Source: Litoreibacter arenae DSM 19593
Lineage (GTDB): Bacteria > Pseudomonadota > Alphaproteobacteria > Rhodobacterales > Rhodobacteraceae
Reading direction: 5' to 3'
NCBI RefSeq assembly: GCF_000442275.2
Contig: NZ_KE557306.1
Span: forward strand, 1,026,959-1,090,958
Length of the DNA stretch: 64,000 bases
The position numbers and the translations under genes were made by a program. Position 1 is the first letter of the stretch. Each line of letters begins with the position of its first letter. Shown here in pieces: positions 1-64,000 of the stretch. The notes under the pieces are model-generated. The model worked only from the letters and a program-made list of their open reading frames with translations. It had not been told where the DNA came from and ran no database searches.

Positions 1-563
1 CGAGCTTCCCCGCAAAGCTGGCCCGCGTCCTTGATGACGTAGAGATCGCCTGTCTGCGTCTAAGCCTTGCCACCAAGGACGAGGACAAGATCGCACGCGC
101 CGCCGACCTGATCCGCGAACAAGCACATTCCCGCGATATTCCGCTGGTGATCGAAAGCCACTTCCTGCTGGTCGAAAAGCTGGGCCTCGACGGCGTTCAT
201 TTGCTCGATGGCGCCCGCTCCGTCCGCTACGTGCGCAAGGAAATCGGCGGCGACGCGGTGATCGGCGCGTTCTGCGGCCCGTCACGTCACGAGGGCATGA
301 GCGCGGGCGAAAGCGGCGCGGATTACATCTCGCTCGGCCCAATCGGGGAAACCGCTTTGGGCGACGGTCAGGTGGCCGAGACCGAGGCGTTCGAGTGGTG
401 GTCGCAGATGATCGAATTGCCAGTCGTCGCCGAAGGCGCTGTGAATGTTGAAGCAGTCGAGCGTCTTGCCCCCTACACCGATTTCTTCGCCATCGGCGAG
501 GAAATCTGGCGCGACGACAACCCTAGCGCGGCTCTGAAAGCAGTGCTTGCGCCGCTGGGCTGA
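1..563 (+). CDS. thiamine phosphate synthase (ThiE-like), 5' end missing
   Basis: The reading frame is open from base 3, so the start lies before the window; about 186 residues are visible. The TIM-barrel strands run through LVIESHFLL, DGVHLL, VIGAFCG and a typical YISLGPIG segment, as in the ThiE/TenI family, which joins HMP-PP and thiazole phosphate to make thiamine phosphate in the cytosol. This is a divergent ThiE as found in roseobacters; a TenI-like regulator-type paralogue is possible. Its last 41 bases overlap the convergent acyltransferase gene, an unusually long tail-to-tail overlap. Confidence 0.8.
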   Translation, partial: SFPAKLARVLDDVEIACLRLSLATKDEDKIARAADLIREQAHSRDIPLVIESHFLLVEKLGLDGVHLLDGARSVRYVRKEIGGDAVIGAFCGPSRHEGMSAGESGADYISLGPIGETALGDGQVAETEAFEWWSQMIELPVVAEGAVNVEAVERLAPYTDFFAIGEEIWRDDNPSAALKAVLAPLG

Positions 564-1377
564 GTTTCAGCCCCGACCGCACGATCTTCTCGCAGGTCAT
601 GGCCAAATCCTTGCGACTGGCGAAGTCTGAGACTTTGAGCGGGGCGTGGTATGTCACCGTGATCTGCCCCTGCGGCGACGCAGCCAGCGTTTGCAACAAA
701 TGCGGGCCAAACTCCATATCGCCCCACCAGCCGTACATTCGTGGATCGGCCCCGTCGGGCGCCTGATAGGAGAGCGTCACCGGCTGCACATTTAGCGCGT
801 CCTTCAATTGAGGTGTGAAAAACGCCGCAAAAAGCGTTGATTTGAATGGCAAAATCCGAATGCCGTCAGAGCTTGTTCCTTCAGGAAAAAACAACAGCTT
901 GTGACCGGCCAGCAGACGTTTCTCGAACAGTTCTTTCTGCGCCCGCGCCTGACGCGGATCGCGGTCAATAAAGACGGTGCCGGTGGACCGTGCCAGCCAG
1001 CCGATGCCGGGCCACTTCGCCACCTCCGATTTCGACACGAAATAAACCCGCTTGCGGGCGTTCAGGGCAAAGATGTCCAGCCAGCTACAGTGGTTCGCCA
1101 CGACCGCGCCGCGCTCGGTCATCGGGTGTCCTTCGGACCGGAACTTGATGCCCAGCAGGACGAACGAAGAGCGGCAAACGACGCGGGTGATGTGCGGGGT
1201 CCAAGGGCGATGAAAGCCATGAAACGGGCGTTCGATCAGACGAACCAGCAGCAGGACGATCAAGCCGCCAAACACCAGAAACGCCAACGGCACCCCCCGC
1301 ATCACCACGCGGAGCCACGCCATCAGCCCAAGCCGCTCATGCGGCGGTGGCTGTCCGCTATCCCAAGTCGCCTTCAT
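523..1377 (-). CDS. olsA: 1-acyl-glycerol-3-phosphate/lyso-ornithine lipid acyltransferase (PlsC/OlsA family)
   Basis: A 284-residue membrane acyltransferase. A hydrophobic segment lies at about residues 28-48, the catalytic block NHCSWLD (His96, Asp101 of HX4D) at 95-101 and the FPEGT acceptor block at 164-168. PlsC enzymes acylate lysophosphatidate; OlsA acylates lyso-ornithine lipid. The start overlaps the upstream N-acyltransferase stop by 4 nt (ATGA), and that gene is OlsB-like, so the pair is best read as olsBA for ornithine lipid synthesis, the phosphorus-free membrane lipid of many marine alphaproteobacteria. The OlsA assignment rests on this context; the PlsC family is certain. Confidence 0.88.
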   Translation of the reverse strand: MKATWDSGQPPPHERLGLMAWLRVVMRGVPLAFLVFGGLIVLLLVRLIERPFHGFHRPWTPHITRVVCRSSFVLLGIKFRSEGHPMTERGAVVANHCSWLDIFALNARKRVYFVSKSEVAKWPGIGWLARSTGTVFIDRDPRQARAQKELFEKRLLAGHKLLFFPEGTSSDGIRILPFKSTLFAAFFTPQLKDALNVQPVTLSYQAPDGADPRMYGWWGDMEFGPHLLQTLAASPQGQITVTYHAPLKVSDFASRKDLAMTCEKIVRSGLKLSPAAQALLSEPR

Positions 1378-2141
1378 ACTGCGGCGCGATCGCGGGAATA
1401 GATGGCGCGGTGCTTTTGTGACATCCGCGCGGTGTCCATCACAAGACAGACGTCTATCGTGTTGAATTCGTGATCAATATAGGCCCCGTCCCCAACCATG
1501 CCGCCAAGCCGCAAGTAGGCCTTGATCAGAGCTGGTGTGTCGCGCATGGCCTTCAAGCGGTCGATCTGATCAGGCTGGATCAGGTCCATCGGCTGATGTG
1601 TCAATGCGCGTGGCCGCAACTCTGGCGGCGCGAGATGTGCGTGGTGCAAGAGCGACAGGGAATGCGCCACGGCGTCGACATCGGTACCATGGAAAGAAGC
1701 CACGCCGAACAGAATGTCGATCCTGTGGAGCTGGATATACTCCGCCAGGGCCTGCCACAGATGGAACATGGCCGCCCCGCCCCGGTAGTCGGGATGGACG
1801 CAGGACCGTCCCAACTCCAGCAAGCGGCGCCCGCTGCGCTTGAGCGGTCCCAGATCGTATTCTCCCTCGCTGTAAAACGACATGCCGTCGGGCAACGCAT
1901 CACCGCGAAGCAGACGGTAGACGCCTACGACCTGCTCCGGCTTGTGCGCGTGGTCCAGCAGAATCAGGTGATCGAAGAACGGATCGAACGCATCGCGCTC
2001 CAATCCGGCTTCGTGATCAACTTGATCCCCGTCGCCGTCCAATTCCTCCACGAACACGCGATAGCGCAGCTGTTGCGAGGCACGCAGATCGGCAGGGGAT
2101 TGGGCCAGACGGGTTTGAAACTGCGGTTTTGACAGGGTCAT
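1374..2141 (-). CDS. olsB: L-ornithine N-alpha-acyltransferase (OlsB, GNAT-like)
   Basis: A 255-residue GNAT-fold acyltransferase of the OlsB/hemolysin-like family: QLRYRVFVEELDGDG near the N-terminus, a DHLILLD strand, VVGVYRLL and LELGRSCVHPDYRGG, the acyl-CoA/ACP-binding strand and loop. OlsB transfers a 3-hydroxyacyl chain from ACP to ornithine, the first step of ornithine lipid formation. I take ATG at 2141; an in-frame TTG at 2150 would add three residues, and neither has a strong Shine-Dalgarno. It is translationally coupled to the following olsA and lies 71 nt after the DUF3553 gene in the same direction. Confidence 0.85.
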   Translation of the reverse strand: MTLSKPQFQTRLAQSPADLRASQQLRYRVFVEELDGDGDQVDHEAGLERDAFDPFFDHLILLDHAHKPEQVVGVYRLLRGDALPDGMSFYSEGEYDLGPLKRSGRRLLELGRSCVHPDYRGGAAMFHLWQALAEYIQLHRIDILFGVASFHGTDVDAVAHSLSLLHHAHLAPPELRPRALTHQPMDLIQPDQIDRLKAMRDTPALIKAYLRLGGMVGDGAYIDHEFNTIDVCLVMDTARMSQKHRAIYSRDRAAV

Positions 2142-2212
2142 GGCCAACAAGACTAGGAACAGGAGTTGTTTGGAGATAAGCGCGAACGGCGCTCAAGGCA
2201 ATGCCGGCGGGC

Positions 2213-2386
2213 TCAGGGGTCGAATTGCAGTGTCAGTGCAATATTGGCACTTTCCAATGTCATTTTTCCCATATTCTCAAAATTAACGGTTATTTTACCA
2301 TTTATGTTAGATTGAACTTGTCCGAGGCCCCATTCGGGCTCGGCCGGATTTCGCACCAGCATTCCGGGTTCCAGCAAGGAGTTCAT
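2213..2386 (-). CDS. DUF3553 domain-containing small protein
   Basis: A 57-residue protein beginning MNSLLEPGMLVRNP; the block PGMLVRNPAEPEWGLGQVQS and a following NGKITVNFENMG fit DUF3553, a small beta-barrel-like domain also seen at the end of some UvrD/PcrA helicases. Function is unknown. The frame stays open further upstream, but ATG at 2386 begins the recognisable domain and leaves room for the divergent chpT gene, whose start codon is one base away. No strong ribosome-binding site is visible. It probably heads the olsBA transcript. Confidence 0.75.
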   Translation of the reverse strand: MNSLLEPGMLVRNPAEPEWGLGQVQSNINGKITVNFENMGKMTLESANIALTLQFDP

Positions 2387-2387
2387 A

Positions 2388-3026
2388 TTGTCCGACAAAG
2401 CACTCTCCGACGTCGATGATGCGATTGACCTGAAGGACACCGCGTCCCTTCTGGCGTCCCGCATCTGCCACGATCTTATCAGTCCTATAGGCGCGATCAG
2501 CAACGGGATGGAGCTTTTGGTCATGTCCGGCCTGCCACCCTCACCCGAACTTACGCTGATCGAGGAGAGTATCGCAAACGCCAATGCACGGGTGCGCCTG
2601 TTCCGGCTGGCTTTCGGGGTAGCAAGTGCGGGACAGCGCATGGCGCGCGGCGACATCGTCAAGCTCCTTGGAGATTGCTACGCCAGTGGCCGCATTCAGG
2701 TGATGTGGGAGCCGACCTCCGACGTCAGCCGTCAGGAAGCAAAGATCGCGCTGCTGGGCGTGCTATGCCTTGAAACCGCGCTGCCTGCGGGCGGCAAGAT
2801 CGTTTTGCGCTGTGACCGGGGAAGCTGGCAGATGCAGGCCTACGGCGAGAAGATCCGCGTCGAGCCAGAGGTCTGGAGCGTGTTGATGCCGAAAGCGACC
2901 AAGGCGGGAGACCTGTCAGCAGCGCAGGTTCAGTTCATCTTGTTGCGCGATGCACTGGCTCAGCTTGGCGCAACCGCGCAGGCGGGCCATTCCGACAGTG
3001 CTGTCTCCTTGCGCTACGACGTCTAG
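2388..3026 (+). CDS. chpT: histidine phosphotransferase ChpT
   Basis: A 212-residue protein with the ChpT signature [16 protein letters not shown]; His28 is the phosphoacceptor. ChpT is a dimeric DHp-like phosphotransferase with a degenerate ATPase-like C-terminal domain; it passes phosphate from the hybrid kinase CckA to CtrA and CpdR. The start is TTG at 2388, supported by AAGGAG at 2376-2381. CtrA and its inhibitor SciP are encoded about 49 kb away in this window, so the relay is complete here except for CckA. The TAG stop shares a CTAG palindrome with the stop of the convergent carbonic anhydrase gene. Confidence 0.88.
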
Positions 3027-3550
3027 AGTTTTTGCAACCCGTCGCGGAAGCGGCGCATGTTGGCTTGGTAGCCCTTTGCGGACGCGATCAGCGCGGCTTT
3101 CGCTTTGTCATCAAGTTCCCGCACGACCTTGCCCGGTGCACCCATTACCAGCGAGCCGTCGGGAATTTCCTTGCCTTCGGTTACCAATGCCCCTGCCCCG
3201 ATAAGGCAACCCTTGCCGATTTTTGCACCGTTGAGCACCGTCGCGCCCATCCCGATCAAGGAGCCTTCGCCAATGGTGCAGCCGTGCAGCATCGCCTTGT
3301 GCCCGATAGTGCAATTCGGACCGATGACGAGCGGGTAGCCCATATCGGTGTGCAGCACGCAGTTTTCCTGAATGTTGGAGCCGCGCCCCACCGTGATCCG
3401 TTCGTTGTCACCGCGCAGGGTCGCGCCAAACCAGACCGACGCGCCCTCTTCGATCAAGATGTCGCCGATCAGATTTGCATCGGGCGCAATCCAGAAATCC
3501 GTGCTGTCAGGCAGTTGCGGGGAAACACCGTCGAGTGCGTAAAGGGTCAT
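3023..3550 (-). CDS. gamma-class carbonic anhydrase family protein
   Basis: A 175-residue left-handed beta-helix protein with hexapeptide repeats throughout. The metal-binding histidines are seen in NCVLHTD and [10 protein letters not shown], and RGD in ATLRGDNE is the conserved Arg-Asp near the active site. Family members hydrate CO2 or have unknown metal-dependent roles (YrdA/PaaY type). The start overlaps the gmk stop by 4 nt, so it is the last gene of a yicC-gmk-carbonic anhydrase transcript. Confidence 0.9.
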
Positions 3551-4188
3551 TTGCGGGCCTCATATTCTTCATTGAGTTCGCGCACCAAAGTCATCAGATG
3601 CGGCTGGCGCGAGCGCTTCAGGCGCTCCGCGATAAGGATAGCTTTCAACTGCTCTTCTGCGACATCAAGGTCGTGGTTCACCAGACAGTAGTCATATTCC
3701 GCCCAATGGCTGATCTCGTCGCGGCTTTTCTGCATTCGGGCGGCGATCACCTCGTCGCTGTCCTGCGCGCGGGATCTAAGGCGTTTTTCCAACTCCACGA
3801 TCGACGGCGGCAGGATGAAAATCGACACCACATCCTCGGCCAGACCGGAGTTGCGCACCTGCTGGCCGCCCTGCCAGTCGATGTCGAAGATCACGTCGCG
3901 CCCTTCCTTGATCGCGTCCTCCACAGGCCCTTTGGGGGAGCCGTAGAGATTGTCGAAAACTTCTGCGTGTTCCAGCATTTCACCCTCCGCGACCATCTTG
4001 CGGAAGTCGTCGTGGCTGCGGAAGTAGTATTCACGCCCGTCCTGTTCGCCCTCCCGCGGGGGGCGGGTCGTCGCGGAGACGGAAAAGGACAAGCTGTCGT
4101 CCCATTTCATCAAGCGCCCTGCCAGCGTGGATTTGCCAGCGCCTGAGGGCGACGAAAGGATGATCAGAATTCCGCGCCGGGCTGTCAT
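3547..4188 (-). CDS. gmk: guanylate kinase
   Basis: A 213-residue enzyme that phosphorylates GMP to GDP. The P-loop [11 protein letters not shown] lies at residues 12-22, the GMP-binding REYYF and [11 protein letters not shown] follow, then DIDWQGG and the lid region RSRAQDS. Length and order match bacterial Gmk. It follows yicC by 2 nt and overlaps the next gene by 4 nt, a typical yicC-gmk pairing. Confidence 0.97.
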
Positions 4189-4190
4189 AG

Positions 4191-5075
4191 CTACTCCACG
4201 TTTTGAACTTGCTCTCGCATCTGGTCGATCACGGCTTTGAGGTCAAGGCCCACGCGCGTCAGCTCCGCTGCGCCGGACTTCGAGCATAACGTGTTCGCCT
4301 CGCGGTTGAATTCCTGCATCAGGAAATCGAGCTTGCGGCCGACAGGTCCGTCACTGTCGAGCAAGACCTCAGCCGCAGCGACATGGGCGGACAAGCGGTC
4401 GATTTCTTCCGACACGTCGGCTTTCACGGCCAGCAACGCCAGTTCCTGCGCCACACGGTCCGGGTCGGCACCGTCCGCATTGTCCAGAATACGGGCAAGG
4501 TTCGTTTTTAGCTGCAACGCCACCTGATCCTTCCGCGCGGCTGCCAGTTGTGATGCCTCGGCGGTCAGGCCAGCGATCTGTGCCAGGTGCTGGCGCAACA
4601 CCTCATCGAGCGCTGCCCCCTCAGAGGCACGCATCGCGGCAAAATCGACGATAGCGGCATCGAAGCTGGCAAGAATATCGGCCTCCGGCAGTGGCCCCGT
4701 TCCGGCAGCGCTCTGCATGACGCCGCGCAGGGCCAGATAGTCCGTTGCCGTCGACTCGGTCAGCCGCAATCCCTTGTTCTTCGCCATCGACCGCACACGG
4801 ATTGCGGCGAGGATGTAGCTTTCCAGAGCATGCTCATCGAGTTGTACAGCGCTCTCAAAGCCGTCTTCATCCAGCCGCAATGTTGCACTGATCGCTCCTC
4901 TCGCAAAAGCCTTGGCCAGCTTGGCGCGAATGGGCTGCTCCTGTGCCATCAGTCGTTCGGGCAAGCGTAGACGGATATCAAGGCCCTTGGCGTTCACACC
5001 ACGCATCTCAAGTGTCCACGAGACCTGACCGGCTCGGTCGGTGCGGGAAGCGAAGGCGGTCATGGATCGGATCAT
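4191..5075 (-). CDS. YicC family endoribonuclease
   Basis: A 294-residue protein starting with the family hallmark MIRSMTAFA and ending in the conserved C-terminal block [13 protein letters not shown] (DUF1732). YicC proteins are now described as endoribonucleases involved in RNA turnover. It is the first gene of the yicC-gmk-carbonic anhydrase unit. Upstream, two GTTAAC palindromes lie at 5081-5094, within the divergent intergenic region shared with the PAS gene. Confidence 0.93.
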
Positions 5076-5131
5076 AGCGGGTTAACCTGTTAACACTTTA
5101 GAAACCCACTTCGGGCAACATCTGTGCCATA

Positions 5132-5146
5132 TTAAGACAATAGTAA
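5132..5146. promoter_or_regulatory. candidate CtrA-like box TTAA-N7-GTAA
   Basis: The 15-mer TTAAGACAATAGTAA matches the alphaproteobacterial CtrA full-site pattern TTAA-N7-TTAA with one mismatch. It lies 115-129 nt upstream of the PAS gene and 57-71 nt upstream of yicC on the other strand. It is short and AT-rich, so chance is possible; the presence of ctrA, chpT and sciP in the window makes it worth testing. Confidence 0.3.
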
Positions 5147-5260
5147 TCATTTGCACCTTCGGGGTACCAAACCCTGCGAATGATCACAACGCGTTCTGAC
5201 GAAACGCTAAGACATTGAAAATCGGATGCGCGGTCGGGGGGCCACGCTTGGGGTAGACGG

Positions 5261-5974
5261 ATGACACAGCAGCACAGTCAAACTTCTCACGGTGCGGAAA
5301 TCGTTTCGCTTTGGCAGCATCAGGCGAAGCGGGATATATCCGCCCTCAGCGAAATGCGCAGCTATTGGGAAAGCTTGCGCGGCGGGCGCCTTGTGCCGCT
5401 GCGCTCGGAAATAGACCCGCGCGAGATTACCGGTGCTCTGGAATACGGCTTCATCCTGGAACGCCTGCAACCCGGAGCAATCCGGTTCCGCCTTGCGGGG
5501 ATGCACCTGAACGATCTGATGGGAATGGAAGTGCGGGGCATGCCACTGCGCTCGTTTATCTCGCCATCCAGCCGTGCCCGCTTCTCGGCCATGCTGGAGC
5601 GCGTGTTCACGCAGCCGGAAATTCACGAATACATTATGATCTCCGAGGACACGAATGGCAGCCTGTTACGTGCGCGCCTTCTGATCCTGCCGCTTAAAAG
5701 CGACGGTGGTAAGGTCGACCGCGCCATCGGCTGCTTCACGACCGAGGGAGTCGTAGGGCTTGCCCCAAGACGTTTCCGCGTTCAGGAAACGCGGGTCACC
5801 AGCTTGATCAACGGCGAACAGACCCGAGAGGTTTCGCCGGAAGAGCAGCATGTAAAGGACACACCGCTCGCGAGCGGCTTTGGCGAGACACAGCAGCCGT
5901 TCACTGCGCAGGCCGGTTGCCCCGAAGGCGGACCGCATTTGCGTCTGGTGGTCAGCGACACCCCGCAGGACTAA
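5261..5974 (+). CDS. PAS domain-containing protein (PAS_5-like)
   Basis: A 237-residue soluble protein. Residues 20-155 resemble the alphaproteobacterial single-domain PAS_5 family (WESLRGGRLVP, EITGALEYGFILER, FRLAGMHLNDLMGMEVRGMP). The tail from about 175 is low-complexity and probably disordered. There is no kinase or output domain. Caulobacter MopJ, a cell-cycle regulator, is a single-domain PAS protein, but orthology cannot be judged here. The gene stands alone, divergent from yicC, with a CtrA-like box upstream and a bidirectional terminator one base after its stop. Confidence 0.8.
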   Translation: MTQQHSQTSHGAEIVSLWQHQAKRDISALSEMRSYWESLRGGRLVPLRSEIDPREITGALEYGFILERLQPGAIRFRLAGMHLNDLMGMEVRGMPLRSFISPSSRARFSAMLERVFTQPEIHEYIMISEDTNGSLLRARLLILPLKSDGGKVDRAIGCFTTEGVVGLAPRRFRVQETRVTSLINGEQTREVSPEEQHVKDTPLASGFGETQQPFTAQAGCPEGGPHLRLVVSDTPQD

Positions 5975-6005
5975 CAAAAAAGCCGGACCCTCGGGTCCGG
6001 CTTTC
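5975..6005. terminator. bidirectional intrinsic terminator
   Basis: AAAGCCGGACC pairs with GGTCCGGCTTT around a CTCG loop, an 11-bp perfect stem. On the minus strand it ends in a run of six T, so it is strongest for the leftward DAHP synthase gene; it also closes the PAS gene from the other side. Confidence 0.85.
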
Positions 6006-6027
6006 AAGTCTTGAACCTAACGCAAAA

Positions 6028-7398
6028 TCAGCCCGCTGCGCGGTTTCGCTCCTCGCGCAGGGCTGACAGTTCCTCCGACACCAGAAACGCCAGTTCCAGC
6101 GACTGCGACGCGTTCAGGCGCGGATCGCAAGCAGTGTGATAGCGGTCAGACAGGTCCTCGTCGGTGACAGCACGAACACCACCGGTGCATTCGGTCACAT
6201 CCTTGCCGGTCATCTCGAAATGGACGCCACCGGGGATCGTACCTTCGGAGGCGTGAATTGCGAAGAACTCGCGCACTTCACGCAGCACCGAGTCAAACGG
6301 CCGCGTTTTGTAGCCCGTCGACGACTTGATCGTGTTGCCGTGCATGGGATCGCAGGTCCAAACGACGTTGGCCCCCTCGTCCTTGACGGTCTTGATCAGC
6401 CGCGGCAGATGCTCGCCCACATTGCCCGCACCAAAGCGTGCGATCAGGGTCAGACGGCCCGCCTCGTTCGTCGGGTTCAACTTCGACATCAATACCTTGA
6501 GGTCTTCTGCCGTGGTCGTCGGGCCGCATTTCAAACCGATGGGGTTTTGCACACCGCGCGCGAACTCGACATGGGCCCCGTCAGGCTGACGGGTGCGGTC
6601 GCCGATCCAGATCATGTGACCCGAACCCGCCACCGGTAAGCCGGAGGTGCTGTCGATCCGGCAAAGCGCTTCTTCATATTCCAGCAGCAGCGCCTCGTGC
6701 GAGGTGTAGAAGTCCACAGACTGCAATGTATGCGCCGTTTCCTGCGTGACGCCAGCGGCGCTCATGAAGTCCAGCGCGGCAGAGATGTTATTCGCCATCT
6801 CACGGTATTGCGCCGCCTTCTCGCCCTCGGTGAAGCCAAGCGTCCACGCATGGACCTGATGCACGTCGGCATAGCCACCTGTCGAGAACGCGCGTAGCAG
6901 GTTCAGCGAAGCCGCCGCCTGCGTGTAGGCTTGCAGCATCTTTTTTGGGTCAGGGATGCGGGCTTCCGGGGTGAACTCGAGCTCGTTGATGATATCGCCG
7001 CGGTAGCTGGGCAGCTCCACGCCATCCTTCACCTCGGTCGGCGCGGAACGCGGCTTGGCGAACTGCCCGGCCATGCGGCCCACTTTGACTACCGGCACCT
7101 TGGCGCCGTAGGTCAGCACCATCGCCATTTGCAGCATCACCTTGAACGTGTCGCGGATCGTGTCTGCGGAGAACTCTGCGAAGCTCTCGGCGCAGTCGCC
7201 GCCTTGCAGCAGGAACGCCTCGCCGCGCGACACCGATGCCAGCGCCGATTTCAGCTTGCGTGCCTCGCCTGCAAAAACCAATGGCGGATACTTGGCAAGC
7301 TGGGCCTCGACGGCCCCGAGGGCGTCTGCGTCCAGATAATCGGGCATCTGCACGCGTGGTTTGTTGCGCCAGTCCGACTTTGTCCAAGCCTGTGCCAT
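6028..7398 (-). CDS. class II 3-deoxy-7-phosphoheptulonate synthase
   Basis: A 456-residue class II (plant-type) DAHP synthase that condenses phosphoenolpyruvate and erythrose 4-phosphate at the head of the shikimate pathway. Characteristic blocks are [11 protein letters not shown] (metal-binding Cys), [27 protein letters not shown] and [12 protein letters not shown] choose ATG at 7398 ([10 protein letters not shown]) because GGAG lies nine bases before it; in-frame ATGs at 7404 and 7413 are less well placed. Monocistronic, closed by the terminator at 5975-6005. Confidence 0.96.
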
Positions 7399-7565
7399 GG
7401 TCATATACTCCATCAATGATAGCGTTGCCGTAATTAAGCCTCGTGTATTACCCCACACTCAAGGGCTTGCCAATGTCGAAAACTCAGCTAAGGGTGGAGA
7501 CACGGAATCGACATCACCAATGTCGTTTTCCGTCCTTGAGGCGTTAGGATTGGGAGGTCCGCCGC

Positions 7566-8564
7566 GTGGCTCACAAAGATACCCAGAGCGCGGCTCCGTT
7601 GGTCCCCACCAAGAAGCGGCGCTATATTTTCGTATTGATGGACAATTTCACCATGCTCAGCTTTGCGGGCGCGGTCGATGCCTTGCGTATCGCCAACCGC
7701 ATGGTGCCGGACAGCTACGAGTGGCTGCTGGCAGGCGAAGGTGGCGACACGATCTCGTGCTCTTCCGGCATCAGCTACAAGCTGGATATGGATCTGGACG
7801 AGGTCCTGCGCGATGACACGATCATTCTGTGCGGTGGCACCCATGTGCAGGAAGCGACGACCAAACGTCTGTTGAACTGGCTACGTCGAGAGGCGCGGCG
7901 CGGCGTAGTGATCGGTGCGCTTTGCACGGCGCCCTATGCGCTTGCCCGCGCAGGTTTGCTGGACGGGAAGCGGGCGACGATCCACTGGGAAAATCAGGAC
8001 AGCTTCACCGAAGAATTCGAGGATGTGGAACTGACCAAATCCGTTTTCGTCGTAGATGGCAACCGGATGACCACAGCGGGCGGCACGTCGTCCATTGACC
8101 TGATGCTGAAGATCATCGCCTCGGACCTTGGCGAAGACGTCGCCAGCATGGTGGCCGACCAGCAGATTTATTCCTCCATCCGCACCGATCAGGACCAGCA
8201 GCGCCTATCTATCCCCACACGCATCGGGGTGCGCCACCCCAAGTTGAGCCGCGTGATCCAGATGATGGAGATCAACGTGGAAGAACCGATCAGCCCGTCG
8301 CTGCTGGCCAAAGAGGTCGGCATGTCCACGCGCCAACTGGAGCGCCTGTTCCGCCGCTATCTGAACCGCAGCCCCAAACGCTACTACATGGAAATCCGCC
8401 TGCAAAAGGCACGAAACCTGCTGATGCAAACCGACATGAGCGTGATTAACGTGGCGCTAGCCTGCGGCTTCGCATCGCCGTCGCATTTCTCCAAATGCTA
8501 CCGTGCGCATTACGACACCACGCCTTACCGCGAGCGTGGAGCGCAGGCGACGCGGACTCCTTAG
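7566..8564 (+). CDS. GlxA family transcriptional regulator (DJ-1/PfpI + AraC HTH)
   Basis: A 332-residue regulator. Residues 18-185 form a DJ-1/PfpI-like class I amidotransferase fold, with the elbow GALCTAPYALARAG around a Cys. Residues 220-325 hold two AraC-type HTH motifs (SPSLLAKEVGMSTRQLERLFRRYL; VALACGFASPSHFSKCYR). The architecture matches GbdR/CdhR/ArgR-type regulators of glycine betaine, carnitine or arginine use; the ligand cannot be told from sequence. GTG start with GGGAGGT eight bases upstream. Single gene, convergent with the DUF4399 gene. Confidence 0.92.
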   Translation: MAHKDTQSAAPLVPTKKRRYIFVLMDNFTMLSFAGAVDALRIANRMVPDSYEWLLAGEGGDTISCSSGISYKLDMDLDEVLRDDTIILCGGTHVQEATTKRLLNWLRREARRGVVIGALCTAPYALARAGLLDGKRATIHWENQDSFTEEFEDVELTKSVFVVDGNRMTTAGGTSSIDLMLKIIASDLGEDVASMVADQQIYSSIRTDQDQQRLSIPTRIGVRHPKLSRVIQMMEINVEEPISPSLLAKEVGMSTRQLERLFRRYLNRSPKRYYMEIRLQKARNLLMQTDMSVINVALACGFASPSHFSKCYRAHYDTTPYRERGAQATRTP

Positions 8565-8581
8565 CACCCGCGCCGCTTTGA

Positions 8582-9031
8582 TTATTCCGAAACCGTGATG
8601 GTGATCTGCTCGGATTCGACCGACGGCTCGAACGGCACATGGTTGAGGTCCGCGAACACCAGTTGCAGGGTGTGATCGCCGGGCGGCAGGTCGAGAACAG
8701 TCTCCGTCTGCCCGCCACCGTAGTGGATCAGGTTGTCGGAGCCGACCATGCCATAGTCGTACTCTTCCGCACCATCCTCGCCCTGCCCCATAGGTGGACG
8801 GTTGATAAGCAAGTGGTGATGACCCGTGCCGTCCTTCTCGATCCCTGCTGGCGCGACGCCCATGCCCTTGACGCCAAAGAGTATGGTGACAGGACTGCTC
8901 ACGACATCACCGTCCTTGAGATTGACGATGTAGGTCTCGGTCCCCGGCACGGACGGACGGTCACCGGCAAACGCCGCAAGGCCAGCGATCTGAGCGCAGC
9001 CAAGAGCTGCGGCGAACATGATATGCTTCAT
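8582..9031 (-). CDS. DUF4399 domain-containing secreted protein
   Basis: A 149-residue exported protein: signal peptide at 1-23 with probable cleavage after LAAFA, then a DUF4399 domain with VSSPVTILFGVKGMGVAP, GHHHLLI and the closing PPGDHTLQLVFAD. The fold is Ig-like and the His-rich GTGHHHLLI stretch could bind metal; no function is established. SD AAGGGTG precedes ATG at 9031. Confidence 0.88.
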   Translation of the reverse strand: MKHIMFAAALGCAQIAGLAAFAGDRPSVPGTETYIVNLKDGDVVSSPVTILFGVKGMGVAPAGIEKDGTGHHHLLINRPPMGQGEDGAEEYDYGMVGSDNLIHYGGGQTETVLDLPPGDHTLQLVFADLNHVPFEPSVESEQITITVSE

Positions 9032-9145
9032 TCTTTCACCCTTCCTGTTTTGAACACTTGGCGGAGATTTCGTCTCTCACGCTTTCACTGGCAATAACGT
9101 GGGTTAATGACCTATATCTTCAAGAAAAATTTCCGTGACTTGCTT

Positions 9146-10354
9146 TCAGACCGCCCGCAGCGCCAGCACTGCGTTCATGCCCCCGAAGGCGAACGCATTG
9201 GACAGCGCCACATCGACCTGCGCCTGACGCGCCTCGTTCGGGACCACGTCAAGCGCACATTCGGGGTCGGGCTCTTCATAGTTGATGGTCGGTGCCACCA
9301 CGCCCTCGCGCAGCGCCATGATGCAGGCCAGAAGCTCGATCGCACCGGTGCCGCCGATCACATGACCATGCATGGATTTGGTCGATGAGAGCATCAACTT
9401 GTCGGCGTGGGCTCCGAACACATCCGCGACAGCCGCGCATTCGGTCTTGTCATTGGCCGCCGTGCCGGTGCCATGCGCGTTGATATAGGCGACATCGGAA
9501 GGGTTTAGCCCCGCGTCAGTCAATGCGCCGGAGATGGCCCGCGCCGCCCCTTGCTTGGACGGCATCACGATATCCGCCGCATCCGATGTCATGGCGAAGC
9601 CTATGACTTCGGCCAGAATTTCAGCCCCACGCGCCTTGGCGTGCTCGTACTCCTCGAACACAAAGATCGCCGCGCCCTCGCCCTGCACCATGCCGTTCCG
9701 GTTGGCCGAGAACGGGCGGCAGGCGTCCTTTGACATGACACGAAGCCCCTCCCACGCCTTCACCCCACCAAAGCACAGCATGGATTCGGAGCCGCCTGTC
9801 ACCATCGCCTTGGTCATACCGGAGCGCACGAACTGGAACGCCAGCCCCATCGCATGGTTGGACGAAGCGCAGGCGGTGGCGACCGTGAAGGACGGGCCTT
9901 TCAGGTTGTATTCCATCGACACATGCGACGCGGCGGCGTTGTTCATGAGCTTCGGCACGACAAAGGGATGCACCCGGTTTTTCCCCTCCTCATAAACCGC
10001 GCGATAGTTCTCGTCCTGCGTGTTCATCCCGCCGCCTGCGGTGCCCAGCACAACGCCCGCCTCAGCGGCCAGCTGGTCCGAGAATGTCAGCCCTGACTGG
10101 GCCAACGCTTCCCTTGCGGCGAGCAGGGCAAATTGGGTGTAGCGGTCGTAGAGCGCGATCTTCTGGCGGTTGAACTCTGCGTTGGGGTCGTAGTTTTTCA
10201 CTTGCCCGCCGATACGGATGGACAAGCGCTCAACATCCCGAATGTCCAACTCGCCAATACCACAGCGACCCGCCCTGAATGCATCCAATGTATGCGCCAC
10301 ATCGGCCCCCAAGGCGTTGATCGTGCCTTGGCCGGTGATGACAACCCTGTGCAT
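9146..10354 (-). CDS. beta-ketoacyl-ACP synthase family protein (FabF/NodE-like)
   Basis: A 402-residue condensing enzyme with an intact Cys-His-His triad: Cys162 in TVATACASSNHAMG, His294 in INAHGTGTAAND and His331 in SMHGHVIGGTG. It elongates acyl-ACP by decarboxylative condensation with malonyl-ACP. It follows a dedicated ACP by 7 nt and both follow lpxD, so it probably makes a specialised acyl chain for an envelope lipid rather than bulk fatty acids. NodE is a similar-sized relative; housekeeping FabF is unlikely because no fabD/fabG/acpP are near. Confidence 0.92.
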   Translation of the reverse strand: MHRVVITGQGTINALGADVAHTLDAFRAGRCGIGELDIRDVERLSIRIGGQVKNYDPNAEFNRQKIALYDRYTQFALLAAREALAQSGLTFSDQLAAEAGVVLGTAGGGMNTQDENYRAVYEEGKNRVHPFVVPKLMNNAAASHVSMEYNLKGPSFTVATACASSNHAMGLAFQFVRSGMTKAMVTGGSESMLCFGGVKAWEGLRVMSKDACRPFSANRNGMVQGEGAAIFVFEEYEHAKARGAEILAEVIGFAMTSDAADIVMPSKQGAARAISGALTDAGLNPSDVAYINAHGTGTAANDKTECAAVADVFGAHADKLMLSSTKSMHGHVIGGTGAIELLACIMALREGVVAPTINYEEPDPECALDVVPNEARQAQVDVALSNAFAFGGMNAVLALRAV

Positions 10355-10361
10355 TGTGCGG

Positions 10362-10628
10362 CTAGCCTTTCTGCTCGGCCAGAAGGCCCTTCACGGCGGC
10401 GATGATGCTGCGCACGCTTGATATGTCGAACTCGCTGGCCTTAGGGTCATTGGCGTTGAACGGAACCGAGATATCGAATTCCTCCTCGATGGCAAAAATG
10501 CTTTCGACCAGCCCCAAGCTGTCGATCCCCAAATCCTCAAGCGTGGAGTCCATCTTGACGTCCTCCACCTCCAGCACCGCCTGTTCGGCGATGATCGCGA
10601 TTACCCTGTGGTCGACATTCTCGGCCAT
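10362..10628 (-). CDS. acyl carrier protein
   Basis: An 88-residue phosphopantetheine-binding protein. Ser37 in LEDLGIDSLGLVESIFAIEE is the 4'-phosphopantetheine site, and helices II-III are acidic as in ACPs. It is neither a typical AcpP (longer, NDPKASEFD linker) nor a clear AcpXL. Its position between lpxD and a ketosynthase suggests a dedicated carrier for a lipid A-related or other envelope acyl chain. Confidence 0.92.
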   Translation of the reverse strand: MAENVDHRVIAIIAEQAVLEVEDVKMDSTLEDLGIDSLGLVESIFAIEEEFDISVPFNANDPKASEFDISSVRSIIAAVKGLLAEQKG

Positions 10629-10694
10629 ACAACCGTCCCCAGTCTTGATCGTGTTGTCGAAGATTTAAGCATTTGGGGCAGGATTTGCCACAGG

Positions 10695-11759
10695 CTAATT
10701 GTCCGGTTTCAAAGACTTCATAAAGCGCGGCAGGCGGCGAAGCGACTTCTGCATTTCGATATGGCTCTCCATTTTCACCGCAGGGTAGCCCAACAGAACC
10801 CGTCCCGCAGGGGCATTGGTAAATATCTTGGAGGCCCCGCCCGCAATCACATCGTCGCCGACGAAGATGTTGTCGTTCACGCCGCATTGCCCCGCCAGTA
10901 CAACGCGGTTGCCAATACGCGAGGAGCCCGCGATGCCGACCTGTCCGCACAACAGGCAATCCTCGCCAACCTGCACGTTGTGGCCGAGATGGACGAGGTT
11001 ATCGAGTTTGGTGCCGTTGCCAATCGAGGTGTCCCGAATGGTGCCGCGGTCAATCGCGCTGTTTGCGCCGATCTCGACATCGTTGCCGATCCTGACGCCC
11101 CCAAGCGAATGAATGCGCGTCCAGCTTTGCTGCGCGGCCTCTCCCTGATCCCCCAAGGACTTGCGCACATTCTCGACGCCGCTTTTCTCGGGCGTCACGA
11201 AGGAAAACCCGTCAGCGCCAATGACGCAGCCCGGTTGCGCTATGAAGTTGTCGCCAACAACCACACGCGCGCCAATGCGAACCCCCTGCAATATCAGTGC
11301 ATTGCGGCCAATAGTTGATCCTTCCGCCACCGACGCATGCGACGCTATGCGCGCGTTCTCCCCGATGATCACATCGCGTCCGATCACAACGAACGGACCA
11401 ATGGCCGCGCCATCGACGATCTTTGCACTTTGGTGGACAATGGCTGTCGGGTGGATGCCCGGTTCTATCTCCGGGCCGGGGTCCATCAGCGTGGTCAGGC
11501 CGGACATGGCATAGCGCGGACGCGGCACAAAGATGGCTGCCTTCAGCCCCAAGGCCCGCCAGTCTGCGCCCTGCCATAGGATCGCCGCCTGCGCAGACCC
11601 CTTCGCTAGGCCATCGGCGTATTTCGGGTCCATCGCCAGCGCCAGTTGATCCGCCCGCGCCGATGCCGGCTCCGCCGCACCGACCACGGTCAGCTCCGCA
11701 TCGCCTTCCACCACGGCACCCAAAGCGGTCGCGATTTGGTCTAGGGTGAATTCCGTCAT
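10695..11759 (-). CDS. lpxD: UDP-3-O-(3-hydroxyacyl)glucosamine N-acyltransferase
   Basis: A 354-residue lipid A enzyme that moves a 3-hydroxyacyl chain from ACP to the 2-amino group of UDP-3-O-acyl-glucosamine. The N-terminal uridine-binding domain covers about 1-100 ([23 protein letters not shown]). The left-handed beta-helix follows with the catalytic His in [17 protein letters not shown] at 11759 has GGAG six bases upstream; an in-frame extension to 11804 lacks family similarity. First gene of lpxD-ACP-ketosynthase. Whether this is the sole lpxD of the genome cannot be seen here. Confidence 0.92.
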
Positions 11760-11832
11760 GCTATGCTCCGGCAAATGAAAAGGCGCGCCGCGGTCCGCCC
11801 GCAACGCGCCTGTAAGACCTTACCAAACAGGT

Positions 11833-13443
11833 TTAGCTTGCAACCGAGCCCAGCGAAACCCCGGCCCTGCTCAAGGCGTCAAAAATCCGGCTGTCGCGGT
11901 TGTAGACGTCATTGCGGTAATGCGCCTGCCCCTTCGCATCCACCCAAGCGGTGTAATAGGCAATGTGAACCGGCATCGGCTCGCGCAAATCGACCCGTCG
12001 CTCCTGCCCTGTCCGCAAGACGTTCTGGAAAAACCCCTCCGGATTGCTTTCCTGGTTGGCCAGCAGCGCGTAGGCAAAATCAAACGGCTTGTGGACACGA
12101 ATACAGCCGTGGCTGAACGCGCGCATCTCTTGTCCGAACAGCGATTTGGACGGCGTGTCGTGCAGGTAAATGTTGTGCTTGTTGGGAAACATGAACTTGA
12201 CCAAACCCAAAGCATTCCCCTTGGAGGGGGGCTGCTTCATCGAATATGGAAAGTTGCGGGCGTTATACTGCGCGAAATTGATGTTTGCGCGATTCACCGG
12301 ACGCCCGTTCCGGCCGATGATTTGCAACTGCCGGGCCGCCCCCCGGTTGCGCTGCATCAAGGGCAGGTATTCCTTGGTGACAATGGACCGTGGGACATAC
12401 CAGCTTGGGTTGACCACCATGAATTCCATCTTGTCGGAGAACTCGGGCGTGCGTCGGTCAGACGTGTTCTTGCCCACCACCACACGGGACCGGAACGTGG
12501 ACTTGCCGTTCTTGATGATATCCACGTGGAAATCCGGAATGTTGACCCAGATGTGGTGCTTTTCCATCGGCCTGGAGTTCCACCGCTGCCGCTCCATCGC
12601 GACCAGAACCTGCTGTAGCCGATCCTGCACGTCCTGATTGATCTGCGCGATGGTCGAGCCGCCCGCGACACCATCGGGCGCCAAACCGTGATTTACCTGA
12701 AACGACTGAACTGCCGCCTGCATCTTGGCGTCATAGGTTTGCGACGCCGATTTCCGCAGATAACCCATGCGGATCAGCCGGTTGCGAAGCTGGATGACGG
12801 CCCCACCTGTCTCACCGGGTTTGAGCGTCTTGGCCTGAACCTTGTCACCCCAACCGCCACGCGCCAGCAGTTTTTCAAGCTTCAGCTTCTCTTTCTGAAG
12901 CCGGACATATTCCGGCTTGCGCGGCGCCATCTTTCTCAGGAACGCGGCCGGATTGGATTTCGCGAACGCATCAATGGTGGAGGCGCGATCGTAGCGCGGG
13001 ACGTCCATCACCAACATGTTGTCAACACTGCGCGGATCTAGGACGCCTGACCGCATATGGTCGGCAAAATCCAGCATCCGCTTGGCCGCCTCGACCTCCA
13101 CACGCCCCATATCGGATGGCGTGCGCGCATCCTTCATTGCGGCCTTCAATCCATCCGCGTCATACGCGCCCACTGGAAGGCCGTGATCCCCCGCACGCTC
13201 CAACGCTCTGAGCAACGCCGCGCAACGACGGCTATCCCCCTTGCCGACGAAGACCGGCTTGTAGTTCCTTTTACGGTAGAAAGTTGACAGCCCTTCGTCC
13301 CGCGCCGCGGCCTCTGCAATGGACTGCTTGAGCGCGGTGACAGCGGCATCCGCTCGCCCCGCCCCGAAACTCGGCAACATAGCGCCCGCCACGCCTGCGG
13401 CGATAAGTTTCAAAGTTGACCGACGGGTCGGGGAAAGGGTCAT
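11833..13443 (-). CDS. L,D-transpeptidase family protein, Tat-exported
   Basis: A 536-residue periplasmic peptidoglycan enzyme. The N-terminus has a twin-arginine signal (SPTRRSTLKLIAAG) and an AxA-like site near residue 33. An N-terminal scaffold domain precedes a PG-binding domain (GGAVIQLRNRLIRMGYL, FQVNHGLAPDG) at about 210-265 and a YkuD domain with HDTPSKSLFG and the catalytic SHGCIRVHKPFDFA. It resembles YcbB/LdtD-type enzymes that form 3-3 crosslinks. SD AGAGGTG lies nine bases before ATG. It is divergent from a DUF882 peptidase-like gene, a pairing that suggests joint cell-wall work. Confidence 0.93.
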   Translation of the reverse strand: MTLSPTRRSTLKLIAAGVAGAMLPSFGAGRADAAVTALKQSIAEAAARDEGLSTFYRKRNYKPVFVGKGDSRRCAALLRALERAGDHGLPVGAYDADGLKAAMKDARTPSDMGRVEVEAAKRMLDFADHMRSGVLDPRSVDNMLVMDVPRYDRASTIDAFAKSNPAAFLRKMAPRKPEYVRLQKEKLKLEKLLARGGWGDKVQAKTLKPGETGGAVIQLRNRLIRMGYLRKSASQTYDAKMQAAVQSFQVNHGLAPDGVAGGSTIAQINQDVQDRLQQVLVAMERQRWNSRPMEKHHIWVNIPDFHVDIIKNGKSTFRSRVVVGKNTSDRRTPEFSDKMEFMVVNPSWYVPRSIVTKEYLPLMQRNRGAARQLQIIGRNGRPVNRANINFAQYNARNFPYSMKQPPSKGNALGLVKFMFPNKHNIYLHDTPSKSLFGQEMRAFSHGCIRVHKPFDFAYALLANQESNPEGFFQNVLRTGQERRVDLREPMPVHIAYYTAWVDAKGQAHYRNDVYNRDSRIFDALSRAGVSLGSVAS

Positions 13444-13768
13444 GGCAGCACACCTCTAAACAAACACTGGTTTGCAACAACTACATTTGACGGCACGCTC
13501 AGAGTCCACTCACATTCATGACAATATGCTGCCTTTTTTTCATCACGTTGCGATTGAGCAACCTTCTGACTACCGGATGTAGTGGTCGCCACCTTGACCT
13601 GCCGCAAAGACAACTGCGCAAAATTTCGCCTATTTCTACCTTATTAACGCCTCTGTTTGAGACTGTACTTGGTAATAGAATCAACTTGTGGCATAGCAGT
13701 CCGCATCTGGGGACCAAAAAGACGACAGCCGTGGCAGCGGCTTAGGGCAATACGGGACAGACACTATC
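13444..13768. other. divergent intergenic region, no gene seen
   Basis: This 325-nt stretch separates the divergent L,D-transpeptidase and DUF882 genes. It is clearly more AT-rich than its flanks and must hold both promoters. I found no ORF with a convincing ribosome-binding site, no strong inverted repeat and no RNA gene; promoter boxes cannot be assigned with confidence. Confidence 0.6.
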
Positions 13769-14338
13769 ATGAGCGACACTTCTTCCGCACTGATGACTCG
13801 GCGCGCGCTTCTGGGCGCTTTCGCAGCAACCACTTTGAGCGCGGCACCGGTTTACTCCAAAGCATTCGGCTTCCTGAAAGGCGCAGGTGATGTGCGCCGC
13901 ATCAAGATGTATTCCGGCCGTACCGGCGAAAAGATCGACATGATCTACTGGATCGAAGGGGAATATATCAAAGAAGCGCTGAAAGAGGTGAATTACTTCA
14001 TGCGCGACTGGCGTCAGAACAGCGCCATCAACATGGACACTCGTACGATCGACATCATGGCCGCGTCACACAACCTGATGGGTGTCGGCGAACCCTATAT
14101 GCTCCTATCGGGCTACCGGTCGCCAAAAACCAACGCCATGCTGCGCTCGCGCTCGCGCGGTGTTGCCAAGAACTCGCTGCATATGAAGGGTCAGGCAGCA
14201 GATCTGCGTCTGTCGTCACGCTCTGTCGGTCAGATTTCCCGCGCGGCGTCGTCATGCTCCGCAGGCGGCGTAGGTCGCTACTCCAGCTCCAACTTCGTCC
14301 ATATGGATTGCGGTCCGGTGCGCGTCTGGGGTCGCTAG
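13769..14338 (+). CDS. DUF882 domain-containing protein (YcbK-like, M15-type fold)
   Basis: A 189-residue exported protein with a twin-arginine-type signal (MTRRALLGAFAATTLSAAP). The DUF882/peptidase M15A-like core contains LSGYRSPKTNAML, NSLHMKGQAADLRL (zinc-binding His/Asp) and the C-terminal SNFVHMDCGPVRVWGR (zinc His). Such proteins are predicted D,D-carboxypeptidase-like murein enzymes (MepK/YcbK group). MepK cleaves 3-3 crosslinks in E. coli, so divergence from an L,D-transpeptidase gene makes functional sense. Confidence 0.9.
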   Translation: MSDTSSALMTRRALLGAFAATTLSAAPVYSKAFGFLKGAGDVRRIKMYSGRTGEKIDMIYWIEGEYIKEALKEVNYFMRDWRQNSAINMDTRTIDIMAASHNLMGVGEPYMLLSGYRSPKTNAMLRSRSRGVAKNSLHMKGQAADLRLSSRSVGQISRAASSCSAGGVGRYSSSNFVHMDCGPVRVWGR

Positions 14339-14360
14339 GCATCATCTAAAATCCGAAAAT

Positions 14361-14393
14361 CTGGGCCGACCTCGTTTCGAGGGCAGCTTTTTT
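14361..14393 (+). terminator. intrinsic terminator after DUF882 gene
   Basis: A stem built on CCTCG-TTT-CGAGG, extended outward by CTG/CAG pairs, is followed by six T at 14388-14393. It lies 23 nt after the DUF882 stop and before the convergent tRNA-Arg. Confidence 0.6.
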
Positions 14394-14414
14394 CGTGTTC
14401 AAACCCAAAGAATT

Positions 14415-14491
<77 letters not shown>

Positions 14492-14541
14492 CTGCGCACC
14501 GCTATACAAGCGCACCCACGCTGCCGCAACGCTAAATCGGA

Positions 14542-14573
14542 CTTCTTTTTTCTCCAAATACCTCCGCCGGAGG
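14542..14573 (-). repeat. CCTCCGGCGGAGG + TATTTGGAG + A-rich motif
   Basis: On the minus strand, an inverted repeat CCTCCGGCGGAGG is followed by TATTTGGAGAAAAAAGAAG. From memory, motifs of this form recur downstream of genes in many Rhodobacteraceae genomes; only this one is seen in the window. It lies about 90 nt beyond the sufS stop, before tRNA-Arg, and may be a transcript-end or dispersed element. The lack of a T run argues against a standard terminator. Confidence 0.4.
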
Positions 14574-14664
14574 CTCCTGCCCTATCCTGCGGCTCAGCGT
14601 CAGAAATTCTGGCGTCGCGTCGCAACCCTGTAGACTCAGAAGTGCGCGGTAGCGCTCATTTGGA

Positions 14665-15885
14665 TCAAGCGAACAGTTCGTGACACAGCTCCAGTGCGTC
14701 GACCAGCGCATCCACCTCCGACTTGGTGTTGTACATCCCGAAGGACGCGCGACAGGTCGCGGTCAGACCCATATGCTCCATCAAGGGTTGGGCGCAATGC
14801 TGCCCCGCGCGCACGGCCACGCCCTTTTTGTCCAGCACGGTCGAGATGTCATGTGCATGCGCCGCACCCTCCAAAGTGAACGAGAAGATCGCGCCCTTCC
14901 CGGCGGACTGTCCTTGCACGTTCACCCAGTTCAGCCCGTCCAGCTTCGAGCGCGCATAGGCGCACAACTCGCGCTCATGCGCCGCGATGTTCTCCATCCC
15001 GATACCGCTCATATAGTCCAACGCGACGCCCATACCGATCATCTGTACGATACCGGGCGTGCCTGCCTCGAACTTCATCGGCGCGTCGTTGTAGATCACC
15101 TCGTCCTTGTGCACGTCGCGGATCATATCACCGCCACCGATGAACGGTCGCATCTCCGCCATCCGCTCGGCCCGCACATAGATCGCGCCGGAGCTGGACG
15201 GACCATAGAGCTTGTGCCCGGTTACCGCATAAAAGTCGCACCCGATCTCGGCCACGTTCACCGGCATATGCACTGCGGCTTGCGAGCCATCGACCAGAAC
15301 TGGTACCCCCCGCGACCGCGCGGCGTCGCAAATCGTTTTCACATCTACTACGGTGCCCAGCACATTCGACATATGCGTCACCGCAATCAGCTTGGTGCGC
15401 GGCGTGATCGCGTCGATCACCTTTTGCGGGTCCAGGTCGCCATTGGCGTCCACGTCGACCCACACCAACTTCACGCCCTGACGCTCGCGCAGGAAATGCC
15501 AAGGCACAATATTGGCGTGATGCTCCATCACGCTCAGGATGATTTCGTCGCCCGCCTCCATGCGCGGCGCCGCCCAGCCGTAGGCCACCATGTTGATGCC
15601 CTCGGTGGTACCGGAGTTGAAGATGATCTCGTCCTCGGATTTTGCCCCAAGGAAGGATGCCACCTTGCCCCGCACCGCCTCGTATTTGTCGGTCGCCAGA
15701 TTGGACAAGTAATGCAAACCGCGATGCACATTGGCGTATTCGTGTGCGTAAGCCTGCGTGACGGCGTCAATGACCACCTGCGGCTTCTGCGCCGACGCGC
15801 CGTTGTCGAGGTACACCAAAGGCTTGCCGTTGACCGTCCGGCTCAGGATCGGGAAATCGGCGCGTATCTTCTGGACGTCATACAT
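14665..15885 (-). CDS. sufS: cysteine desulfurase SufS
   Basis: A 406-residue class II (SufS/CsdA) PLP enzyme that releases sulfur from cysteine for Fe-S assembly. The PLP lysine is in [14 protein letters not shown] and the persulfide Cys in [18 protein letters not shown], with the long family spacing. ATG at 15885 has GGAGG nine bases upstream and gives [14 protein letters not shown], the usual SufS N-terminus. It overlaps the upstream YIP1 gene by 8 nt and is the last suf gene before the tRNA. No sufE, sufT or sufA follows. Confidence 0.96.
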
Positions 15886-16474
15886 TCGCGCCCACCTCCA
15901 ATCCAAATATGGCTGCGATCAGCCCAATCGCTATCGCAATTCCGAATATCAAGCCGAACAGCGAAATCATCGCCCCCGCGAATACCAGCCCAAGTGAATT
16001 GAACCCGTGTAGCACGCGGACAAATTGCAGAAACACGTAGAACACATAAAGCGCAGCGAGCCATCCAAACAGGATCGCAAGAACCGGGGAGATCAGGAAC
16101 AGGGCAATCTGACCAACCTGCAAAACCAGTAGAACCATCTGCATCCAGATGATCGTTTTCAGGCTACCGTCCAGATCACCCTGACCGTCAAAAACGCGAC
16201 CGACATAGTGTGTGAAGAACACCGACACGACCAGCAGGCCCCAGATGACCAGCCCCAATAGCAGCGGGCTACTTGGCATCGGGCCTTGCCCTGTGACCAT
16301 TTCGGACGGCACGAACAGCATGGTCAGCTCGGTGAACAGCACCGACACCACCGACACCAACGCAAGTGCCATCCAAAGCACCTTGCGATCCAGCTTGATG
16401 CCCAGCACTGTATTGGCCGCGTCCGTCGGACGCCGCAATGTCTCGGTCGTCAGTTGTATCAGGTAGCCCAACAT
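15878..16474 (-). CDS. YIP1 family membrane protein (second copy)
   Basis: A 198-residue integral membrane protein with about five hydrophobic segments (LWMALALVSVVSVLF, LLLGLVIWGLLVVSVFF, LVLQVGQIALFLI, ILFGWLAALYVFYVFL, LVFAGAMISLFGLIFG). It fits the YIP1/DUF1282 type; function is unknown. ATG at 16474 overlaps the preceding stop by one base (TGATG), showing translational coupling with the other YIP1-like gene. Both sit between sufD and sufS, so they share the suf transcript. Confidence 0.8.
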   Translation of the reverse strand: MLGYLIQLTTETLRRPTDAANTVLGIKLDRKVLWMALALVSVVSVLFTELTMLFVPSEMVTGQGPMPSSPLLLGLVIWGLLVVSVFFTHYVGRVFDGQGDLDGSLKTIIWMQMVLLVLQVGQIALFLISPVLAILFGWLAALYVFYVFLQFVRVLHGFNSLGLVFAGAMISLFGLIFGIAIAIGLIAAIFGLEVGANV

Positions 16475-16962
16475 CAGCCCCGCCCTTCCAATTCCAACAA
16501 CGAGTTGATCCAGACCCACAAGAAAACGGCGAATGACAGCACGGCCATAAGGTTCGCCTGAACGCCCGCACCTATCAACGCAGCGACCAAGCCTTGAAAC
16601 AACACAAACGGAGCCGACGCAAGCAACCCCCAGAACATTGCCAGCCGCGCATCGGTAACGTTGCCTTGACCGCCGAACTGGCGGGCGATCAAATGGCTCA
16701 GGCTCGCCAAAACGTAAAAGAAGATCGGCGCAAGCAGCATCGTTCCGAAAAACGTGCCGAGGGCCAGCCCGAACAACGGGACTTCCCCTTCGCTGAGATG
16801 CGACGTGCGAGCCAGCGCAGGCAGACGCGCCACGAAAAACAGGATGCAGGCCGCGAACAGCCAGCCCAGCCCCGTTGCTTCGTCCGCTCCGGCGTCACGA
16901 AAGGACCGCGCTACCGCGCGCGGGGCGCGGTAGCTTTTGAATATGGCGTTGGCCGTGGACAC
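16474..16962 (-). CDS. YIP1 family membrane protein (first copy)
   Basis: A 162-residue membrane protein with four or five hydrophobic segments (GWLFAACILFFVARLP, LFGLALGTFFGTMLLAPIFF, AMFWGLLASAPFVLFQGLVA, LMAVLSFAVFLWVWI) after a short cytosolic N-terminus. It starts 4 nt after the sufD stop and is coupled to the second YIP1 gene. Such pairs occur in roseobacter suf operons, but I know of no demonstrated role in Fe-S assembly. Confidence 0.8.
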   Translation of the reverse strand: MSTANAIFKSYRAPRAVARSFRDAGADEATGLGWLFAACILFFVARLPALARTSHLSEGEVPLFGLALGTFFGTMLLAPIFFYVLASLSHLIARQFGGQGNVTDARLAMFWGLLASAPFVLFQGLVAALIGAGVQANLMAVLSFAVFLWVWINSLLELEGRG

Positions 16963-16966
16963 AGGA

Positions 16967-18241
16967 TCAGCCGTGACGTCGCGAGAACCACGCCTCTAGC
17001 CGGTCCCGCAGTTCCGCTGCCAGCTCTTCGCTCTCGATCTCTTCCAGCGCTTCGCCAAGGAACGCCAGCACCAGCAGGTTCTGTGCCGCATTCTCCGGCA
17101 CGCCGCGCGAGCGCAGGTAGAAGAGTGCATCCTCGTCAATCGCGCCGGAGGTGGACCCGTGCGAGCAGGCGACGTCGTCGGCGTAGATTTCCAACTCCGG
17201 TTTGGCCAGAAACTGGCTGTCATCGTCCAGCAAAAGCGCCTGGCTGATCTGGTAGCCATCGGTCTTCTGAGCACCGGCTTTGACGAGGATCTTGCCTTGG
17301 AACACCCCGGTCGCACCGTTGCGAAGCACTTTCTTGAAAACCTGACGGCTTTCGCAGTTCACCGCGTCATGGGTGATGAAAACCGTATCGTCATGGTGGA
17401 AGTCACCATCACCCACGGCCGCTCCGGCAACGTGGGCCGCGGCGTCGTCGCCGGTCAGCTCGATAATGCACTCATTGCGTGTCAACACACCATTAAAGGT
17501 CAGCGTGAAGCTCTTGAAGGAGCTTTCCCGCCCGAGACGCGCGAACATGTGCGTGGCGGCGCGACGCTCATGGTCACGCCCTTGAGCGCGAACATGATGG
17601 AAGGCCGCGCCATCGGCCACCTCGACTTCCATGCATTTGTTGAACCGCGCCGCTGCCGGACCGCTCTCGATGATCGTCACGTCGCCGCCCTTCTCCACGC
17701 TGATGCAATGGTGCAGGATCGCGTCGGAGGTCTCGTCGCGGTGCAGGTAAACCAGATGGATCGGCTTCGACACCTTACCCGTTACCCTAACCAGCAAACC
17801 GTCCGTGGCATAGGCCGTGTTCATGGCAGCCAAAGGCCGCTTCACCGGAGTTTGGCCCCGCGCTTCCAGAACGCCGTATAGATCCTTCGCCCAGTGGATA
17901 TCGGCACCTGCGGCGTTCGCCAGGCGAGTGATTTCGACATTTTCCATGCTCAGATCACTGGAGGCTTCCTCGTCGAAGTCGCCATCGACGAAGACGACGC
18001 GCAGCATGTCCATGTCTTCGAACAATGGGCTCTCGTCATCGTCGAACACCTCTGCTTTCGAAGCTTCTACGGCCGTGAGCGAAGTCGGGTCGGTGTATTT
18101 CCAATATTCATCGCGCTTGTGGGGCTGTCCCATTTCAAGCAGGCGCGCTGCCGCATCACCGCGCGCAGTTTGTGCCCATGCGCCCTGCCCCAATGGCAGT
18201 TCACGCATGGCTCCGGCTTGCGTGTTCGCTGTTGCTGACAT
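16967..18241 (-). CDS. sufD: Fe-S cluster assembly protein SufD
   Basis: A 424-residue SufBD-family protein. It opens MSATANTQAGAM and carries PHKRDEYWKYTDPTSL. The C-terminal beta-helix core includes VYLHRDETSDA and NAVNCESRQVFKKVL, and the tail has the conserved ADDVACSHGSTSGAIDEDALFYLRSRG. SufD joins SufB and SufC in the SufBC2D scaffold. The frame is open upstream into sufC, but that part reads as sufC sequence in another frame; ATG at 18241 is chosen, with MVGM at 18250 as alternative. It starts 10 nt after sufC ends. Confidence 0.95.
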   Translation of the reverse strand: MSATANTQAGAMRELPLGQGAWAQTARGDAAARLLEMGQPHKRDEYWKYTDPTSLTAVEASKAEVFDDDESPLFEDMDMLRVVFVDGDFDEEASSDLSMENVEITRLANAAGADIHWAKDLYGVLEARGQTPVKRPLAAMNTAYATDGLLVRVTGKVSKPIHLVYLHRDETSDAILHHCISVEKGGDVTIIESGPAAARFNKCMEVEVADGAAFHHVRAQGRDHERRAATHMFARLGRESSFKSFTLTFNGVLTRNECIIELTGDDAAAHVAGAAVGDGDFHHDDTVFITHDAVNCESRQVFKKVLRNGATGVFQGKILVKAGAQKTDGYQISQALLLDDDSQFLAKPELEIYADDVACSHGSTSGAIDEDALFYLRSRGVPENAAQNLLVLAFLGEALEEIESEELAAELRDRLEAWFSRRHG

Positions 18242-18251
18242 TCCCACCATC

Positions 18252-19007
18252 TCAGGCCACCTCTGCGAGCAGATCTGCGTAGCCGTTGTTTTCGACCTCC
18301 AGCGCCAGCTCCGGCCCGCCCGATTTGATGATTTTCCCGTCGGCCATGATATGGACCACGTCCGGTTTGATATGGTCCAGCAGGCGCTGGTAATGCGTGA
18401 TAACCAGGAACGACCGTCCTTCCGAGCGCAGCGCGTTGACGCCTTCGGCAACCAGTTTCATCGCATCAACATCAAGACCCGAGTCGGTCTCGTCGAGGAT
18501 GCACATTTTGGGCTCTAGCATCGCCATTTGCAGGATTTCGTTGCGCTTCTTCTCACCGCCGGAGAACCCGACGTTGACCGGGCGCTTCAGCATCTCCGCG
18601 TCGATGTTCAGGCTTTTGGCCTTCTCGCGGATGAACTTGAGGAAGTCGCCTGCGGACATCTCGTCCTCGCCCCGCGCCTTGCGCTGCGCATTCACTGCCG
18701 TACGCAGGAATGTCATGTTGCCCACGCCGGGAATTTCCACCGGATACTGGAATGCCAGAAACAGGCCAGCCGCCGCACGCTCCTCAGGGTCCATGTCCAG
18801 AATGTCGACAGCGTCCAGTGTGGCGGAGCCATCAGTGACCTCGTAGCCATCCTTCCCGGACAGCACGTAGGAAAGCGTGGACTTGCCAGAGCCATTCGGC
18901 CCCATGATCGCATGCACCTGGCCCGCACCGACACTCAGGTCCACACCTTTGAGGATTTGCTTATCCTCTTCTTCAAGTTCGACGTGCAGGTTTTTGATTT
19001 CCAACAT
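18252..19007 (-). CDS. sufC: Fe-S cluster assembly ATPase SufC
   Basis: A 251-residue ABC-type ATPase: Walker A GPNGSGKSTL at 36-45, Q-loop FLAFQYPVEIPGV, signature GFSGGEKKRNEI, Walker B MCILDETDSGLDVD and switch His in VITHYQR. SufC powers the SufBCD scaffold in the cytosol. SD AGAGAAAAAC precedes ATG at 19007. It lies between two unknown membrane genes and sufD. Confidence 0.98.
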   Translation of the reverse strand: MLEIKNLHVELEEEDKQILKGVDLSVGAGQVHAIMGPNGSGKSTLSYVLSGKDGYEVTDGSATLDAVDILDMDPEERAAAGLFLAFQYPVEIPGVGNMTFLRTAVNAQRKARGEDEMSAGDFLKFIREKAKSLNIDAEMLKRPVNVGFSGGEKKRNEILQMAMLEPKMCILDETDSGLDVDAMKLVAEGVNALRSEGRSFLVITHYQRLLDHIKPDVVHIMADGKIIKSGGPELALEVENNGYADLLAEVA

Positions 19008-19093
19008 AGTTTTTCTCTCTTGTCACAGCAAGACAGACGTCGCAAAGCAACGCCTGTCAGATTTCGAATTGAATGTGGTTGTGGTGTTTCCGC

Positions 19094-19600
19094 CTAGAAC
19101 GGCAGGATATATTCCATTATTCGCATTGTGCGAAACTCCGTCGTATCCAGCACGAACGCGGTCCACTCCGGATCGAAGATCAGCGCAAACGTATCCGGCC
19201 AGATGTGCACAAGATTGTGCATCGCGGCGACCATTACAGTCACGCCAGCGGCCTGCGCCGAAATCCATTCTGCACCTTCCAGCTTGAACATTTGCCTGAG
19301 GCAAAAGCCCACGGCCAGCGCCATGCCGCCATCCGCCACAGTTGCGAGGAAGATATCGGACTCTGGATCGGCGAGCCCCAACAAATGAAAGCGAACGAAG
19401 CGACTGAAGAACACCGCCAACAGGCCCAGAACAAACGCTCCCGCGATGCTTGCCGGATACTTTGCGTTCTCCAGCATCGAGCCGTTGAGGTTGACCTCCT
19501 GCGTCGGTTTTCGCGTTGGCTGCACCAGCCCCGCGGGCTGATTGCTCTGTTCCGCCCCGATGCGGGACAGGCGTGCCTGAAAGTCGTCCATCTGTGCCAT
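19094..19600 (-). CDS. hypothetical membrane protein of the suf operon (B)
   Basis: A 168-residue protein of unknown function. The soluble N-terminus begins MAQMDDFQARLSRIGAEQS; hydrophobic segments follow at about 48-70 (ASIAGAFVLGLLAVFF), 87-105 (GGMALAVGFCLRQMF) and 118-132 (AAGVTVMVAAMHNLV). ATG at 19600 has AAGGA upstream; a longer frame to 19669 shows no conserved look. Its N-terminus repeats the motif of the preceding gene product (FQERLARINAGQS), so the two seem to be paralogues or share a binding motif. Confidence 0.8.
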   Translation of the reverse strand: MAQMDDFQARLSRIGAEQSNQPAGLVQPTRKPTQEVNLNGSMLENAKYPASIAGAFVLGLLAVFFSRFVRFHLLGLADPESDIFLATVADGGMALAVGFCLRQMFKLEGAEWISAQAAGVTVMVAAMHNLVHIWPDTFALIFDPEWTAFVLDTTEFRTMRIMEYILPF

Positions 19601-19687
19601 TGCCGAGATCCTTGCTGTTGTAGCAATGATCTTGCTGAAAACTGGGACCGAAGTTGGGCGAAAACTCAACTTCAGTTGGGCAAGGTG

Positions 19688-20260
19688 TCAGTCCGCCTCC
19701 GGCGCAGCAAGCTCGGGCGGCGGGGCCAACCCCCAGCGTGTCGCTTGCGCGAAGGCTTCGAACTTCTTCGCGTCGGCGTAGTCGGCCGAATACATCTGCG
19801 TCCAAAGGTCCGGCGCGGCGCGCGCCAGGTGAGGTTCCGCAAAACTGGCTGCCGACAGTCCGGCGACGATCGTGCCGACCAACCAGACCGAGCGGAAGCC
19901 GGACACATAGAACATGAAGAACGCCAGTACACCCGACATTCCCAGTGGTCCCAGTGCCTCCACCAAGGGGCGGTATTGATCGAATTCCGACGGCACCGAC
20001 TGGGTCGCATGAAACGCGCCGAGGCTGCCGCCGAAGAAGGCGAAGATCCCCATCAGGAAGGATATGATCAACCGCTTGAACGGAAACTTCTTCTTTTCCT
20101 GAACACCCATGGTCGCCACAGGCTTTGGCGCTTTGCCCTTTTCCTGTCGCTTCCGGATCTTGTGCAACTCGCCATTGGCCAGCAGCCCTTCGGCCACGTA
20201 ACTCTGTCCTGCGTTGATCCGTGCCAGCCGCTCCTGAAAGCTCGCGTCCGCCATACTCAT
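19688..20260 (-). CDS. hypothetical membrane protein of the suf operon (A)
   Basis: A 190-residue protein of unknown function. The N-terminus MSMADASFQERLARINAGQS is followed by a basic stretch (HKIRKRQEKGKAPK) and two hydrophobic regions (RLIISFLMGIFAFFGGSLGA; GMSGVLAFFMFYVSGF plus VWLVGTIVAGLSAASFA). ATG at 20260 is supported by GGAGG eight bases upstream. It lies between sufB and the related gene at 19094-19600. Confidence 0.8.
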   Translation of the reverse strand: MSMADASFQERLARINAGQSYVAEGLLANGELHKIRKRQEKGKAPKPVATMGVQEKKKFPFKRLIISFLMGIFAFFGGSLGAFHATQSVPSEFDQYRPLVEALGPLGMSGVLAFFMFYVSGFRSVWLVGTIVAGLSAASFAEPHLARAAPDLWTQMYSADYADAKKFEAFAQATRWGLAPPPELAAPEAD

Positions 20261-20373
20261 GGGAAGCCCCTCCATCCGTGGTCACGGATAGGGTTAGAGG
20301 GGCATCAGGGCCGGAATATGGCAAGAAGCTGGAGATTTTAGGTATCCTTAACAACGGTACAGGAGTGTGGAGC

Positions 20374-21900
<1,527 letters not shown>

Positions 21901-21917
21901 GCCCTGTCTCCTTGTTA

Positions 21918-22961
21918 TCACGCCGCCTTGGCGTGAAATTTCCGTTCTGCCTTCAACCACGCATCCGCGAAGCGAAGGATTTGTTCTTCCGTCGTGTCGG
22001 GACCAAGAGACACCCGGAGGGTGCTGGCCGCGACCGTGTCGTCATATCCCATGGCCGCCACCGTCCGGCTGGCCTTGACCTTGCCGCTGGAGCAGGCCGA
22101 CCCCGCAGACACCGCAAACCCCGCAAGGTCCATCGCCATCACCTGCGTCTCGCCTTTCCAGCCCGGCGTTGCAAAACACAGCGTGTTGGGCAGCCGGTCC
22201 GATCCATTCCCTACTAAAATAGTATTCTTTGTTTCGGCCTCAATGGCCTTTTCTAGAATATTTCTAAGTTCCGCAACCCGATCCCATACCCCAGCGGCCA
22301 AATCACGCGCCGCAGCCTCTGCTGCCGCACCAAATCCGGCGATGCCGATAACGTTCTCCGTGCCGGAGCGGCGGCCCATTTCCTGTCCCCCGCCCTTGAT
22401 CCGTGCCTCCACATCCAGCCCTTGGCGCAACAGCAATGCGCCGACACCTTTGGAGCCACCCAGCTTGTGCGCGGAGATCAGCGCCATATCCACGCCAGAC
22501 CAGGAAAAGGCGACAGGGATCTTGCCGAAGGCTTGCGTCATGTCCGAAACCGCAAGCCCTTCGGGTAATTCCTGCAATATGCCGGTTTCGCTGTTGGCCA
22601 GTTGCAACGCAGTCCGTTCAGGGTCGCTCACAGTCACCTTGCCGCGTTCATCCACCGGCAAATCGCCGGACGTCCACGCCGCTACCGCATCGTGCTCCAC
22701 CGCCGCGCTTTGCAATCCGCGTCCGGCGCAAGCCAGAGCCGCCGCCTCAGTCGCGGAGGAGGTAAAAACGATATCCGCGCCGGATGCGCCAATCGCGTCG
22801 GATATCTGCGCCCGCGCCCTCTCGATGACACCCTTAGCCGCGCGCCCCTCGGCATGGACCGATGACGGGTTCCCCACCACATCCATCGCCGCGATCATAG
22901 CGTCCCGCGCCTCCCGGCGCAGTGGCATCGTCGCGTTATGATCCAGATAGACGCGCGCCAT
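21918..22961 (-). CDS. cysteine desulfurase family protein (IscS/NifS-like)
   Basis: A 347-residue class I aminotransferase-fold PLP enzyme: N-terminus [16 protein letters not shown] lysine in [16 protein letters not shown] and the flexible catalytic loop [14 protein letters not shown]. It starts 1 nt after iscR. With SufS at the far end the operon encodes two different cysteine desulfurases. At 347 residues it is shorter than E. coli IscS (404), closer to compact NifS-like forms. Confidence 0.93.
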
Positions 22962-22962
22962 G

Positions 22963-23424
22963 TCAGCTCTCGTCCACCACGGTGAATAAGGTCGGCACCG
23001 CAGGGCACGGGGTCAACTCGTTCTCGATCACATCCGACAGGCGGGTCTGGTGCAAAAACACATACACATGCGCCGACAGACTCTCCCAAAGCCGGTTCGT
23101 CATGCTTTGCGCCTTGGACCCCGACGACGCCCCCGACGCGCCCGCGCCGGTGTGCATTGCGCTTACGGTTTCGTCGACCGCCTCAAGTACCTCCGATACG
23201 CGGATAGCGTCAGGCGATTTGGCAAGGCGGTACCCGCCCCCCGGACCACGCACGGACTCGACCAGACCCGCGCGGCGCAACTTGACGAAAAGTTGCTCCA
23301 GATACGGCAGTGAGACGTCTTGGCGTTTGGAAATTTCACCCAAGGACACCAGCCCGTCACCTGCGCTTTGCGCAAGGTCCGCCAGCGCGACCATTGCGTA
23401 GCGGCCTTTAGTGCTGAGTTTCAT
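22963..23424 (-). CDS. iscR: Rrf2/IscR-type transcriptional regulator, one cysteine only
   Basis: A 153-residue Rrf2 regulator starting MKLSTKGRYAMVALADLA, with an HTH at 28-50 (SLGEISKRQDVSLPYLEQLF) and wing GPGGGYRLA. Canonical IscR binds [2Fe-2S] through three Cys near residues 92-106; here that stretch (MHTGAGASGASSGSKAQ) has none, and the only Cys is Cys140. Rhodobacter sphaeroides IscR is described as an unusual type lacking the three-Cys motif, so this is likely the same clade. First gene of the suf operon; it probably represses it. A candidate Irr box lies upstream. Confidence 0.92.
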   Translation of the reverse strand: MKLSTKGRYAMVALADLAQSAGDGLVSLGEISKRQDVSLPYLEQLFVKLRRAGLVESVRGPGGGYRLAKSPDAIRVSEVLEAVDETVSAMHTGAGASGASSGSKAQSMTNRLWESLSAHVYVFLHQTRLSDVIENELTPCPAVPTLFTVVDES

Positions 23425-23516
23425 CGTGTAATCCCTCGAAAATAGGCGAATAACATTGACGCTGGCAGGCGCAGACCTTAACTCAATTTGACCTGTCCGG
23501 CGCCTATGTCGGACAA

Positions 23517-23533
23517 CTTAGAATTATTCTAGA
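23517..23533. promoter_or_regulatory. candidate Irr box (iron control element)
   Basis: The site cTTAGAA-TTA-TTCTAGA contains the perfect palindrome TAGAAT-T-ATTCTA and closely fits the alphaproteobacterial Irr/ICE pattern TTTAGAA-N3-TTCTAAA. It lies 93-109 nt upstream of iscR on the minus strand and 64-80 nt before the hydrolase gene on the plus strand. Irr control of suf genes is known in alphaproteobacteria; binding here is inferred. Confidence 0.6.
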
Positions 23534-23596
23534 TTACCTGAGCAATCTCGTCAACTATATGGGGCAGCTCTTAATCTGACGCAAGGAAAGACGCCT

Positions 23597-24253
23597 ATGC
23601 CCGAAGTGATTTTCCCCGGACCGGAAGGCCGCCTTGAAGGCCGCTACCACCCCCACAAAGGCAAGCGCGACGCGCCAATCGCGATCATCCTGCACCCGCA
23701 TCCGCAATTCGGCGGCACGATGAACAACCGCGTGGTCTACAACCTGCACTACACGTTCCATAACATGGGCTTCAACGTGCTGCGGTTTAACTTCCGTGGC
23801 GTCGGCCGCAGCCAAGGTGAATACGACCAAGGCATCGGGGAGTTGTCCGACGCGGCCTCGGCGCTCGACTACCTTCAGTCGATGAACCAGAACGCCAAGC
23901 ATTGCTGGGTCGCAGGCTTCAGCTTCGGTGCGTGGATCGGCATGCAGCTCTTGATGCGCCGCCCCGAGATCACCGGCTTCATCTCGGTCTCGCCGCCCGC
24001 CAACATGTATGACTTCTCGTTCCTCGCCCCCTGCCCGTCCTCGGGTTTGGTGATCAACGGCCTCGGCGACCGCGTGGCGCCGCCGCAGGACACCGTCAAT
24101 CTGGTTGGCAAGCTACACGAGCAAAAGGGGATCACCATCACCCACCAAGAAGTCGAAGGCGCCGGCCACTTCTTTGAGAACGACCACATGGACACGCTGA
24201 CAGGCTCCGTTGAGGAATATGTCCAGCGCCGCCTGACGGAGAACACGCGCTGA
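23597..24253 (+). CDS. alpha/beta hydrolase
   Basis: A 218-residue cytosolic alpha/beta hydrolase. The oxyanion region is LHPHPQFGGTMNN, the nucleophile elbow is GFSFGAW (Ser), and Asp in NGLGDRVAPP and His in GAGHFFEND complete the triad. The family includes esterases and acylpeptide-like hydrolases of unknown substrate. SD AAGGAAAG precedes ATG. It overlaps the next gene by one base and is divergent from iscR. Confidence 0.92.
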   Translation: MPEVIFPGPEGRLEGRYHPHKGKRDAPIAIILHPHPQFGGTMNNRVVYNLHYTFHNMGFNVLRFNFRGVGRSQGEYDQGIGELSDAASALDYLQSMNQNAKHCWVAGFSFGAWIGMQLLMRRPEITGFISVSPPANMYDFSFLAPCPSSGLVINGLGDRVAPPQDTVNLVGKLHEQKGITITHQEVEGAGHFFENDHMDTLTGSVEEYVQRRLTENTR

Positions 24254-24519
24254 TGGGTATCACCGAAGACATCGCAGACAACCTTGCAAAGAAGGCAATT
24301 GCTGTCGAAAACGAGTTGGATGACGAAAGCGTCATTCCGCATGTGGCCACGCTGATCGGCGCGTCGTCCCAGACCACGCAAGAGGCCTTCCTGACAGCCG
24401 TGCGCGTCCGCAAGGCCGAGGCGCGGGCGATCAAGTTTCTCAAGGACAAGCTGGCAGGCAAGGTGGTCGAGTCCGATTTGCCCAGCACCGGCGACCTGAT
24501 CGAGACCTCCGACCACTAG
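24253..24519 (+). CDS. hypothetical protein, 88 residues
   Basis: A small acidic, helical soluble protein (MGITEDIADNLAKKAIAVEN...). No domain recognised. Its ATG overlaps the hydrolase stop (TGATG), so it is translationally coupled to it. No signal peptide, membrane segment or cysteine is seen. Confidence 0.8.
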   Translation: MGITEDIADNLAKKAIAVENELDDESVIPHVATLIGASSQTTQEAFLTAVRVRKAEARAIKFLKDKLAGKVVESDLPSTGDLIETSDH

Positions 24520-24623
24520 CGCTTCACGCCCTTCTCACTCGGAGTTCACGCACCCCCTGATCTACCCTGAAGGCGGGCCGCTCAATTTGGCCCGCCCCAC
24601 GGATTTCATCAGGAGGACGACCC

Positions 24624-25748
24624 ATGCGCATTTACGCATTCATGGTGGCCACTGCTCTCGTCGCCACTTCCACAGCACCGGCCCAGGCCCAGACGGGCGT
24701 GCGATTTCAAAGCTGCGGCACTGCCGTCAAAGAAAAGCTCATCGAGGCTTACCGGTTTCTCAATACAAGGCGCGGCAGTCAGCGCTCCGAGCTGGAGAAC
24801 TGCATGGACCGCGCCTACGTGGTCGAGCATCAGCGTCATGGCCCCAAGAAGATGGTTGAAAACCTACGCCGTGCTGCGGTCACCACATTCCAGTGCCGAA
24901 AGATCACCGAAGCCGACGGCCGGGCGCACCGGACGATCTTCAAGCGCGGCAAACTGAAAATCGACCGCGATTTTGTGCGCGACAATGATCGTGATGTCGT
25001 TGCGAGCCTGATCGCCCATGAACTCATGCACAATGCCGGTTATAAACACAGCAGCAACGACAAGGGCTCGGACCTGTATGACAATACCGTGCCACAGCAG
25101 ATGATGCGTTGCGTGCAACGGCTACAACCCTACGACTATGCCGGTCCGGGCCGCGGTCGCTACGACGCGACGAAGATGCTAGGCTTCGCTCTGGATGGTG
25201 AGAACAACTACGTCTTCGGCTGGGACGTGAACGGCACCGCCTTCGCTGGCTCAACGACCCGCATCCACAACTACCGGCACCCCTACCCCTTCCTTGTGGC
25301 ACCCGGTGTCAACCGCAATGACATCGTGGGTTTCGGGTTGGATGGCTTCAACAACATGGTCTTCGCATGGCTGCGCGATGGGCGTGTGATCGCTGGATCT
25401 ACCAGCGATCTGGACAGCAAGCGTGCGCCCTACCGCTACCGCCTACCGTCGGGGTACACTCCGAACGATATCGTCGGCATGGGCGTAGACGGCGAGAACA
25501 ACAACAACTTCGCGTGGTATCGCGACGGGCGGGTGTCCGTCGGCACGTCCGACAATCTGGGCAGTCGTCGCGCGCCCTACCGCTACACGCTGGCACCGGG
25601 CTACACCCCGAACGACGTGGTCGGCATGGCGGTGGATGGCGAGAATAACATGATCTTTGCCTTCTACCGTGACGGCAAGGTGTCGGCTGGCACATCGGAC
25701 GATCTCGACAAGTTCCGCGCCCCTGCGAGGGTCATCACAGGGCGCTAG
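24624..25748 (+). CDS. secreted metzincin-like protein with four C-terminal repeats
   Basis: A 374-residue exported protein of no recognised family. A signal peptide (1-23, cut near APAQAQ) precedes a domain with the exact metzincin zinc motif HELMHNAGYKH (132-142, HExxHxxGxxH) and a Met pair at 160-161 that could form the Met-turn. Residues 182-374 are four tandem units of about 49 residues, each centred on NDIVGxGxDGxNNxxFAWYRDGRVxxGTSD, which could form a small beta-propeller or bind ligand. SD AGGAGG eight bases before ATG. It stands alone. Proteolysis is inferred only from the motif. Confidence 0.85.
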   Translation: MRIYAFMVATALVATSTAPAQAQTGVRFQSCGTAVKEKLIEAYRFLNTRRGSQRSELENCMDRAYVVEHQRHGPKKMVENLRRAAVTTFQCRKITEADGRAHRTIFKRGKLKIDRDFVRDNDRDVVASLIAHELMHNAGYKHSSNDKGSDLYDNTVPQQMMRCVQRLQPYDYAGPGRGRYDATKMLGFALDGENNYVFGWDVNGTAFAGSTTRIHNYRHPYPFLVAPGVNRNDIVGFGLDGFNNMVFAWLRDGRVIAGSTSDLDSKRAPYRYRLPSGYTPNDIVGMGVDGENNNNFAWYRDGRVSVGTSDNLGSRRAPYRYTLAPGYTPNDVVGMAVDGENNMIFAFYRDGKVSAGTSDDLDKFRAPARVITGR

Positions 25749-25793
25749 TCAAAGCTACTATTCTCCGGCGCGATCCTATGTCAGGGTCGCGCC

Positions 25794-26372
25794 ATGACCG
25801 ATATCCTCTCCGCGCAAATGGCCTTTCTCATCGAGGCCGACAAACTCAAATCCGTATCCCGCGCCACGTCACTCTGCGACGGCTCGCGCTGTGAAAACTC
25901 GGGCGAGCATAGCTGGCACATTGCGCTTTACGCCATGGTGCTGGCAGAGCATGCGCACCGTCCCGTCAACATCGACCGCGTCATCAAAATGCTGCTGCTC
26001 CACGATCTGGTGGAGATCGACGCAGGCGACACTCCTATCCACGGCGATCACGACCCCGCCGCGATGGAGGCTATCGAGCAGGCCGCCGCCGACCGCATTT
26101 TCGGACTGCTTCCTCCGAACCAAGCCGCAGAATTCCGTGCGCTCTGGGACGAATTCGAGGCGGCAGAAACCGACGATGCAATCTTCGCGAAATCCGTAGA
26201 CCGTGTGCAGCCTGTCGTCGCCAATCTGGAGACCGGGGGCGGCACCTGGCCGGAATTCAACGTCAGCGCCGCGCAGCTGGAGACGCGCGTCGGTGTCAAG
26301 GTCCGGCGCGGGGCTCCGATGCTTTGGCAGCACCTCAGATCCCGCATCGACGCATGGTTTGACGCCCGCTGA
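25794..26372 (+). CDS. HD domain-containing hydrolase (YfbR-like)
   Basis: A 192-residue cytosolic HD-domain protein. Metal ligands are seen as His in NSGEHSWHIALYAM, the HD pair in MLLLHDLVEIDAGDTP and a distal Asp in FAKSVDRVQPV. This spacing matches the YfbR/YGK1/HDDC2-type 5'-deoxynucleotidases that hydrolyse dNMPs. Single gene before icd. Confidence 0.9.
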   Translation: MTDILSAQMAFLIEADKLKSVSRATSLCDGSRCENSGEHSWHIALYAMVLAEHAHRPVNIDRVIKMLLLHDLVEIDAGDTPIHGDHDPAAMEAIEQAAADRIFGLLPPNQAAEFRALWDEFEAAETDDAIFAKSVDRVQPVVANLETGGGTWPEFNVSAAQLETRVGVKVRRGAPMLWQHLRSRIDAWFDAR

Positions 26373-26487
26373 GACGCCGCAAGCGTCAACCCGCATCATT
26401 TTCGTATACAACGGCATACCGTCTTCCCAAGCGTTACAAGGTGCGCTATGAGACGCGCAATAGATTCCCCATTTGCCGGAGGCACAC

Positions 26488-27696
26488 ATGTCCAAGATCA
26501 AGGTAGAAAACCCCGTCGTCGAACTCGACGGCGACGAAATGACCCGCATCATCTGGGACTTCATCAAGAAGAAACTGATCCTGCCCTATCTGGACATCGG
26601 CCTGAAATACTATGACCTCGGAATCGAGGCCCGCGACGAGACCGACGACCAGATCACCATCGACGCGGCAGAGGCGATCAAGAAATACGGCGTTGGCGTC
26701 AAATGTGCGACCATCACGCCGGACGAAGCCCGCGTCGAGGAATTCGGCCTCAAGAAGATGTGGCGCTCCCCCAACGGCACGATCCGCAACATCCTCGGTG
26801 GTGTTGTGTTCCGCGAGCCGATCATCTGTTCCAACGTTCCCCGCCTTGTGCCCGGCTGGACCCAGCCCATCGTCATTGGCCGTCACGCCTTCGGTGACCA
26901 GTATCGCGCCACGGATATGAAATTCCCCGGGCCGGGCAAGCTGTCGATGAAATTCGTCGGTGAAGACGGCACCGTGATGGAAGAGGAAGTCTTCGACGCC
27001 CCGTCGTCCGGCATCTACATGGGCATGTATAACCTCGACAGCAGCATCGAGGATTTCGCCCGCGCGTCGTTCAACTACGGCCTGAAGCGGAACTATCCGG
27101 TTTATCTGTCTACAAAGAACACGATCCTGAAGCAGTATGACGGTCAGTTCATGTTGATCTTCCAACGCATCTTCGACGCTGAGTTCGCAGACAAGTTCAA
27201 GGAAGCCGGTATCACCTACGAGCACCGCCTGATCGACGACATGGTCGCGTCCGCGATGAAATGGTCGGGCGGGTATGTCTGGGCCTGTAAGAACTACGAC
27301 GGCGACGTGCAGTCCGACACCGTGGCGCAAGGCTTCGGCTCGCTTGGCCTGATGACCTCGCAGCTGATGACGCCCGATGGCAAGATCGTCGAGTCCGAGG
27401 CGGCACACGGCACCGTGACCCGCCATTACCGCCAGCACCAGAAGGGCGAGGGCACTTCGACCAACTCCATCGCGTCGATCTTTGCATGGACCGGTGGCCT
27501 GAAGCACCGCGCCAAGCTGGACGACAACAGCCAGCTGCTGAACTTCGCCGAAACGCTGGAGAAGGTTGTCGTGGACACCGTTGAAAGCGGCTTCATGACC
27601 AAAGACCTCGCCTTGCTGGTTGGGCCGGATCAGAAATGGCTGACAACCGAAGGCTTCCTCGAGAAAATCGACGAAAACCTCAACAAGGCGATGTAA
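26488..27696 (+). CDS. icd: NADP-dependent isocitrate dehydrogenase
   Basis: A 402-residue eukaryotic-type (homodimeric) [28 protein letters not shown], substrate loop [24 protein letters not shown] and metal-binding [15 protein letters not shown]. It oxidatively decarboxylates isocitrate in the TCA cycle and supplies NADPH. ATG at 26488 has GGAGG five bases upstream; a TTG 15 nt earlier is less likely. Monocistronic with its own terminator. Confidence 0.97.
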
Positions 27697-27718
27697 CAAC
27701 GTATTGTAATGAATTCAG

Positions 27719-27749
27719 AAAAGGGCTGGCTGCAACGCCGGCCCTTTTT
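27719..27749 (+). terminator. intrinsic terminator of icd
   Basis: AAAAGGGCTGGC and GCCGGCCCTTTTT form a stem (one G-T pair) with loop TGCAAC, ending in five T, 22 nt after the icd stop. Confidence 0.85.
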
Positions 27750-27821
27750 CCGTTCTGCCAGTGGCATTTCGCGGAAATTAGCACTAGCCTCCAAGCATCT
27801 CGGCTGAGCATGGAGATAAGA

Positions 27822-28157
27822 ATGCCCACCCACTACATCTATCTGATTATCGCCGTCGCCGCCGAGACCATCGGCACCTCGTCGATACAGGCTTCGCAGC
27901 AGTTTACGCGCCTCTGGCCTTCCGTTCTGGCGTTTTTCAGCTTTGCGATTGCGTTCTACTTCCTGTCGCTCACCCTGAAATTCATGCCCGTGGGCGTCAT
28001 GTATGCGTTGTGGTCGGGTCTTGGCATTTTCTTTATCGCCCTGATCGGCTGGCTCTATTTCGGGCAAAAGCTGGATCTCGCGGCGGTGCTGGGCATGAGC
28101 CTGATTTTGTCAGGCATCATAGTCATCAACCTGTTTTCTTCCACGGCGACCCATTGA
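27822..28157 (+). CDS. small multidrug resistance (SMR/EmrE) family transporter
   Basis: A 111-residue four-helix membrane protein: YIYLIIAVAAETIGTSSIQAS carries the essential membrane Glu, and VGVMYALWSGLGIFFIALIGW is the typical SMR core. SMR dimers exchange protons for cationic drugs, guanidinium or polyamines. GGAGATAAGA precedes ATG at 27822. The stop overlaps the next gene's TTG start. Confidence 0.92.
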   Translation: MPTHYIYLIIAVAAETIGTSSIQASQQFTRLWPSVLAFFSFAIAFYFLSLTLKFMPVGVMYALWSGLGIFFIALIGWLYFGQKLDLAAVLGMSLILSGIIVINLFSSTATH

Positions 28158-28741
28158 GAGTAACAGCTCTTCTTTTGGCGGGCGGGGCGTCGTCGCGGAT
28201 GGGCGGGCGCGACAAGTTGCTGGAGGATATCGACGGTGTGCCGCTTCTCAGGGACCGCGCGATCACGTGCCTGAATGCGGCGGTCGACGCGGTACGGGTT
28301 GTGCTGCCGCCTGACCGCCTTGAACACAGGCAGGCTCTGTCAGGTCTGAACGTGGAGATCGTCGTCAATGAAGCTTCGGGCCTGGGGCTTTCCCATTCAT
28401 TGAATGTCGGTTTGCACGGCCTGACTGCTGACGCGGCCTTGATCGTATTGGCCGACATGCCGGATCTGACCACGACGCATCTGGACAAGGTCGTGGCGGC
28501 GGCGAAGGCGCATCCCCTGGCCAAGGCCCTGCGCGGCTCGGATCACAGCGGCAAGGCTGGTCATCCTGTGATGATCCGCAAGGCGCTGTTCAGCGAAATG
28601 GCGCAGCTCGAAGGCGACACTGGCGCGCAGCCGGTATTGCGACGTCACAAGGCAGAAACCGTGCTCGTTCCCATCGGTCCCGCCGCGTTGAGAGACCTCG
28701 ATACACCCGAGGACTGGGCAGAGTGGCGGGCCCGGCGGTGA
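28154..28741 (+). CDS. nucleotidyltransferase family protein (MobA/MocA-like)
   Basis: A 195-residue MobA-like NTP transferase with LLLAGGASSRMGGRDKLL at the N-terminus (nucleotide-binding loop) and VLADMPDLTT (metal Asp), KAGHPVMI and DLDTPEDWAEW. The set fits MocA-type cytidylyl/guanylyltransferases that finish molybdopterin cofactors. TTG at 28154 overlaps the SMR stop (TTGA), so it is coupled. No other cofactor genes are nearby, so the substrate is uncertain. Confidence 0.88.
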   Translation: MRVTALLLAGGASSRMGGRDKLLEDIDGVPLLRDRAITCLNAAVDAVRVVLPPDRLEHRQALSGLNVEIVVNEASGLGLSHSLNVGLHGLTADAALIVLADMPDLTTTHLDKVVAAAKAHPLAKALRGSDHSGKAGHPVMIRKALFSEMAQLEGDTGAQPVLRRHKAETVLVPIGPAALRDLDTPEDWAEWRARR

Positions 28742-28862
28742 GGGTTCAGGATCGGACCAGCTTGTCTCTACCTGCCCTGATCAAACCTTAGACATCAGTC
28801 CGGAAATTGCATTCTCATGCGCCGGCATGAAGTGCCGAAACTAGGGTCGGGCCCGTCGAACG

Positions 28863-28889
28863 GAAAAGGCCGCCCCGAAGGGCGGCCTA
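28863..28889 (-). terminator. intrinsic terminator with TTCG tetraloop
   Basis: On the minus strand AGGCCGCCC-TTCG-GGGCGGCCT is followed by TTT: a 9-bp GC-rich stem closed by a very stable tetraloop. It lies about 68 nt after the stop of the RTX-Hint gene. Confidence 0.85.
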
Positions 28890-28956
28890 TCCACAAACCG
28901 TTACTCGTTACTCTTATGACGGCTCCCCTCAAGGGACCGCCGGATCGCTGATCATA

Positions 28957-31900
28957 CTATTTGAACAGCAATTTCGCTTCGTGCTTCTTCAGCGTGAGTC
29001 GGGCAGAGGCATAAGCTTCCCGACCGGCTTCGCCCTGCAACTCAGGGAACAGCTCGAAAATTTCGTTGCGTTGCGCGTTTCCGATGGCTTTCAGGCTGTA
29101 GTCACCCGGCTGGAAACTCTCTGTCCATGCACCGTTGGACAGCACCACCTCATGATTGTCGAACATAAAATGAATATAGCTCGTCCCCATCGAGGCAATG
29201 CTCTGGATGCCTTCACTCGGGTTCACAAGATGCTTGGCCGAGACAAGCACCTCGTTCTCCTCAAAGTAAAGCGCAACACGGTCGTTGTTGACCAGCATCC
29301 GGTGGTTGGGACTGACCATCATGTCACGTTCGGGCAGACCATTCCCGAGAGAGCCCTGCTGGATGCGAACCGGTTGGAGGTGCGGATTGTTCTGAAATTC
29401 GCGGCCATCCATACGCTTGGCGCCGATCCAGCGGATCTCCTGAATGCCGTTATCGCGCGTGATGACTTTGTCGCCGACCATCAGATCTTCGACCAGCACT
29501 TCGCCGCGGGGTGTAGCAATCGAGGTGCCCGGCGTGAAGCATGGCACGATCTGCTCGATTTCAGAGAACTGAAGCGACCCGACGACATTCCCGCCAACAC
29601 CGTCGAGGAACTCGACCGTGCCGGAGGTCGAGTTGCCGTCCGCATCCGTGGTCTGACCCACGATCCGCAGCGGGCCGGAGCCGGTCAGGTCCAAGGTGTC
29701 AAAGTCGTCCACATCCCCCGGCGCGGTGGAGCCGGTGCCGCCGTCGATGACGTCGCCGATGCCGTCCTCGGCATTGTCCACGATGATCGTGTCGCGGTCG
29801 TCGCCACCGGAAATGGTGTCCGCGCCCTGACCACCGATCAGCGTGTCGTTGCCGGTGCCGCCGTCGATTGTGTCGTCGTCGAGACCACCGTCGATGAAGT
29901 CATCGCCTGCGTCCCCGCTCAGCACGTCATCGTCGTCTGCACCATAGATGGTATCGTTGCCGTCACCACCGCTAACCACGTCCTGGCCGTTATTGGTCAC
30001 TAAGTCAGGGCTTAATCCACCAGTATCCTCGTCGGTGATGTCCAGATTGTCCGGCAGCCCCAGATCGGGGTCGATGCCTGCATAGACGATATCGTCGCCC
30101 GCGCCTGCATTGATGATGTCGGAACCCTCGCCACCGACGATCCGGTCGTCGCCATCGCCACCGTCAATGATGTCGGCGTCAAGCCCGCCGTCGATCGTAT
30201 CGTTGCCTGCGCCGCCTAGAATGGTGTCGGCATCGTCGCCGGTGCGGATGATGTCGTCGCCATCCCCGCCATCAACAAAGTCGATATCGTCGTTGGGGTT
30301 CGGGTCGCTTGGGAACAGCCCGGGATAGCCCAGATCAGGCAAAGGGCTGTGACCCGAGGTGTCGATGATGTCGTCGCCATCCCCGCCAAACACGGTGTCG
30401 CGGCCGTCATTGGTCGTGATGGTGTCGTCACCGTCGCCCCCCGACACGGTATCGTTGCCAGAGCCCGTTTGGGCGGTATCGTCACCAGCACCCAAATCGA
30501 CGACGTCGTCGCCAGAGCCACCCATGACGTTGTCGTTCCCGTCGCCTGCGTCGATGCTGTCGTTACCTGCCCCGCCTGAGATGGTGTCATCCCCGTCGTT
30601 GCCCTCGATGGTGTCGTCACCGTCATTGCCTTGGAGGTTGTCTTCACCTAGACCGCCTACGACGGTATCATCGCCATCACCGGCCTGGATTGTATCATCG
30701 CCAGCGCCACCATCTATGATGTCGTTGCCATCACCGCCGCCGATGGTGTCGTCGCCGTCGCCGCCGTCAATCACGTCCTCACCCTGGTTGCCGCGAATGA
30801 CGTCATCGCCATCGCCACCCTCAATGGTGTCGTCGCCGAGGCCACCGGCAATCTCGTCGTCGCCCGCGCCGCCAGATAGGAAGTCGTCCCCGACCTGACC
30901 GCTCAACGTGTCGTCGCCGTCTTCGCCGTAAACGGTGTCATCGCCATTCCCTGCCAGCACGGTGTCGTCACCGGCACCCGCCAGAACGATATCGTCATCC
31001 GGCCCTTCGCCCGGCAGGAATGCGTCGCCCGCGTCGATCATGTCGCCCTCGGGGTCGCCGGTGTAGTTGACGTCGATCAAGTCGTCGCCGACGGTGCCTT
31101 CAACGATGCCGTTGTTCACGTTGACCGCAACGGTCGCAGTGTCGAACCCGCCATTTCCATCGGTGATCGTATACGTGATTGTCGTCTCACCGCCGAATTC
31201 GGGCACGGGGGTATATTCCAGCGTCCCATCCGGGTTGATGCTGACCTCGCCCACATCCACGGTCGCTTCGGTCACCGACAGCATGTCGCCATCGGGATCG
31301 GTGTCGTTATCAAGAACGGGTATGGTCACCGGCGTAAGGTTGTTGGTCTGCGCGGTGTCGTCTTCCGCCTCGGGCGCGTCGTTGACCGGCGTCACCTCGA
31401 TGGTGTGGATTGCCGAGTCGGTGCCGCCATTGCCGTCGGAGATCGTGTAGGAGATCGTCGCCGTTCCATTGAAGTCCGGTGTCGGCGTGAAAATCACTGT
31501 GCCGTCGCCATTGTCGACCAAGCTGCCCTGCTCGGCCGGAACCGTGGCGCTGGCGACGCTCAGCGTGTCGCCGTCCACATCGGTGTCGTTGGCCAGCAGG
31601 TCCACGGTGATCGGAGTGTCCTCGTCGGTGCTGTCGCTGTCGTCGACGGCGTCCGGATCGTCCTTGATCGGGGAGACGGTCACCAAGACCGTCGCCGTAT
31701 CCGTGTTGCCGGCTTCATCCTCGATCACGTAGGTGATCGTGTCATGGCCATTGAAGTTTGCGTCAGGCGTATAGGTGATGGTGCCGTCTGAGTTGATGGT
31801 GACCGTGCCGTTTTCCGCCTCTGCCGAAATGACGGTCAGCGTGTCGTCTTCGGGATCGGTATCGTTGCCCAATACCGCGATATCGACCGACACATCTTCA

Positions 31901-33714
31901 TCCGTCGATGCCTCATCGTCTTCTGCGTCCGGACCCTGATTGACGCGGTCGCCGATGATTTGCTCGATCTCGGTGAACTGGAGAGAACCGGTCACATCGC
32001 CATTGCCGTCAAGAAATTCAACGGTGCCGGACGTGCTATCGCCGTCGCCGTCTTCGGTTTCGTTCACAACGCGGAACGGTCCTTCACCTGTGAGATCCAG
32101 CACGTCGTAGTCATCGCCGGACGTGCCGCCGTCGACGCTGTCGCCGTTGTTACCGCCGATGATTGTGTCGCGGCCTGCGCCGCCCGAGACGGTGTCTGCC
32201 CCTGCGCCGCCCGTCAGCATGTCGTCGCCGTCGCCGCCATCCAGCGTGTCGTCGCCTTCGTCGCCTTGCAACGTGTCGTCGCCACCTTCGCCGAAGATTG
32301 TATCGTCTCCGGCGCCGCCAGACAGGGTGTCGTCGCCATCCTCGCCGTTATCGACCAGTTCCGGTGCGTCGAAATACACATCCGTGATATTTATGCCGGA
32401 ATTGTCGTCGTCGTTCTGATCGTGCTCGATGATAATGCGGGAAACCGGGCCCGGAATCGTCACCAGCATCGAGAAGCGTGCATCGTCGTCACTGCCATAC
32501 CCGCCACGGCTGTCGCCGGTGTCGTTGCCGGACACGCCATCCGTGTCTTTCAGCCTGACCCTGTCACCCGCTTCCAGCAGAACCTCAATCGGGTTGCCTT
32601 CCTCGTCGAACGCCTTGATCCGCACAACGCCATCGCCATCAATGTCGTTAACTCGGAACTGGACGTTCTCGACCGCATCGGAGAACTCCAGCTTGTAGTC
32701 GGCGTCGTTGTCCTCGCCGTTGGTCACAGAGTAGAGCGAGCTTTGGGAATTTGCGGTGTCGGAGCCCGTGTCGATACCGTCGACAAACTGCGTATCGGTC
32801 TCATAGCCGGTATCGGCACGGCCGGATTCCCGCAGGATCGAAAATGTTACGTCGACGTCGCCCGTGTTTTGGGTGAAGCCCGACGCATCTGCGTTGTTTC
32901 CGAAGCCGGGCGCTTCGCTCCACTTGAGGCTTTCGCGACCGGAGACACCCGCGCCAGGGCCCTCGTAATTGCTGTCGCCATAGATGATGTCATCACCTGC
33001 GCCGCCATCGACGGTGTCATCGCCCGAGCCTGCATAAACCTCATCGTTACCTTCACCGGAAGAAATAGTGTCGTCACCACCAAAAGCGTCAACGATATCG
33101 TCGTTCGGCCCCTCGCCCGGCAATATTTCGTCATTCGCGTCGATCCGGTCGCCGTCCGGGTCCCCGTCGTAGGCCACGTCGATCACATCCGCCCCGGCGG
33201 AGCCTTCCACCACACCGTCAAGTTCCAGAGCGACTTCGGGCGTTACGTAGAAAATATTGTCGATGGCACCGGAGCCGCAAAGCTCAACCTCCATCCGCGC
33301 AACGCCTTCGGCATTCAGGTTTACGGTGACCTGGCCATTGTTGCTGGTGCAGGGAATATCAACGGTTTTGACCAGCTGACCGTTGTCATTATAGAGGCGG
33401 ACAGTGCCTCCCTCCTCGACGTCCAGTGCGCGGAAATTTACGACCTTGGAGGGATCGTCGAAGTTGAAAACAAAAGTGCCGCCGCCTGCGTTGTCATCAG
33501 GGTCATTGCTGTCGCCATCTTCCGAGATAATCATGACGTTGCCAAGATTGTTGGTCGCAAGATCTTTGTCACCGCCAGTCGGATTGTCGGTGTCGAAAAC
33601 CATCGGAGGCTTATTGGCATCGCCCGAGCTGATAGTCACGCCATCGGCCGCATATTGACCATTAACCACGTCTCCAGCGCGCAGATCTTCGAATGTCAGT
33701 AGAATATCAGGCAC
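28957..33714 (-). CDS. large secreted RTX calcium-binding protein with Tandem-95 repeats and Hint domain
   Basis: A 1585-residue acidic protein. Order: N-terminal beta-sandwich-like region (1-165); short RTX block (205-250); unknown domain (255-452); RTX block (457-520); a module ending TGSLQFTEIEQI (527-587); three cadherin-like Tandem-95 repeats of about 91 residues (595-867); a long RTX array of GGxGxDxUx nonapeptides (905-1340); a second copy of the LQFSEIEQI module; and a C-terminal Hint domain from Cys1392 (CFTPGTSI, SPNHRML). RTX arrays bind calcium outside the cell after type I secretion; Hint domains self-cleave. GTG start with GGGAG six bases upstream overlaps the TAG of a small ORF. 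No secretion genes are in the window. Confidence 0.9.
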   Translation of the reverse strand: MPDILLTFEDLRAGDVVNGQYAADGVTISSGDANKPPMVFDTDNPTGGDKDLATNNLGNVMIISEDGDSNDPDDNAGGGTFVFNFDDPSKVVNFRALDVEEGGTVRLYNDNGQLVKTVDIPCTSNNGQVTVNLNAEGVARMEVELCGSGAIDNIFYVTPEVALELDGVVEGSAGADVIDVAYDGDPDGDRIDANDEILPGEGPNDDIVDAFGGDDTISSGEGNDEVYAGSGDDTVDGGAGDDIIYGDSNYEGPGAGVSGRESLKWSEAPGFGNNADASGFTQNTGDVDVTFSILRESGRADTGYETDTQFVDGIDTGSDTANSQSSLYSVTNGEDNDADYKLEFSDAVENVQFRVNDIDGDGVVRIKAFDEEGNPIEVLLEAGDRVRLKDTDGVSGNDTGDSRGGYGSDDDARFSMLVTIPGPVSRIIIEHDQNDDDNSGINITDVYFDAPELVDNGEDGDDTLSGGAGDDTIFGEGGDDTLQGDEGDDTLDGGDGDDMLTGGAGADTVSGGAGRDTIIGGNNGDSVDGGTSGDDYDVLDLTGEGPFRVVNETEDGDGDSTSGTVEFLDGNGDVTGSLQFTEIEQIIGDRVNQGPDAEDDEASTDEDVSVDIAVLGNDTDPEDDTLTVISAEAENGTVTINSDGTITYTPDANFNGHDTITYVIEDEAGNTDTATVLVTVSPIKDDPDAVDDSDSTDEDTPITVDLLANDTDVDGDTLSVASATVPAEQGSLVDNGDGTVIFTPTPDFNGTATISYTISDGNGGTDSAIHTIEVTPVNDAPEAEDDTAQTNNLTPVTIPVLDNDTDPDGDMLSVTEATVDVGEVSINPDGTLEYTPVPEFGGETTITYTITDGNGGFDTATVAVNVNNGIVEGTVGDDLIDVNYTGDPEGDMIDAGDAFLPGEGPDDDIVLAGAGDDTVLAGNGDDTVYGEDGDDTLSGQVGDDFLSGGAGDDEIAGGLGDDTIEGGDGDDVIRGNQGEDVIDGGDGDDTIGGGDGNDIIDGGAGDDTIQAGDGDDTVVGGLGEDNLQGNDGDDTIEGNDGDDTISGGAGNDSIDAGDGNDNVMGGSGDDVVDLGAGDDTAQTGSGNDTVSGGDGDDTITTNDGRDTVFGGDGDDIIDTSGHSPLPDLGYPGLFPSDPNPNDDIDFVDGGDGDDIIRTGDDADTILGGAGNDTIDGGLDADIIDGGDGDDRIVGGEGSDIINAGAGDDIVYAGIDPDLGLPDNLDITDEDTGGLSPDLVTNNGQDVVSGGDGNDTIYGADDDDVLSGDAGDDFIDGGLDDDTIDGGTGNDTLIGGQGADTISGGDDRDTIIVDNAEDGIGDVIDGGTGSTAPGDVDDFDTLDLTGSGPLRIVGQTTDADGNSTSGTVEFLDGVGGNVVGSLQFSEIEQIVPCFTPGTSIATPRGEVLVEDLMVGDKVITRDNGIQEIRWIGAKRMDGREFQNNPHLQPVRIQQGSLGNGLPERDMMVSPNHRMLVNNDRVALYFEENEVLVSAKHLVNPSEGIQSIASMGTSYIHFMFDNHEVVLSNGAWTESFQPGDYSLKAIGNAQRNEIFELFPELQGEAGREAYASARLTLKKHEAKLLFK

Positions 33715-33866
33715 TAAAAGCTCCCGTGATTGCGTGACAACCGGTCTATAAGCTTCTGGTCTCGCAAATTCGTTAATTTCGCAACGCGCATGCGTGGCGG
33801 ATTAAACATGACCAGCATGGTAAACGACGTGGTCAACAGACCTGCGATCACCAGTGTTTCAGCCAT
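33714..33866 (-). CDS. small membrane protein (50 aa) coupled to the RTX gene
   Basis: A 50-codon ORF read just before the RTX gene: MAETLVIAGLLTTSFTMLVM is hydrophobic and can span the membrane, followed by a basic tail (RMRVAKLTNLRDQK). AAGGGG lies six bases before its ATG, and its TAG overlaps the RTX GTG (TAGTG). This arrangement supports real translation and coupling. Function is unknown; leader for translation control is possible. Confidence 0.6.
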   Translation of the reverse strand: MAETLVIAGLLTTSFTMLVMFNPPRMRVAKLTNLRDQKLIDRLSRNHGSF

Positions 33867-33899
33867 GATATCCCCTTAGGCATTGCGTTTCATTTCACC

Positions 33900-33911
33900 C
33901 GTTTCGAAACG
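33900..33911. promoter_or_regulatory. 12-bp perfect palindrome upstream of the RTX operon
   Basis: CGTTTCGAAACG is a perfect palindrome 34-45 nt upstream of the small ORF that leads the RTX gene. GTTTC recurs at 33887-33891, giving a direct repeat. Its place in the promoter region suggests an operator; the regulator is unknown. Confidence 0.4.
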
Positions 33912-34457
33912 AAGACGCCACCGCAGCAGCCACACGTTCGACGCGGTACCAAATTGAGGGGGAGTTTCAGGTGACCACATGTGCCGACGGTGCGCCGTCA
34001 GCAAACTAACCGTCGAAATCCGATCCGGCACACGTGCAGTCACACAACTCGCTCCCGCATCCGGCAGTGATGCGCTGTCGTGCGGCCGCCCCCGTGGCCT
34101 TATGTCTTCGCCCCCCAGCTGAGCTTGGTATGATTTTACTTACCTTTGACTGGGCTCAAAAGCGGAATCTCGCCTGCTCGCCTTGGAATGGTCTTCTTTT
34201 TTGAAATGCGCGGACTGGCCAGCGACAAAATATGGGGAACGAAGTTAGCGAGACCCGAGGTAGGATGAGACGCTAAAACTGGGCGGCCGGTCGGCAGCTC
34301 GTCATTTCAGAGAGGGCGTAAAATTCATCCGTATCAAGGTATTGTGCCGACATTCTCAAAAATTACGACGTCTTGATCAAGTGGCGGCGTAATCTGCACA
34401 AAACCCTTCCAGCGGATATGTTTTTTCTTACGTTTTCAATTAACCAAGGGAACAGTT

Positions 34458-34562
34458 ATGAACTTTTTCTCCCTAAGAAACGACAACACAATCGATCGAA
34501 ATTCGGACGACTGTTCCGAAAATGTTGAGAATTTTCAATTTTTGATTCGGAGTGCCGCCTAG
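34458..34562 (+). CDS. possible small ORF (34 aa)
   Basis: MNFFSLRNDNTIDRNSDDCS... runs 34 codons to TAG, with AAGGG eight bases before ATG in an AT-rich stretch. It is polar, lacks a signal peptide and has no recognised relatives. Coding status is uncertain; only the ribosome-binding site speaks for it. Confidence 0.25.
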   Translation: MNFFSLRNDNTIDRNSDDCSENVENFQFLIRSAA

Positions 34563-34755
34563 CTCCCCCCGTCAGCTTTGACAGATCCAAGGAGACCGTT
34601 TTCCCATCAGCAACAGTATGGGCTTAAACTAAAGATTGCCCTCACCGTCGCCCTCTGCCGCAATTCTTCCATCGAAGTCACAAAATTTGGTCATACCCAA
34701 AATATCACAGCCGGAGAGAGGAAGCCGACACCCGCTCATGCGTGGTGGTTCAAGT

Positions 34756-34839
34756 TGGTACCCGAGGTCGGACTCGAACCGACACGCCTCGCGGCAACGG
34801 ATTTTGAATCCGTCGCGTCTACCATTCCGCCACTCGGGC
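34756..34839 (-). tRNA. tRNA-Leu (anticodon CAA)
   Basis: The minus strand forms a class II cloverleaf: acceptor GCCCGAG/CTCGGGT (first pair G-T), anticodon stem ACGGA/TCCGT with loop TTCAAAA (anticodon CAA, reads TTG), a variable arm, T arm GTCGG/CCGAC with TTCGAGT, discriminator A and encoded CCA. It lies beside the anomalous region 33867-34755; no integrase or duplicated 3' end is seen. Confidence 0.95.
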
Positions 34840-34997
34840 CCCTTGTCTCTGACGGGTGACGTGGTAGCCGCCACCAGAGGTGCGAGCGGTTTAGCCAATG
34901 CGGTCAGGCGCGTCAATTCGTCGATTGCCATATCGAACAGTTTTTGAAACTTGCCTGCCGACCGCTATATCCCCTCTTAACGAATGGAGATTTCATC

Positions 34998-35516
34998 ATG
35001 CGCGCCCTGCTTTCCTTTGCCACCGCAGTTTTCCTGACCCTGACACCTGCTTTCGGGTTTACCTTCGCCAGCATTGACGGGGGCAAGATCGACCTCGATG
35101 CATGGAAAGGCAGACCCGTTCTGGTGGCCAACACCGCCTCGCTGTGTGCTTTCACGAAACAATATGATGGGCTTCAGGCGCTCTACGACACCTATCGCGA
35201 CAAGGGGTTGGTGGTCCTTGCGGTGCCGTCAGACGATTTCAATCAGGAGCTTGCCACGGACGAGCAGGTAAAGGAGTTCTGCGCCGTCAACTTCGCGTTG
35301 GATCTGCCGATGACAGAGGTCACGCGCGTGCGCGGCACGCAGGCGCACCCGTTCTATAAAGACGTCAAAGCGCAGGTCGGATTTTCCCCGCGCTGGAACT
35401 TCAACAAGGTTCTGCTGGATGGGAACGGCAAGGTGGTTGCCACGTTCGGCTCCGGTGCCAAGCCGATGGGTAACAGCATCCGCAGCCGGATCGAGGCGCT
35501 GCTGGCGGGCTCCTAA
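34998..35516 (+). CDS. glutathione peroxidase, exported
   Basis: A 172-residue thiol peroxidase of the GPx family with a signal peptide (1-20, TPAFG) and Cys50 in NTASLCAFT as peroxidatic residue. The conserved Trp-Asn is present in SPRWNFNKVLLD, but the usual Gln motif is degenerate (VPSDDFNQEL), so the catalytic tetrad is altered. It would reduce peroxides in the periplasm. ATG at 34998 has GGAG nine bases upstream. It ends in a 4-nt overlap with the convergent TRAP permease. Confidence 0.9.
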   Translation: MRALLSFATAVFLTLTPAFGFTFASIDGGKIDLDAWKGRPVLVANTASLCAFTKQYDGLQALYDTYRDKGLVVLAVPSDDFNQELATDEQVKEFCAVNFALDLPMTEVTRVRGTQAHPFYKDVKAQVGFSPRWNFNKVLLDGNGKVVATFGSGAKPMGNSIRSRIEALLAGS

Positions 35517-36865
35517 AACATCACCCCGACAAGCCAAAGCGTGATGCTTGGGAAAGCCAAAAGCAAAACCACGCGCACGAGATCGGACGCCACGAAGGGC
35601 AAGACCCCGCGATAGGTTTGCGAAATCGGAATGTCGCGATCCACCTGATTGATGATGAACAGGTTCATGCCTACCGGCGGCGTGATCAGCCCAACCTCGA
35701 CCACGATCAGGGCGAGAATACCGAACCAGATCGCGGTGGCCTCTGCGCTCATGCCGAAATCCAGCGTCTCGACGATCGGGAAGAATATCGGCACCGTCAG
35801 CAGGATCATCGAAAGACTATCCATCACACAGCCGAAAGCCAGATAGCACAACAACATCGCCAGCAGCACCGTCATGGGGGCGAAGCCTTGCACGGTGACC
35901 CATTCGGCCAAGGCTTGCGGTGCCTGCGTGAAAGCCAGGAATGAGTTGAACACCTGCGCCCCGAAGACGATCAGGAAGATCATGGCGGAGGCCTGCGCGG
36001 TCTCCAGTATCGACAGCTTGAACGCCGCCCAGTTCAGGGTGCGCGTAGCAACGCCGTATAGACCGGTGGCAATCGCGCCCACCGCCGCGCCCTCGGTTGG
36101 TGTGAACAGCGCCTGCACGCCGGGCATGGCCCAGTTCCAGTCCGCCGCGATGCCGCCCATCACCAGCACGAAGATCACCACCACTGGCCAGACCCGCACC
36201 AAGGTGCGCAGCCTTTCTGCAATCGGTTTGCGCTCCGCCACCGGCCCCGAGCCGGGCTTGATCCGCACGTAGATCGCAACCGTCAGCATGTAGCCCAATG
36301 CGGCCAGCAATCCGGGGATCAAGGCGGCCACGAAGAGTTTGACGATATTCTGCTCGGTGAGGATCGCGTAGATCACGAGTATAATGGAGGGCGGGATCAG
36401 GATGCCCAGCGTGCCACCCGCCGCCAGTACACCGGTGCTCAGCGCGTCGGAATAGCCGCGTTTGCGCATCTCCGGCAAGGCCACCTGCCCCATCGTGCTG
36501 GCCGTGGCCAGGGACGAGCCGCAGACAGCGCCAAACCCCGCGCAGGCTCCCACAGCCGCCATTGCCACGCCGCCCTTGCGGTGCCCCAGCCAATCGGAGG
36601 CGGCTTGGAACAAGGCCGCGCTCATGCCGGACTTGGTGGCGAATTGCCCCATCAGCAGGAATAGCGGCACGATGGTTAGCGAGTAGCTGGAGAACGTGTC
36701 GTAGGTCAGTGTCTTCATTTGGCTGAGTGTGGCGGACGGGCGGCCCAGCACGATCCACGTGCCGATAAACCCCGCCCCGAACATCGCGGCGGCAATCGGG
36801 ACGCGCAGGAAAATTGCCAGCAGCATCAGGCCAAAACCGGATAGGGCCAGCTCCAAACCGCTCAT
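35513..36865 (-). CDS. TRAP transporter large permease (DctM)
   Basis: A 450-residue membrane protein with about twelve helices and typical DctM blocks (IAAAMFGAGFIGTWIVLG, FLLMGQFATKSGMSAALF, AAGGTLGILIPPSIILVIYA, FGILALIVVEVGLITPPVGMNLF). It forms the sodium-driven transport path of TRAP systems, which take up carboxylates, osmolytes and similar solutes. It overlaps dctQ by 4 nt. No solute-binding protein gene is adjacent, so the substrate cannot be guessed. Confidence 0.95.
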   Translation of the reverse strand: MSGLELALSGFGLMLLAIFLRVPIAAAMFGAGFIGTWIVLGRPSATLSQMKTLTYDTFSSYSLTIVPLFLLMGQFATKSGMSAALFQAASDWLGHRKGGVAMAAVGACAGFGAVCGSSLATASTMGQVALPEMRKRGYSDALSTGVLAAGGTLGILIPPSIILVIYAILTEQNIVKLFVAALIPGLLAALGYMLTVAIYVRIKPGSGPVAERKPIAERLRTLVRVWPVVVIFVLVMGGIAADWNWAMPGVQALFTPTEGAAVGAIATGLYGVATRTLNWAAFKLSILETAQASAMIFLIVFGAQVFNSFLAFTQAPQALAEWVTVQGFAPMTVLLAMLLCYLAFGCVMDSLSMILLTVPIFFPIVETLDFGMSAEATAIWFGILALIVVEVGLITPPVGMNLFIINQVDRDIPISQTYRGVLPFVASDLVRVVLLLAFPSITLWLVGVMF

Positions 36866-37446
36866 ATGGCGACCTCGCCCCCGGCCAGCACCCAGTTTAG
36901 CGCGCGCCAGACGGTATAGAGACTGACGACGAAAAACAGCGCAGCCCCGATGGTCGCAAGCCCGTAGGGTATCCAGACGGGCAATTCCAACTCGTAGGTG
37001 GTTTCGGGATAGTAGGGCTTTGACCCCATCCCCAACACGCTGCGAAACGTGTCAGAGCCGTAGGGGAACTTCTCGCCGAACCCCAGATAGAGCCTCCACA
37101 GGATCAGACCGGACAGCACCGTAATTGTAATGTCCCCAACCAGCCCAAGCACGGCCTTTGCTCGCGCAGGCATGCGATCGACGAGAACATCTACGGTCAC
37201 ATGACCGCGGTTCAACTGGCACCATGGAAGGAAGCTGAAAATGGCGATGGCGCAACCGGCCTCAACCAACTCGAAGTCGCCCCTCACGGGAGCCAGACCC
37301 GCGAAGACAAAGTAACGCCCGATTACGGAAACCACGGTGACCAAAGCTGCGGCAACGAGGACAAAGCCGCCAGCATAGGCGAGCCATCGGCACAAAACGC
37401 CGAGCACCCGACCGATACGGGCCTCCCAGTGAGCCGCGATTGCCAT
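36862..37446 (-). CDS. TRAP transporter small permease (DctQ)
   Basis: A 194-residue four-helix protein: LAYAGGFVLVAAALVTVVSVIGRYF, FELVEAGCAIAIFSFLPWCQL, RGHVTVDVLVDRMP (DctQ hallmark), TITVLSGLILWRLYLG and a last helix IGAALFFVVSLY. It partners DctM. ATG at 37446 with AGGGGA upstream is preferred over the longer frame to 37467. The DctP subunit normally next to dctQ is absent; the upstream gene is a zinc peptidase 84 nt away. Confidence 0.92.
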   Translation of the reverse strand: MAIAAHWEARIGRVLGVLCRWLAYAGGFVLVAAALVTVVSVIGRYFVFAGLAPVRGDFELVEAGCAIAIFSFLPWCQLNRGHVTVDVLVDRMPARAKAVLGLVGDITITVLSGLILWRLYLGFGEKFPYGSDTFRSVLGMGSKPYYPETTYELELPVWIPYGLATIGAALFFVVSLYTVWRALNWVLAGGEVAI

Positions 37447-37530
37447 GCCGTCCCCTAGCCTAGCCAAAACCTTTCAGCGCGCACCTATAGAGGTTTGCCG
37501 ACGATTTACAGGGCTTTTCCGCAGGACGTG

Positions 37531-38391
37531 CTACAGACGGTCGGTGCTGAAGGTATCGCAACTTTGAATCGAGGCCTCTTTGTAGCCAATGGAGAACCAG
37601 CGCTGGCGCTGCTCGGAGGTGCCGTGGGTGAAGCTGTGCGGGTTCGGACGGCGGCCCGCGTTGCGTTGCAAGGTGTCGTCTCCGATCTGCTTGGCGGCGT
37701 TGACCGCTTCCTTCAGGTCGCCGTTTTCCAGCGAGTTGAAGCGGGCCTGCGCGTAGCGCGCCCAGACGCCCGAGAGACAATCGGCCTGCAACTCGATCCG
37801 CACGGAAATGGCGTTGCTCTCCGCCTCGCTCACCTGTTGGCGGATACGGTTGGCTTGGGACAGGATCCCCAATTCGTCCTGCACATGATGGGCGATTTCG
37901 TGGGCCACCACGTAAGCCGCCGCAAAATCGCCGGATGCGCCGAGGCGGCGGGACAGCGTGGTGAAGAACTCCGTATCCAGATACGCCTTGTTGTCTGCAG
38001 GACAATAGAATGGCCCCGACGCGCCGGACGCGCCGCCGCACGGGCTTTGGGTCGCGCCCTTGAACAGCACCAAGGTGGCCGGGTTGTAGGGCTGGCCGAC
38101 CTGCTCGTGGAAAATCTCGGTCCAGACTTCTTCGGTATCTGCCAGCACCACAGAGACGAACTGTCCGGCTTGACGGTCGGCCTCGGTAATCTCACCACCA
38201 CCGGTGGTGACCTGCCCGCCGCCCGTCGCCTGCAAGAGTGGCGTCACGTCCACACCAAGGAAATACCCCACCACGACGATGGCAAGCAGGCCCAATCCGC
38301 CGATTCCGCCTGCCTTGCCTGCGCGCACTGATCCGCGTTGCGTGCGACGATCTTCGATGTTGCGGCTACCTCGCCGGCCTTTCCAACGCAT
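37531..38391 (-). CDS. neutral zinc metallopeptidase family protein (YpfJ-like)
   Basis: A 286-residue protein anchored by one N-terminal helix (GGLGLLAIVVVGYFLGVDV). Zinc ligands lie in VAHEIAHHVQDELG (HExxH) and an ELQADCLSGVWA motif with Glu/Asp; GPFYCPADNKAYLD precedes. The family (PF04228) is widespread; substrates are unknown. The start lies 121 nt before the divergent YqaA gene. Confidence 0.92.
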   Translation of the reverse strand: MRWKGRRGSRNIEDRRTQRGSVRAGKAGGIGGLGLLAIVVVGYFLGVDVTPLLQATGGGQVTTGGGEITEADRQAGQFVSVVLADTEEVWTEIFHEQVGQPYNPATLVLFKGATQSPCGGASGASGPFYCPADNKAYLDTEFFTTLSRRLGASGDFAAAYVVAHEIAHHVQDELGILSQANRIRQQVSEAESNAISVRIELQADCLSGVWARYAQARFNSLENGDLKEAVNAAKQIGDDTLQRNAGRRPNPHSFTHGTSEQRQRWFSIGYKEASIQSCDTFSTDRL

Positions 38392-38512
38392 TTCAGTGCT
38401 CCTCGTGCTGGACTTGGTGGCTCAATGGGGCCATGGTGCATTGAAGGCAAAACACACCCTTTTTGCAACCGGCAACCATAAGCAGGTGCAAACTGGACGA
38501 GCAGGACCGATA

Positions 38513-39088
38513 ATGAAACGTCTCTACCGCTGGACGCTGTCCTTGGCTGATCACCCCTATGCCATGTGGGCATTGGTTATTGTGGCGTTTGCCGAAAGCT
38601 CTTTCTTTCCGATCCCGCCGGACCTGCTGATGATCCCGATGATCATTGCGCGCCCCAACAAAGCTTTCCTGATCGCGGGGCTGGCGATGGCGGCGTCTGT
38701 CACCGGTGGTCTGCTGGGCTATGCTATCGGCGCGCTGGCGTTCGAACAGATCGGGCGACCCATTCTGGAGATGCTGGGCAAAGGCGACGCCGCGCTGGAG
38801 TTCAACACCCGGTTCAACGATATGGGGTTCTGGCCCGTGCTGATCGCGGGACTGACACCGTTCCCCTACAAGGTCATCACCATAATGTCAGGCTGGACCG
38901 GGATGCCTTTGGGCACATTTATCGTTACATCCATCATCGCCCGCGGGGCGCGATTCTTCCTGGTCGCCGCCCTGCTGTGGAAATTCGGTGATCCGATCCG
39001 TAACTTCATCGAAAGGCGGCTTGGGTTGGTCCTGTCGCTTTTCGTTGCCGCGCTTCTGGGCGGCTTTATATTGGTGAGATATCTATGA
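38513..39088 (+). CDS. YqaA family (DedA/VTT superfamily) membrane protein
   Basis: A 191-residue integral membrane protein of the VTT family: ALVIVAFAESSFFPIPPDLLMIPM holds the re-entrant signature, followed by AGLAMAASVTGGLLGYAIG, FNDMGFWPVLIAGLTPFPYKVI and SIIARGARFFLVAALLW. DedA relatives act as lipid scramblases or proton-driven transporters; YqaA's role is open. ATG at 38513; it overlaps dsbB by 4 nt. Confidence 0.93.
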   Translation: MKRLYRWTLSLADHPYAMWALVIVAFAESSFFPIPPDLLMIPMIIARPNKAFLIAGLAMAASVTGGLLGYAIGALAFEQIGRPILEMLGKGDAALEFNTRFNDMGFWPVLIAGLTPFPYKVITIMSGWTGMPLGTFIVTSIIARGARFFLVAALLWKFGDPIRNFIERRLGLVLSLFVAALLGGFILVRYL

Positions 39089-39549
39089 GCATGTCCCGCG
39101 CCCACATTGTGGTCACGGCTGCAGGTGGCTCCGCGCTGCTGCTGGCCGGGGCGTTCATCTTTCAGATGTTGGGCTATCCCCCCTGCCAGATGTGCATCTG
39201 GCAACGCTGGCCCCACGCTTTCGCATTCGTCATCGGCATAGCGTTTCTGGTCATACCCAGTCGTATTGTGGCGCTGCTTGGCGCCCTCGCCGCTGCGACG
39301 ACGGGTCTGATCGGTGTTTACCACGCAGGGGTCGAGCAGAAATGGTGGGAAGGCCCGACGGCTTGCAGCTCTGGCGACATCTCGAACCTGACGCCCGAGC
39401 AATTGCTGGAACAGATCATGGCCGCCCCCTTGGTGCGCTGTGACGAAATTCCGTGGGCGCTGGCCGGTATTTCCATGGCCGGATGGAACGCCATCATCTC
39501 GTTGTTCCTTGCGGGGCTATGGATCGTCGCCGCACGGCGCAGCGCCTAG
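39085..39549 (+). CDS. dsbB: disulfide bond formation protein B
   Basis: A 154-residue four-helix membrane oxidase that passes electrons from DsbA to quinone. Redox pairs are Cys34-Cys37 (PPCQMCIWQRWPH) and Cys94...Cys119 (PTACSSG, LVRCDEIPWALAGIS). It overlaps YqaA, suggesting joint expression. Its stop shares a CTAG palindrome with the convergent usg stop. Confidence 0.95.
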   Translation: MSMSRAHIVVTAAGGSALLLAGAFIFQMLGYPPCQMCIWQRWPHAFAFVIGIAFLVIPSRIVALLGALAAATTGLIGVYHAGVEQKWWEGPTACSSGDISNLTPEQLLEQIMAAPLVRCDEIPWALAGISMAGWNAIISLFLAGLWIVAARRSA

Positions 39550-39815
39550 TGTAGGGTGATTTCCTGCACCACGTTGCGCCACTCTCCCGGACTTATCAGC
39601 TTGCGATGGCAAAACCTCACCGAATGAAGCGGGCCTTCGATCTTGTCCTGCCAAAACTCGATAAAGCCAAACAGCTTCGGGTAGTCCGGAGCCAGGTCGT
39701 AATCCTGCCAGACATACGAATTCAGCACGCTTTGATAGTCGGGCATCCGGTAGAACATTTCCGCTGTGGTCAGCCCGTATCCGCTCAGCATCAGTTCGGT
39801 CTCTGATTGGGGCAT
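39546..39815 (-). CDS. Usg family protein
   Basis: An 89-residue protein of the alphaproteobacterial Usg family (GYGLTTAEMFYRMPD, NSYVWQDYDLAPDYPKLF, FWQDKIEGPLHSVRF). Members often lie by aspartate-semialdehyde dehydrogenase genes; function is unknown. ATG at 39815 has GGGAGG six bases upstream, preferred to the frame start at 39842. Divergent from gyrA. Confidence 0.93.
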   Translation of the reverse strand: MPQSETELMLSGYGLTTAEMFYRMPDYQSVLNSYVWQDYDLAPDYPKLFGFIEFWQDKIEGPLHSVRFCHRKLISPGEWRNVVQEITLH

Positions 39816-39933
39816 TTTCGCCTCCCTTTTTGATCCCTGCACAATCAGATTTCCACATTCGTATAAAAAAGCAACAAAAACATGATGTTGTCACTTGCAT
39901 GTGATGGCTGCCAGCGCAATCGCCCCGCCCCCA

Positions 39934-39963
39934 TTGCACCCTAAACCTAGGTTGGTCTATAGT
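39934..39963 (+). promoter_or_regulatory. candidate gyrA promoter
   Basis: TTGCAC (39934-39939) and TATAGT (39958-39963) are 18 bp apart, a plausible sigma-70 promoter 57 nt before gyrA. The spacer contains the 10-bp palindrome AACCTAGGTT, which might be an operator. Confidence 0.4.
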
Positions 39964-40019
39964 GCGCCCAACTAGATATAGACGCCCTGAGGCGCATCCA
40001 ACACGAGATCGGACCCACC

Positions 40020-42773
40020 GTGAGCGACACGCCGGAAACCCCTGAAAACGAAGAAGAAAACACGCCCTTCCGCATGCATCATGACGGGCCGCAGATCAAC
40101 ATCTCGGAAGAGATGAAGACCTCCTTCCTCGAATACGCGATGAGCGTGATTATTTCGCGGGCGATTCCCGATCTGCGTGACGGCTTGAAACCGGTGCATC
40201 GCCGCATCCTCTACGCGATGCACGAGACCGGCAATACGCACGACAAATCCTACAAGAAGTCGGCCCGCCCCGTGGGCGATGTCATGGGTAAATACCACCC
40301 GCACGGCGACAGCGCGATCTACGACGCGCTGGTCCGGATGGCGCAGGATTTCTCCATGTCACTGCCGCTTCTGGACGGGCAAGGCAACTTCGGCTCCATG
40401 GACGGCGATAACCCCGCCGCGATGCGATATACCGAGGTGCGGATGGACAAGCCCGCGGCCTCCCTGCTCGCGGACATTGAAAAAGACACGGTCGACTTCC
40501 AGGACAACTATGACGGCAAGGACCGCGAACCGACGGTCCTGCCCGCCCGCTTCCCAAACATGCTGGTTAACGGCGCTGGCGGCATTGCGGTTGGTATGGC
40601 GACGAATATTCCGCCGCATAATCTGGGTGAGGTGATCGACGCAACTTTGGCTTTGATCGAGGCCCCCGATCTGGACGAGCATCAGTTGATGGAATACGTG
40701 CCCGCCCCGGACTTCCCGACGGGTGGCATCATCCTTGGCCGCTCCGGCGCGATCAAGGCATATACCGAGGGTCGCGGCTCCGTCATCGTGCGGGCGAAGA
40801 CCCATGTGGAAGAAATCCGCAAAGATCGCTTCGCCATCATTATCTCCGAGATTCCCTATCAGGTGAACAAGGCGACTATGATCGAGCGGATCGCGGAAAC
40901 CGCCCGCGACAAGAAGATCGAAGGCATCAGCCACGTGCAGGACGAATCCGACCGCGTGGGCGTGCGTGTGGTGGTGGAGTTGAAGCGCGACGCGACTGCT
41001 GAAGTCGTGCTGAACCAATTGTTCCGATTTACGCCCATGCAGACCTCTTTCGCCTGCAACATGCTGGCGCTGAACGGCGGCAAGCCGGAGCAGTTGACCC
41101 TCCGCACGTTCCTGACCAACTTCGTGGCCTTCCGCGAGGAAGTCGTCGCCCGCCGCACAGCGTTCGAGCTGCGCAAAGCCCGCGAACGCAGCCATATCCT
41201 GTGTGGTCTGGCCGTGGCCGTCACCAATATCGACGAGGTGGTCCAGACCATCCGTTCCTCCGCCGACGCTGCCGAGGCCCGCACCCGCCTTATGACCCGC
41301 GCTTGGCCTGCGGCTGACATCGCGCAATATATTCGCCTGATCGACGACCCGACCCATACGGTCAACGACGATGGCACCTATCACCTGTCGGAAACGCAGG
41401 CCCGCGCCATTCTCGATTTGCGCCTGCAACGCCTGACCCAAATCGGGGTCAAGGAAGTCACCGACGAACTGGAAGAGCTTGCCAAGAAGATCACCGAATA
41501 CCTCGCCATCCTTCGCTCCCGCGAGCGGATCATGGAGATCATCAGCACCGAGCTGCAAGAGGTCAAAGAACAATTCGCCGTTCCCCGCCGCACCGAGATC
41601 GTGGACTGGTCCGGCGACATGGAAGACGAAGACCTGATCGAGAAAGAGGACATGGTCGTCACGATCACCCAATCGGGTTGGATCAAGCGCACCCCTCTGG
41701 CCGAATTCCGCGCACAGCGGCGCGGCGGCAAGGGGCTGTCGGGCATGGCCACCAAGGACGACGACGTGGTCACGCAACTCTTCGTGGCCAACACCCACAC
41801 GCAACTGCTGTTCTTCACGACGGATGGCATGGCCTACAAGCTCAAGACCTGGCGCCTGCCGCAAGGGGGCCGCACCGCCAAGGGCAAGGCCATCGTCAAC
41901 ATCCTGCCAATTCCGACCGGCGTCTCCATCGCGGCGATCATGCCGGTGGACCGTGACGAGAAAGATTGGGGCGATTTGCAGATCGTCTTTGCCACCACCG
42001 CAGGCGACGTGCGCCGCAACGCGCTGTCGGACTTCACCAACGTCATGCGCAACGGCAAGATCGCGATGAAGCTGCCGGACGGCGTGGAACTGGTGAATGC
42101 CCGCATCTGCGACGAAAACGACGATATCATGCTGATCACCAATGCGGGCCGCGCCATCCGCTTCCCGTCGACCGATGTGCGTGTCTTCTCGTCGCGTAAC
42201 TCCACAGGCGTGCGTGGCATCCGCCTGAAGGACGGCCAGAAAGTCGTCTCTATGTCGGTGATCCGCCACTTCGAGGCCGACCCGGCAGAGCGTACCGCCT
42301 ATCTGAAAATGCGCCGTGCAGTCATGGGCTTGGCGGATGATGCTGAAGTAGAAGATGAGGAAGCACCCGCTGGCGACATCACGCAGGAACGCTACGCCGA
42401 GATGTCCGCCTACGAGGATCTGATCCTGACCATCACCAAGGGCGGCGCGGGCAAACTTAGCTCGTCGCACGACTACCCCGTGCGCGGGCGCGGCGGTATG
42501 GGGGTCACCGCGATGGACAAGGCAATGCGCGGCGGCGAGATCGTCGCCTCCTTCCCCGTAGAGATGAGCGACCAGATCATGCTCGCCACTTCCAAGGGCC
42601 AGTCGATCCGCTGCCCTGTCGACGGTATCTCCTTCCGCTCCCGCTCTGCGGGCGGGGTCAAGGTGTTTGACACCGGCAAGGGCGAGGAAGTCGTCTCGGT
42701 GGCATGGATTGCCGATCAGGGCGAGGAAGACGTCGCAGATGAGGGCGGCGAGACCCCTTCTGAGGAAAGCTGA
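40020..42773 (+). CDS. gyrA: DNA gyrase subunit A
   Basis: A 917-residue topoisomerase subunit that breaks and rejoins DNA to add negative supercoils. The active Tyr137 is in [10 protein letters not shown], and the quinolone region [10 protein letters not shown] keeps Ser98 and Asp102, the quinolone-sensitive residues (E. coli Ser83, Asp87). GyrA-box-like [11 protein letters not shown] follows, then beta-pinwheel C-terminal repeats ([33 protein letters not shown]) and an acidic tail. GTG start. A terminator follows at once. Confidence 0.98.
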
Positions 42774-42783
42774 ACATAGATAT

Positions 42784-42810
42784 ATGGTCGCCTACACAGG
42801 CGGCCATTTT
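42784..42810 (+). terminator. intrinsic terminator of gyrA
   Basis: ATGGTCGCC and GGCGGCCAT pair (one G-T) around TACACA and run into TTTT, 11 nt after the gyrA stop. Confidence 0.75.
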
Positions 42811-42848
42811 GCTTTGTGCTTCCGCCCGCGCTGCGCTAGATCAGCGCC

Positions 42849-44207
42849 ATGACAGATAGCATCCTAAATATCATCGGCGGCGGCATGGCGGGGTCTGAAG
42901 CCGCGTGGCAGGCCGCCAATATGGGCGTCAAAGTGGTCATCCACGAAATGCGCCCCAAGGTCGAAACCTTCGCCCACCGTACCGGCGATCTGGCGGAGAT
43001 GGTCTGTTCCAACTCCTTCCGCTCCGACGATAGCGAGCAGAATGCCGTAGGGCTGCTGCATTGGGAGATGCGTCAGGCGGGCGGGATCATCATGGAAATG
43101 GCCGACAAACACGCCCTGCCCGCTGGCGGTGCCTTGGCCGTGGATCGTGACCCGTTCGCGCAGTCGGTAACAGAGAAGCTGAAGGCGCACCCGAATATCT
43201 CGGTCTCTTACGAACCGGTTAACGAGTTGCCCACCGACGGTCACTGGATCATCGCCACCGGGCCTTTGACCTCGCCCGAGCTTGCCGACGCCATCGCTGC
43301 CGAGACCGGACAGGACGCGCTGGCCTTCTTCGACGCCATCGCGCCGATCGTCTATTTCGACACGATCAACATGGAAAAGGCTTGGTTCCAATCCCGCTAC
43401 GACAAGGGAGAGACCGAGGAGGACCGCACCGCCTATCTCAACTGTCCGATGGACAAGGACACCTACGAGGCGTTTATCGACGCGCTGCTGGCGTCAGAGA
43501 AAACCGAGTTCAAGGAAGGTGAAACCGCAGGCTACTTCGACGGCTGCCTGCCTATTGAGGTCATGGCCGAGCGTGGCCGCGAGACGTTGCGTTATGGCCC
43601 GATGAAGCCTGTCGGGCTGACAAACCCGCACCAACCGACAGTTAAGGCTCACGCCATCGTGCAACTGCGCCGCGACAACGCGCTTGGCACCTTGTTCAAC
43701 ATCGTCGGCTTTCAGACCAAGATGAAATACGGCGCGCAGAAAGAAGTTTTGCGCATGATCCCCGGGCTGGAAGAGGCGGAGTTTGCGCGGCTTGGTGGTA
43801 TTCACCGCAATACGTTCATCAACTCGCCGACGCTGCTCGACGACCAGATGCGCCTGAAGTCAAAGCCGCATCTGCGCTTCGCGGGCCAGATCACTGGCGT
43901 GGAAGGCTACGTTGAATCCGCTGCCATGGGTCTACTTGCCGGGCGCTATGCTGCCGCTGAAATTCTGGGCCGTGACCTCGGCACACCCTCGCCAGCGACT
44001 GCAATGGGCGCATTGGTGACTCACATCACCGGCGGAGCGGATGCCAAGACGTTCCAACCGATGAACATTAACTTCGGCCTGTTTCCTCCTGTGGTTGACG
44101 CAAAAACCGGCCGCAAGAACCGCGCGACGCGCTACAAAATGTATACCGACCGCGCAAAAGAGGCCTGGACACGCTGGCTTGAAGACGCGCGACTGGACGC
44201 GGCTTGA
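42849..44207 (+). CDS. trmFO: methylenetetrahydrofolate--tRNA-(uracil-5-)-methyltransferase TrmFO
   Basis: A 452-residue FAD enzyme making m5U54 in the tRNA T loop with methylene-THF as carbon donor. The Rossmann FAD motif [14 protein letters not shown] opens the protein; [39 protein letters not shown] and [12 protein letters not shown] are family blocks. It is followed after 21 nt by a methyltransferase and gluQRS, a small tRNA-modification neighbourhood. Confidence 0.97.
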
Positions 44208-44228
44208 GGAATTTGTCACGCTGTCACG

Positions 44229-44840
44229 ATGGCGGACAAGTTTCTCGATAAGGTTTACGAGACCACTGGCGAAGACGCGACGCGCAAACTTTATGACGAA
44301 TGGTCGGAGAGTTACGATGCCGAAATCGCAGAGAACGGTTATCAGACACCCGCACGTCTGGCACGCGCCATGGCGCAGGTCAGCCACGATCTGACCAAAC
44401 CACTACTGGACTATGGCTGCGGCACGGGGCTATCCGGCGGCGCATTGAAGTCGGCCGGATTTATCACCATTGATGGCGCCGATCCTTCAACCGGCATGCT
44501 GTCACAGGCGCGTGAGACAGGCCATTTTCGAAATCTGATCGAGCTGGATTTGTCAAAGCCCCTACCATTCCAGACCGGCGATTATCACGCGATCACCGCC
44601 ATCGGTGTAATCTCGACCGGCGCGGGGCCAGCGTCATTGATGGATACGTTGATGAATCTTTTGCCGTCGGGCGGCCTGTTCGGCTTCTCGCTGAACGATC
44701 ACGCACTGGAGGACGCGGACTACCTCGCAGGCGTCGCCCGTCTCCAAGACGCAGGCCACCTTGCGCGGTTCAAGGAATATGGCGATCACCTGCCCAAGAT
44801 GGGCCTGAAATCCATGATCTACGTGTTCGAGAAAAAGTGA
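44229..44840 (+). CDS. class I SAM-dependent methyltransferase
   Basis: A 203-residue Rossmann-fold methyltransferase: motif I PLLDYGCGTGLSGG, motif II IDGADPSTGML, and YHAITAIGVISTG. The N-terminal TRKLYDEWSESYDAEI resembles TPMT/UbiE-like small-molecule or WBSCR27-type enzymes. Substrate unknown. Its stop overlaps the gluQRS GTG by 4 nt; the trmFO and gluQRS neighbours may hint at tRNA, but this is weak. Confidence 0.88.
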   Translation: MADKFLDKVYETTGEDATRKLYDEWSESYDAEIAENGYQTPARLARAMAQVSHDLTKPLLDYGCGTGLSGGALKSAGFITIDGADPSTGMLSQARETGHFRNLIELDLSKPLPFQTGDYHAITAIGVISTGAGPASLMDTLMNLLPSGGLFGFSLNDHALEDADYLAGVARLQDAGHLARFKEYGDHLPKMGLKSMIYVFEKK

Positions 44841-45730
44841 CCTTCCGCACTCGTTTCGCGCCGTCCCCTACGGGGCCATTGCATCTGGGCCATGCGTATT
44901 CAGCGCTATTGGCCTATGACATGGCGATAGAGCGTGGTGGCGAATTTCTGCTGCGGATCGAAGATATCGACAAGACCCGAGCGCGACCCGAGTGGGAGCA
45001 ACAGATCTATAGTGATCTGGACTGGCTTGGCCTTCGCTGGCCTGAACCCGTGATGCGGCAGTCAGACCGGCTGGATGAATACGCTCGGGCAATCGAAACC
45101 GCCGAACTGGCCGAATATCTTTATCCCTGCACCTGTTCCCGCGCCGACATAAGGGAGGCTATCTCGGCGCCACAAGAGGGTGTTCCACAGTTCGGGCCGG
45201 ACGGGCAAATCTATCCCGGTATCTGTCGCCCATCACACGGGTCCTCGACAAAACGGAACTGGGGTCAACATGATACGTTGCGATTAAACATCGCCGCCAT
45301 CGAGACCGCCCCTCCCCGCCACGGAGCCGAAGCCCAATTGATGACCTTTAAAGAGACCGGCCGCGGTCCGAAGGGAGAAACCGGCGACATCACCTTCGCT
45401 CTGGAACAGATCATTCGTGAGGTCGGCGACATCGTTCTGCGCCGCAAAGACATGGGAACCTCCTATCACCTCTCAGTGGTTCTTGATGACGCCGCCCAAG
45501 GCATCACCCACGTGATCCGCGGACAGGACTTGTTTGAAGCCACCAAAATCCATGTGCTGCTGCAACGCCTGCTCGGCCTTCCGACACCGGTCTATCATCA
45601 CCACAAACTCATCCGCGACGATGCGGGCAAACGCCTCGCCAAACGCGATGATGCCCGCGCTATTTCCAAATACCGCGATGAAGGCTACACGCCCGACGAT
45701 ATTCGCCGCATGGTCGGCCTGCCAATCTAG
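44837..45730 (+). CDS. gluQRS: tRNA glutamyl-Q(34) synthetase GluQRS
   Basis: A 297-residue truncated GlnRS/GluRS catalytic domain that attaches glutamate to queuosine-34 of tRNA-Asp. The HIGH motif is TGPLHLGHAYSALLA; zinc-type Cys are in YPCTCSRADI; the KMSKS-like motif is KRLAKRDDARAI. It lacks the anticodon-binding domain, as usual. GTG start overlaps the preceding stop. DNA codes RTRFAPSPTGP at the front, consistent with family. Confidence 0.95.
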   Translation: MTFRTRFAPSPTGPLHLGHAYSALLAYDMAIERGGEFLLRIEDIDKTRARPEWEQQIYSDLDWLGLRWPEPVMRQSDRLDEYARAIETAELAEYLYPCTCSRADIREAISAPQEGVPQFGPDGQIYPGICRPSHGSSTKRNWGQHDTLRLNIAAIETAPPRHGAEAQLMTFKETGRGPKGETGDITFALEQIIREVGDIVLRRKDMGTSYHLSVVLDDAAQGITHVIRGQDLFEATKIHVLLQRLLGLPTPVYHHHKLIRDDAGKRLAKRDDARAISKYRDEGYTPDDIRRMVGLPI

Positions 45731-45777
45731 GCACCCCGCCCTATCTCCATTTGGTTAAAAGTACTCAAAATATAACG

Positions 45778-46140
45778 TCACGCCTCGGGCGCCATCATCT
45801 CGATTTCCACTCCATCCTTTACGGACGTATAAAAACACACCCGACGGTTGGTGTGGCAGGCTGGCCCCGCCTGCCTGACCACCGCCAACAGACAATCCCG
45901 GTCGCAATCGACGCGCAGATCGACAAGTTCCTGCACATGGCCGGATGTCTCGCCTTTTACCCAAAATGCCTGGCGGGACCGCGACCAATAGGTCACTTTT
46001 CTGGTCTCCAGCGTTCGTGCTACGGCTTCGGCGTTCATCCATGCAAGCATCAGTACCTCACCGCTCTCATGATCTTGCGCGATCACGGGCAGCAACCCCT
46101 GTTCGTTGAAAGTCAGGGTTTCGGGGTCAAAACGGGTCAT
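45778..46140 (-). CDS. hisI: phosphoribosyl-AMP cyclohydrolase
   Basis: A 120-residue zinc enzyme of histidine synthesis that opens the purine ring of PR-AMP. Family blocks are VLMLAWMNAEAVARTLET, YWSRSRQAFWVKGETSGH, the metal Asp/Cys in DCDRDCLLAVV and ACHTNRRVCFY. ATG at 46140 has AAGGGA eight bases upstream. It stands apart from other his genes and is not fused to hisE. Confidence 0.96.
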   Translation of the reverse strand: MTRFDPETLTFNEQGLLPVIAQDHESGEVLMLAWMNAEAVARTLETRKVTYWSRSRQAFWVKGETSGHVQELVDLRVDCDRDCLLAVVRQAGPACHTNRRVCFYTSVKDGVEIEMMAPEA

Positions 46141-46223
46141 GGGATTTCCCTTTTGCAATCATGGCTCAGAGGTTTATCTATGGTTCTGCCTATGATGAAA
46201 AGGCCCGATAAGGAGCGCCCGAG

Positions 46224-46676
46224 ATGTCCGAGAATACCGATCTGATCAAGCTCTATTCCGGTCAGATTCTGGCGTTGGCGGCGGATATTCCGCACACGGA
46301 ACGCCTGACCGCTCCACAGGCGTCCGTAAAAAAACGCTCGCCCTTGTGTGGCTCCACCGTGACCGTCGATCTGAACATGGACGGTGGCCGCGTCGCCGCG
46401 TTCGGGCAGGACGTCAAAGCCTGTGCCTTGGGTCAGGCGGCCGCGTCCGTCGTGGGGGCGGCCATCATCGGTCGCACGGAAGAAGAAGTCCACGCGGCCC
46501 AAGAACAGCTGAAGGCTATGCTTAAGTCCGACGGCCCCGCCCCCGATGCCCCGTTCGACGGGTTGAAAGTGCTCCTCCCCGCCAAGGACTTCCGCAATCG
46601 CCATGCGTCGATCATGTTGGCACTGGATGCCACGGTCGAGGCCATCGAACAGGTTCGCAACGCCAACTGCGCATAA
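46224..46676 (+). CDS. IscU/NifU-like Fe-S scaffold family protein lacking the third Cys
   Basis: A 150-residue IscU-fold protein: Cys42 in SPLCGSTVTVDL and Cys67 in DVKACALGQAAAS match the first two cluster ligands. In IscU the third is the Cys of KLHCS; here the matching segment LPAKDFRNRHASIMLALDA has Ala after His127. A Cys149 sits at the very C-terminus. It may be a SufU-like sulfur acceptor, a carrier or a variant scaffold. It stands alone, 23 kb from the suf operon, divergent from hisI. Confidence 0.9.
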   Translation: MSENTDLIKLYSGQILALAADIPHTERLTAPQASVKKRSPLCGSTVTVDLNMDGGRVAAFGQDVKACALGQAAASVVGAAIIGRTEEEVHAAQEQLKAMLKSDGPAPDAPFDGLKVLLPAKDFRNRHASIMLALDATVEAIEQVRNANCA

Positions 46677-46708
46677 AAAAACCGCCACGCCCGGGCGGGA
46701 CGCGGCGG
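46674..46708 (-). terminator. intrinsic terminator for the leftward small gene
   Basis: On the minus strand CCGCC...GGCGG encloses an inner CGCCCGGGCG hairpin and ends in seven T. The T run is on the minus side, so it ends leftward transcription from the small ORF at 46847-46969, supporting that ORF as a transcribed gene; it also lies just after the IscU-like gene. Confidence 0.7.
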
Positions 46709-46846
46709 CCAGTCGGCTTGTCTAGTCAGGTCAGATGCGCGAACCGGGAAAGAGGCAGCCGGTCAAGTTGGGGACAATGCGCATCCCCGGCGGGTTCGGG
46801 ACAAAAACCAGCCGAGCCTAGGGAAAAGACAGCAGGCAGTTAACTC

Positions 46847-46969
46847 TCAGAAAAGTGTGGGCATGTAGAGGGCGACAACCATCATCACACCGATGGCGGC
46901 AATGCCCGCGGCATCTTGTGCGAGGGCTTTAGGGGACCGGGCCAGAATGTCGCGAAGATCCTTGATCAT
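46847..46969 (-). CDS. small single-pass membrane protein (40 aa) with SOS box upstream
   Basis: A 40-residue ORF: a charged N-terminus MIKDLRDILARSPKALAQ precedes a hydrophobic segment GIAAIGVMMVVALYMPTLF that spans the membrane. GGGAG lies nine bases before ATG, a terminator follows, and an exact GAAC-N7-GAAC box lies 66 nt upstream. SOS-induced tiny membrane proteins that stop division (SidA, 29 aa) are known in Caulobacter, but sequence similarity is not evident. Function is inferred only from size and control. Confidence 0.65.
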   Translation of the reverse strand: MIKDLRDILARSPKALAQDAAGIAAIGVMMVVALYMPTLF

Positions 46970-47034
46970 GATTAATACTCCCTCACATTGCATTTTGTTG
47001 CATCTTTGTTCTCATTTTCTTCATGCTCTGTAAA

Positions 47035-47049
47035 GAACTTTTTAAGAAC
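47035..47049. promoter_or_regulatory. candidate LexA/SOS box (GAAC-N7-GAAC)
   Basis: GAACTTTTTAAGAAC matches the alphaproteobacterial SOS box GAAC-N7-GAAC (GTTC-N7-GTTC on the minus strand) exactly. A third GAAC follows at 47056-47059. It lies 66 nt upstream of the 40-residue membrane ORF and just after the recG stop, so the small ORF is its only likely target. Confidence 0.6.
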
Positions 47050-47088
47050 ATTTGCGAACAAACCGACTCAAAACAATGGGAAACATCC

Positions 47089-49179
47089 CTAACCAATTGA
47101 AATCAAACGAATAGCCCTATCCTGCTCCATCAACCACAAAAGAACACGTGCCGCGCGACCGCGCGAGGTTTCCAGCGCAGGGTCATCCCACAACAATTTC
47201 CGTGCATCGCTTTGCGCCACCGCCATGAGAGCCGTCTGTCGTTCCAAATCCGCGATCCGAAAACGGGGCAGCCCGCTCTGTGCAGTGCCGATCAGATCCC
47301 CTGCTCCGCGTATCGCTAGATCTTCCTCAGAAATTCTGAAACCGTCCTCGGTCTCTCGCATGATGCTCAGCCGCCGCCTAGCAGTCTCGGAGAGTGGCTC
47401 TTGAAATAACAACAAACAGGTGGAGGCCGCGTCACCGCGCCCAACCCGTCCGCGCAACTGGTGTAGCTGTGCCAGCCCGAAGCCCTCCGCCCGCTCGATC
47501 ACCATGATCGTGGCGTTCGGCACGTTCACGCCCACTTCGATCACCGTCGTGGCGACAAGCACAGAGGTTTCCCCAGCCACGAAGCTCGCCATCGCGGCGT
47601 CTTTCTCGGCAGGCGGCATTTGCCCGTGCACCAGCCCGACGGCGCCTTCCCCCAAAGCGGCGCGCAAGCGTTTAAAGCGATCTTCGGCGGCGGTCTTGTC
47701 GCTTAGCTCGCTTTCCTCCACCAGCGGGCAAACCCAATAGGCCTGCCGCCCTTCGGCAATCACGCCACGCAGTTTGGCGACCACCTCGTCGATCCGCTTG
47801 GTCGAAACCGTAGCCGTGGTGATCGGCTTACGCCCCGGCGGCTTTTCGTCCAGGACCGAGACGTCCATATCCCCGTATTGTGCCAGCGCAAGCGAACGCG
47901 GGATCGGCGTCGCTGTCATCACCAGAACGTCGACCGCTTTACCCTTGGCCCCCAGTTCAAAGCGTTGATTGACCCCGAACCGATGCTGCTCGTCCACCAC
48001 CGCCAAGCGCAAATCCTGAAACTGCACGTCTTCTTGGAAAACTGCGTGAGTGCCAACCAACACATGGATTTCGCCCTCTGCCAGCGCCTTCAGCTTGGAG
48101 GTGCGCTCAGCCCCCTTGTCGCGACCGGTCAACAGCTCCAGCACCACGCCTGCATCCCGCGCCAGAGGCACCAGGCTTTCGTGATGCTGGCGTGCCAGAA
48201 TTTCGGTGGGGGCCATCATAACCCCCTGCCCGCCAGCCTCGACGGCGGCAAGCAACGCCATAAACGCGACCAGCGTCTTGCCCGAGCCAACGTCACCTTG
48301 AAGCAGCCTGTTCATCCGGACCGGCGCTTCCATATCCGTCGCGATCTCGGCAATAGCCCGCGTCTGAGCACCCGTAAGGGCGTAGGGCAATGCCGCCAAA
48401 ACCCGCGATTGATGCCTGCCGGTTGCCTTGCTGGAAACCCCGGGCTTCGCCCGCACGGTCGCGCGCGCCAGCCCAAGGGTCAGTTGATGGGCGAATAGCT
48501 CGTCATAGGCCAATCGCTCCCGTGCGGGGTCAGTCGCCGTGATGTCAGCCAAGGATTTCGGATTATGCGCCGCGCGTATCGCCTCAGCCCAACTGGGCCA
48601 TCCTGCTTTCTTCTTTTGACCCAAATCGATCCACTCGTCCAACTCCGGCACCCGCTCCAGCGCCGAGTGCGCAGCCTTGTAAAACATCCGCTGCGTGATT
48701 CCATGAGTTAGCGGATAAACCGGCTCGAATGCGGGAATTTCAGACGCGCGGTCGACAGGCAGCATATAATCCGGATGTACCATTTGCGCCTGCCCATCGA
48801 ACATCTCTACCTTGCCGGACACCACGCGACGCTGACCGGACGGTAGCTGTTTTTGCAGGTAGTCGCCACGCGCGTGGAAGAACACCAACCGGAACTCCAG
48901 CTTTTCGTCGCGCACATGCACATGGTACGGGCGCCCCCGCGAACGCGGTGGCACATGCATGCCAATCTCGACTTCAACCGTGATCACATCCGGCAAAACC
49001 GCGTCCTGCACGGACGCCTTCACCGCACGGTCGATGCCGGACTGCGGCAGCGTCATCAGCAGGTCACGCGGCTTTTCGATGCCCAGTTGCTCGAAGTGCT
49101 TGGCCGTTTTCGGGCCAACGCCTTCCAGCTCCGTCAAAGCGGAGAAGAGCGGGAACAGGATTTCCGGACGCCCTGCCAT
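47089..49179 (-). CDS. recG: ATP-dependent DNA helicase RecG
   Basis: A 696-residue superfamily 2 helicase that remodels stalled forks and Holliday junctions. An N-terminal OB/wedge domain (about 60-160) precedes Walker A LLQGDVGSGKTLVAFMA, motif Ia MMAPTEILARQH, DEQH box LAVVDEQHRFG, VMTATPIPRSLALA, and C-terminal LVATTVIEVGVNVPNAT and QLRGRVGRG. It begins 7 nt after ligA ends, so the two are co-transcribed. Confidence 0.98.
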   Translation of the reverse strand: MAGRPEILFPLFSALTELEGVGPKTAKHFEQLGIEKPRDLLMTLPQSGIDRAVKASVQDAVLPDVITVEVEIGMHVPPRSRGRPYHVHVRDEKLEFRLVFFHARGDYLQKQLPSGQRRVVSGKVEMFDGQAQMVHPDYMLPVDRASEIPAFEPVYPLTHGITQRMFYKAAHSALERVPELDEWIDLGQKKKAGWPSWAEAIRAAHNPKSLADITATDPARERLAYDELFAHQLTLGLARATVRAKPGVSSKATGRHQSRVLAALPYALTGAQTRAIAEIATDMEAPVRMNRLLQGDVGSGKTLVAFMALLAAVEAGGQGVMMAPTEILARQHHESLVPLARDAGVVLELLTGRDKGAERTSKLKALAEGEIHVLVGTHAVFQEDVQFQDLRLAVVDEQHRFGVNQRFELGAKGKAVDVLVMTATPIPRSLALAQYGDMDVSVLDEKPPGRKPITTATVSTKRIDEVVAKLRGVIAEGRQAYWVCPLVEESELSDKTAAEDRFKRLRAALGEGAVGLVHGQMPPAEKDAAMASFVAGETSVLVATTVIEVGVNVPNATIMVIERAEGFGLAQLHQLRGRVGRGDAASTCLLLFQEPLSETARRRLSIMRETEDGFRISEEDLAIRGAGDLIGTAQSGLPRFRIADLERQTALMAVAQSDARKLLWDDPALETSRGRAARVLLWLMEQDRAIRLISIG

Positions 49180-49185
49180 GATGCT

Positions 49186-51456
<2,271 letters not shown>

Positions 51457-51479
51457 TCATCATCCGCAAATCAAGTGCC

Positions 51480-52202
51480 TTACGCGCTTGCCGCGAGACG
51501 CTCCATATCGTTTGCGCCGGAGGCAGGTTGCGGATCGCGCAGCACATAGCCACGGCCCCAGACGGTTTCGATGTTGCTGTCACCACCCGTCGCGATTGCC
51601 AGCTTCTTACGCAGCTTGCAAATGAAGACGTCGATGATTTTCAGTTCAGGTTCGTCCATGCCGCCATAGAGATGGTTGAGGAACATCTCCTTCGTCAGGG
51701 TCGTGCCCTTGCGCAGGCTCAGAAGTTCCAGCATCTGGTATTCTTTGCCTGTGAGATGGACAGGCGCGCCCTCTACATCGACAGTTTTGGCATCGAGATT
51801 TACCGCAATGGTGCCGGTCTTGATAATCGACTGAGAGTGCCCTTTGGAGCGGCGGATAATCGCATGGATGCGGGCCACGAGCTCTTCGCGGTGAAATGGC
51901 TTGGTCAGGTAGTCATCCGCGCCGAAGCCAAAGCCTTTCAGCTTGTTTTCGGTGTCGTCCGCACCTGTAAGGATCAAAATCGGCGTCTCGACCCGCGCCT
52001 GCCGCAGTTGCCGCAGCACTTCATGGCCGGTCATGTCGGGCAGGTTCAGGTCCAGAAGGATCAAATCGTAATCATAGAGCTTCGCCAAATCTACGCCTTC
52101 CTCCCCCAAATCGGTGGAATAGACATTGAGATTTGCGTGGGTCAGCATCATCGAGATGGACTTGGCGGTGGTTGGATCGTCTTCGACGAGTAGCACTCGC
52201 AT
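51480..52202 (-). CDS. ctrA: cell-cycle response regulator CtrA
   Basis: A 240-residue OmpR-family regulator: receiver with phosphoacceptor Asp51 ([11 protein letters not shown]) and LTKPF, then a winged helix with [17 protein letters not shown] and the CtrA-typical recognition region [28 protein letters not shown] and [11 protein letters not shown]. In Rhodobacteraceae CtrA controls motility, gene transfer agents and related traits rather than being essential. The C-terminal tail ends ERLAASA. sciP lies 66 nt upstream, and a CtrA-like box sits between them, suggesting autoregulation. Confidence 0.97.
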
Positions 52203-52257
52203 TATGGTATCTCCGGTATACTTCCCCTCATGTAGGTTAACTCTAGGACATGAAAGG

Positions 52258-52272
52258 TTAATGCAAGGTTAC
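52258..52272. promoter_or_regulatory. candidate CtrA box upstream of ctrA
   Basis: TTAATGCAAGGTTAC matches TTAA-N7-TTAA with one mismatch, 56-70 nt before the ctrA start, overlapping the sciP stop. A further TTAAC half site lies at 52237-52241. Autoregulation of ctrA is known in alphaproteobacteria. Confidence 0.5.
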
Positions 52273-52577
52273 CGCGGGCGCTCCGCAGCGGAATCTTCAC
52301 CATTTTGTCTGTAATTTTGCAATGACGTCGCTCTTAGCGCCCTTATTCCGTGATCTGCGACCGCCTTGCGCCACGATGCTAACTCCTCCTCGGACAACGC
52401 ATACATCTCGCATGCTTCCGCCGCCGAGATCAATTCCGCCTCCACCGCGCGCACGACAAGCGCCTTGCGGCTTGCCACCCAACGGCGTGTTCTCGGGTCG
52501 GGCAAATCCGCGCGACTCATCGTGGTGCCATCCGGCAATGTGACCATGCGTGGCCCCGCTTCTCGTTTCAAATACAT
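52269..52577 (-). CDS. sciP: DUF1153 protein, CtrA inhibitor SciP
   Basis: A 102-residue DUF1153 protein, MYLKREAGPRMVTLPDGTTM at the front and RRWVASRKALVVRAVEAELIS then an HTH-like SAAEACEMYALSEEELASW. Caulobacter SciP, of the same family, binds CtrA and blocks RNA polymerase recruitment at CtrA promoters. Its place directly before ctrA on the same strand supports the assignment. Divergent from mnmA. Confidence 0.92.
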   Translation of the reverse strand: MYLKREAGPRMVTLPDGTTMSRADLPDPRTRRWVASRKALVVRAVEAELISAAEACEMYALSEEELASWRKAVADHGIRALRATSLQNYRQNGEDSAAERPR

Positions 52578-52707
52578 GTCAAATCGTCCCGCCTATCTCA
52601 ATTCCGCACCATTTAATGACCCTTTGCCTTAAGAGGAGGTGAAGCGCGGCCTTGTGACTGGCTAAGATTTTCCTATATTCCCGCGTATCCCCGCAACGGA
52701 GGCCGTC

Positions 52708-53856
52708 ATGGCATTGGACTGGACACCCGGACGTCTGAATTCGCTTGGTTTTGCCAAGCCCCCTTCCGAGACTCGCGTCGTCGTCGCGATGTCCGGAGGC
52801 GTGGACAGCTCTGTGGTCGCCGCCCAACTGGCCGAGGAAGGCTACGACGTCGTAGGCGTGACCTTGCAGTTGTATGACCATGGCGCCGCCTTGGCCAAAA
52901 AAGGCGCGTGCTGTGCCGGCCGCGACATTCACGACGCCCGCCGCGTGGCCGAGGACATGGGGTTTCCGCATTACGTGCTAGATTATGAAAACGTGTTCAA
53001 GGACGCGGTGATTGACGAATTCGCCGACAGCTATCTTGGCGGGGCGACGCCCGTTCCCTGCATCCGCTGCAACGAGCGGGTGAAGTTCAAGGACCTGTTG
53101 GAGACCGCCAAGGACCTCGACGCGGATTGCATGGCCACCGGCCACTACATCCAACGCAAGATGGGCGAGCATGGCGCGGAGTTGCATTCCGCCGCCGACG
53201 CGAATCGCGATCAAAGCTATTTCCTGTTCTCAACCACGCCTGCACAGTTGGAGTATCTGCGTTTTCCGCTGGGGCATCTGGCCTCGAAAGCAGAAACGCG
53301 GGCGCTGGCGGCAAAATACGGGCTGTCGGTTGCCGACAAGCCCGACAGTCAGGACATCTGCTTCGTGCCGAACGGTGACTACGCCTCGGTCATCGAAAAA
53401 CTGCGCCCCGGCGCAGGTGAGCCTGGCGATATCGTCGACATGGACGGAAACGTTCTGGGCCAGCATAGCGGCGTGATCCACTACACCATCGGCCAACGCC
53501 GTGGGCTTGGGGTCGGCGGGCTTGCCGCGCCGCTTTATGTGGTCAAACTGGACGTGGACAAAAAGCACGTGATCGTCGGCCCGAAAGAGGCATTGGCGAC
53601 CCGCACAATTCCGGTGCGGGAAATCAATTGGCTAGGCGATGCCCCGTTCGACAGTCGCGATGAATGGCAGGTTGGCATCAAGGTCCGCTCCACGCGCCCT
53701 CCTGCTTCAGCGATCATTCGCCCGCTTTCGGCGACCGAGGCCGAAGTAGAGTTGCTGACACCGGAGGAAGGCGTCTCCCCCGGTCAGGCCTGCGTGTTCT
53801 ACGATGAAAACTCGTCGCGTATCTTCGGCGGCGGCTGGATCTGGCGCGGCTACTAG
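52708..53856 (+). CDS. mnmA: tRNA 2-thiouridine(34) synthase MnmA
   Basis: A 382-residue tRNA thiolase. PP-loop [18 protein letters not shown], nucleophile Cys in [15 protein letters not shown] and the second active Cys in [11 protein letters not shown] are present. It puts sulfur at C2 of U34 in Lys, Glu and Gln tRNAs with ATP. SD ACGGAGG precedes ATG. Its TAG shares a CTAG with the convergent COQ10-like gene. Confidence 0.97.
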
Positions 53857-54314
53857 GAGTTGGCGCCGGGGCCATGTAGTTCCTTCGCGCGTGCCTCGAA
53901 CGCCCGAACGACGCGCTGCATGGCCTCGTTGAAGAACAGCCCCGCGGCACCCTGCAATATCCGGTTCTTGAACTCGAAATCCACGAAGAATTCCACCTCG
54001 CATTCCTGCTCACCAATGGAGCGGAATTCCCATGTGCTTTTGAGAAACTTGAACGGGCCGTCCAGATATTCCGTGTCGATCTTCATATCATCGGCCCAGA
54101 GCGTTACCCGACTTCCGAACCGTTCGCGGAAGACTTTGAAGCTGATCACCAAGTCGGCGAGCATCACCTCCGCGTCGCCCTCGTGGACTTGCGACCGGAT
54201 ACGCGCGGCGGAGCACCACGGCAGGAATTCGGGGTAGCTGGCGACGTCTGCGACCAACGCATACATCTGGTCGGCGCTATAGGGCAGCTTGCGTTTTTCG
54301 CGGTGGCTTGGCAT
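53853..54314 (-). CDS. COQ10/RatA family START-like protein (ubiquinone-binding)
   Basis: A 153-residue SRPBCC-fold protein: [39 protein letters not shown] and the C-terminal [19 protein letters not shown] match COQ10/RatA (PasT) family members, which bind ubiquinone and aid its delivery in respiration. The open frame continues far upstream (to 54974), but that part is antisense to hpt; ATG at 54314 is the family start. Confidence 0.92.
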
Positions 54315-54389
54315 AGGCGGTTTGGGCTCGGCTTGCTCGTTGGGTCGTGGGGGTGTCCCCCAGCCTGACGCAAAATTCAAGGGGATACC

Positions 54390-54926
54390 ATGTCTCACCC
54401 ACCCTATGCCATTGACGAATTGATCTCGGCCAAGTCCATTGCTGCCCGCATAGAGGTGCTGGCGCGCGAAATTCACGACAGGTTTGCGGACACGGACAAG
54501 CTGGTGGTCGTTGGTCTGCTGCGCGGTTCTTTCGTCTTTATCGCCGATCTGGTGCGCGAGTTGGACCTGCCGGTGGAGGTCGATTTTCTGGAAGCGTCGA
54601 GCTATGGCGACGGCATGGAAAGCTCTCGCGAAGTGCGAATCCTCAAGGACCTGCGCGGCGAGATCGGCGGGCGCGACGTGCTGGTGGTGGAAGACATCGT
54701 CGACACCGGCTTCACGCTGTCGCATGTACTGTCTCTGCTGAAAAGCCGCTCCCCCGCCCGGATCGAGACCATTGCCCTGCTGGACAAACCCACCCGCCGC
54801 GAAGTCGACATCAAAGCGACATGGACCGGCTTTGAAATCCCCGATGAATTCGTCGTCGGCTACGGCATCGACTATGCCCAGCGTAACCGCAACCTGCCCT
54901 ATATCGGCAAGGTCCGCTTTACGTGA
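54390..54926 (+). CDS. hpt: hypoxanthine phosphoribosyltransferase
   Basis: A 178-residue type I PRTase salvaging hypoxanthine (and guanine) with PRPP. The PRPP loop [17 protein letters not shown] and the front loop [19 protein letters not shown] are clear, and YGDGMESS matches the flexible loop. AAGGGG lies upstream. It overlaps the next small gene by 4 nt (GTGA). Confidence 0.95.
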
Positions 54927-55102
54927 GCTGGCGTTGGCTGCTGCGCGCGTCCATGTGGGTGCGCCGCCCGCCATCGGACCGTCGCGTCAAGCTCGTGGTC
55001 GGCCTCATCGTTGTCTGTATACTGATCGCATTGATCGAGCACTATGTCGGCTGGCCGGACTGGGCAACGATGGAGCGTGCGCCGCGCGTGCCACGCTATT
55101 GA
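54923..55102 (+). CDS. small membrane protein (59 aa)
   Basis: [19 protein letters not shown] is followed by a transmembrane segment [20 protein letters not shown] and a short tail ending PRVPRY. GTG overlaps the hpt TGA, so it is coupled to hpt; the stop overlaps the convergent LysR gene by 7 nt. Function unknown. Arg-rich N-terminus suggests N-in topology. Confidence 0.75.
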
Positions 55103-55968
55103 TGGCCTGACAGCACCCCGGCTTTCTCGACCAGCTTTGCGACCAATAAGCGCGATACCTGCGCAATGCGCGGAATGCTGTGGAGATCAGCATGGCTCGC
55201 CACCCAGATCGGAACTGAAAATCTCGGTGCCAGCCCATCTCTGCGGCGCAAGCGGCCGTCCCGCGCACCTATCATGCTGGGGAGGAATGCCAGACCCGCA
55301 CCCGCTGCCACCATTTCCCGCAAGGTTAGAAAGCTGTCTGCGGATCCCTTTATCTGCCCCTCACCCAGGTTCTCTTCCATCCACCGCGCGGCGGCGGTGC
55401 GCGACAAGGGGCCGGAGAGGCCCAACCAAGCCGCGTCCTCCCCGTCCTCGCGCTCGGCAAGCCCAAATACGTCGAACACCAGCTCACCGGCCCGTTCTCC
55501 GATCAGGTGGTCGGGGAGCTGCGCGGCCGGTCGCACCGTTATGTCCGCATCCAGCCTTGTCATATCCAGATGCGCATTCGTAGAGATCAATTCGAGTGTC
55601 AGCTCATCGGATTCTGCCTGCATGTTGGATACGATTTCGGGCAATACCGAATGGCACAATGTATCCGTCGACGTGATCCGGACCCTGCCGCTCAGGGGCG
55701 CTTTGCCCCCCGCTATCAGTCGCTCGACCGAGCGCACGGCATGGTCGACTTCTCGGATAGCCTCAATCAGATGTTCGTTTTCCTTGGGCAGGCGATAGCC
55801 TTGGGGTGTGCGATCAAAAACGCTCAAATCGAAACGTTCCTCAAAAAGGGTCACCCGCCGCAGCACGGTGGCATGGTTGACCTTAAGCAACCGCCCCGCC
55901 TTCGAGACCGAGCCACATTCGGCAACCGCCAGCAAATACTTCAGATCATCCCAATTGAACCTGTGCAT
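55096..55968 (-). CDS. LysR family transcriptional regulator
   Basis: A 290-residue LTTR: HTH at 1-60 (FNWDDLKYLLAVAECGSVSKAGRLLKVNH split by the turn VAECGSVSKAG) and a substrate-binding domain from about 90. Divergent from two c-type cytochrome genes, the common layout in which an LTTR controls its divergent neighbour. Effector unknown. Confidence 0.93.
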   Translation of the reverse strand: MHRFNWDDLKYLLAVAECGSVSKAGRLLKVNHATVLRRVTLFEERFDLSVFDRTPQGYRLPKENEHLIEAIREVDHAVRSVERLIAGGKAPLSGRVRITSTDTLCHSVLPEIVSNMQAESDELTLELISTNAHLDMTRLDADITVRPAAQLPDHLIGERAGELVFDVFGLAEREDGEDAAWLGLSGPLSRTAAARWMEENLGEGQIKGSADSFLTLREMVAAGAGLAFLPSMIGARDGRLRRRDGLAPRFSVPIWVASHADLHSIPRIAQVSRLLVAKLVEKAGVLSGHQ

Positions 55969-56061
55969 TTATTCACGGCCCTTCTCCGAAAATACATACT
56001 AGCCTTACATTTCATAACAGGTAGCCTCTCTTTAGTCATTTCACTTTCTGGAGGACCACCA

Positions 56062-56529
56062 ATGAAGCTGACACGAGTACTTGCAACGGCAGGCTTGGCC
56101 GCAGGCCTGATTTCCACGATGGCCTTCGCGGACGGTCACAACCTCCCCGCCGAAGTGAAAGCGCGCAACGGTCTGATGGCGAACTACTCTTTGTATCTTG
56201 GAATTCTGGGCGACATGGCCAAGGGCGAACGCGAATATAACGAAGACCTCGCACTCACCGCCGCCAAGAACCTCGCAGCTTTTGCCGCAACCGATCAGTC
56301 GCTTCTCTGGCCCGAGGGCACGGACACAATGTCCATCGACGGCACCCGTGCCTTGCCGAAAATCTGGGAAGACCGTGCCGATTTCGATGCCAAGGCCGAT
56401 GACCTCGACAAAGCCGCCAGCGCCATGGCGCAGGTGACGGATATCGACCTTGAGGCCATTCAGGTGTCCATGAAGGATCTCGGCGGCGCCTGCAGCGCAT
56501 GCCATAAGCCCTATCGTGAGCCGGAATAG
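56062..56529 (+). CDS. cytochrome c' (class II c-type cytochrome)
   Basis: A 155-residue periplasmic four-helix-bundle cytochrome: signal peptide 1-23 (STMAFA cut), helices from about 27, and a single C-terminal heme site CSACHKPYR at 144-152, as typical of cytochrome c'. Members bind NO or gas ligands or carry electrons. SD GGAGG nine bases before ATG. The next gene, also a cytochrome, starts 3 nt later. Confidence 0.93.
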   Translation: MKLTRVLATAGLAAGLISTMAFADGHNLPAEVKARNGLMANYSLYLGILGDMAKGEREYNEDLALTAAKNLAAFAATDQSLLWPEGTDTMSIDGTRALPKIWEDRADFDAKADDLDKAASAMAQVTDIDLEAIQVSMKDLGGACSACHKPYREPE

Positions 56530-56532
56530 GTC

Positions 56533-57429
56533 TTGCTGAAACGCACAATTGCCGCCGTCGCCCTGCTGGGCGCCGGTGTGGCGTGGTGGATCACCGCGCC
56601 CAAGCCTATAGCTCACGCGACCGAAACAGCGCTTATGACGGCCCCCGCCGATGCCGAGGCTGGCGAACAGGTGTTTTGGGCGGCAGGCTGCGCCTCTTGC
56701 CACGTGGCCCCCGGCGCAGAGGAGACCGACGCGCCCTCCCTCGCTGGCGGACAGGCGTTTGCCAGCGAGTTCGGCACGTTCTATGCCCCAAATATCACGC
56801 CAGCCCCCGAAGGTATCGGCGGCTGGACCCTGATCGAGTTCGCCAACGCAGTCATGGCGGGCGTCAGCCCCGAAGGTGCACACTACTATCCCGCCTTTCC
56901 CTATACGGCCTACGCCAAGGCGACCCCGGAGGATATCGCGGCACTCTATGCGTTCATGCAAACCCTGCCCGCAGACGCGACCGCGTCAAAACCGCACGAC
57001 GTCGGCTTTCCGTTCAACATCCGTCGCAGCCTTGGCGGGTGGAAGTTCATGTTCGGCACGCCGGACGGCCCCAAGCTTCCATCCGCGAATGACTCGGTTC
57101 AACGTGGGCAATACCTGTCGGAGGCTTTGGCCCATTGCACCGAATGTCACACATCACGCAATGCGTTAGGCGGGTTGGATACGTCGAAATGGCTCGGCGG
57201 CGCGCCCAACCCGAACGGCAAGGGCCGCATCCCTAACATCACCCCCGCCAAACTTGACTGGTCCGAACGGGACTTGATGGCCTATTTTACCACTGGCCTG
57301 ACACCCGATTATGACAGCGCTGGCGGGCATATGGCTTCCGTCGTCCAGAATCTCGCACGATTGCCAGAAAAGGACCGCAAAGCCATTGTCGATTATCTGA
57401 AAGCTGTTCCGCCGGTCGCGGAGCCCTAG
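56533..57429 (+). CDS. diheme c-type cytochrome
   Basis: A 298-residue exported protein with N-terminal membrane anchor or signal (IAAVALLGAGVAWWI) and two heme sites, CASCH near residue 53 and CTECH near 201, each in a class I cytochrome c domain; axial Met candidates are present. It resembles the cytochrome subunit of alcohol/aldehyde dehydrogenases. TTG start, 3 nt after cytochrome c'. The partner dehydrogenase is not here. Confidence 0.92.
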   Translation: MLKRTIAAVALLGAGVAWWITAPKPIAHATETALMTAPADAEAGEQVFWAAGCASCHVAPGAEETDAPSLAGGQAFASEFGTFYAPNITPAPEGIGGWTLIEFANAVMAGVSPEGAHYYPAFPYTAYAKATPEDIAALYAFMQTLPADATASKPHDVGFPFNIRRSLGGWKFMFGTPDGPKLPSANDSVQRGQYLSEALAHCTECHTSRNALGGLDTSKWLGGAPNPNGKGRIPNITPAKLDWSERDLMAYFTTGLTPDYDSAGGHMASVVQNLARLPEKDRKAIVDYLKAVPPVAEP

Positions 57430-58389
57430 TTAAGCATGCCCCATCTTCGCCAGCCGCGCCTCGCGCAATTTGGCGAAGTCGTCACCTGCGTGATAGCTTG
57501 ACCGTGTCAACGGCGTGGCCGACACCATCAGAAATCCCTTCCCGAACGCTGCCTTCTCGTAGGCTGCGAATTCTTCCGGCGTCACGAAACGGTCGATGCG
57601 ATGATGCTTGGGCGTCGGTTGCAGATATTGCCCGATGGTCAGGAAGTCGATATCAGCGGCGCGCATGTCTTCCATGACCTGCATCACCGACTGACGGTCC
57701 TCGCCCAACCCTACCATGATGCCGGATTTGGTGAACATCGTCGGGTCGAGTTCCTTCACGCGCTGCAAAAGGCGCAGCGAATGGAAATATCGCGCGCCGG
57801 GGCGCACTTCGGGATAGAGGCCGGGGACGGTTTCGAGGTTGTGGTTGAACACATCAGGTCGCGCTTCAACAACGACCTCCAACACTTTGGGATCACAGCG
57901 AATAAAGTCCGGCGTAAGAATTTCAATCGTGGTCCCGGGCGATTGCCGGCGAATGGCGCGGATTGTCTGGGCGAAGTGCTCTGCCCCGCCATCCTCGATG
58001 TCGTCGCGGTCCACCGAGGTGATCACCACATGGTTCAGCCCCAGCTTCTTCACCGCACCCGCGACACGGCCCGGCTCGAACACGTCCAGATCCTCTGGCG
58101 GTTTGCCCGTGGCGATGTTGCAGAAGGTGCAGGCCCGCGTGCAGACCTCGCCCATGATCATCATGGTCGCGTGGCCCTGATTCCAGCATTCGCCAACATT
58201 GGGGCAGCCAGCTTCTTCGCACACAGTCGTTAGCTTATGCTCGCGCATGATCTTGTGGGTGTCTTTGTAGCCCTCGCCGACCGGCGCCTTGACCCTGATC
58301 CACGCGGGCTTCTTCGGCTGCGCATTATCCGGCCGCTTCGCCTTTTCGGGATGGCGTTGGCTTGGAATTTTCAGGTCACGGGTGGCCAT
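57430..58389 (-). CDS. lipA: lipoyl synthase
   Basis: A 319-residue radical SAM enzyme inserting two sulfurs into octanoyl groups. The auxiliary cluster motif is [13 protein letters not shown] and the radical SAM motif [10 protein letters not shown]; the C-terminal RSSYHAGD holds the third ligand Ser. It needs Fe-S supply from the suf system. Its stop directly abuts the diheme cytochrome stop. Confidence 0.97.
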
Positions 58390-58510
58390 GCGGTCGGCTC
58401 CTTGAAGGGGTGGCTTTGCCTATACGCCACAAATTGGTTCAACGCTAAACGAAGTATTGTCGCAGGGGCAACCTTGCAAGTCTAATCCCGAAAGCACGCA
58501 AACGAAAACA

Positions 58511-58526
58511 GGGCAACCGGTTGCCC
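58511..58526 (-). terminator. 16-bp palindrome after DUF6456 gene, likely terminator
   Basis: GGGCAACCGGTTGCCC is a perfect palindrome (6-bp stem, CCGG loop). On the minus strand TGTTTTCGTTT follows, so it may end DUF6456 transcription 35 nt after its stop; the T run is broken, so strength is doubtful. Confidence 0.5.
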
Positions 58527-58561
58527 GGATGCCCTGCGCAGTTTCCACCATTAAGGCCTTC

Positions 58562-59722
58562 TCAGCCGATCATCGCACTTACATGACCGTTTGCATCCAT
58601 GTAGTGGCGGTGCAGCCGTTGCAGGGCGATCCGCAGCACGACCTTGCCAGACCGTGCGGACCACCCCATCCGCTTTTCGGCGGTCTCCAACCCTTCCAGA
58701 AAGCAACAGCACCGCATGATGATATCGCTCAGGCCCGGCCCAAGATCGTCGAGGGCGGACAGCATCCGGTTGCGGGCGGTTTTCGGGCCATCAGGCAAGG
58801 TCTCATCACCCGCCATCTCGGCACGATCGCCAGAGAGCATGAACCTGTCCCAATTCTGCGCTGCATCCTGCCCCATCTGGGCCAGTTCGTAATCTTCACG
58901 GAACCGCTCGCCAGCCTGCACGAGTTCGGCGCTCAGGAACGAGCGGCCTGTTTTGTCGCGTCGCCGTGCCAGCATGGCTAGCGGGCTTTCGGCCATGGCC
59001 GGGCGTGACATACCTGCGACCGCGCCTTCGCCCGCCCAGTCATTCTTTACATCGCGAAACGGATTACAGCCATCCTGAAGGCCGCGTGCACGGCGCTTGC
59101 GCTCCATATCCTCAGCCAGATACTGCTTCAGCGCCGCGCGTCCGGCGGAGGTGATGGTGTAGCTCGCCACCCGTCCGCTGCGCGAACAGCTGATCCAGTC
59201 CTTCAACGCAAACGCCTGCGCGACCTCCCGTGAGACCACGGCCGTGCGGGTGGGTGCGCTGTCTTTGAACGAACGCAGAACCACAGCCTTGTCCATGTCA
59301 GCCGCAAGCGCCAGCACAGCGCCGGTCTCGCTGAGGCGGCGCAAAACGCGGCGGGCTTCTCGGGCGAGCCCCTCTGCGTCGTTCAGCAAAGCCATGCCCG
59401 TGGCGTCGCTGGCTTTAACAGAGATTTCAGAATGGTTACGGGCGTGTGCGATCATATTGTGTAGTCCTTGTTCGGAATCTGTCGTTTGGCTCGTGTTCAG
59501 CCTGGTGCTCAGGCGCTCAAGCGCTTCGTCTACCAACGGGTCGTCGCGCCGGTTTTCGAACCGGCGAACCTGACGCAGGATGGTGGAGGCGTGACACCCC
59601 TCCCGCCGCGCCAAGTCTCTGAGTGACAGCCCTTTTTCCGTGTGAATCAAATAGCGTCGCGCAGCTTGTGGAATCCAGTTCGACAGAAGCGATTCCGGTG
59701 GCGATACGGCGACAGAAAACAT
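58562..59722 (-). CDS. DUF6456 domain-containing putative DNA-binding protein
   Basis: A 386-residue protein. Residues 28-60 form an HTH-like unit (GLSLRDLARREGCHASTILRQ); residues 130-215 look like a winged helix (FALKDWISCSRSGRVASYTITSAGRAAL); the C-terminus (270-378) fits DUF6456 with LGPGLSDIIMRCCCFLEGLE and MGWSARSGKVVLRIAL. It is probably a regulator. SD GGGGGA precedes ATG. Divergent from the DUF6477 gene with a CtrA-like box between. Confidence 0.82.
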   Translation of the reverse strand: MFSVAVSPPESLLSNWIPQAARRYLIHTEKGLSLRDLARREGCHASTILRQVRRFENRRDDPLVDEALERLSTRLNTSQTTDSEQGLHNMIAHARNHSEISVKASDATGMALLNDAEGLAREARRVLRRLSETGAVLALAADMDKAVVLRSFKDSAPTRTAVVSREVAQAFALKDWISCSRSGRVASYTITSAGRAALKQYLAEDMERKRRARGLQDGCNPFRDVKNDWAGEGAVAGMSRPAMAESPLAMLARRRDKTGRSFLSAELVQAGERFREDYELAQMGQDAAQNWDRFMLSGDRAEMAGDETLPDGPKTARNRMLSALDDLGPGLSDIIMRCCCFLEGLETAEKRMGWSARSGKVVLRIALQRLHRHYMDANGHVSAMIG

Positions 59723-59800
59723 GTGTTACATCCCCCTAGGTCGATCAGGCAGAGGCGGCAGACGCCCCTCGGCAATGCGCACAACTTGAAGTTGCATTAC

Positions 59801-59815
59801 TTACGAGATGGTTAA
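59801..59815. promoter_or_regulatory. candidate CtrA-like box
   Basis: TTACGAGATGGTTAA matches TTAA-N7-TTAA with one mismatch in the intergenic region between the divergent DUF6456 and DUF6477 genes, 79 nt before the former and 137 nt before the latter. Confidence 0.4.
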
Positions 59816-59951
59816 CGGACGCTGCATTTGCGTGAATATGTTTCCATTTCGTAAACAGAGGATTTGACGGCGTCCGCAGGGCAGGTTTCCGCGCAACAGC
59901 ACCGAACGCAGGCATAGGAAGAGGCCACAAATTCAACTCCGGAGCACTGCC

Positions 59952-60278
59952 ATGACCGACCTCACCACCCAACTGAATAACCTGCGCCGCCCCCGCCTTC
60001 TGGTGCGTGCGGCGCGCCACGGGGTGGGCAACTACCGACGCTCCCGCGACCTGCGTCGCATCACGGGGCAGCTGTTAACCGGATCATCACACCAGGCGGT
60101 CGTACAGACGTTGTTGCAGCACGAGGAACAGGCCGAGCAGACGCGCCTCGCAAACGACGGCACGTACAGTGCCAACAAGCACGTGGAATTGCTGATCGCA
60201 TTGATGGCCGAAAGCCGGACGATGCCCCCGCCCGCACGCGCCGAGGGCCGCACCGGATGGCGGCCCTCGGTTGTCTGA
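59952..60278 (+). CDS. DUF6477 family protein
   Basis: A 108-residue basic protein starting MTDLTTQLNNLRRPRLLVRAA; it has a helical core (QAVVQTLLQHEEQAEQTRLAN, KHVELLIALMAE) and a proline-rich tail. It matches the Rhodobacterales DUF6477 family by length and first residues. Function unknown. Divergent from DUF6456; ends 3 nt before the convergent MttB gene stop. Confidence 0.8.
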   Translation: MTDLTTQLNNLRRPRLLVRAARHGVGNYRRSRDLRRITGQLLTGSSHQAVVQTLLQHEEQAEQTRLANDGTYSANKHVELLIALMAESRTMPPPARAEGRTGWRPSVV

Positions 60279-60281
60279 CCG

Positions 60282-61823
60282 CTACATGAACGAGTCCGGC
60301 ATGCTGTCTTTCTTCTCGCGCATATAGGCGCGAAGGGCCTCGTCGATGGCGGGGTCCAGATGCGGCTGCTGGTAGTCGCTCAGCTGCTTTTCCACCCGCG
60401 CGGCCGCCAGGGCCACCGTGTCGCGCTCGCCCTCGTCAGCCCAGGTCTCGAAGGGCTTGTAGTCGAACACATCCGACCGCCAGAACGCCGTTTTGAAGTT
60501 GTTTTGCGTGTGCTCGCAGCCCAGATAATGGCCGCCGGGGCCGACCTCTTCAATGGCCCCCATGGCTTGGGCATTTTCGTCCATGCTCACCCCCTTGGCG
60601 AAATGGTGTAGCGTGCCCAACTGGTCGGCATCCATAACGAATTTCTCGAAGGAGGACACCAGCCCACCTTCCAACCATCCGCAACCATGCAGCATGAAGT
60701 TCACGCCGGACAAGAGCCCCATGTTCAGTGAATTCGCCGTTTCATACGCCGCCTGCGCGTCGGGCAGCTTCGAGCCACAGAACGACCCCGCAGACCGGTA
60801 AGGCAACCCCAGACGCCGCGCCAACTGGCCCGCCCCGTAGGTGATGTGTGATGCCTCGGGTGTCCCGAAGGTCGGCGCGCCGGAGTTCATGTCGATCGAA
60901 GTCACGAACGCGCCGAAGATTACCGGCGCGCCGGGTTTGACCAACTGGCTGTAAGCCACTCCCGCCAAGACCTCGGCCAGAACCTGCGTCAACGTCCCTG
61001 CCACAGAGACCGGAGCCATCGCGCCGCCAACAATGAACGGAGAAATAATGCAGGCCTGATTGGCGCGCGCATAGACCTCAAGCGCCCCCATCATGATCGA
61101 ATCGAACGTCATGGGCGAGTTGATGTTGATCAGCGATGTCATCACCGTGCGCCCGTCCAGCCCGCCAAACAGGATATCTGCCATATCGACAGAATCCTGC
61201 GCGCGTGATGGTTCCGTGACGGACCCCATGAACGGCTTGTCTGACAGCGACATGTGGGCGTAGAGCATGTCCAGATGGCGCTTGTTCACCGGAATGTCCG
61301 TCGGCTCGCACACCGTCCCGCCGGAATGGTGCAGCCATTTGGACATGTATCCCAGTTTCACAAATTTGTTGAAATCCGCCATGGTCGCGTAACGGCGACC
61401 ACCTGCGGCGTCGCGCACGAAAGGTGGGCCATAGACGGGCGCAATGACCAAATTACGACCGCCAATTTCCACCGACCGCTCGGGGTTGCGTGCGTGCTGC
61501 GTAATCATCGAAGGCGCGGTTTCGCACAACTTGCGTGCCAGCCCGCGCGGGATACGCACGCGTTCGCCATCAATGTCGGCCCCCACCTCGCGCCACAGAT
61601 CCAGCGCGTAGGGGTTGTCGACGAAGTTCACCCCGATCTCCGCCAGCACCGTCTCGGCATTTGCCTCGATGATCTGCAGCGCCTCTTCTGTCAGCACCTC
61701 GAAATTCGGGATGTTGCGTTCGATGTATTTCGCGGTCTCGACCGAGACGGCGGTGCGCTCCGCACGGCGGGCCGCCCCGCCGCCTCCGCGTGCGCGCCTG
61801 CGTGGTGCTGCTGTGTCGGTCAT
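60282..61823 (-). CDS. trimethylamine methyltransferase (MttB) family protein, non-pyrrolysine
   Basis: A 513-residue MttB-superfamily (COG5598) TIM barrel. The frame runs without an internal amber codon, so it is the non-pyrrolysine class, of which MtgB demethylates glycine betaine via a corrinoid protein. Blocks include GRRYATMADFNKF, SPMTFDSIMMGALEVYARANQ, SVAGTLTQVLAEVLAG and GPGGHYLGCEHTQNNF. A basic low-complexity N-terminus (RRRARGGGGAARR) is family-typical. No corrinoid or reactivase gene is near. SD GGGGAG precedes ATG. Confidence 0.92.
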   Translation of the reverse strand: MTDTAAPRRRARGGGGAARRAERTAVSVETAKYIERNIPNFEVLTEEALQIIEANAETVLAEIGVNFVDNPYALDLWREVGADIDGERVRIPRGLARKLCETAPSMITQHARNPERSVEIGGRNLVIAPVYGPPFVRDAAGGRRYATMADFNKFVKLGYMSKWLHHSGGTVCEPTDIPVNKRHLDMLYAHMSLSDKPFMGSVTEPSRAQDSVDMADILFGGLDGRTVMTSLININSPMTFDSIMMGALEVYARANQACIISPFIVGGAMAPVSVAGTLTQVLAEVLAGVAYSQLVKPGAPVIFGAFVTSIDMNSGAPTFGTPEASHITYGAGQLARRLGLPYRSAGSFCGSKLPDAQAAYETANSLNMGLLSGVNFMLHGCGWLEGGLVSSFEKFVMDADQLGTLHHFAKGVSMDENAQAMGAIEEVGPGGHYLGCEHTQNNFKTAFWRSDVFDYKPFETWADEGERDTVALAAARVEKQLSDYQQPHLDPAIDEALRAYMREKKDSMPDSFM

Positions 61824-61932
61824 GGTCTACTCCCCGATATTGCTTGGTTCAGTGATTACCGCACCCTGCCCAAAGCCGACGCCCAAATCCGTCCCTTACG
61901 GCGAAAAAGCGACATGGGCAGGGATATTATCC

Positions 61933-61957
61933 ACCGTGCGGAGCCTGCGCACGGTGC
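61933..61957. promoter_or_regulatory. 9-bp perfect inverted repeat upstream of guaA
   Basis: CACCGTGCG and CGCACGGTG flank the loop GAGCCTG, 43 nt before the guaA ATG, in the region divergent with the MttB gene. It could be an operator or a leader hairpin; no T run follows and no known riboswitch pattern is seen. Confidence 0.45.
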
Positions 61958-62000
61958 GCACCCCCTTGCAACGGTCGCAGAGGCCCCATAATCAGCGTGC

Positions 62001-63578
62001 ATGACAGATCATCCCATCGACCCCGCCGCCACGCATGAAAAGCTGCTGATCATCGACTTCGGATCGCAGGTCACTCAACTGATCGCGCGGCGTCTGCGCG
62101 AGTTGAACGTCTATTGCGAAATCCATCCCTATCAGAACGTCACCGACGCCTTTCTGGCCGAGTTCGCGCCCAAGGCGGTGATCTTCTCGGGCGGACCGTG
62201 TTCGGTCATCGACAAGGATTCGCCCCGCCCACCTGAGTCTGTCTACGACCTTGGCGTGCCAATCCTTGGCATTTGCTATGGCCAGCAGGTCATGATGCAG
62301 GGGTTGGGCGGTCACGTGGAACGCGGCCATGGCACCGCCGAGTTTGGACGCGCCTTTGTGGTGCCTCATGGGCAGCTTGAGTTGCTGGAAGGCTGGTTCC
62401 TGACCGACAAGGAACAGGTCTGGATGAGCCACGGCGACCACGTCTCGAAAATCGCGCCGGGGTTCGAGGTCTACGGCACTTCCCCCAACGCGCCGTTCGC
62501 GATCACTGCCGACGTGTCGCGCAATTTCTACGCTGTGCAGTTCCACCCCGAGGTGCACCACACCCCCAACGGCGCGAAGCTCTACGAGAATTTCGTGCGC
62601 ATGGCGGGCTTCTCCGGCGACTGGACCATGGGCGCTTACCGCGAGCAGGCCATCGAGGCGATCCGCGAAACCGTGGGCGACAAACAGGTCATATGCGGGC
62701 TCTCCGGCGGCGTCGATTCCTCCGTCGCTGCCGTGCTGATCCACGAGGCCATCGGCGACCAGCTAACCTGCGTTTTCGTAGACCACGGCCTGCTGCGGAA
62801 AGGTGAGGCCGAGGAGGTCGTCACCATGTTCCGTGACCACTACAACATGAAACTGATCCACGCCGACGAGCAGGAGCTGTTTCTGGGCGAACTGGACGGG
62901 CAATCCGACCCCGAGACCAAGCGCAAGATCATCGGCAAGCTGTTCATCGACGTATTCCAGAAATACGCCAACGAGATCGAGGGAGCCGAGTTCCTTGCCC
63001 AAGGGACGCTCTACCCCGATGTGATCGAGAGCGTCAGCTTCTCCGGCGGGCCGTCCGTGACTATCAAGTCACACCACAATGTCGGGGGCCTGCCCGAGAA
63101 GATGGGTCTGAAACTGGTCGAGCCCCTGCGCGAGCTGTTCAAGGACGAAGTCCGCGCGCTTGGGGCCGAGTTGGGACTGCCGCCGAGCTTCATCGGCCGC
63201 CACCCCTTCCCCGGACCGGGCCTGGCGATCCGTTGTCCCGGTGAAATCACCCGCGCCAAACTCGACATTCTGCGCGAAGCCGACGCGGTCTATATCGACC
63301 AGATCCGCAAGCACGGTCTTTATGATGATATCTGGCAGGCGTTCGTTGCGATCCTGCCGGTGCGTACCGTGGGCGTCATGGGCGACGGTCGCACCTATGA
63401 CTACGCCTGTGCCCTGCGTGCGGTGACATCGGTCGACGGAATGACCGCGGACTACTACCCGTTCACCCACGAGTTCCTCGGCGAAACCGCCACCCGCATC
63501 ATCAATGAGGTGCCGGGCATCAATCGGGTGACCTACGACATCACCTCCAAGCCTCCGGGCACGATCGAGTGGGAATGA
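62001..63578 (+). CDS. guaA: GMP synthase (glutamine-hydrolysing)
   Basis: A 525-residue enzyme turning XMP to GMP. GATase domain with Cys92 in GICYGQQ and His/Glu in [13 protein letters not shown]-pyrophosphatase P-loop [15 protein letters not shown] from about 230; C-terminal dimer domain with [19 protein letters not shown] and the end PPGTIEWE. Complete and standard length. Confidence 0.98.
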
Positions 63579-63581
63579 GCA

Positions 63582-64000
63582 GTGCTCAAGACCATGGGCC
63601 GCGTCGCCAAGTTTTCGGTCGCGGCTTATGTGCTGACCTGCATCGCTATCTACGCTTTCGCTCAACTTCACCCAGACACACCGCCGTCGCAGGTTGAAAG
63701 ATCGGACATCATCGTCGTGCTTGGTGCTGGCATGGACCCAGACGGCACGTTGCATCGCTCTTCGATCTTACGCGTTGAGACGGGGGTGAAACTTTGGCAG
63801 GCTCAGGCCGCCCCTCAGATGCATTTTTCGGGCGGTATGGGGCGGCCCAACGGACTGTCAGCAGGAGCGCAAATGGCGGCACTGGCCGAACGCCTGGGCG
63901 TGTCCGGCAATGTGGTCACGCATGAAGATCGATCTCTATCCACCTTACAAAATGCGCTTTTTTCTCAACCGATGATCGCTGATGCCAAGCATCTGCGCCT
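63582..64000 (+). CDS. YdcF family protein, 3' end missing
   Basis: The frame is open to the window end (about 139 codons). An N-terminal hydrophobic segment (FSVAAYVLTCIAIYAFA) anchors it; SDIIVVLGAGMDPDG, RVETGVKLWQA and HFSGGMG fit the YdcF/DUF218 family, linked to envelope and vancomycin-sensitivity SanA-like proteins. GTG at 63582, 3 nt after the guaA stop, is chosen; ATG at 63594 is possible. Confidence 0.85.
   Translation, partial: MLKTMGRVAKFSVAAYVLTCIAIYAFAQLHPDTPPSQVERSDIIVVLGAGMDPDGTLHRSSILRVETGVKLWQAQAAPQMHFSGGMGRPNGLSAGAQMAALAERLGVSGNVVTHEDRSLSTLQNALFSQPMIADAKHLR

What the first reader, a model, noticed from the sequence alone, without database searches (positions are those of the whole stretch)
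46847..47049. Tiny membrane protein gene under an exact alphaproteobacterial SOS box
A 40-codon ORF with good SD, one transmembrane segment and a minus-strand terminator is preceded 66 nt upstream by GAACTTTTTAAGAAC, an exact GAAC-N7-GAAC LexA box. It sits just after recG. In Caulobacter, SOS-induced tiny membrane proteins (SidA) inhibit division; this may be an unrelated counterpart in Rhodobacteraceae.
Basis: partly seen in the sequence, partly recalled or inferred. Interest (0 to 1): 0.72.

Follow-up and report, generated by a model that had tools for sequence, protein, structure and literature searches.

The report
SOS-controlled membrane microprotein with RNA tail
Next to the repair gene recG this bacterium carries an unannotated gene, apparently switched on by DNA damage, for a 40-residue membrane protein whose message ends in a conserved folded RNA; relatives across the family keep it, and it could be a damage-triggered brake on cell division.

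Summary
The GAAC-N7-GAAC box alone is chance-level; comparison makes it secure. A 40-aa hydrophobic ORF is found in 264 of 295 Rhodobacteraceae-family genomes, about one per genus; 9 of 14 inspected profile-negatives with recG still show a diverged ORF plus box by position. In a class-wide draw 4 of 289 matched, all four in this family. The box is exact in 27/27 protein-selected and 32/33 recG-selected ORF-bearing loci, with a second, near-exact box in 57 of these 60. The same syntax precedes this genome's lexA and recA. Substitutions are coding-like (pN/pS 0.32). New: the 3' UTR (46847-46674, -) is a conserved structured RNA with compensatory pairing and C-rich loop motifs; a one-genus model finds it in 178 of 295 genomes, and at E<=1e-6 it lies 3' of ORF or box in all 65 checkable of 76 hits. 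LexA control is very likely but inferred; 8-9 of 13 assemblies without detected lexA keep the ORF. A division-checkpoint role (SidA analogue, homology untested) is the best guess.

The parts
47056..47059 (-). Upstream extra LexA-type half-site GTTC, 10 bp before the main box
   Evidence: Present at this spacing in 25 of 27 protein-selected and 26 of 33 recG-selected loci
47035..47049 (-). Operator 1: GTTCTTAAAAAGTTC, exact LexA box
   Evidence: Exact GTTCN7GTTC in 27 of 27 and 32 of 33 loci; GTTCN7GTTCTTTAC in 202 of 295 family genomes
47029..47034 (-). Putative -35 element TTTACA directly after operator 1
   Evidence: TTTAC in 27/27 and 28/33 loci; TTGAC at this place in some diverged genera; no -10 could be assigned with confidence
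46997..47011 (-). Operator 2: GAACAAAGATGCAAC, LexA box with one mismatch, same orientation to the gene as the lexA and recA boxes
   Evidence: >=7 of 8 consensus bases in 27/27 and 30/33 loci; exact GAACN7GAAC in diverged genera G021, G174, G169, G134, G077
46978..46984 (-). Shine-Dalgarno GAGGGAG
   Evidence: Sequence; purine tracts are visible before the chosen start codons printed (not counted)
46847..46969 (-). 40-aa microprotein MIKDLRDILARSPKALAQDAAGIAAIGVMMVVALYMPTLF with one hydrophobic segment
   Evidence: hydropathy filter passed (L009); pN/pS 0.32 within genus
46674..46847 (-). Conserved structured 3' UTR RNA: outer stem P1, hairpins with C-rich loops, terminator
   Evidence: R1 match 177 bits, E 1.8e-46 (this sequence was in the training set); duplex tests; 178 of 295 genomes
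46680..46710 (-). Intrinsic terminator, GC stem then seven U
   Evidence: 7 of 12 stem pairs show kept double changes in A4
47089..49179 (-). recG, upstream neighbour on the same strand
   Evidence: Pfam RecG_wedge, RecG_dom3_C, DEAD, Helicase_C

Best explanation
This is a self-standing SOS transcription unit. Without damage, LexA sits on two operators that bracket the promoter and keeps it off (inferred from sequence). After DNA damage LexA is cleaved and one short transcript is made. Its first part encodes a 40-residue inner-membrane protein: a short N-terminal part with conserved K/R, probably cytoplasmic, one hydrophobic helix starting at a conserved Asp, and a short tail around LxLPxLF, probably periplasmic (inferred). 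The protein most likely delays septation by binding the late divisome (FtsW/FtsI/FtsN), as SidA does in Caulobacter (inferred by analogy). The last ~170 nt fold into a conserved multi-hairpin RNA with C-rich loops and a terminator, which probably works, whole or after processing, as a base-pairing sRNA on purine-rich sites of other mRNAs (inferred).
For: ORF in 264 of 295 family genomes; diverged ORF plus box after recG in 9 of 14 inspected profile-negatives that have recG; coding-type substitution. Operators conserved and same syntax before lexA (22 of 23 loci of relatives, other alphaproteobacterial families included) and recA (19 of 25), this genome's own among them. In A3 (window plus 30 of 33 recG-selected members) M1, D19, G22, L34 invariant, L26 and P37 nearly so; K/R in the tail in 1 of 90. 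RNA: motif enrichment, compensatory pairing, model matches. SidA: 29-aa SOS inner-membrane division inhibitor acting on FtsW; SidA and DidA target FtsW/I/N (PMC4211646, passages).
Against: No induction, binding or phenotype data. Similarity to SidA or DidA was not tested. The N-terminal net charge is small (mean +0.34), so topology is weakly founded. Of 13 assemblies without detected lexA, 8 have the ORF by profile and a ninth, G077, has a diverged ORF and box; most are incomplete or fragmented, but G113 is scored 100% complete. In the smaller test 16 of 20 profile-negatives and 20 of 20 positives have lexA (p 0.11). Some AT-rich genomes keep ORF and box without a recognisable RNA. Hairpin H2 is weakly supported. 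Small SOS TM peptides can also be toxins, so the division role is not forced.
Confidence: 0.5

Rival explanations
1. The microprotein is a TisB/DinQ-like peptide that lowers membrane potential or alters membrane-linked DNA processes after damage, giving dormancy rather than a divisome-specific block.
For: LexA control plus a single TM peptide is the DinQ situation, and DinQ also has two LexA operator sequences, the second one weak (PMC3567139, passages); TisB recalled.
Against: No sigma-70-type promoter-like site on either strand in 46600-47200, a weak test; leader between operator 2 and SD short and poorly conserved; the 3' UTR does not hide the SD (mean unpaired 0.348 with, 0.351 without, n=81, start site assumed); family-wide conservation of D, G, L, P suggests a specific partner.
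Confidence: 0.2
2. The RNA is the main product: an SOS-induced sRNA, or a decoy presenting repeated C-rich loops, with the ORF as accessory or independent cargo.
For: CTGCCT in 74 of 81 bodies (9.0 expected), TGTCCC 69 (11.4); 100 of 133 motif instances mostly unpaired in predicted folds; compensatory pairing. 3' UTR-derived sRNAs are known in Rhodobacter sphaeroides (PMC9779115, PMC8625941, passages).
Against: The ORF persists where the RNA is not recognisable; the ORF is under purifying selection.
Confidence: 0.15
3. The protein serves another SOS-linked membrane process (gene transfer agent release, envelope or membrane-linked recombination).
For: In silico LexA sites are reported at GTA, pilus, dprA and recA promoters of Dinoroseobacter shibae (PMC6473078, passages).
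Against: No linkage to GTA genes was seen or sought; the position after recG is what is constant; nothing specific.
Confidence: 0.12
4. The GTTC/GAAC elements bind another regulator, not LexA.
For: The spacer of operator 1 is unusually constant (T[TC]AAAAA in 58 of 89 boxes), and 8-9 of 13 assemblies without detected lexA keep the ORF.
Against: Identical half-sites and spacing before lexA and recA; operator 2 is an exact box in diverged genera; G211, scored 100% complete and without lexA, shows no box or ORF after recG and no R1 match.
Confidence: 0.04

Closest known systems
SidA (Caulobacter, SOS-induced division inhibitor, 29 aa)
   Same: LexA-box control (GTTCN7GTTC consensus in PMC12700426, passages), tiny, inner membrane, alphaproteobacterium
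   Different: 40 aa; homology neither tested nor claimed; two operators, while about 97% of Caulobacter SOS promoters carry one box; linked to recG; followed by a structured RNA
DidA (Caulobacter, 71 aa)
   Same: Single-TM damage-induced small protein that blocks division
   Different: SOS-independent and larger (PMC4211646, passages)
DinQ and TisB (E. coli SOS single-TM peptides)
   Same: LexA control, single TM; DinQ with two LexA operator sequences (PMC3567139, passages); TisB mostly recalled
   Different: DinQ is under antisense RNA control; none was detected here; this gene is conserved through one family and carries a structured 3' RNA
UdsC / RSP_7527 of Rhodobacter sphaeroides
   Same: sRNA from the 3' UTR of a hypothetical-protein mRNA in the same family of bacteria
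   Different: RpoHII-dependent promoter, 67 nt (PMC9779115, PMC8625941, passages); 'recG' occurs in neither main text and 'LexA' or 'SOS' not in PMC8625941; sequences not compared
CcaF1 (RSP_6037) with CcsR1-4 of R. sphaeroides
   Same: Small-protein gene with sRNAs downstream (recalled; CcaF1 seen in a search listing only)
   Different: Heat-shock sigma control and DUF1127 protein (recalled); no sequence comparison made

Membership tests
LexA (SOS) regulon of Rhodobacteraceae | GAACN7GAAC / GTTCN7GTTC operator at the promoter | tested here: met
   Exact in 27/27 and 32/33 loci; second box >=7/8 in 57/60; same syntax at own lexA and recA
LexA (SOS) regulon of Rhodobacteraceae | LexA encoded in the genome | tested here: met
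   One lexA in G000, E 4.1e-55
LexA (SOS) regulon of Rhodobacteraceae | Loss together with lexA | tested here: inconclusive
   Profile-positive in 8 of 13 genomes without and 256 of 282 with lexA, Fisher p 0.0065; with the diverged G077 it is 9 of 13; 20-against-20 test p 0.11; confounded by incomplete assemblies
LexA (SOS) regulon of Rhodobacteraceae | RecA-dependent induction by DNA damage | not testable with these tools
   Needs transcript data
SidA-type SOS division inhibitors | Tiny protein with one membrane segment under LexA control | tested here: met
   Kyte-Doolittle filter only, no TM predictor; operators
SidA-type SOS division inhibitors | Sequence homology to SidA | not tested
   SidA sequence was not fetched; none is claimed
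SidA-type SOS division inhibitors | Binds FtsW / blocks division | not testable with these tools
   Needs experiment
Type I toxin-antitoxin (TisB/DinQ) | Antisense RNA against the toxin mRNA | tested here: inconclusive
   No promoter-like site on either strand (sigma-70 consensus only); leader poorly conserved
Type I toxin-antitoxin (TisB/DinQ) | mRNA 5'-3' fold-back hiding the SD | tested here: not met
   Mean unpaired 0.348 with and 0.351 without the 3' UTR, n=81; drop over 0.1 in 7, rise over 0.1 in 6 (start site assumed)
3' UTR-derived sRNAs | Conserved structured element ending in the mRNA's intrinsic terminator | tested here: met
   85 of 90 loci with terminator; duplex tests; R1 hits
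3' UTR-derived sRNAs | Discrete stable RNA in vivo | not testable with these tools
   Needs Northern or RNA-seq
Known protein or RNA families | Match to a curated model | tested here: not met
   Pfam (best 0.018 in single members), NCBIfam (8, 91: best 0.064), PHROGs (57: best 0.04), PDB profile (59: none to E 1), Rfam (52: one sub-threshold hit, E 0.13, inside recG)

The most novel reading that the evidence does not exclude
A dual-function SOS RNA conserved across Rhodobacteraceae: one LexA-repressed transcript both encodes a checkpoint membrane microprotein and carries a structured regulatory RNA whose repeated C-rich loops (CUGCCU, UGUCCC, UGCCUC) silence other mRNAs or titrate a factor, so that division arrest and post-transcriptional reprogramming are switched on together by DNA damage.
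Probability: 0.4. Interest if true: 0.86.

Novelty: new variant of a known kind. Interest (0 to 1): 0.7.

Why it matters
In my ten paper searches (open-licence PMC only) I saw no SOS division inhibitor named for Rhodobacteraceae, a family important in the sea and known for gene transfer agents (recalled). This locus is a family-wide, unannotated candidate with a ready-made genetic test. The coupled structured RNA, without a credible Rfam match, would add a post-transcriptional arm to the SOS response.

Tried and rejected
Box significance from counts alone: rejected, chance-level. Mobile or phage origin: no tblastn match to E 0.1 in plasmids or phages with one member, L127's, as query. 5'-3' fold-back type I toxin: not supported. 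LexA co-loss as proof: association confounded and with counter-examples. MAFFT plus RNAalifold on 34 divergent UTRs recovered only the terminator, so I used an alignment-free duplex test with permuted partners and an ORF negative control. L036 was dropped as a false protein hit (462-aa frame, no box). Structure prediction of the microprotein was never obtained. UdsC/RSP_7527 was considered as a possible identity and set aside because of its sigma factor; its sequence was not compared. The alternative start ATG 46993 (48 aa) was set aside: it lies before the SD, and the sequence upstream of the chosen start is not shared by relatives.

Full report
Observation. The ORF (46969..46847, minus), its SD, the box (47035-47049) and the terminator (46710-46680) are as described. 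recG lies upstream on the same strand (Pfam); its stop codon is 39 nt from the box. The box count alone means nothing: two in the window against 2.46 expected, 79 in the genome against 158 for the reversed pattern.

Conservation of the protein. With the 40-aa protein, 27 of 61 genomes (own included) match at E<=0.01, among them 19 of 21 in the genus; the two misses are 79% and 57% complete. One of the 28 rows, L036, is a false hit and was dropped. A profile of 57 members (A2) finds the protein in 264 of 295 family genomes, about one per genus, and in 273 of 292 of the order draw, whose rows are all of the same family. In the class draw 4 of 289 match, all four in the own family; of the 285 without a match only 20 were listed, all of other families. 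I looked at 20 of the 31 A2-negatives (the listed ones): 14 have recG at E<=1e-30. Nine of these 14 carry, right after recG, an exact LexA-type box and a hydrophobic ORF of about 40 aa; they count by position and box, not by significant similarity. Five do not (G211, G153, G098, G237, G028). Among the 36 nearest (L123-L158; titles name Rhodobacteraceae or genera that I place there from memory, L157 and L158 only Alphaproteobacteria), 33 have an ORF by my filter and 33 an exact box within 450 nt after recG; among the other 41, 0 have the ORF and 1 a box. The carriers include Ruegeria, Tateyamaria, Roseovarius, Rhodobacter, Paracoccus and Planktomarina records.

Coding evidence. Over 171 pairs of 19 same-genus sequences, pN is 0.205 and pS 0.646 (ratio 0.32, uncorrected); variability by codon position is 0.18, 0.09 and 0.40. 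In A3 (window plus 30 of the 33 recG-selected members; L126, L148, L155 left out as divergent) M1, D19, G22 and L34 are invariant, L26 and P37 nearly so; in A2, D19 and L34 are invariant. The part up to the Asp has mean net charge +0.34 and the tail has K/R in 1 of 90: N-in, C-out is the natural but weakly founded reading. No TM predictor was run and no fold was obtained.

Operators. On the gene strand the promoter reads GTTC-N6-GTTC-N7-GTTC-TTTACA-N17-GAAC-N7-CAAC. In the two sets not chosen by the box, operator 1 is exact in 27/27 (protein-selected) and 32/33 (recG-selected with ORF); TTTAC follows in 27 and 28; the upstream GTTC is present in 25 and 26; operator 2 scores >=7 of 8 in 27 and 30. 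The third set (30 loci) was chosen by the box, so it counts only for the ORF, which is there in 30 of 30. The pattern GTTCN7GTTCTTTAC is in 202 of 295 genomes, usually once; the reversed control has 25 matches by my tally of the table. LexA syntax was calibrated on relatives: GAACN7GAAC lies upstream of lexA in 22 of 23 loci, and a box upstream of recA in 19 of 25, including this genome's lexA (GAACAACGGTAGAAC) and recA (GAACAAGAGGCGAAC). In diverged genera operator 2 is itself exact (G021, G174, G169, G134, G077). PMC12700426 (passages) gives GTTCN7GTTC for Caulobacter and says that about 97% of its SOS promoters have one box, so a double operator is unusual.

LexA co-occurrence. lexA is found in 282 of 295 genomes. 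Of the 13 without, 8 are profile-positive and 5 not; of 282 with, 256 are (Fisher p 0.0065). One of the 5, G077 (74% complete), has a diverged ORF and box, so at least 9 of 13 keep the gene. An earlier test on 20 negatives and 20 positives gave lexA in 16 and 20 (p 0.11). Most of the 13 are incomplete or in hundreds of contigs. G211 (100% complete, no lexA) has neither box nor ORF after recG; G113 (100% complete, 300 contigs, no lexA found) has the ORF, which speaks against. I call this inconclusive.

The 3' RNA. Comparing loci showed that the stretch from stop codon to terminator is conserved (printed output cut in the middle). A terminator was found in 85 of 90 loci, median length 177 nt; misses are L050, L062, L147, L148, L156 (L028 and L045 are one locus fetched twice). 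In 81 bodies, against dinucleotide shuffles: CTGCCT 74 vs 9.0, TGCCTG 71 vs 9.0, TGTCCC 69 vs 11.4, TGCCTC 39 vs 8.5. Of 133 TG[CT]CC[CT] motifs in 85 sequences, 100 are more than 60% unpaired in predicted ensembles; background in the printed examples is 0.30-0.46; 10 of 85 sequences have no such motif. Arms set by motif position and terminator start pair better with their own partner than with those of other species. With one member of the home genus: P1 -14.8 vs -10.1 kcal/mol (n=60, 0 of 5000 permutations), H1 -9.3 vs -6.8 (n=49, 0 of 5000), H3 -9.8 vs -6.1 (n=21, 0 of 5000), H2 -8.0 vs -6.8 (n=33, 13 of 5000); ORF control -8.5 vs -8.7 (n=62, 3673 of 5000) (first version). Permutation ignores relatedness, so these are not probabilities. 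In the genus alignment A5 (16 of 19 sequences; I left out L017, L022, L027) 11 of 29 predicted pairs show kept double changes; in A4 (34 of 47 length-selected candidates) only the terminator is recovered. A model from A5 (R1) matches 178 of 295 genomes at E<=0.01, once in this genome. Of 76 listed hits at E<=1e-6, 51 of 51 whose ORF position I had lie just 3' of it, and 14 of 14 others whose box position I had lie downstream of that; 11 could not be checked. Weaker hits include short terminator-like pieces elsewhere, so 178 is not a clean count. Rfam gave nothing credible for 46600-47300. The gap between stop codon and P1 is short, so the RNA must share the ORF's transcript or start inside the ORF (inference).

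Reading. The unit works like an SOS checkpoint gene with a regulatory RNA attached. Shown by comparison: ORF, operators, linkage, purifying selection, RNA structure. Inferred: LexA repression (about 0.95), membrane insertion (about 0.95), division inhibition (about 0.5), sRNA activity (0.4-0.5). SidA and DidA act on FtsW/I/N (PMC4211646, passages); DinQ is an SOS single-TM peptide with two LexA operator sequences and antisense control (PMC3567139, passages). The C-rich loops could pair with SD-like purine tracts (inference from sequence; LhrC-type sRNAs recalled).

Known or not. Ten paper searches (one search returned none) in the open-licence PMC library, of which I saw titles and abstract starts, the passages, and the zero-hit query showed no mention of this gene or RNA. 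Subscription papers, supplements and preprints were not seen. UdsC/RSP_7527 (PMC9779115, PMC8625941, passages) is similar in kind but RpoHII-dependent and 67 nt.

Mended on re-check: the class-draw statement, the lexA counter-example G077, the small test, the topology wording and the members left out of alignments.

Noticed in passing
window 46224-46676 (+): Convergent 150-aa ORF beyond the terminator, no Pfam match at 1e-5; looks like an iron-sulfur scaffold-type protein from memory. Similar-looking reverse-strand sequence follows the RNA in several relatives (by eye).
   Followed up: partly
window 59267-59281: The only other GAACN7GAAC in the window lies inside a 386-aa ORF (58562-59722, -) and looks like chance.
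   Followed up: partly
L108 and other recA loci of the genus, upstream: recA promoters carry a degenerate reverse box (GTTCTCTTTTTGTGC-like) upstream of the exact GAACN7GAAC, echoing the two-operator layout (by eye).
   Followed up: no
L274, L275, L276, L156: AT-rich, apparently streamlined genomes keep an ORF after recG (exact box in the first three, none in L156) but show no recognisable 3' RNA.
   Followed up: no
L155 (Paracoccus aerius), L266 (G067, genus g48): Strongly diverged ORFs with box remain after recG in these two. Genus g48, perhaps Paracoccus, supplies 13 of the 19 profile-negatives.
   Followed up: partly
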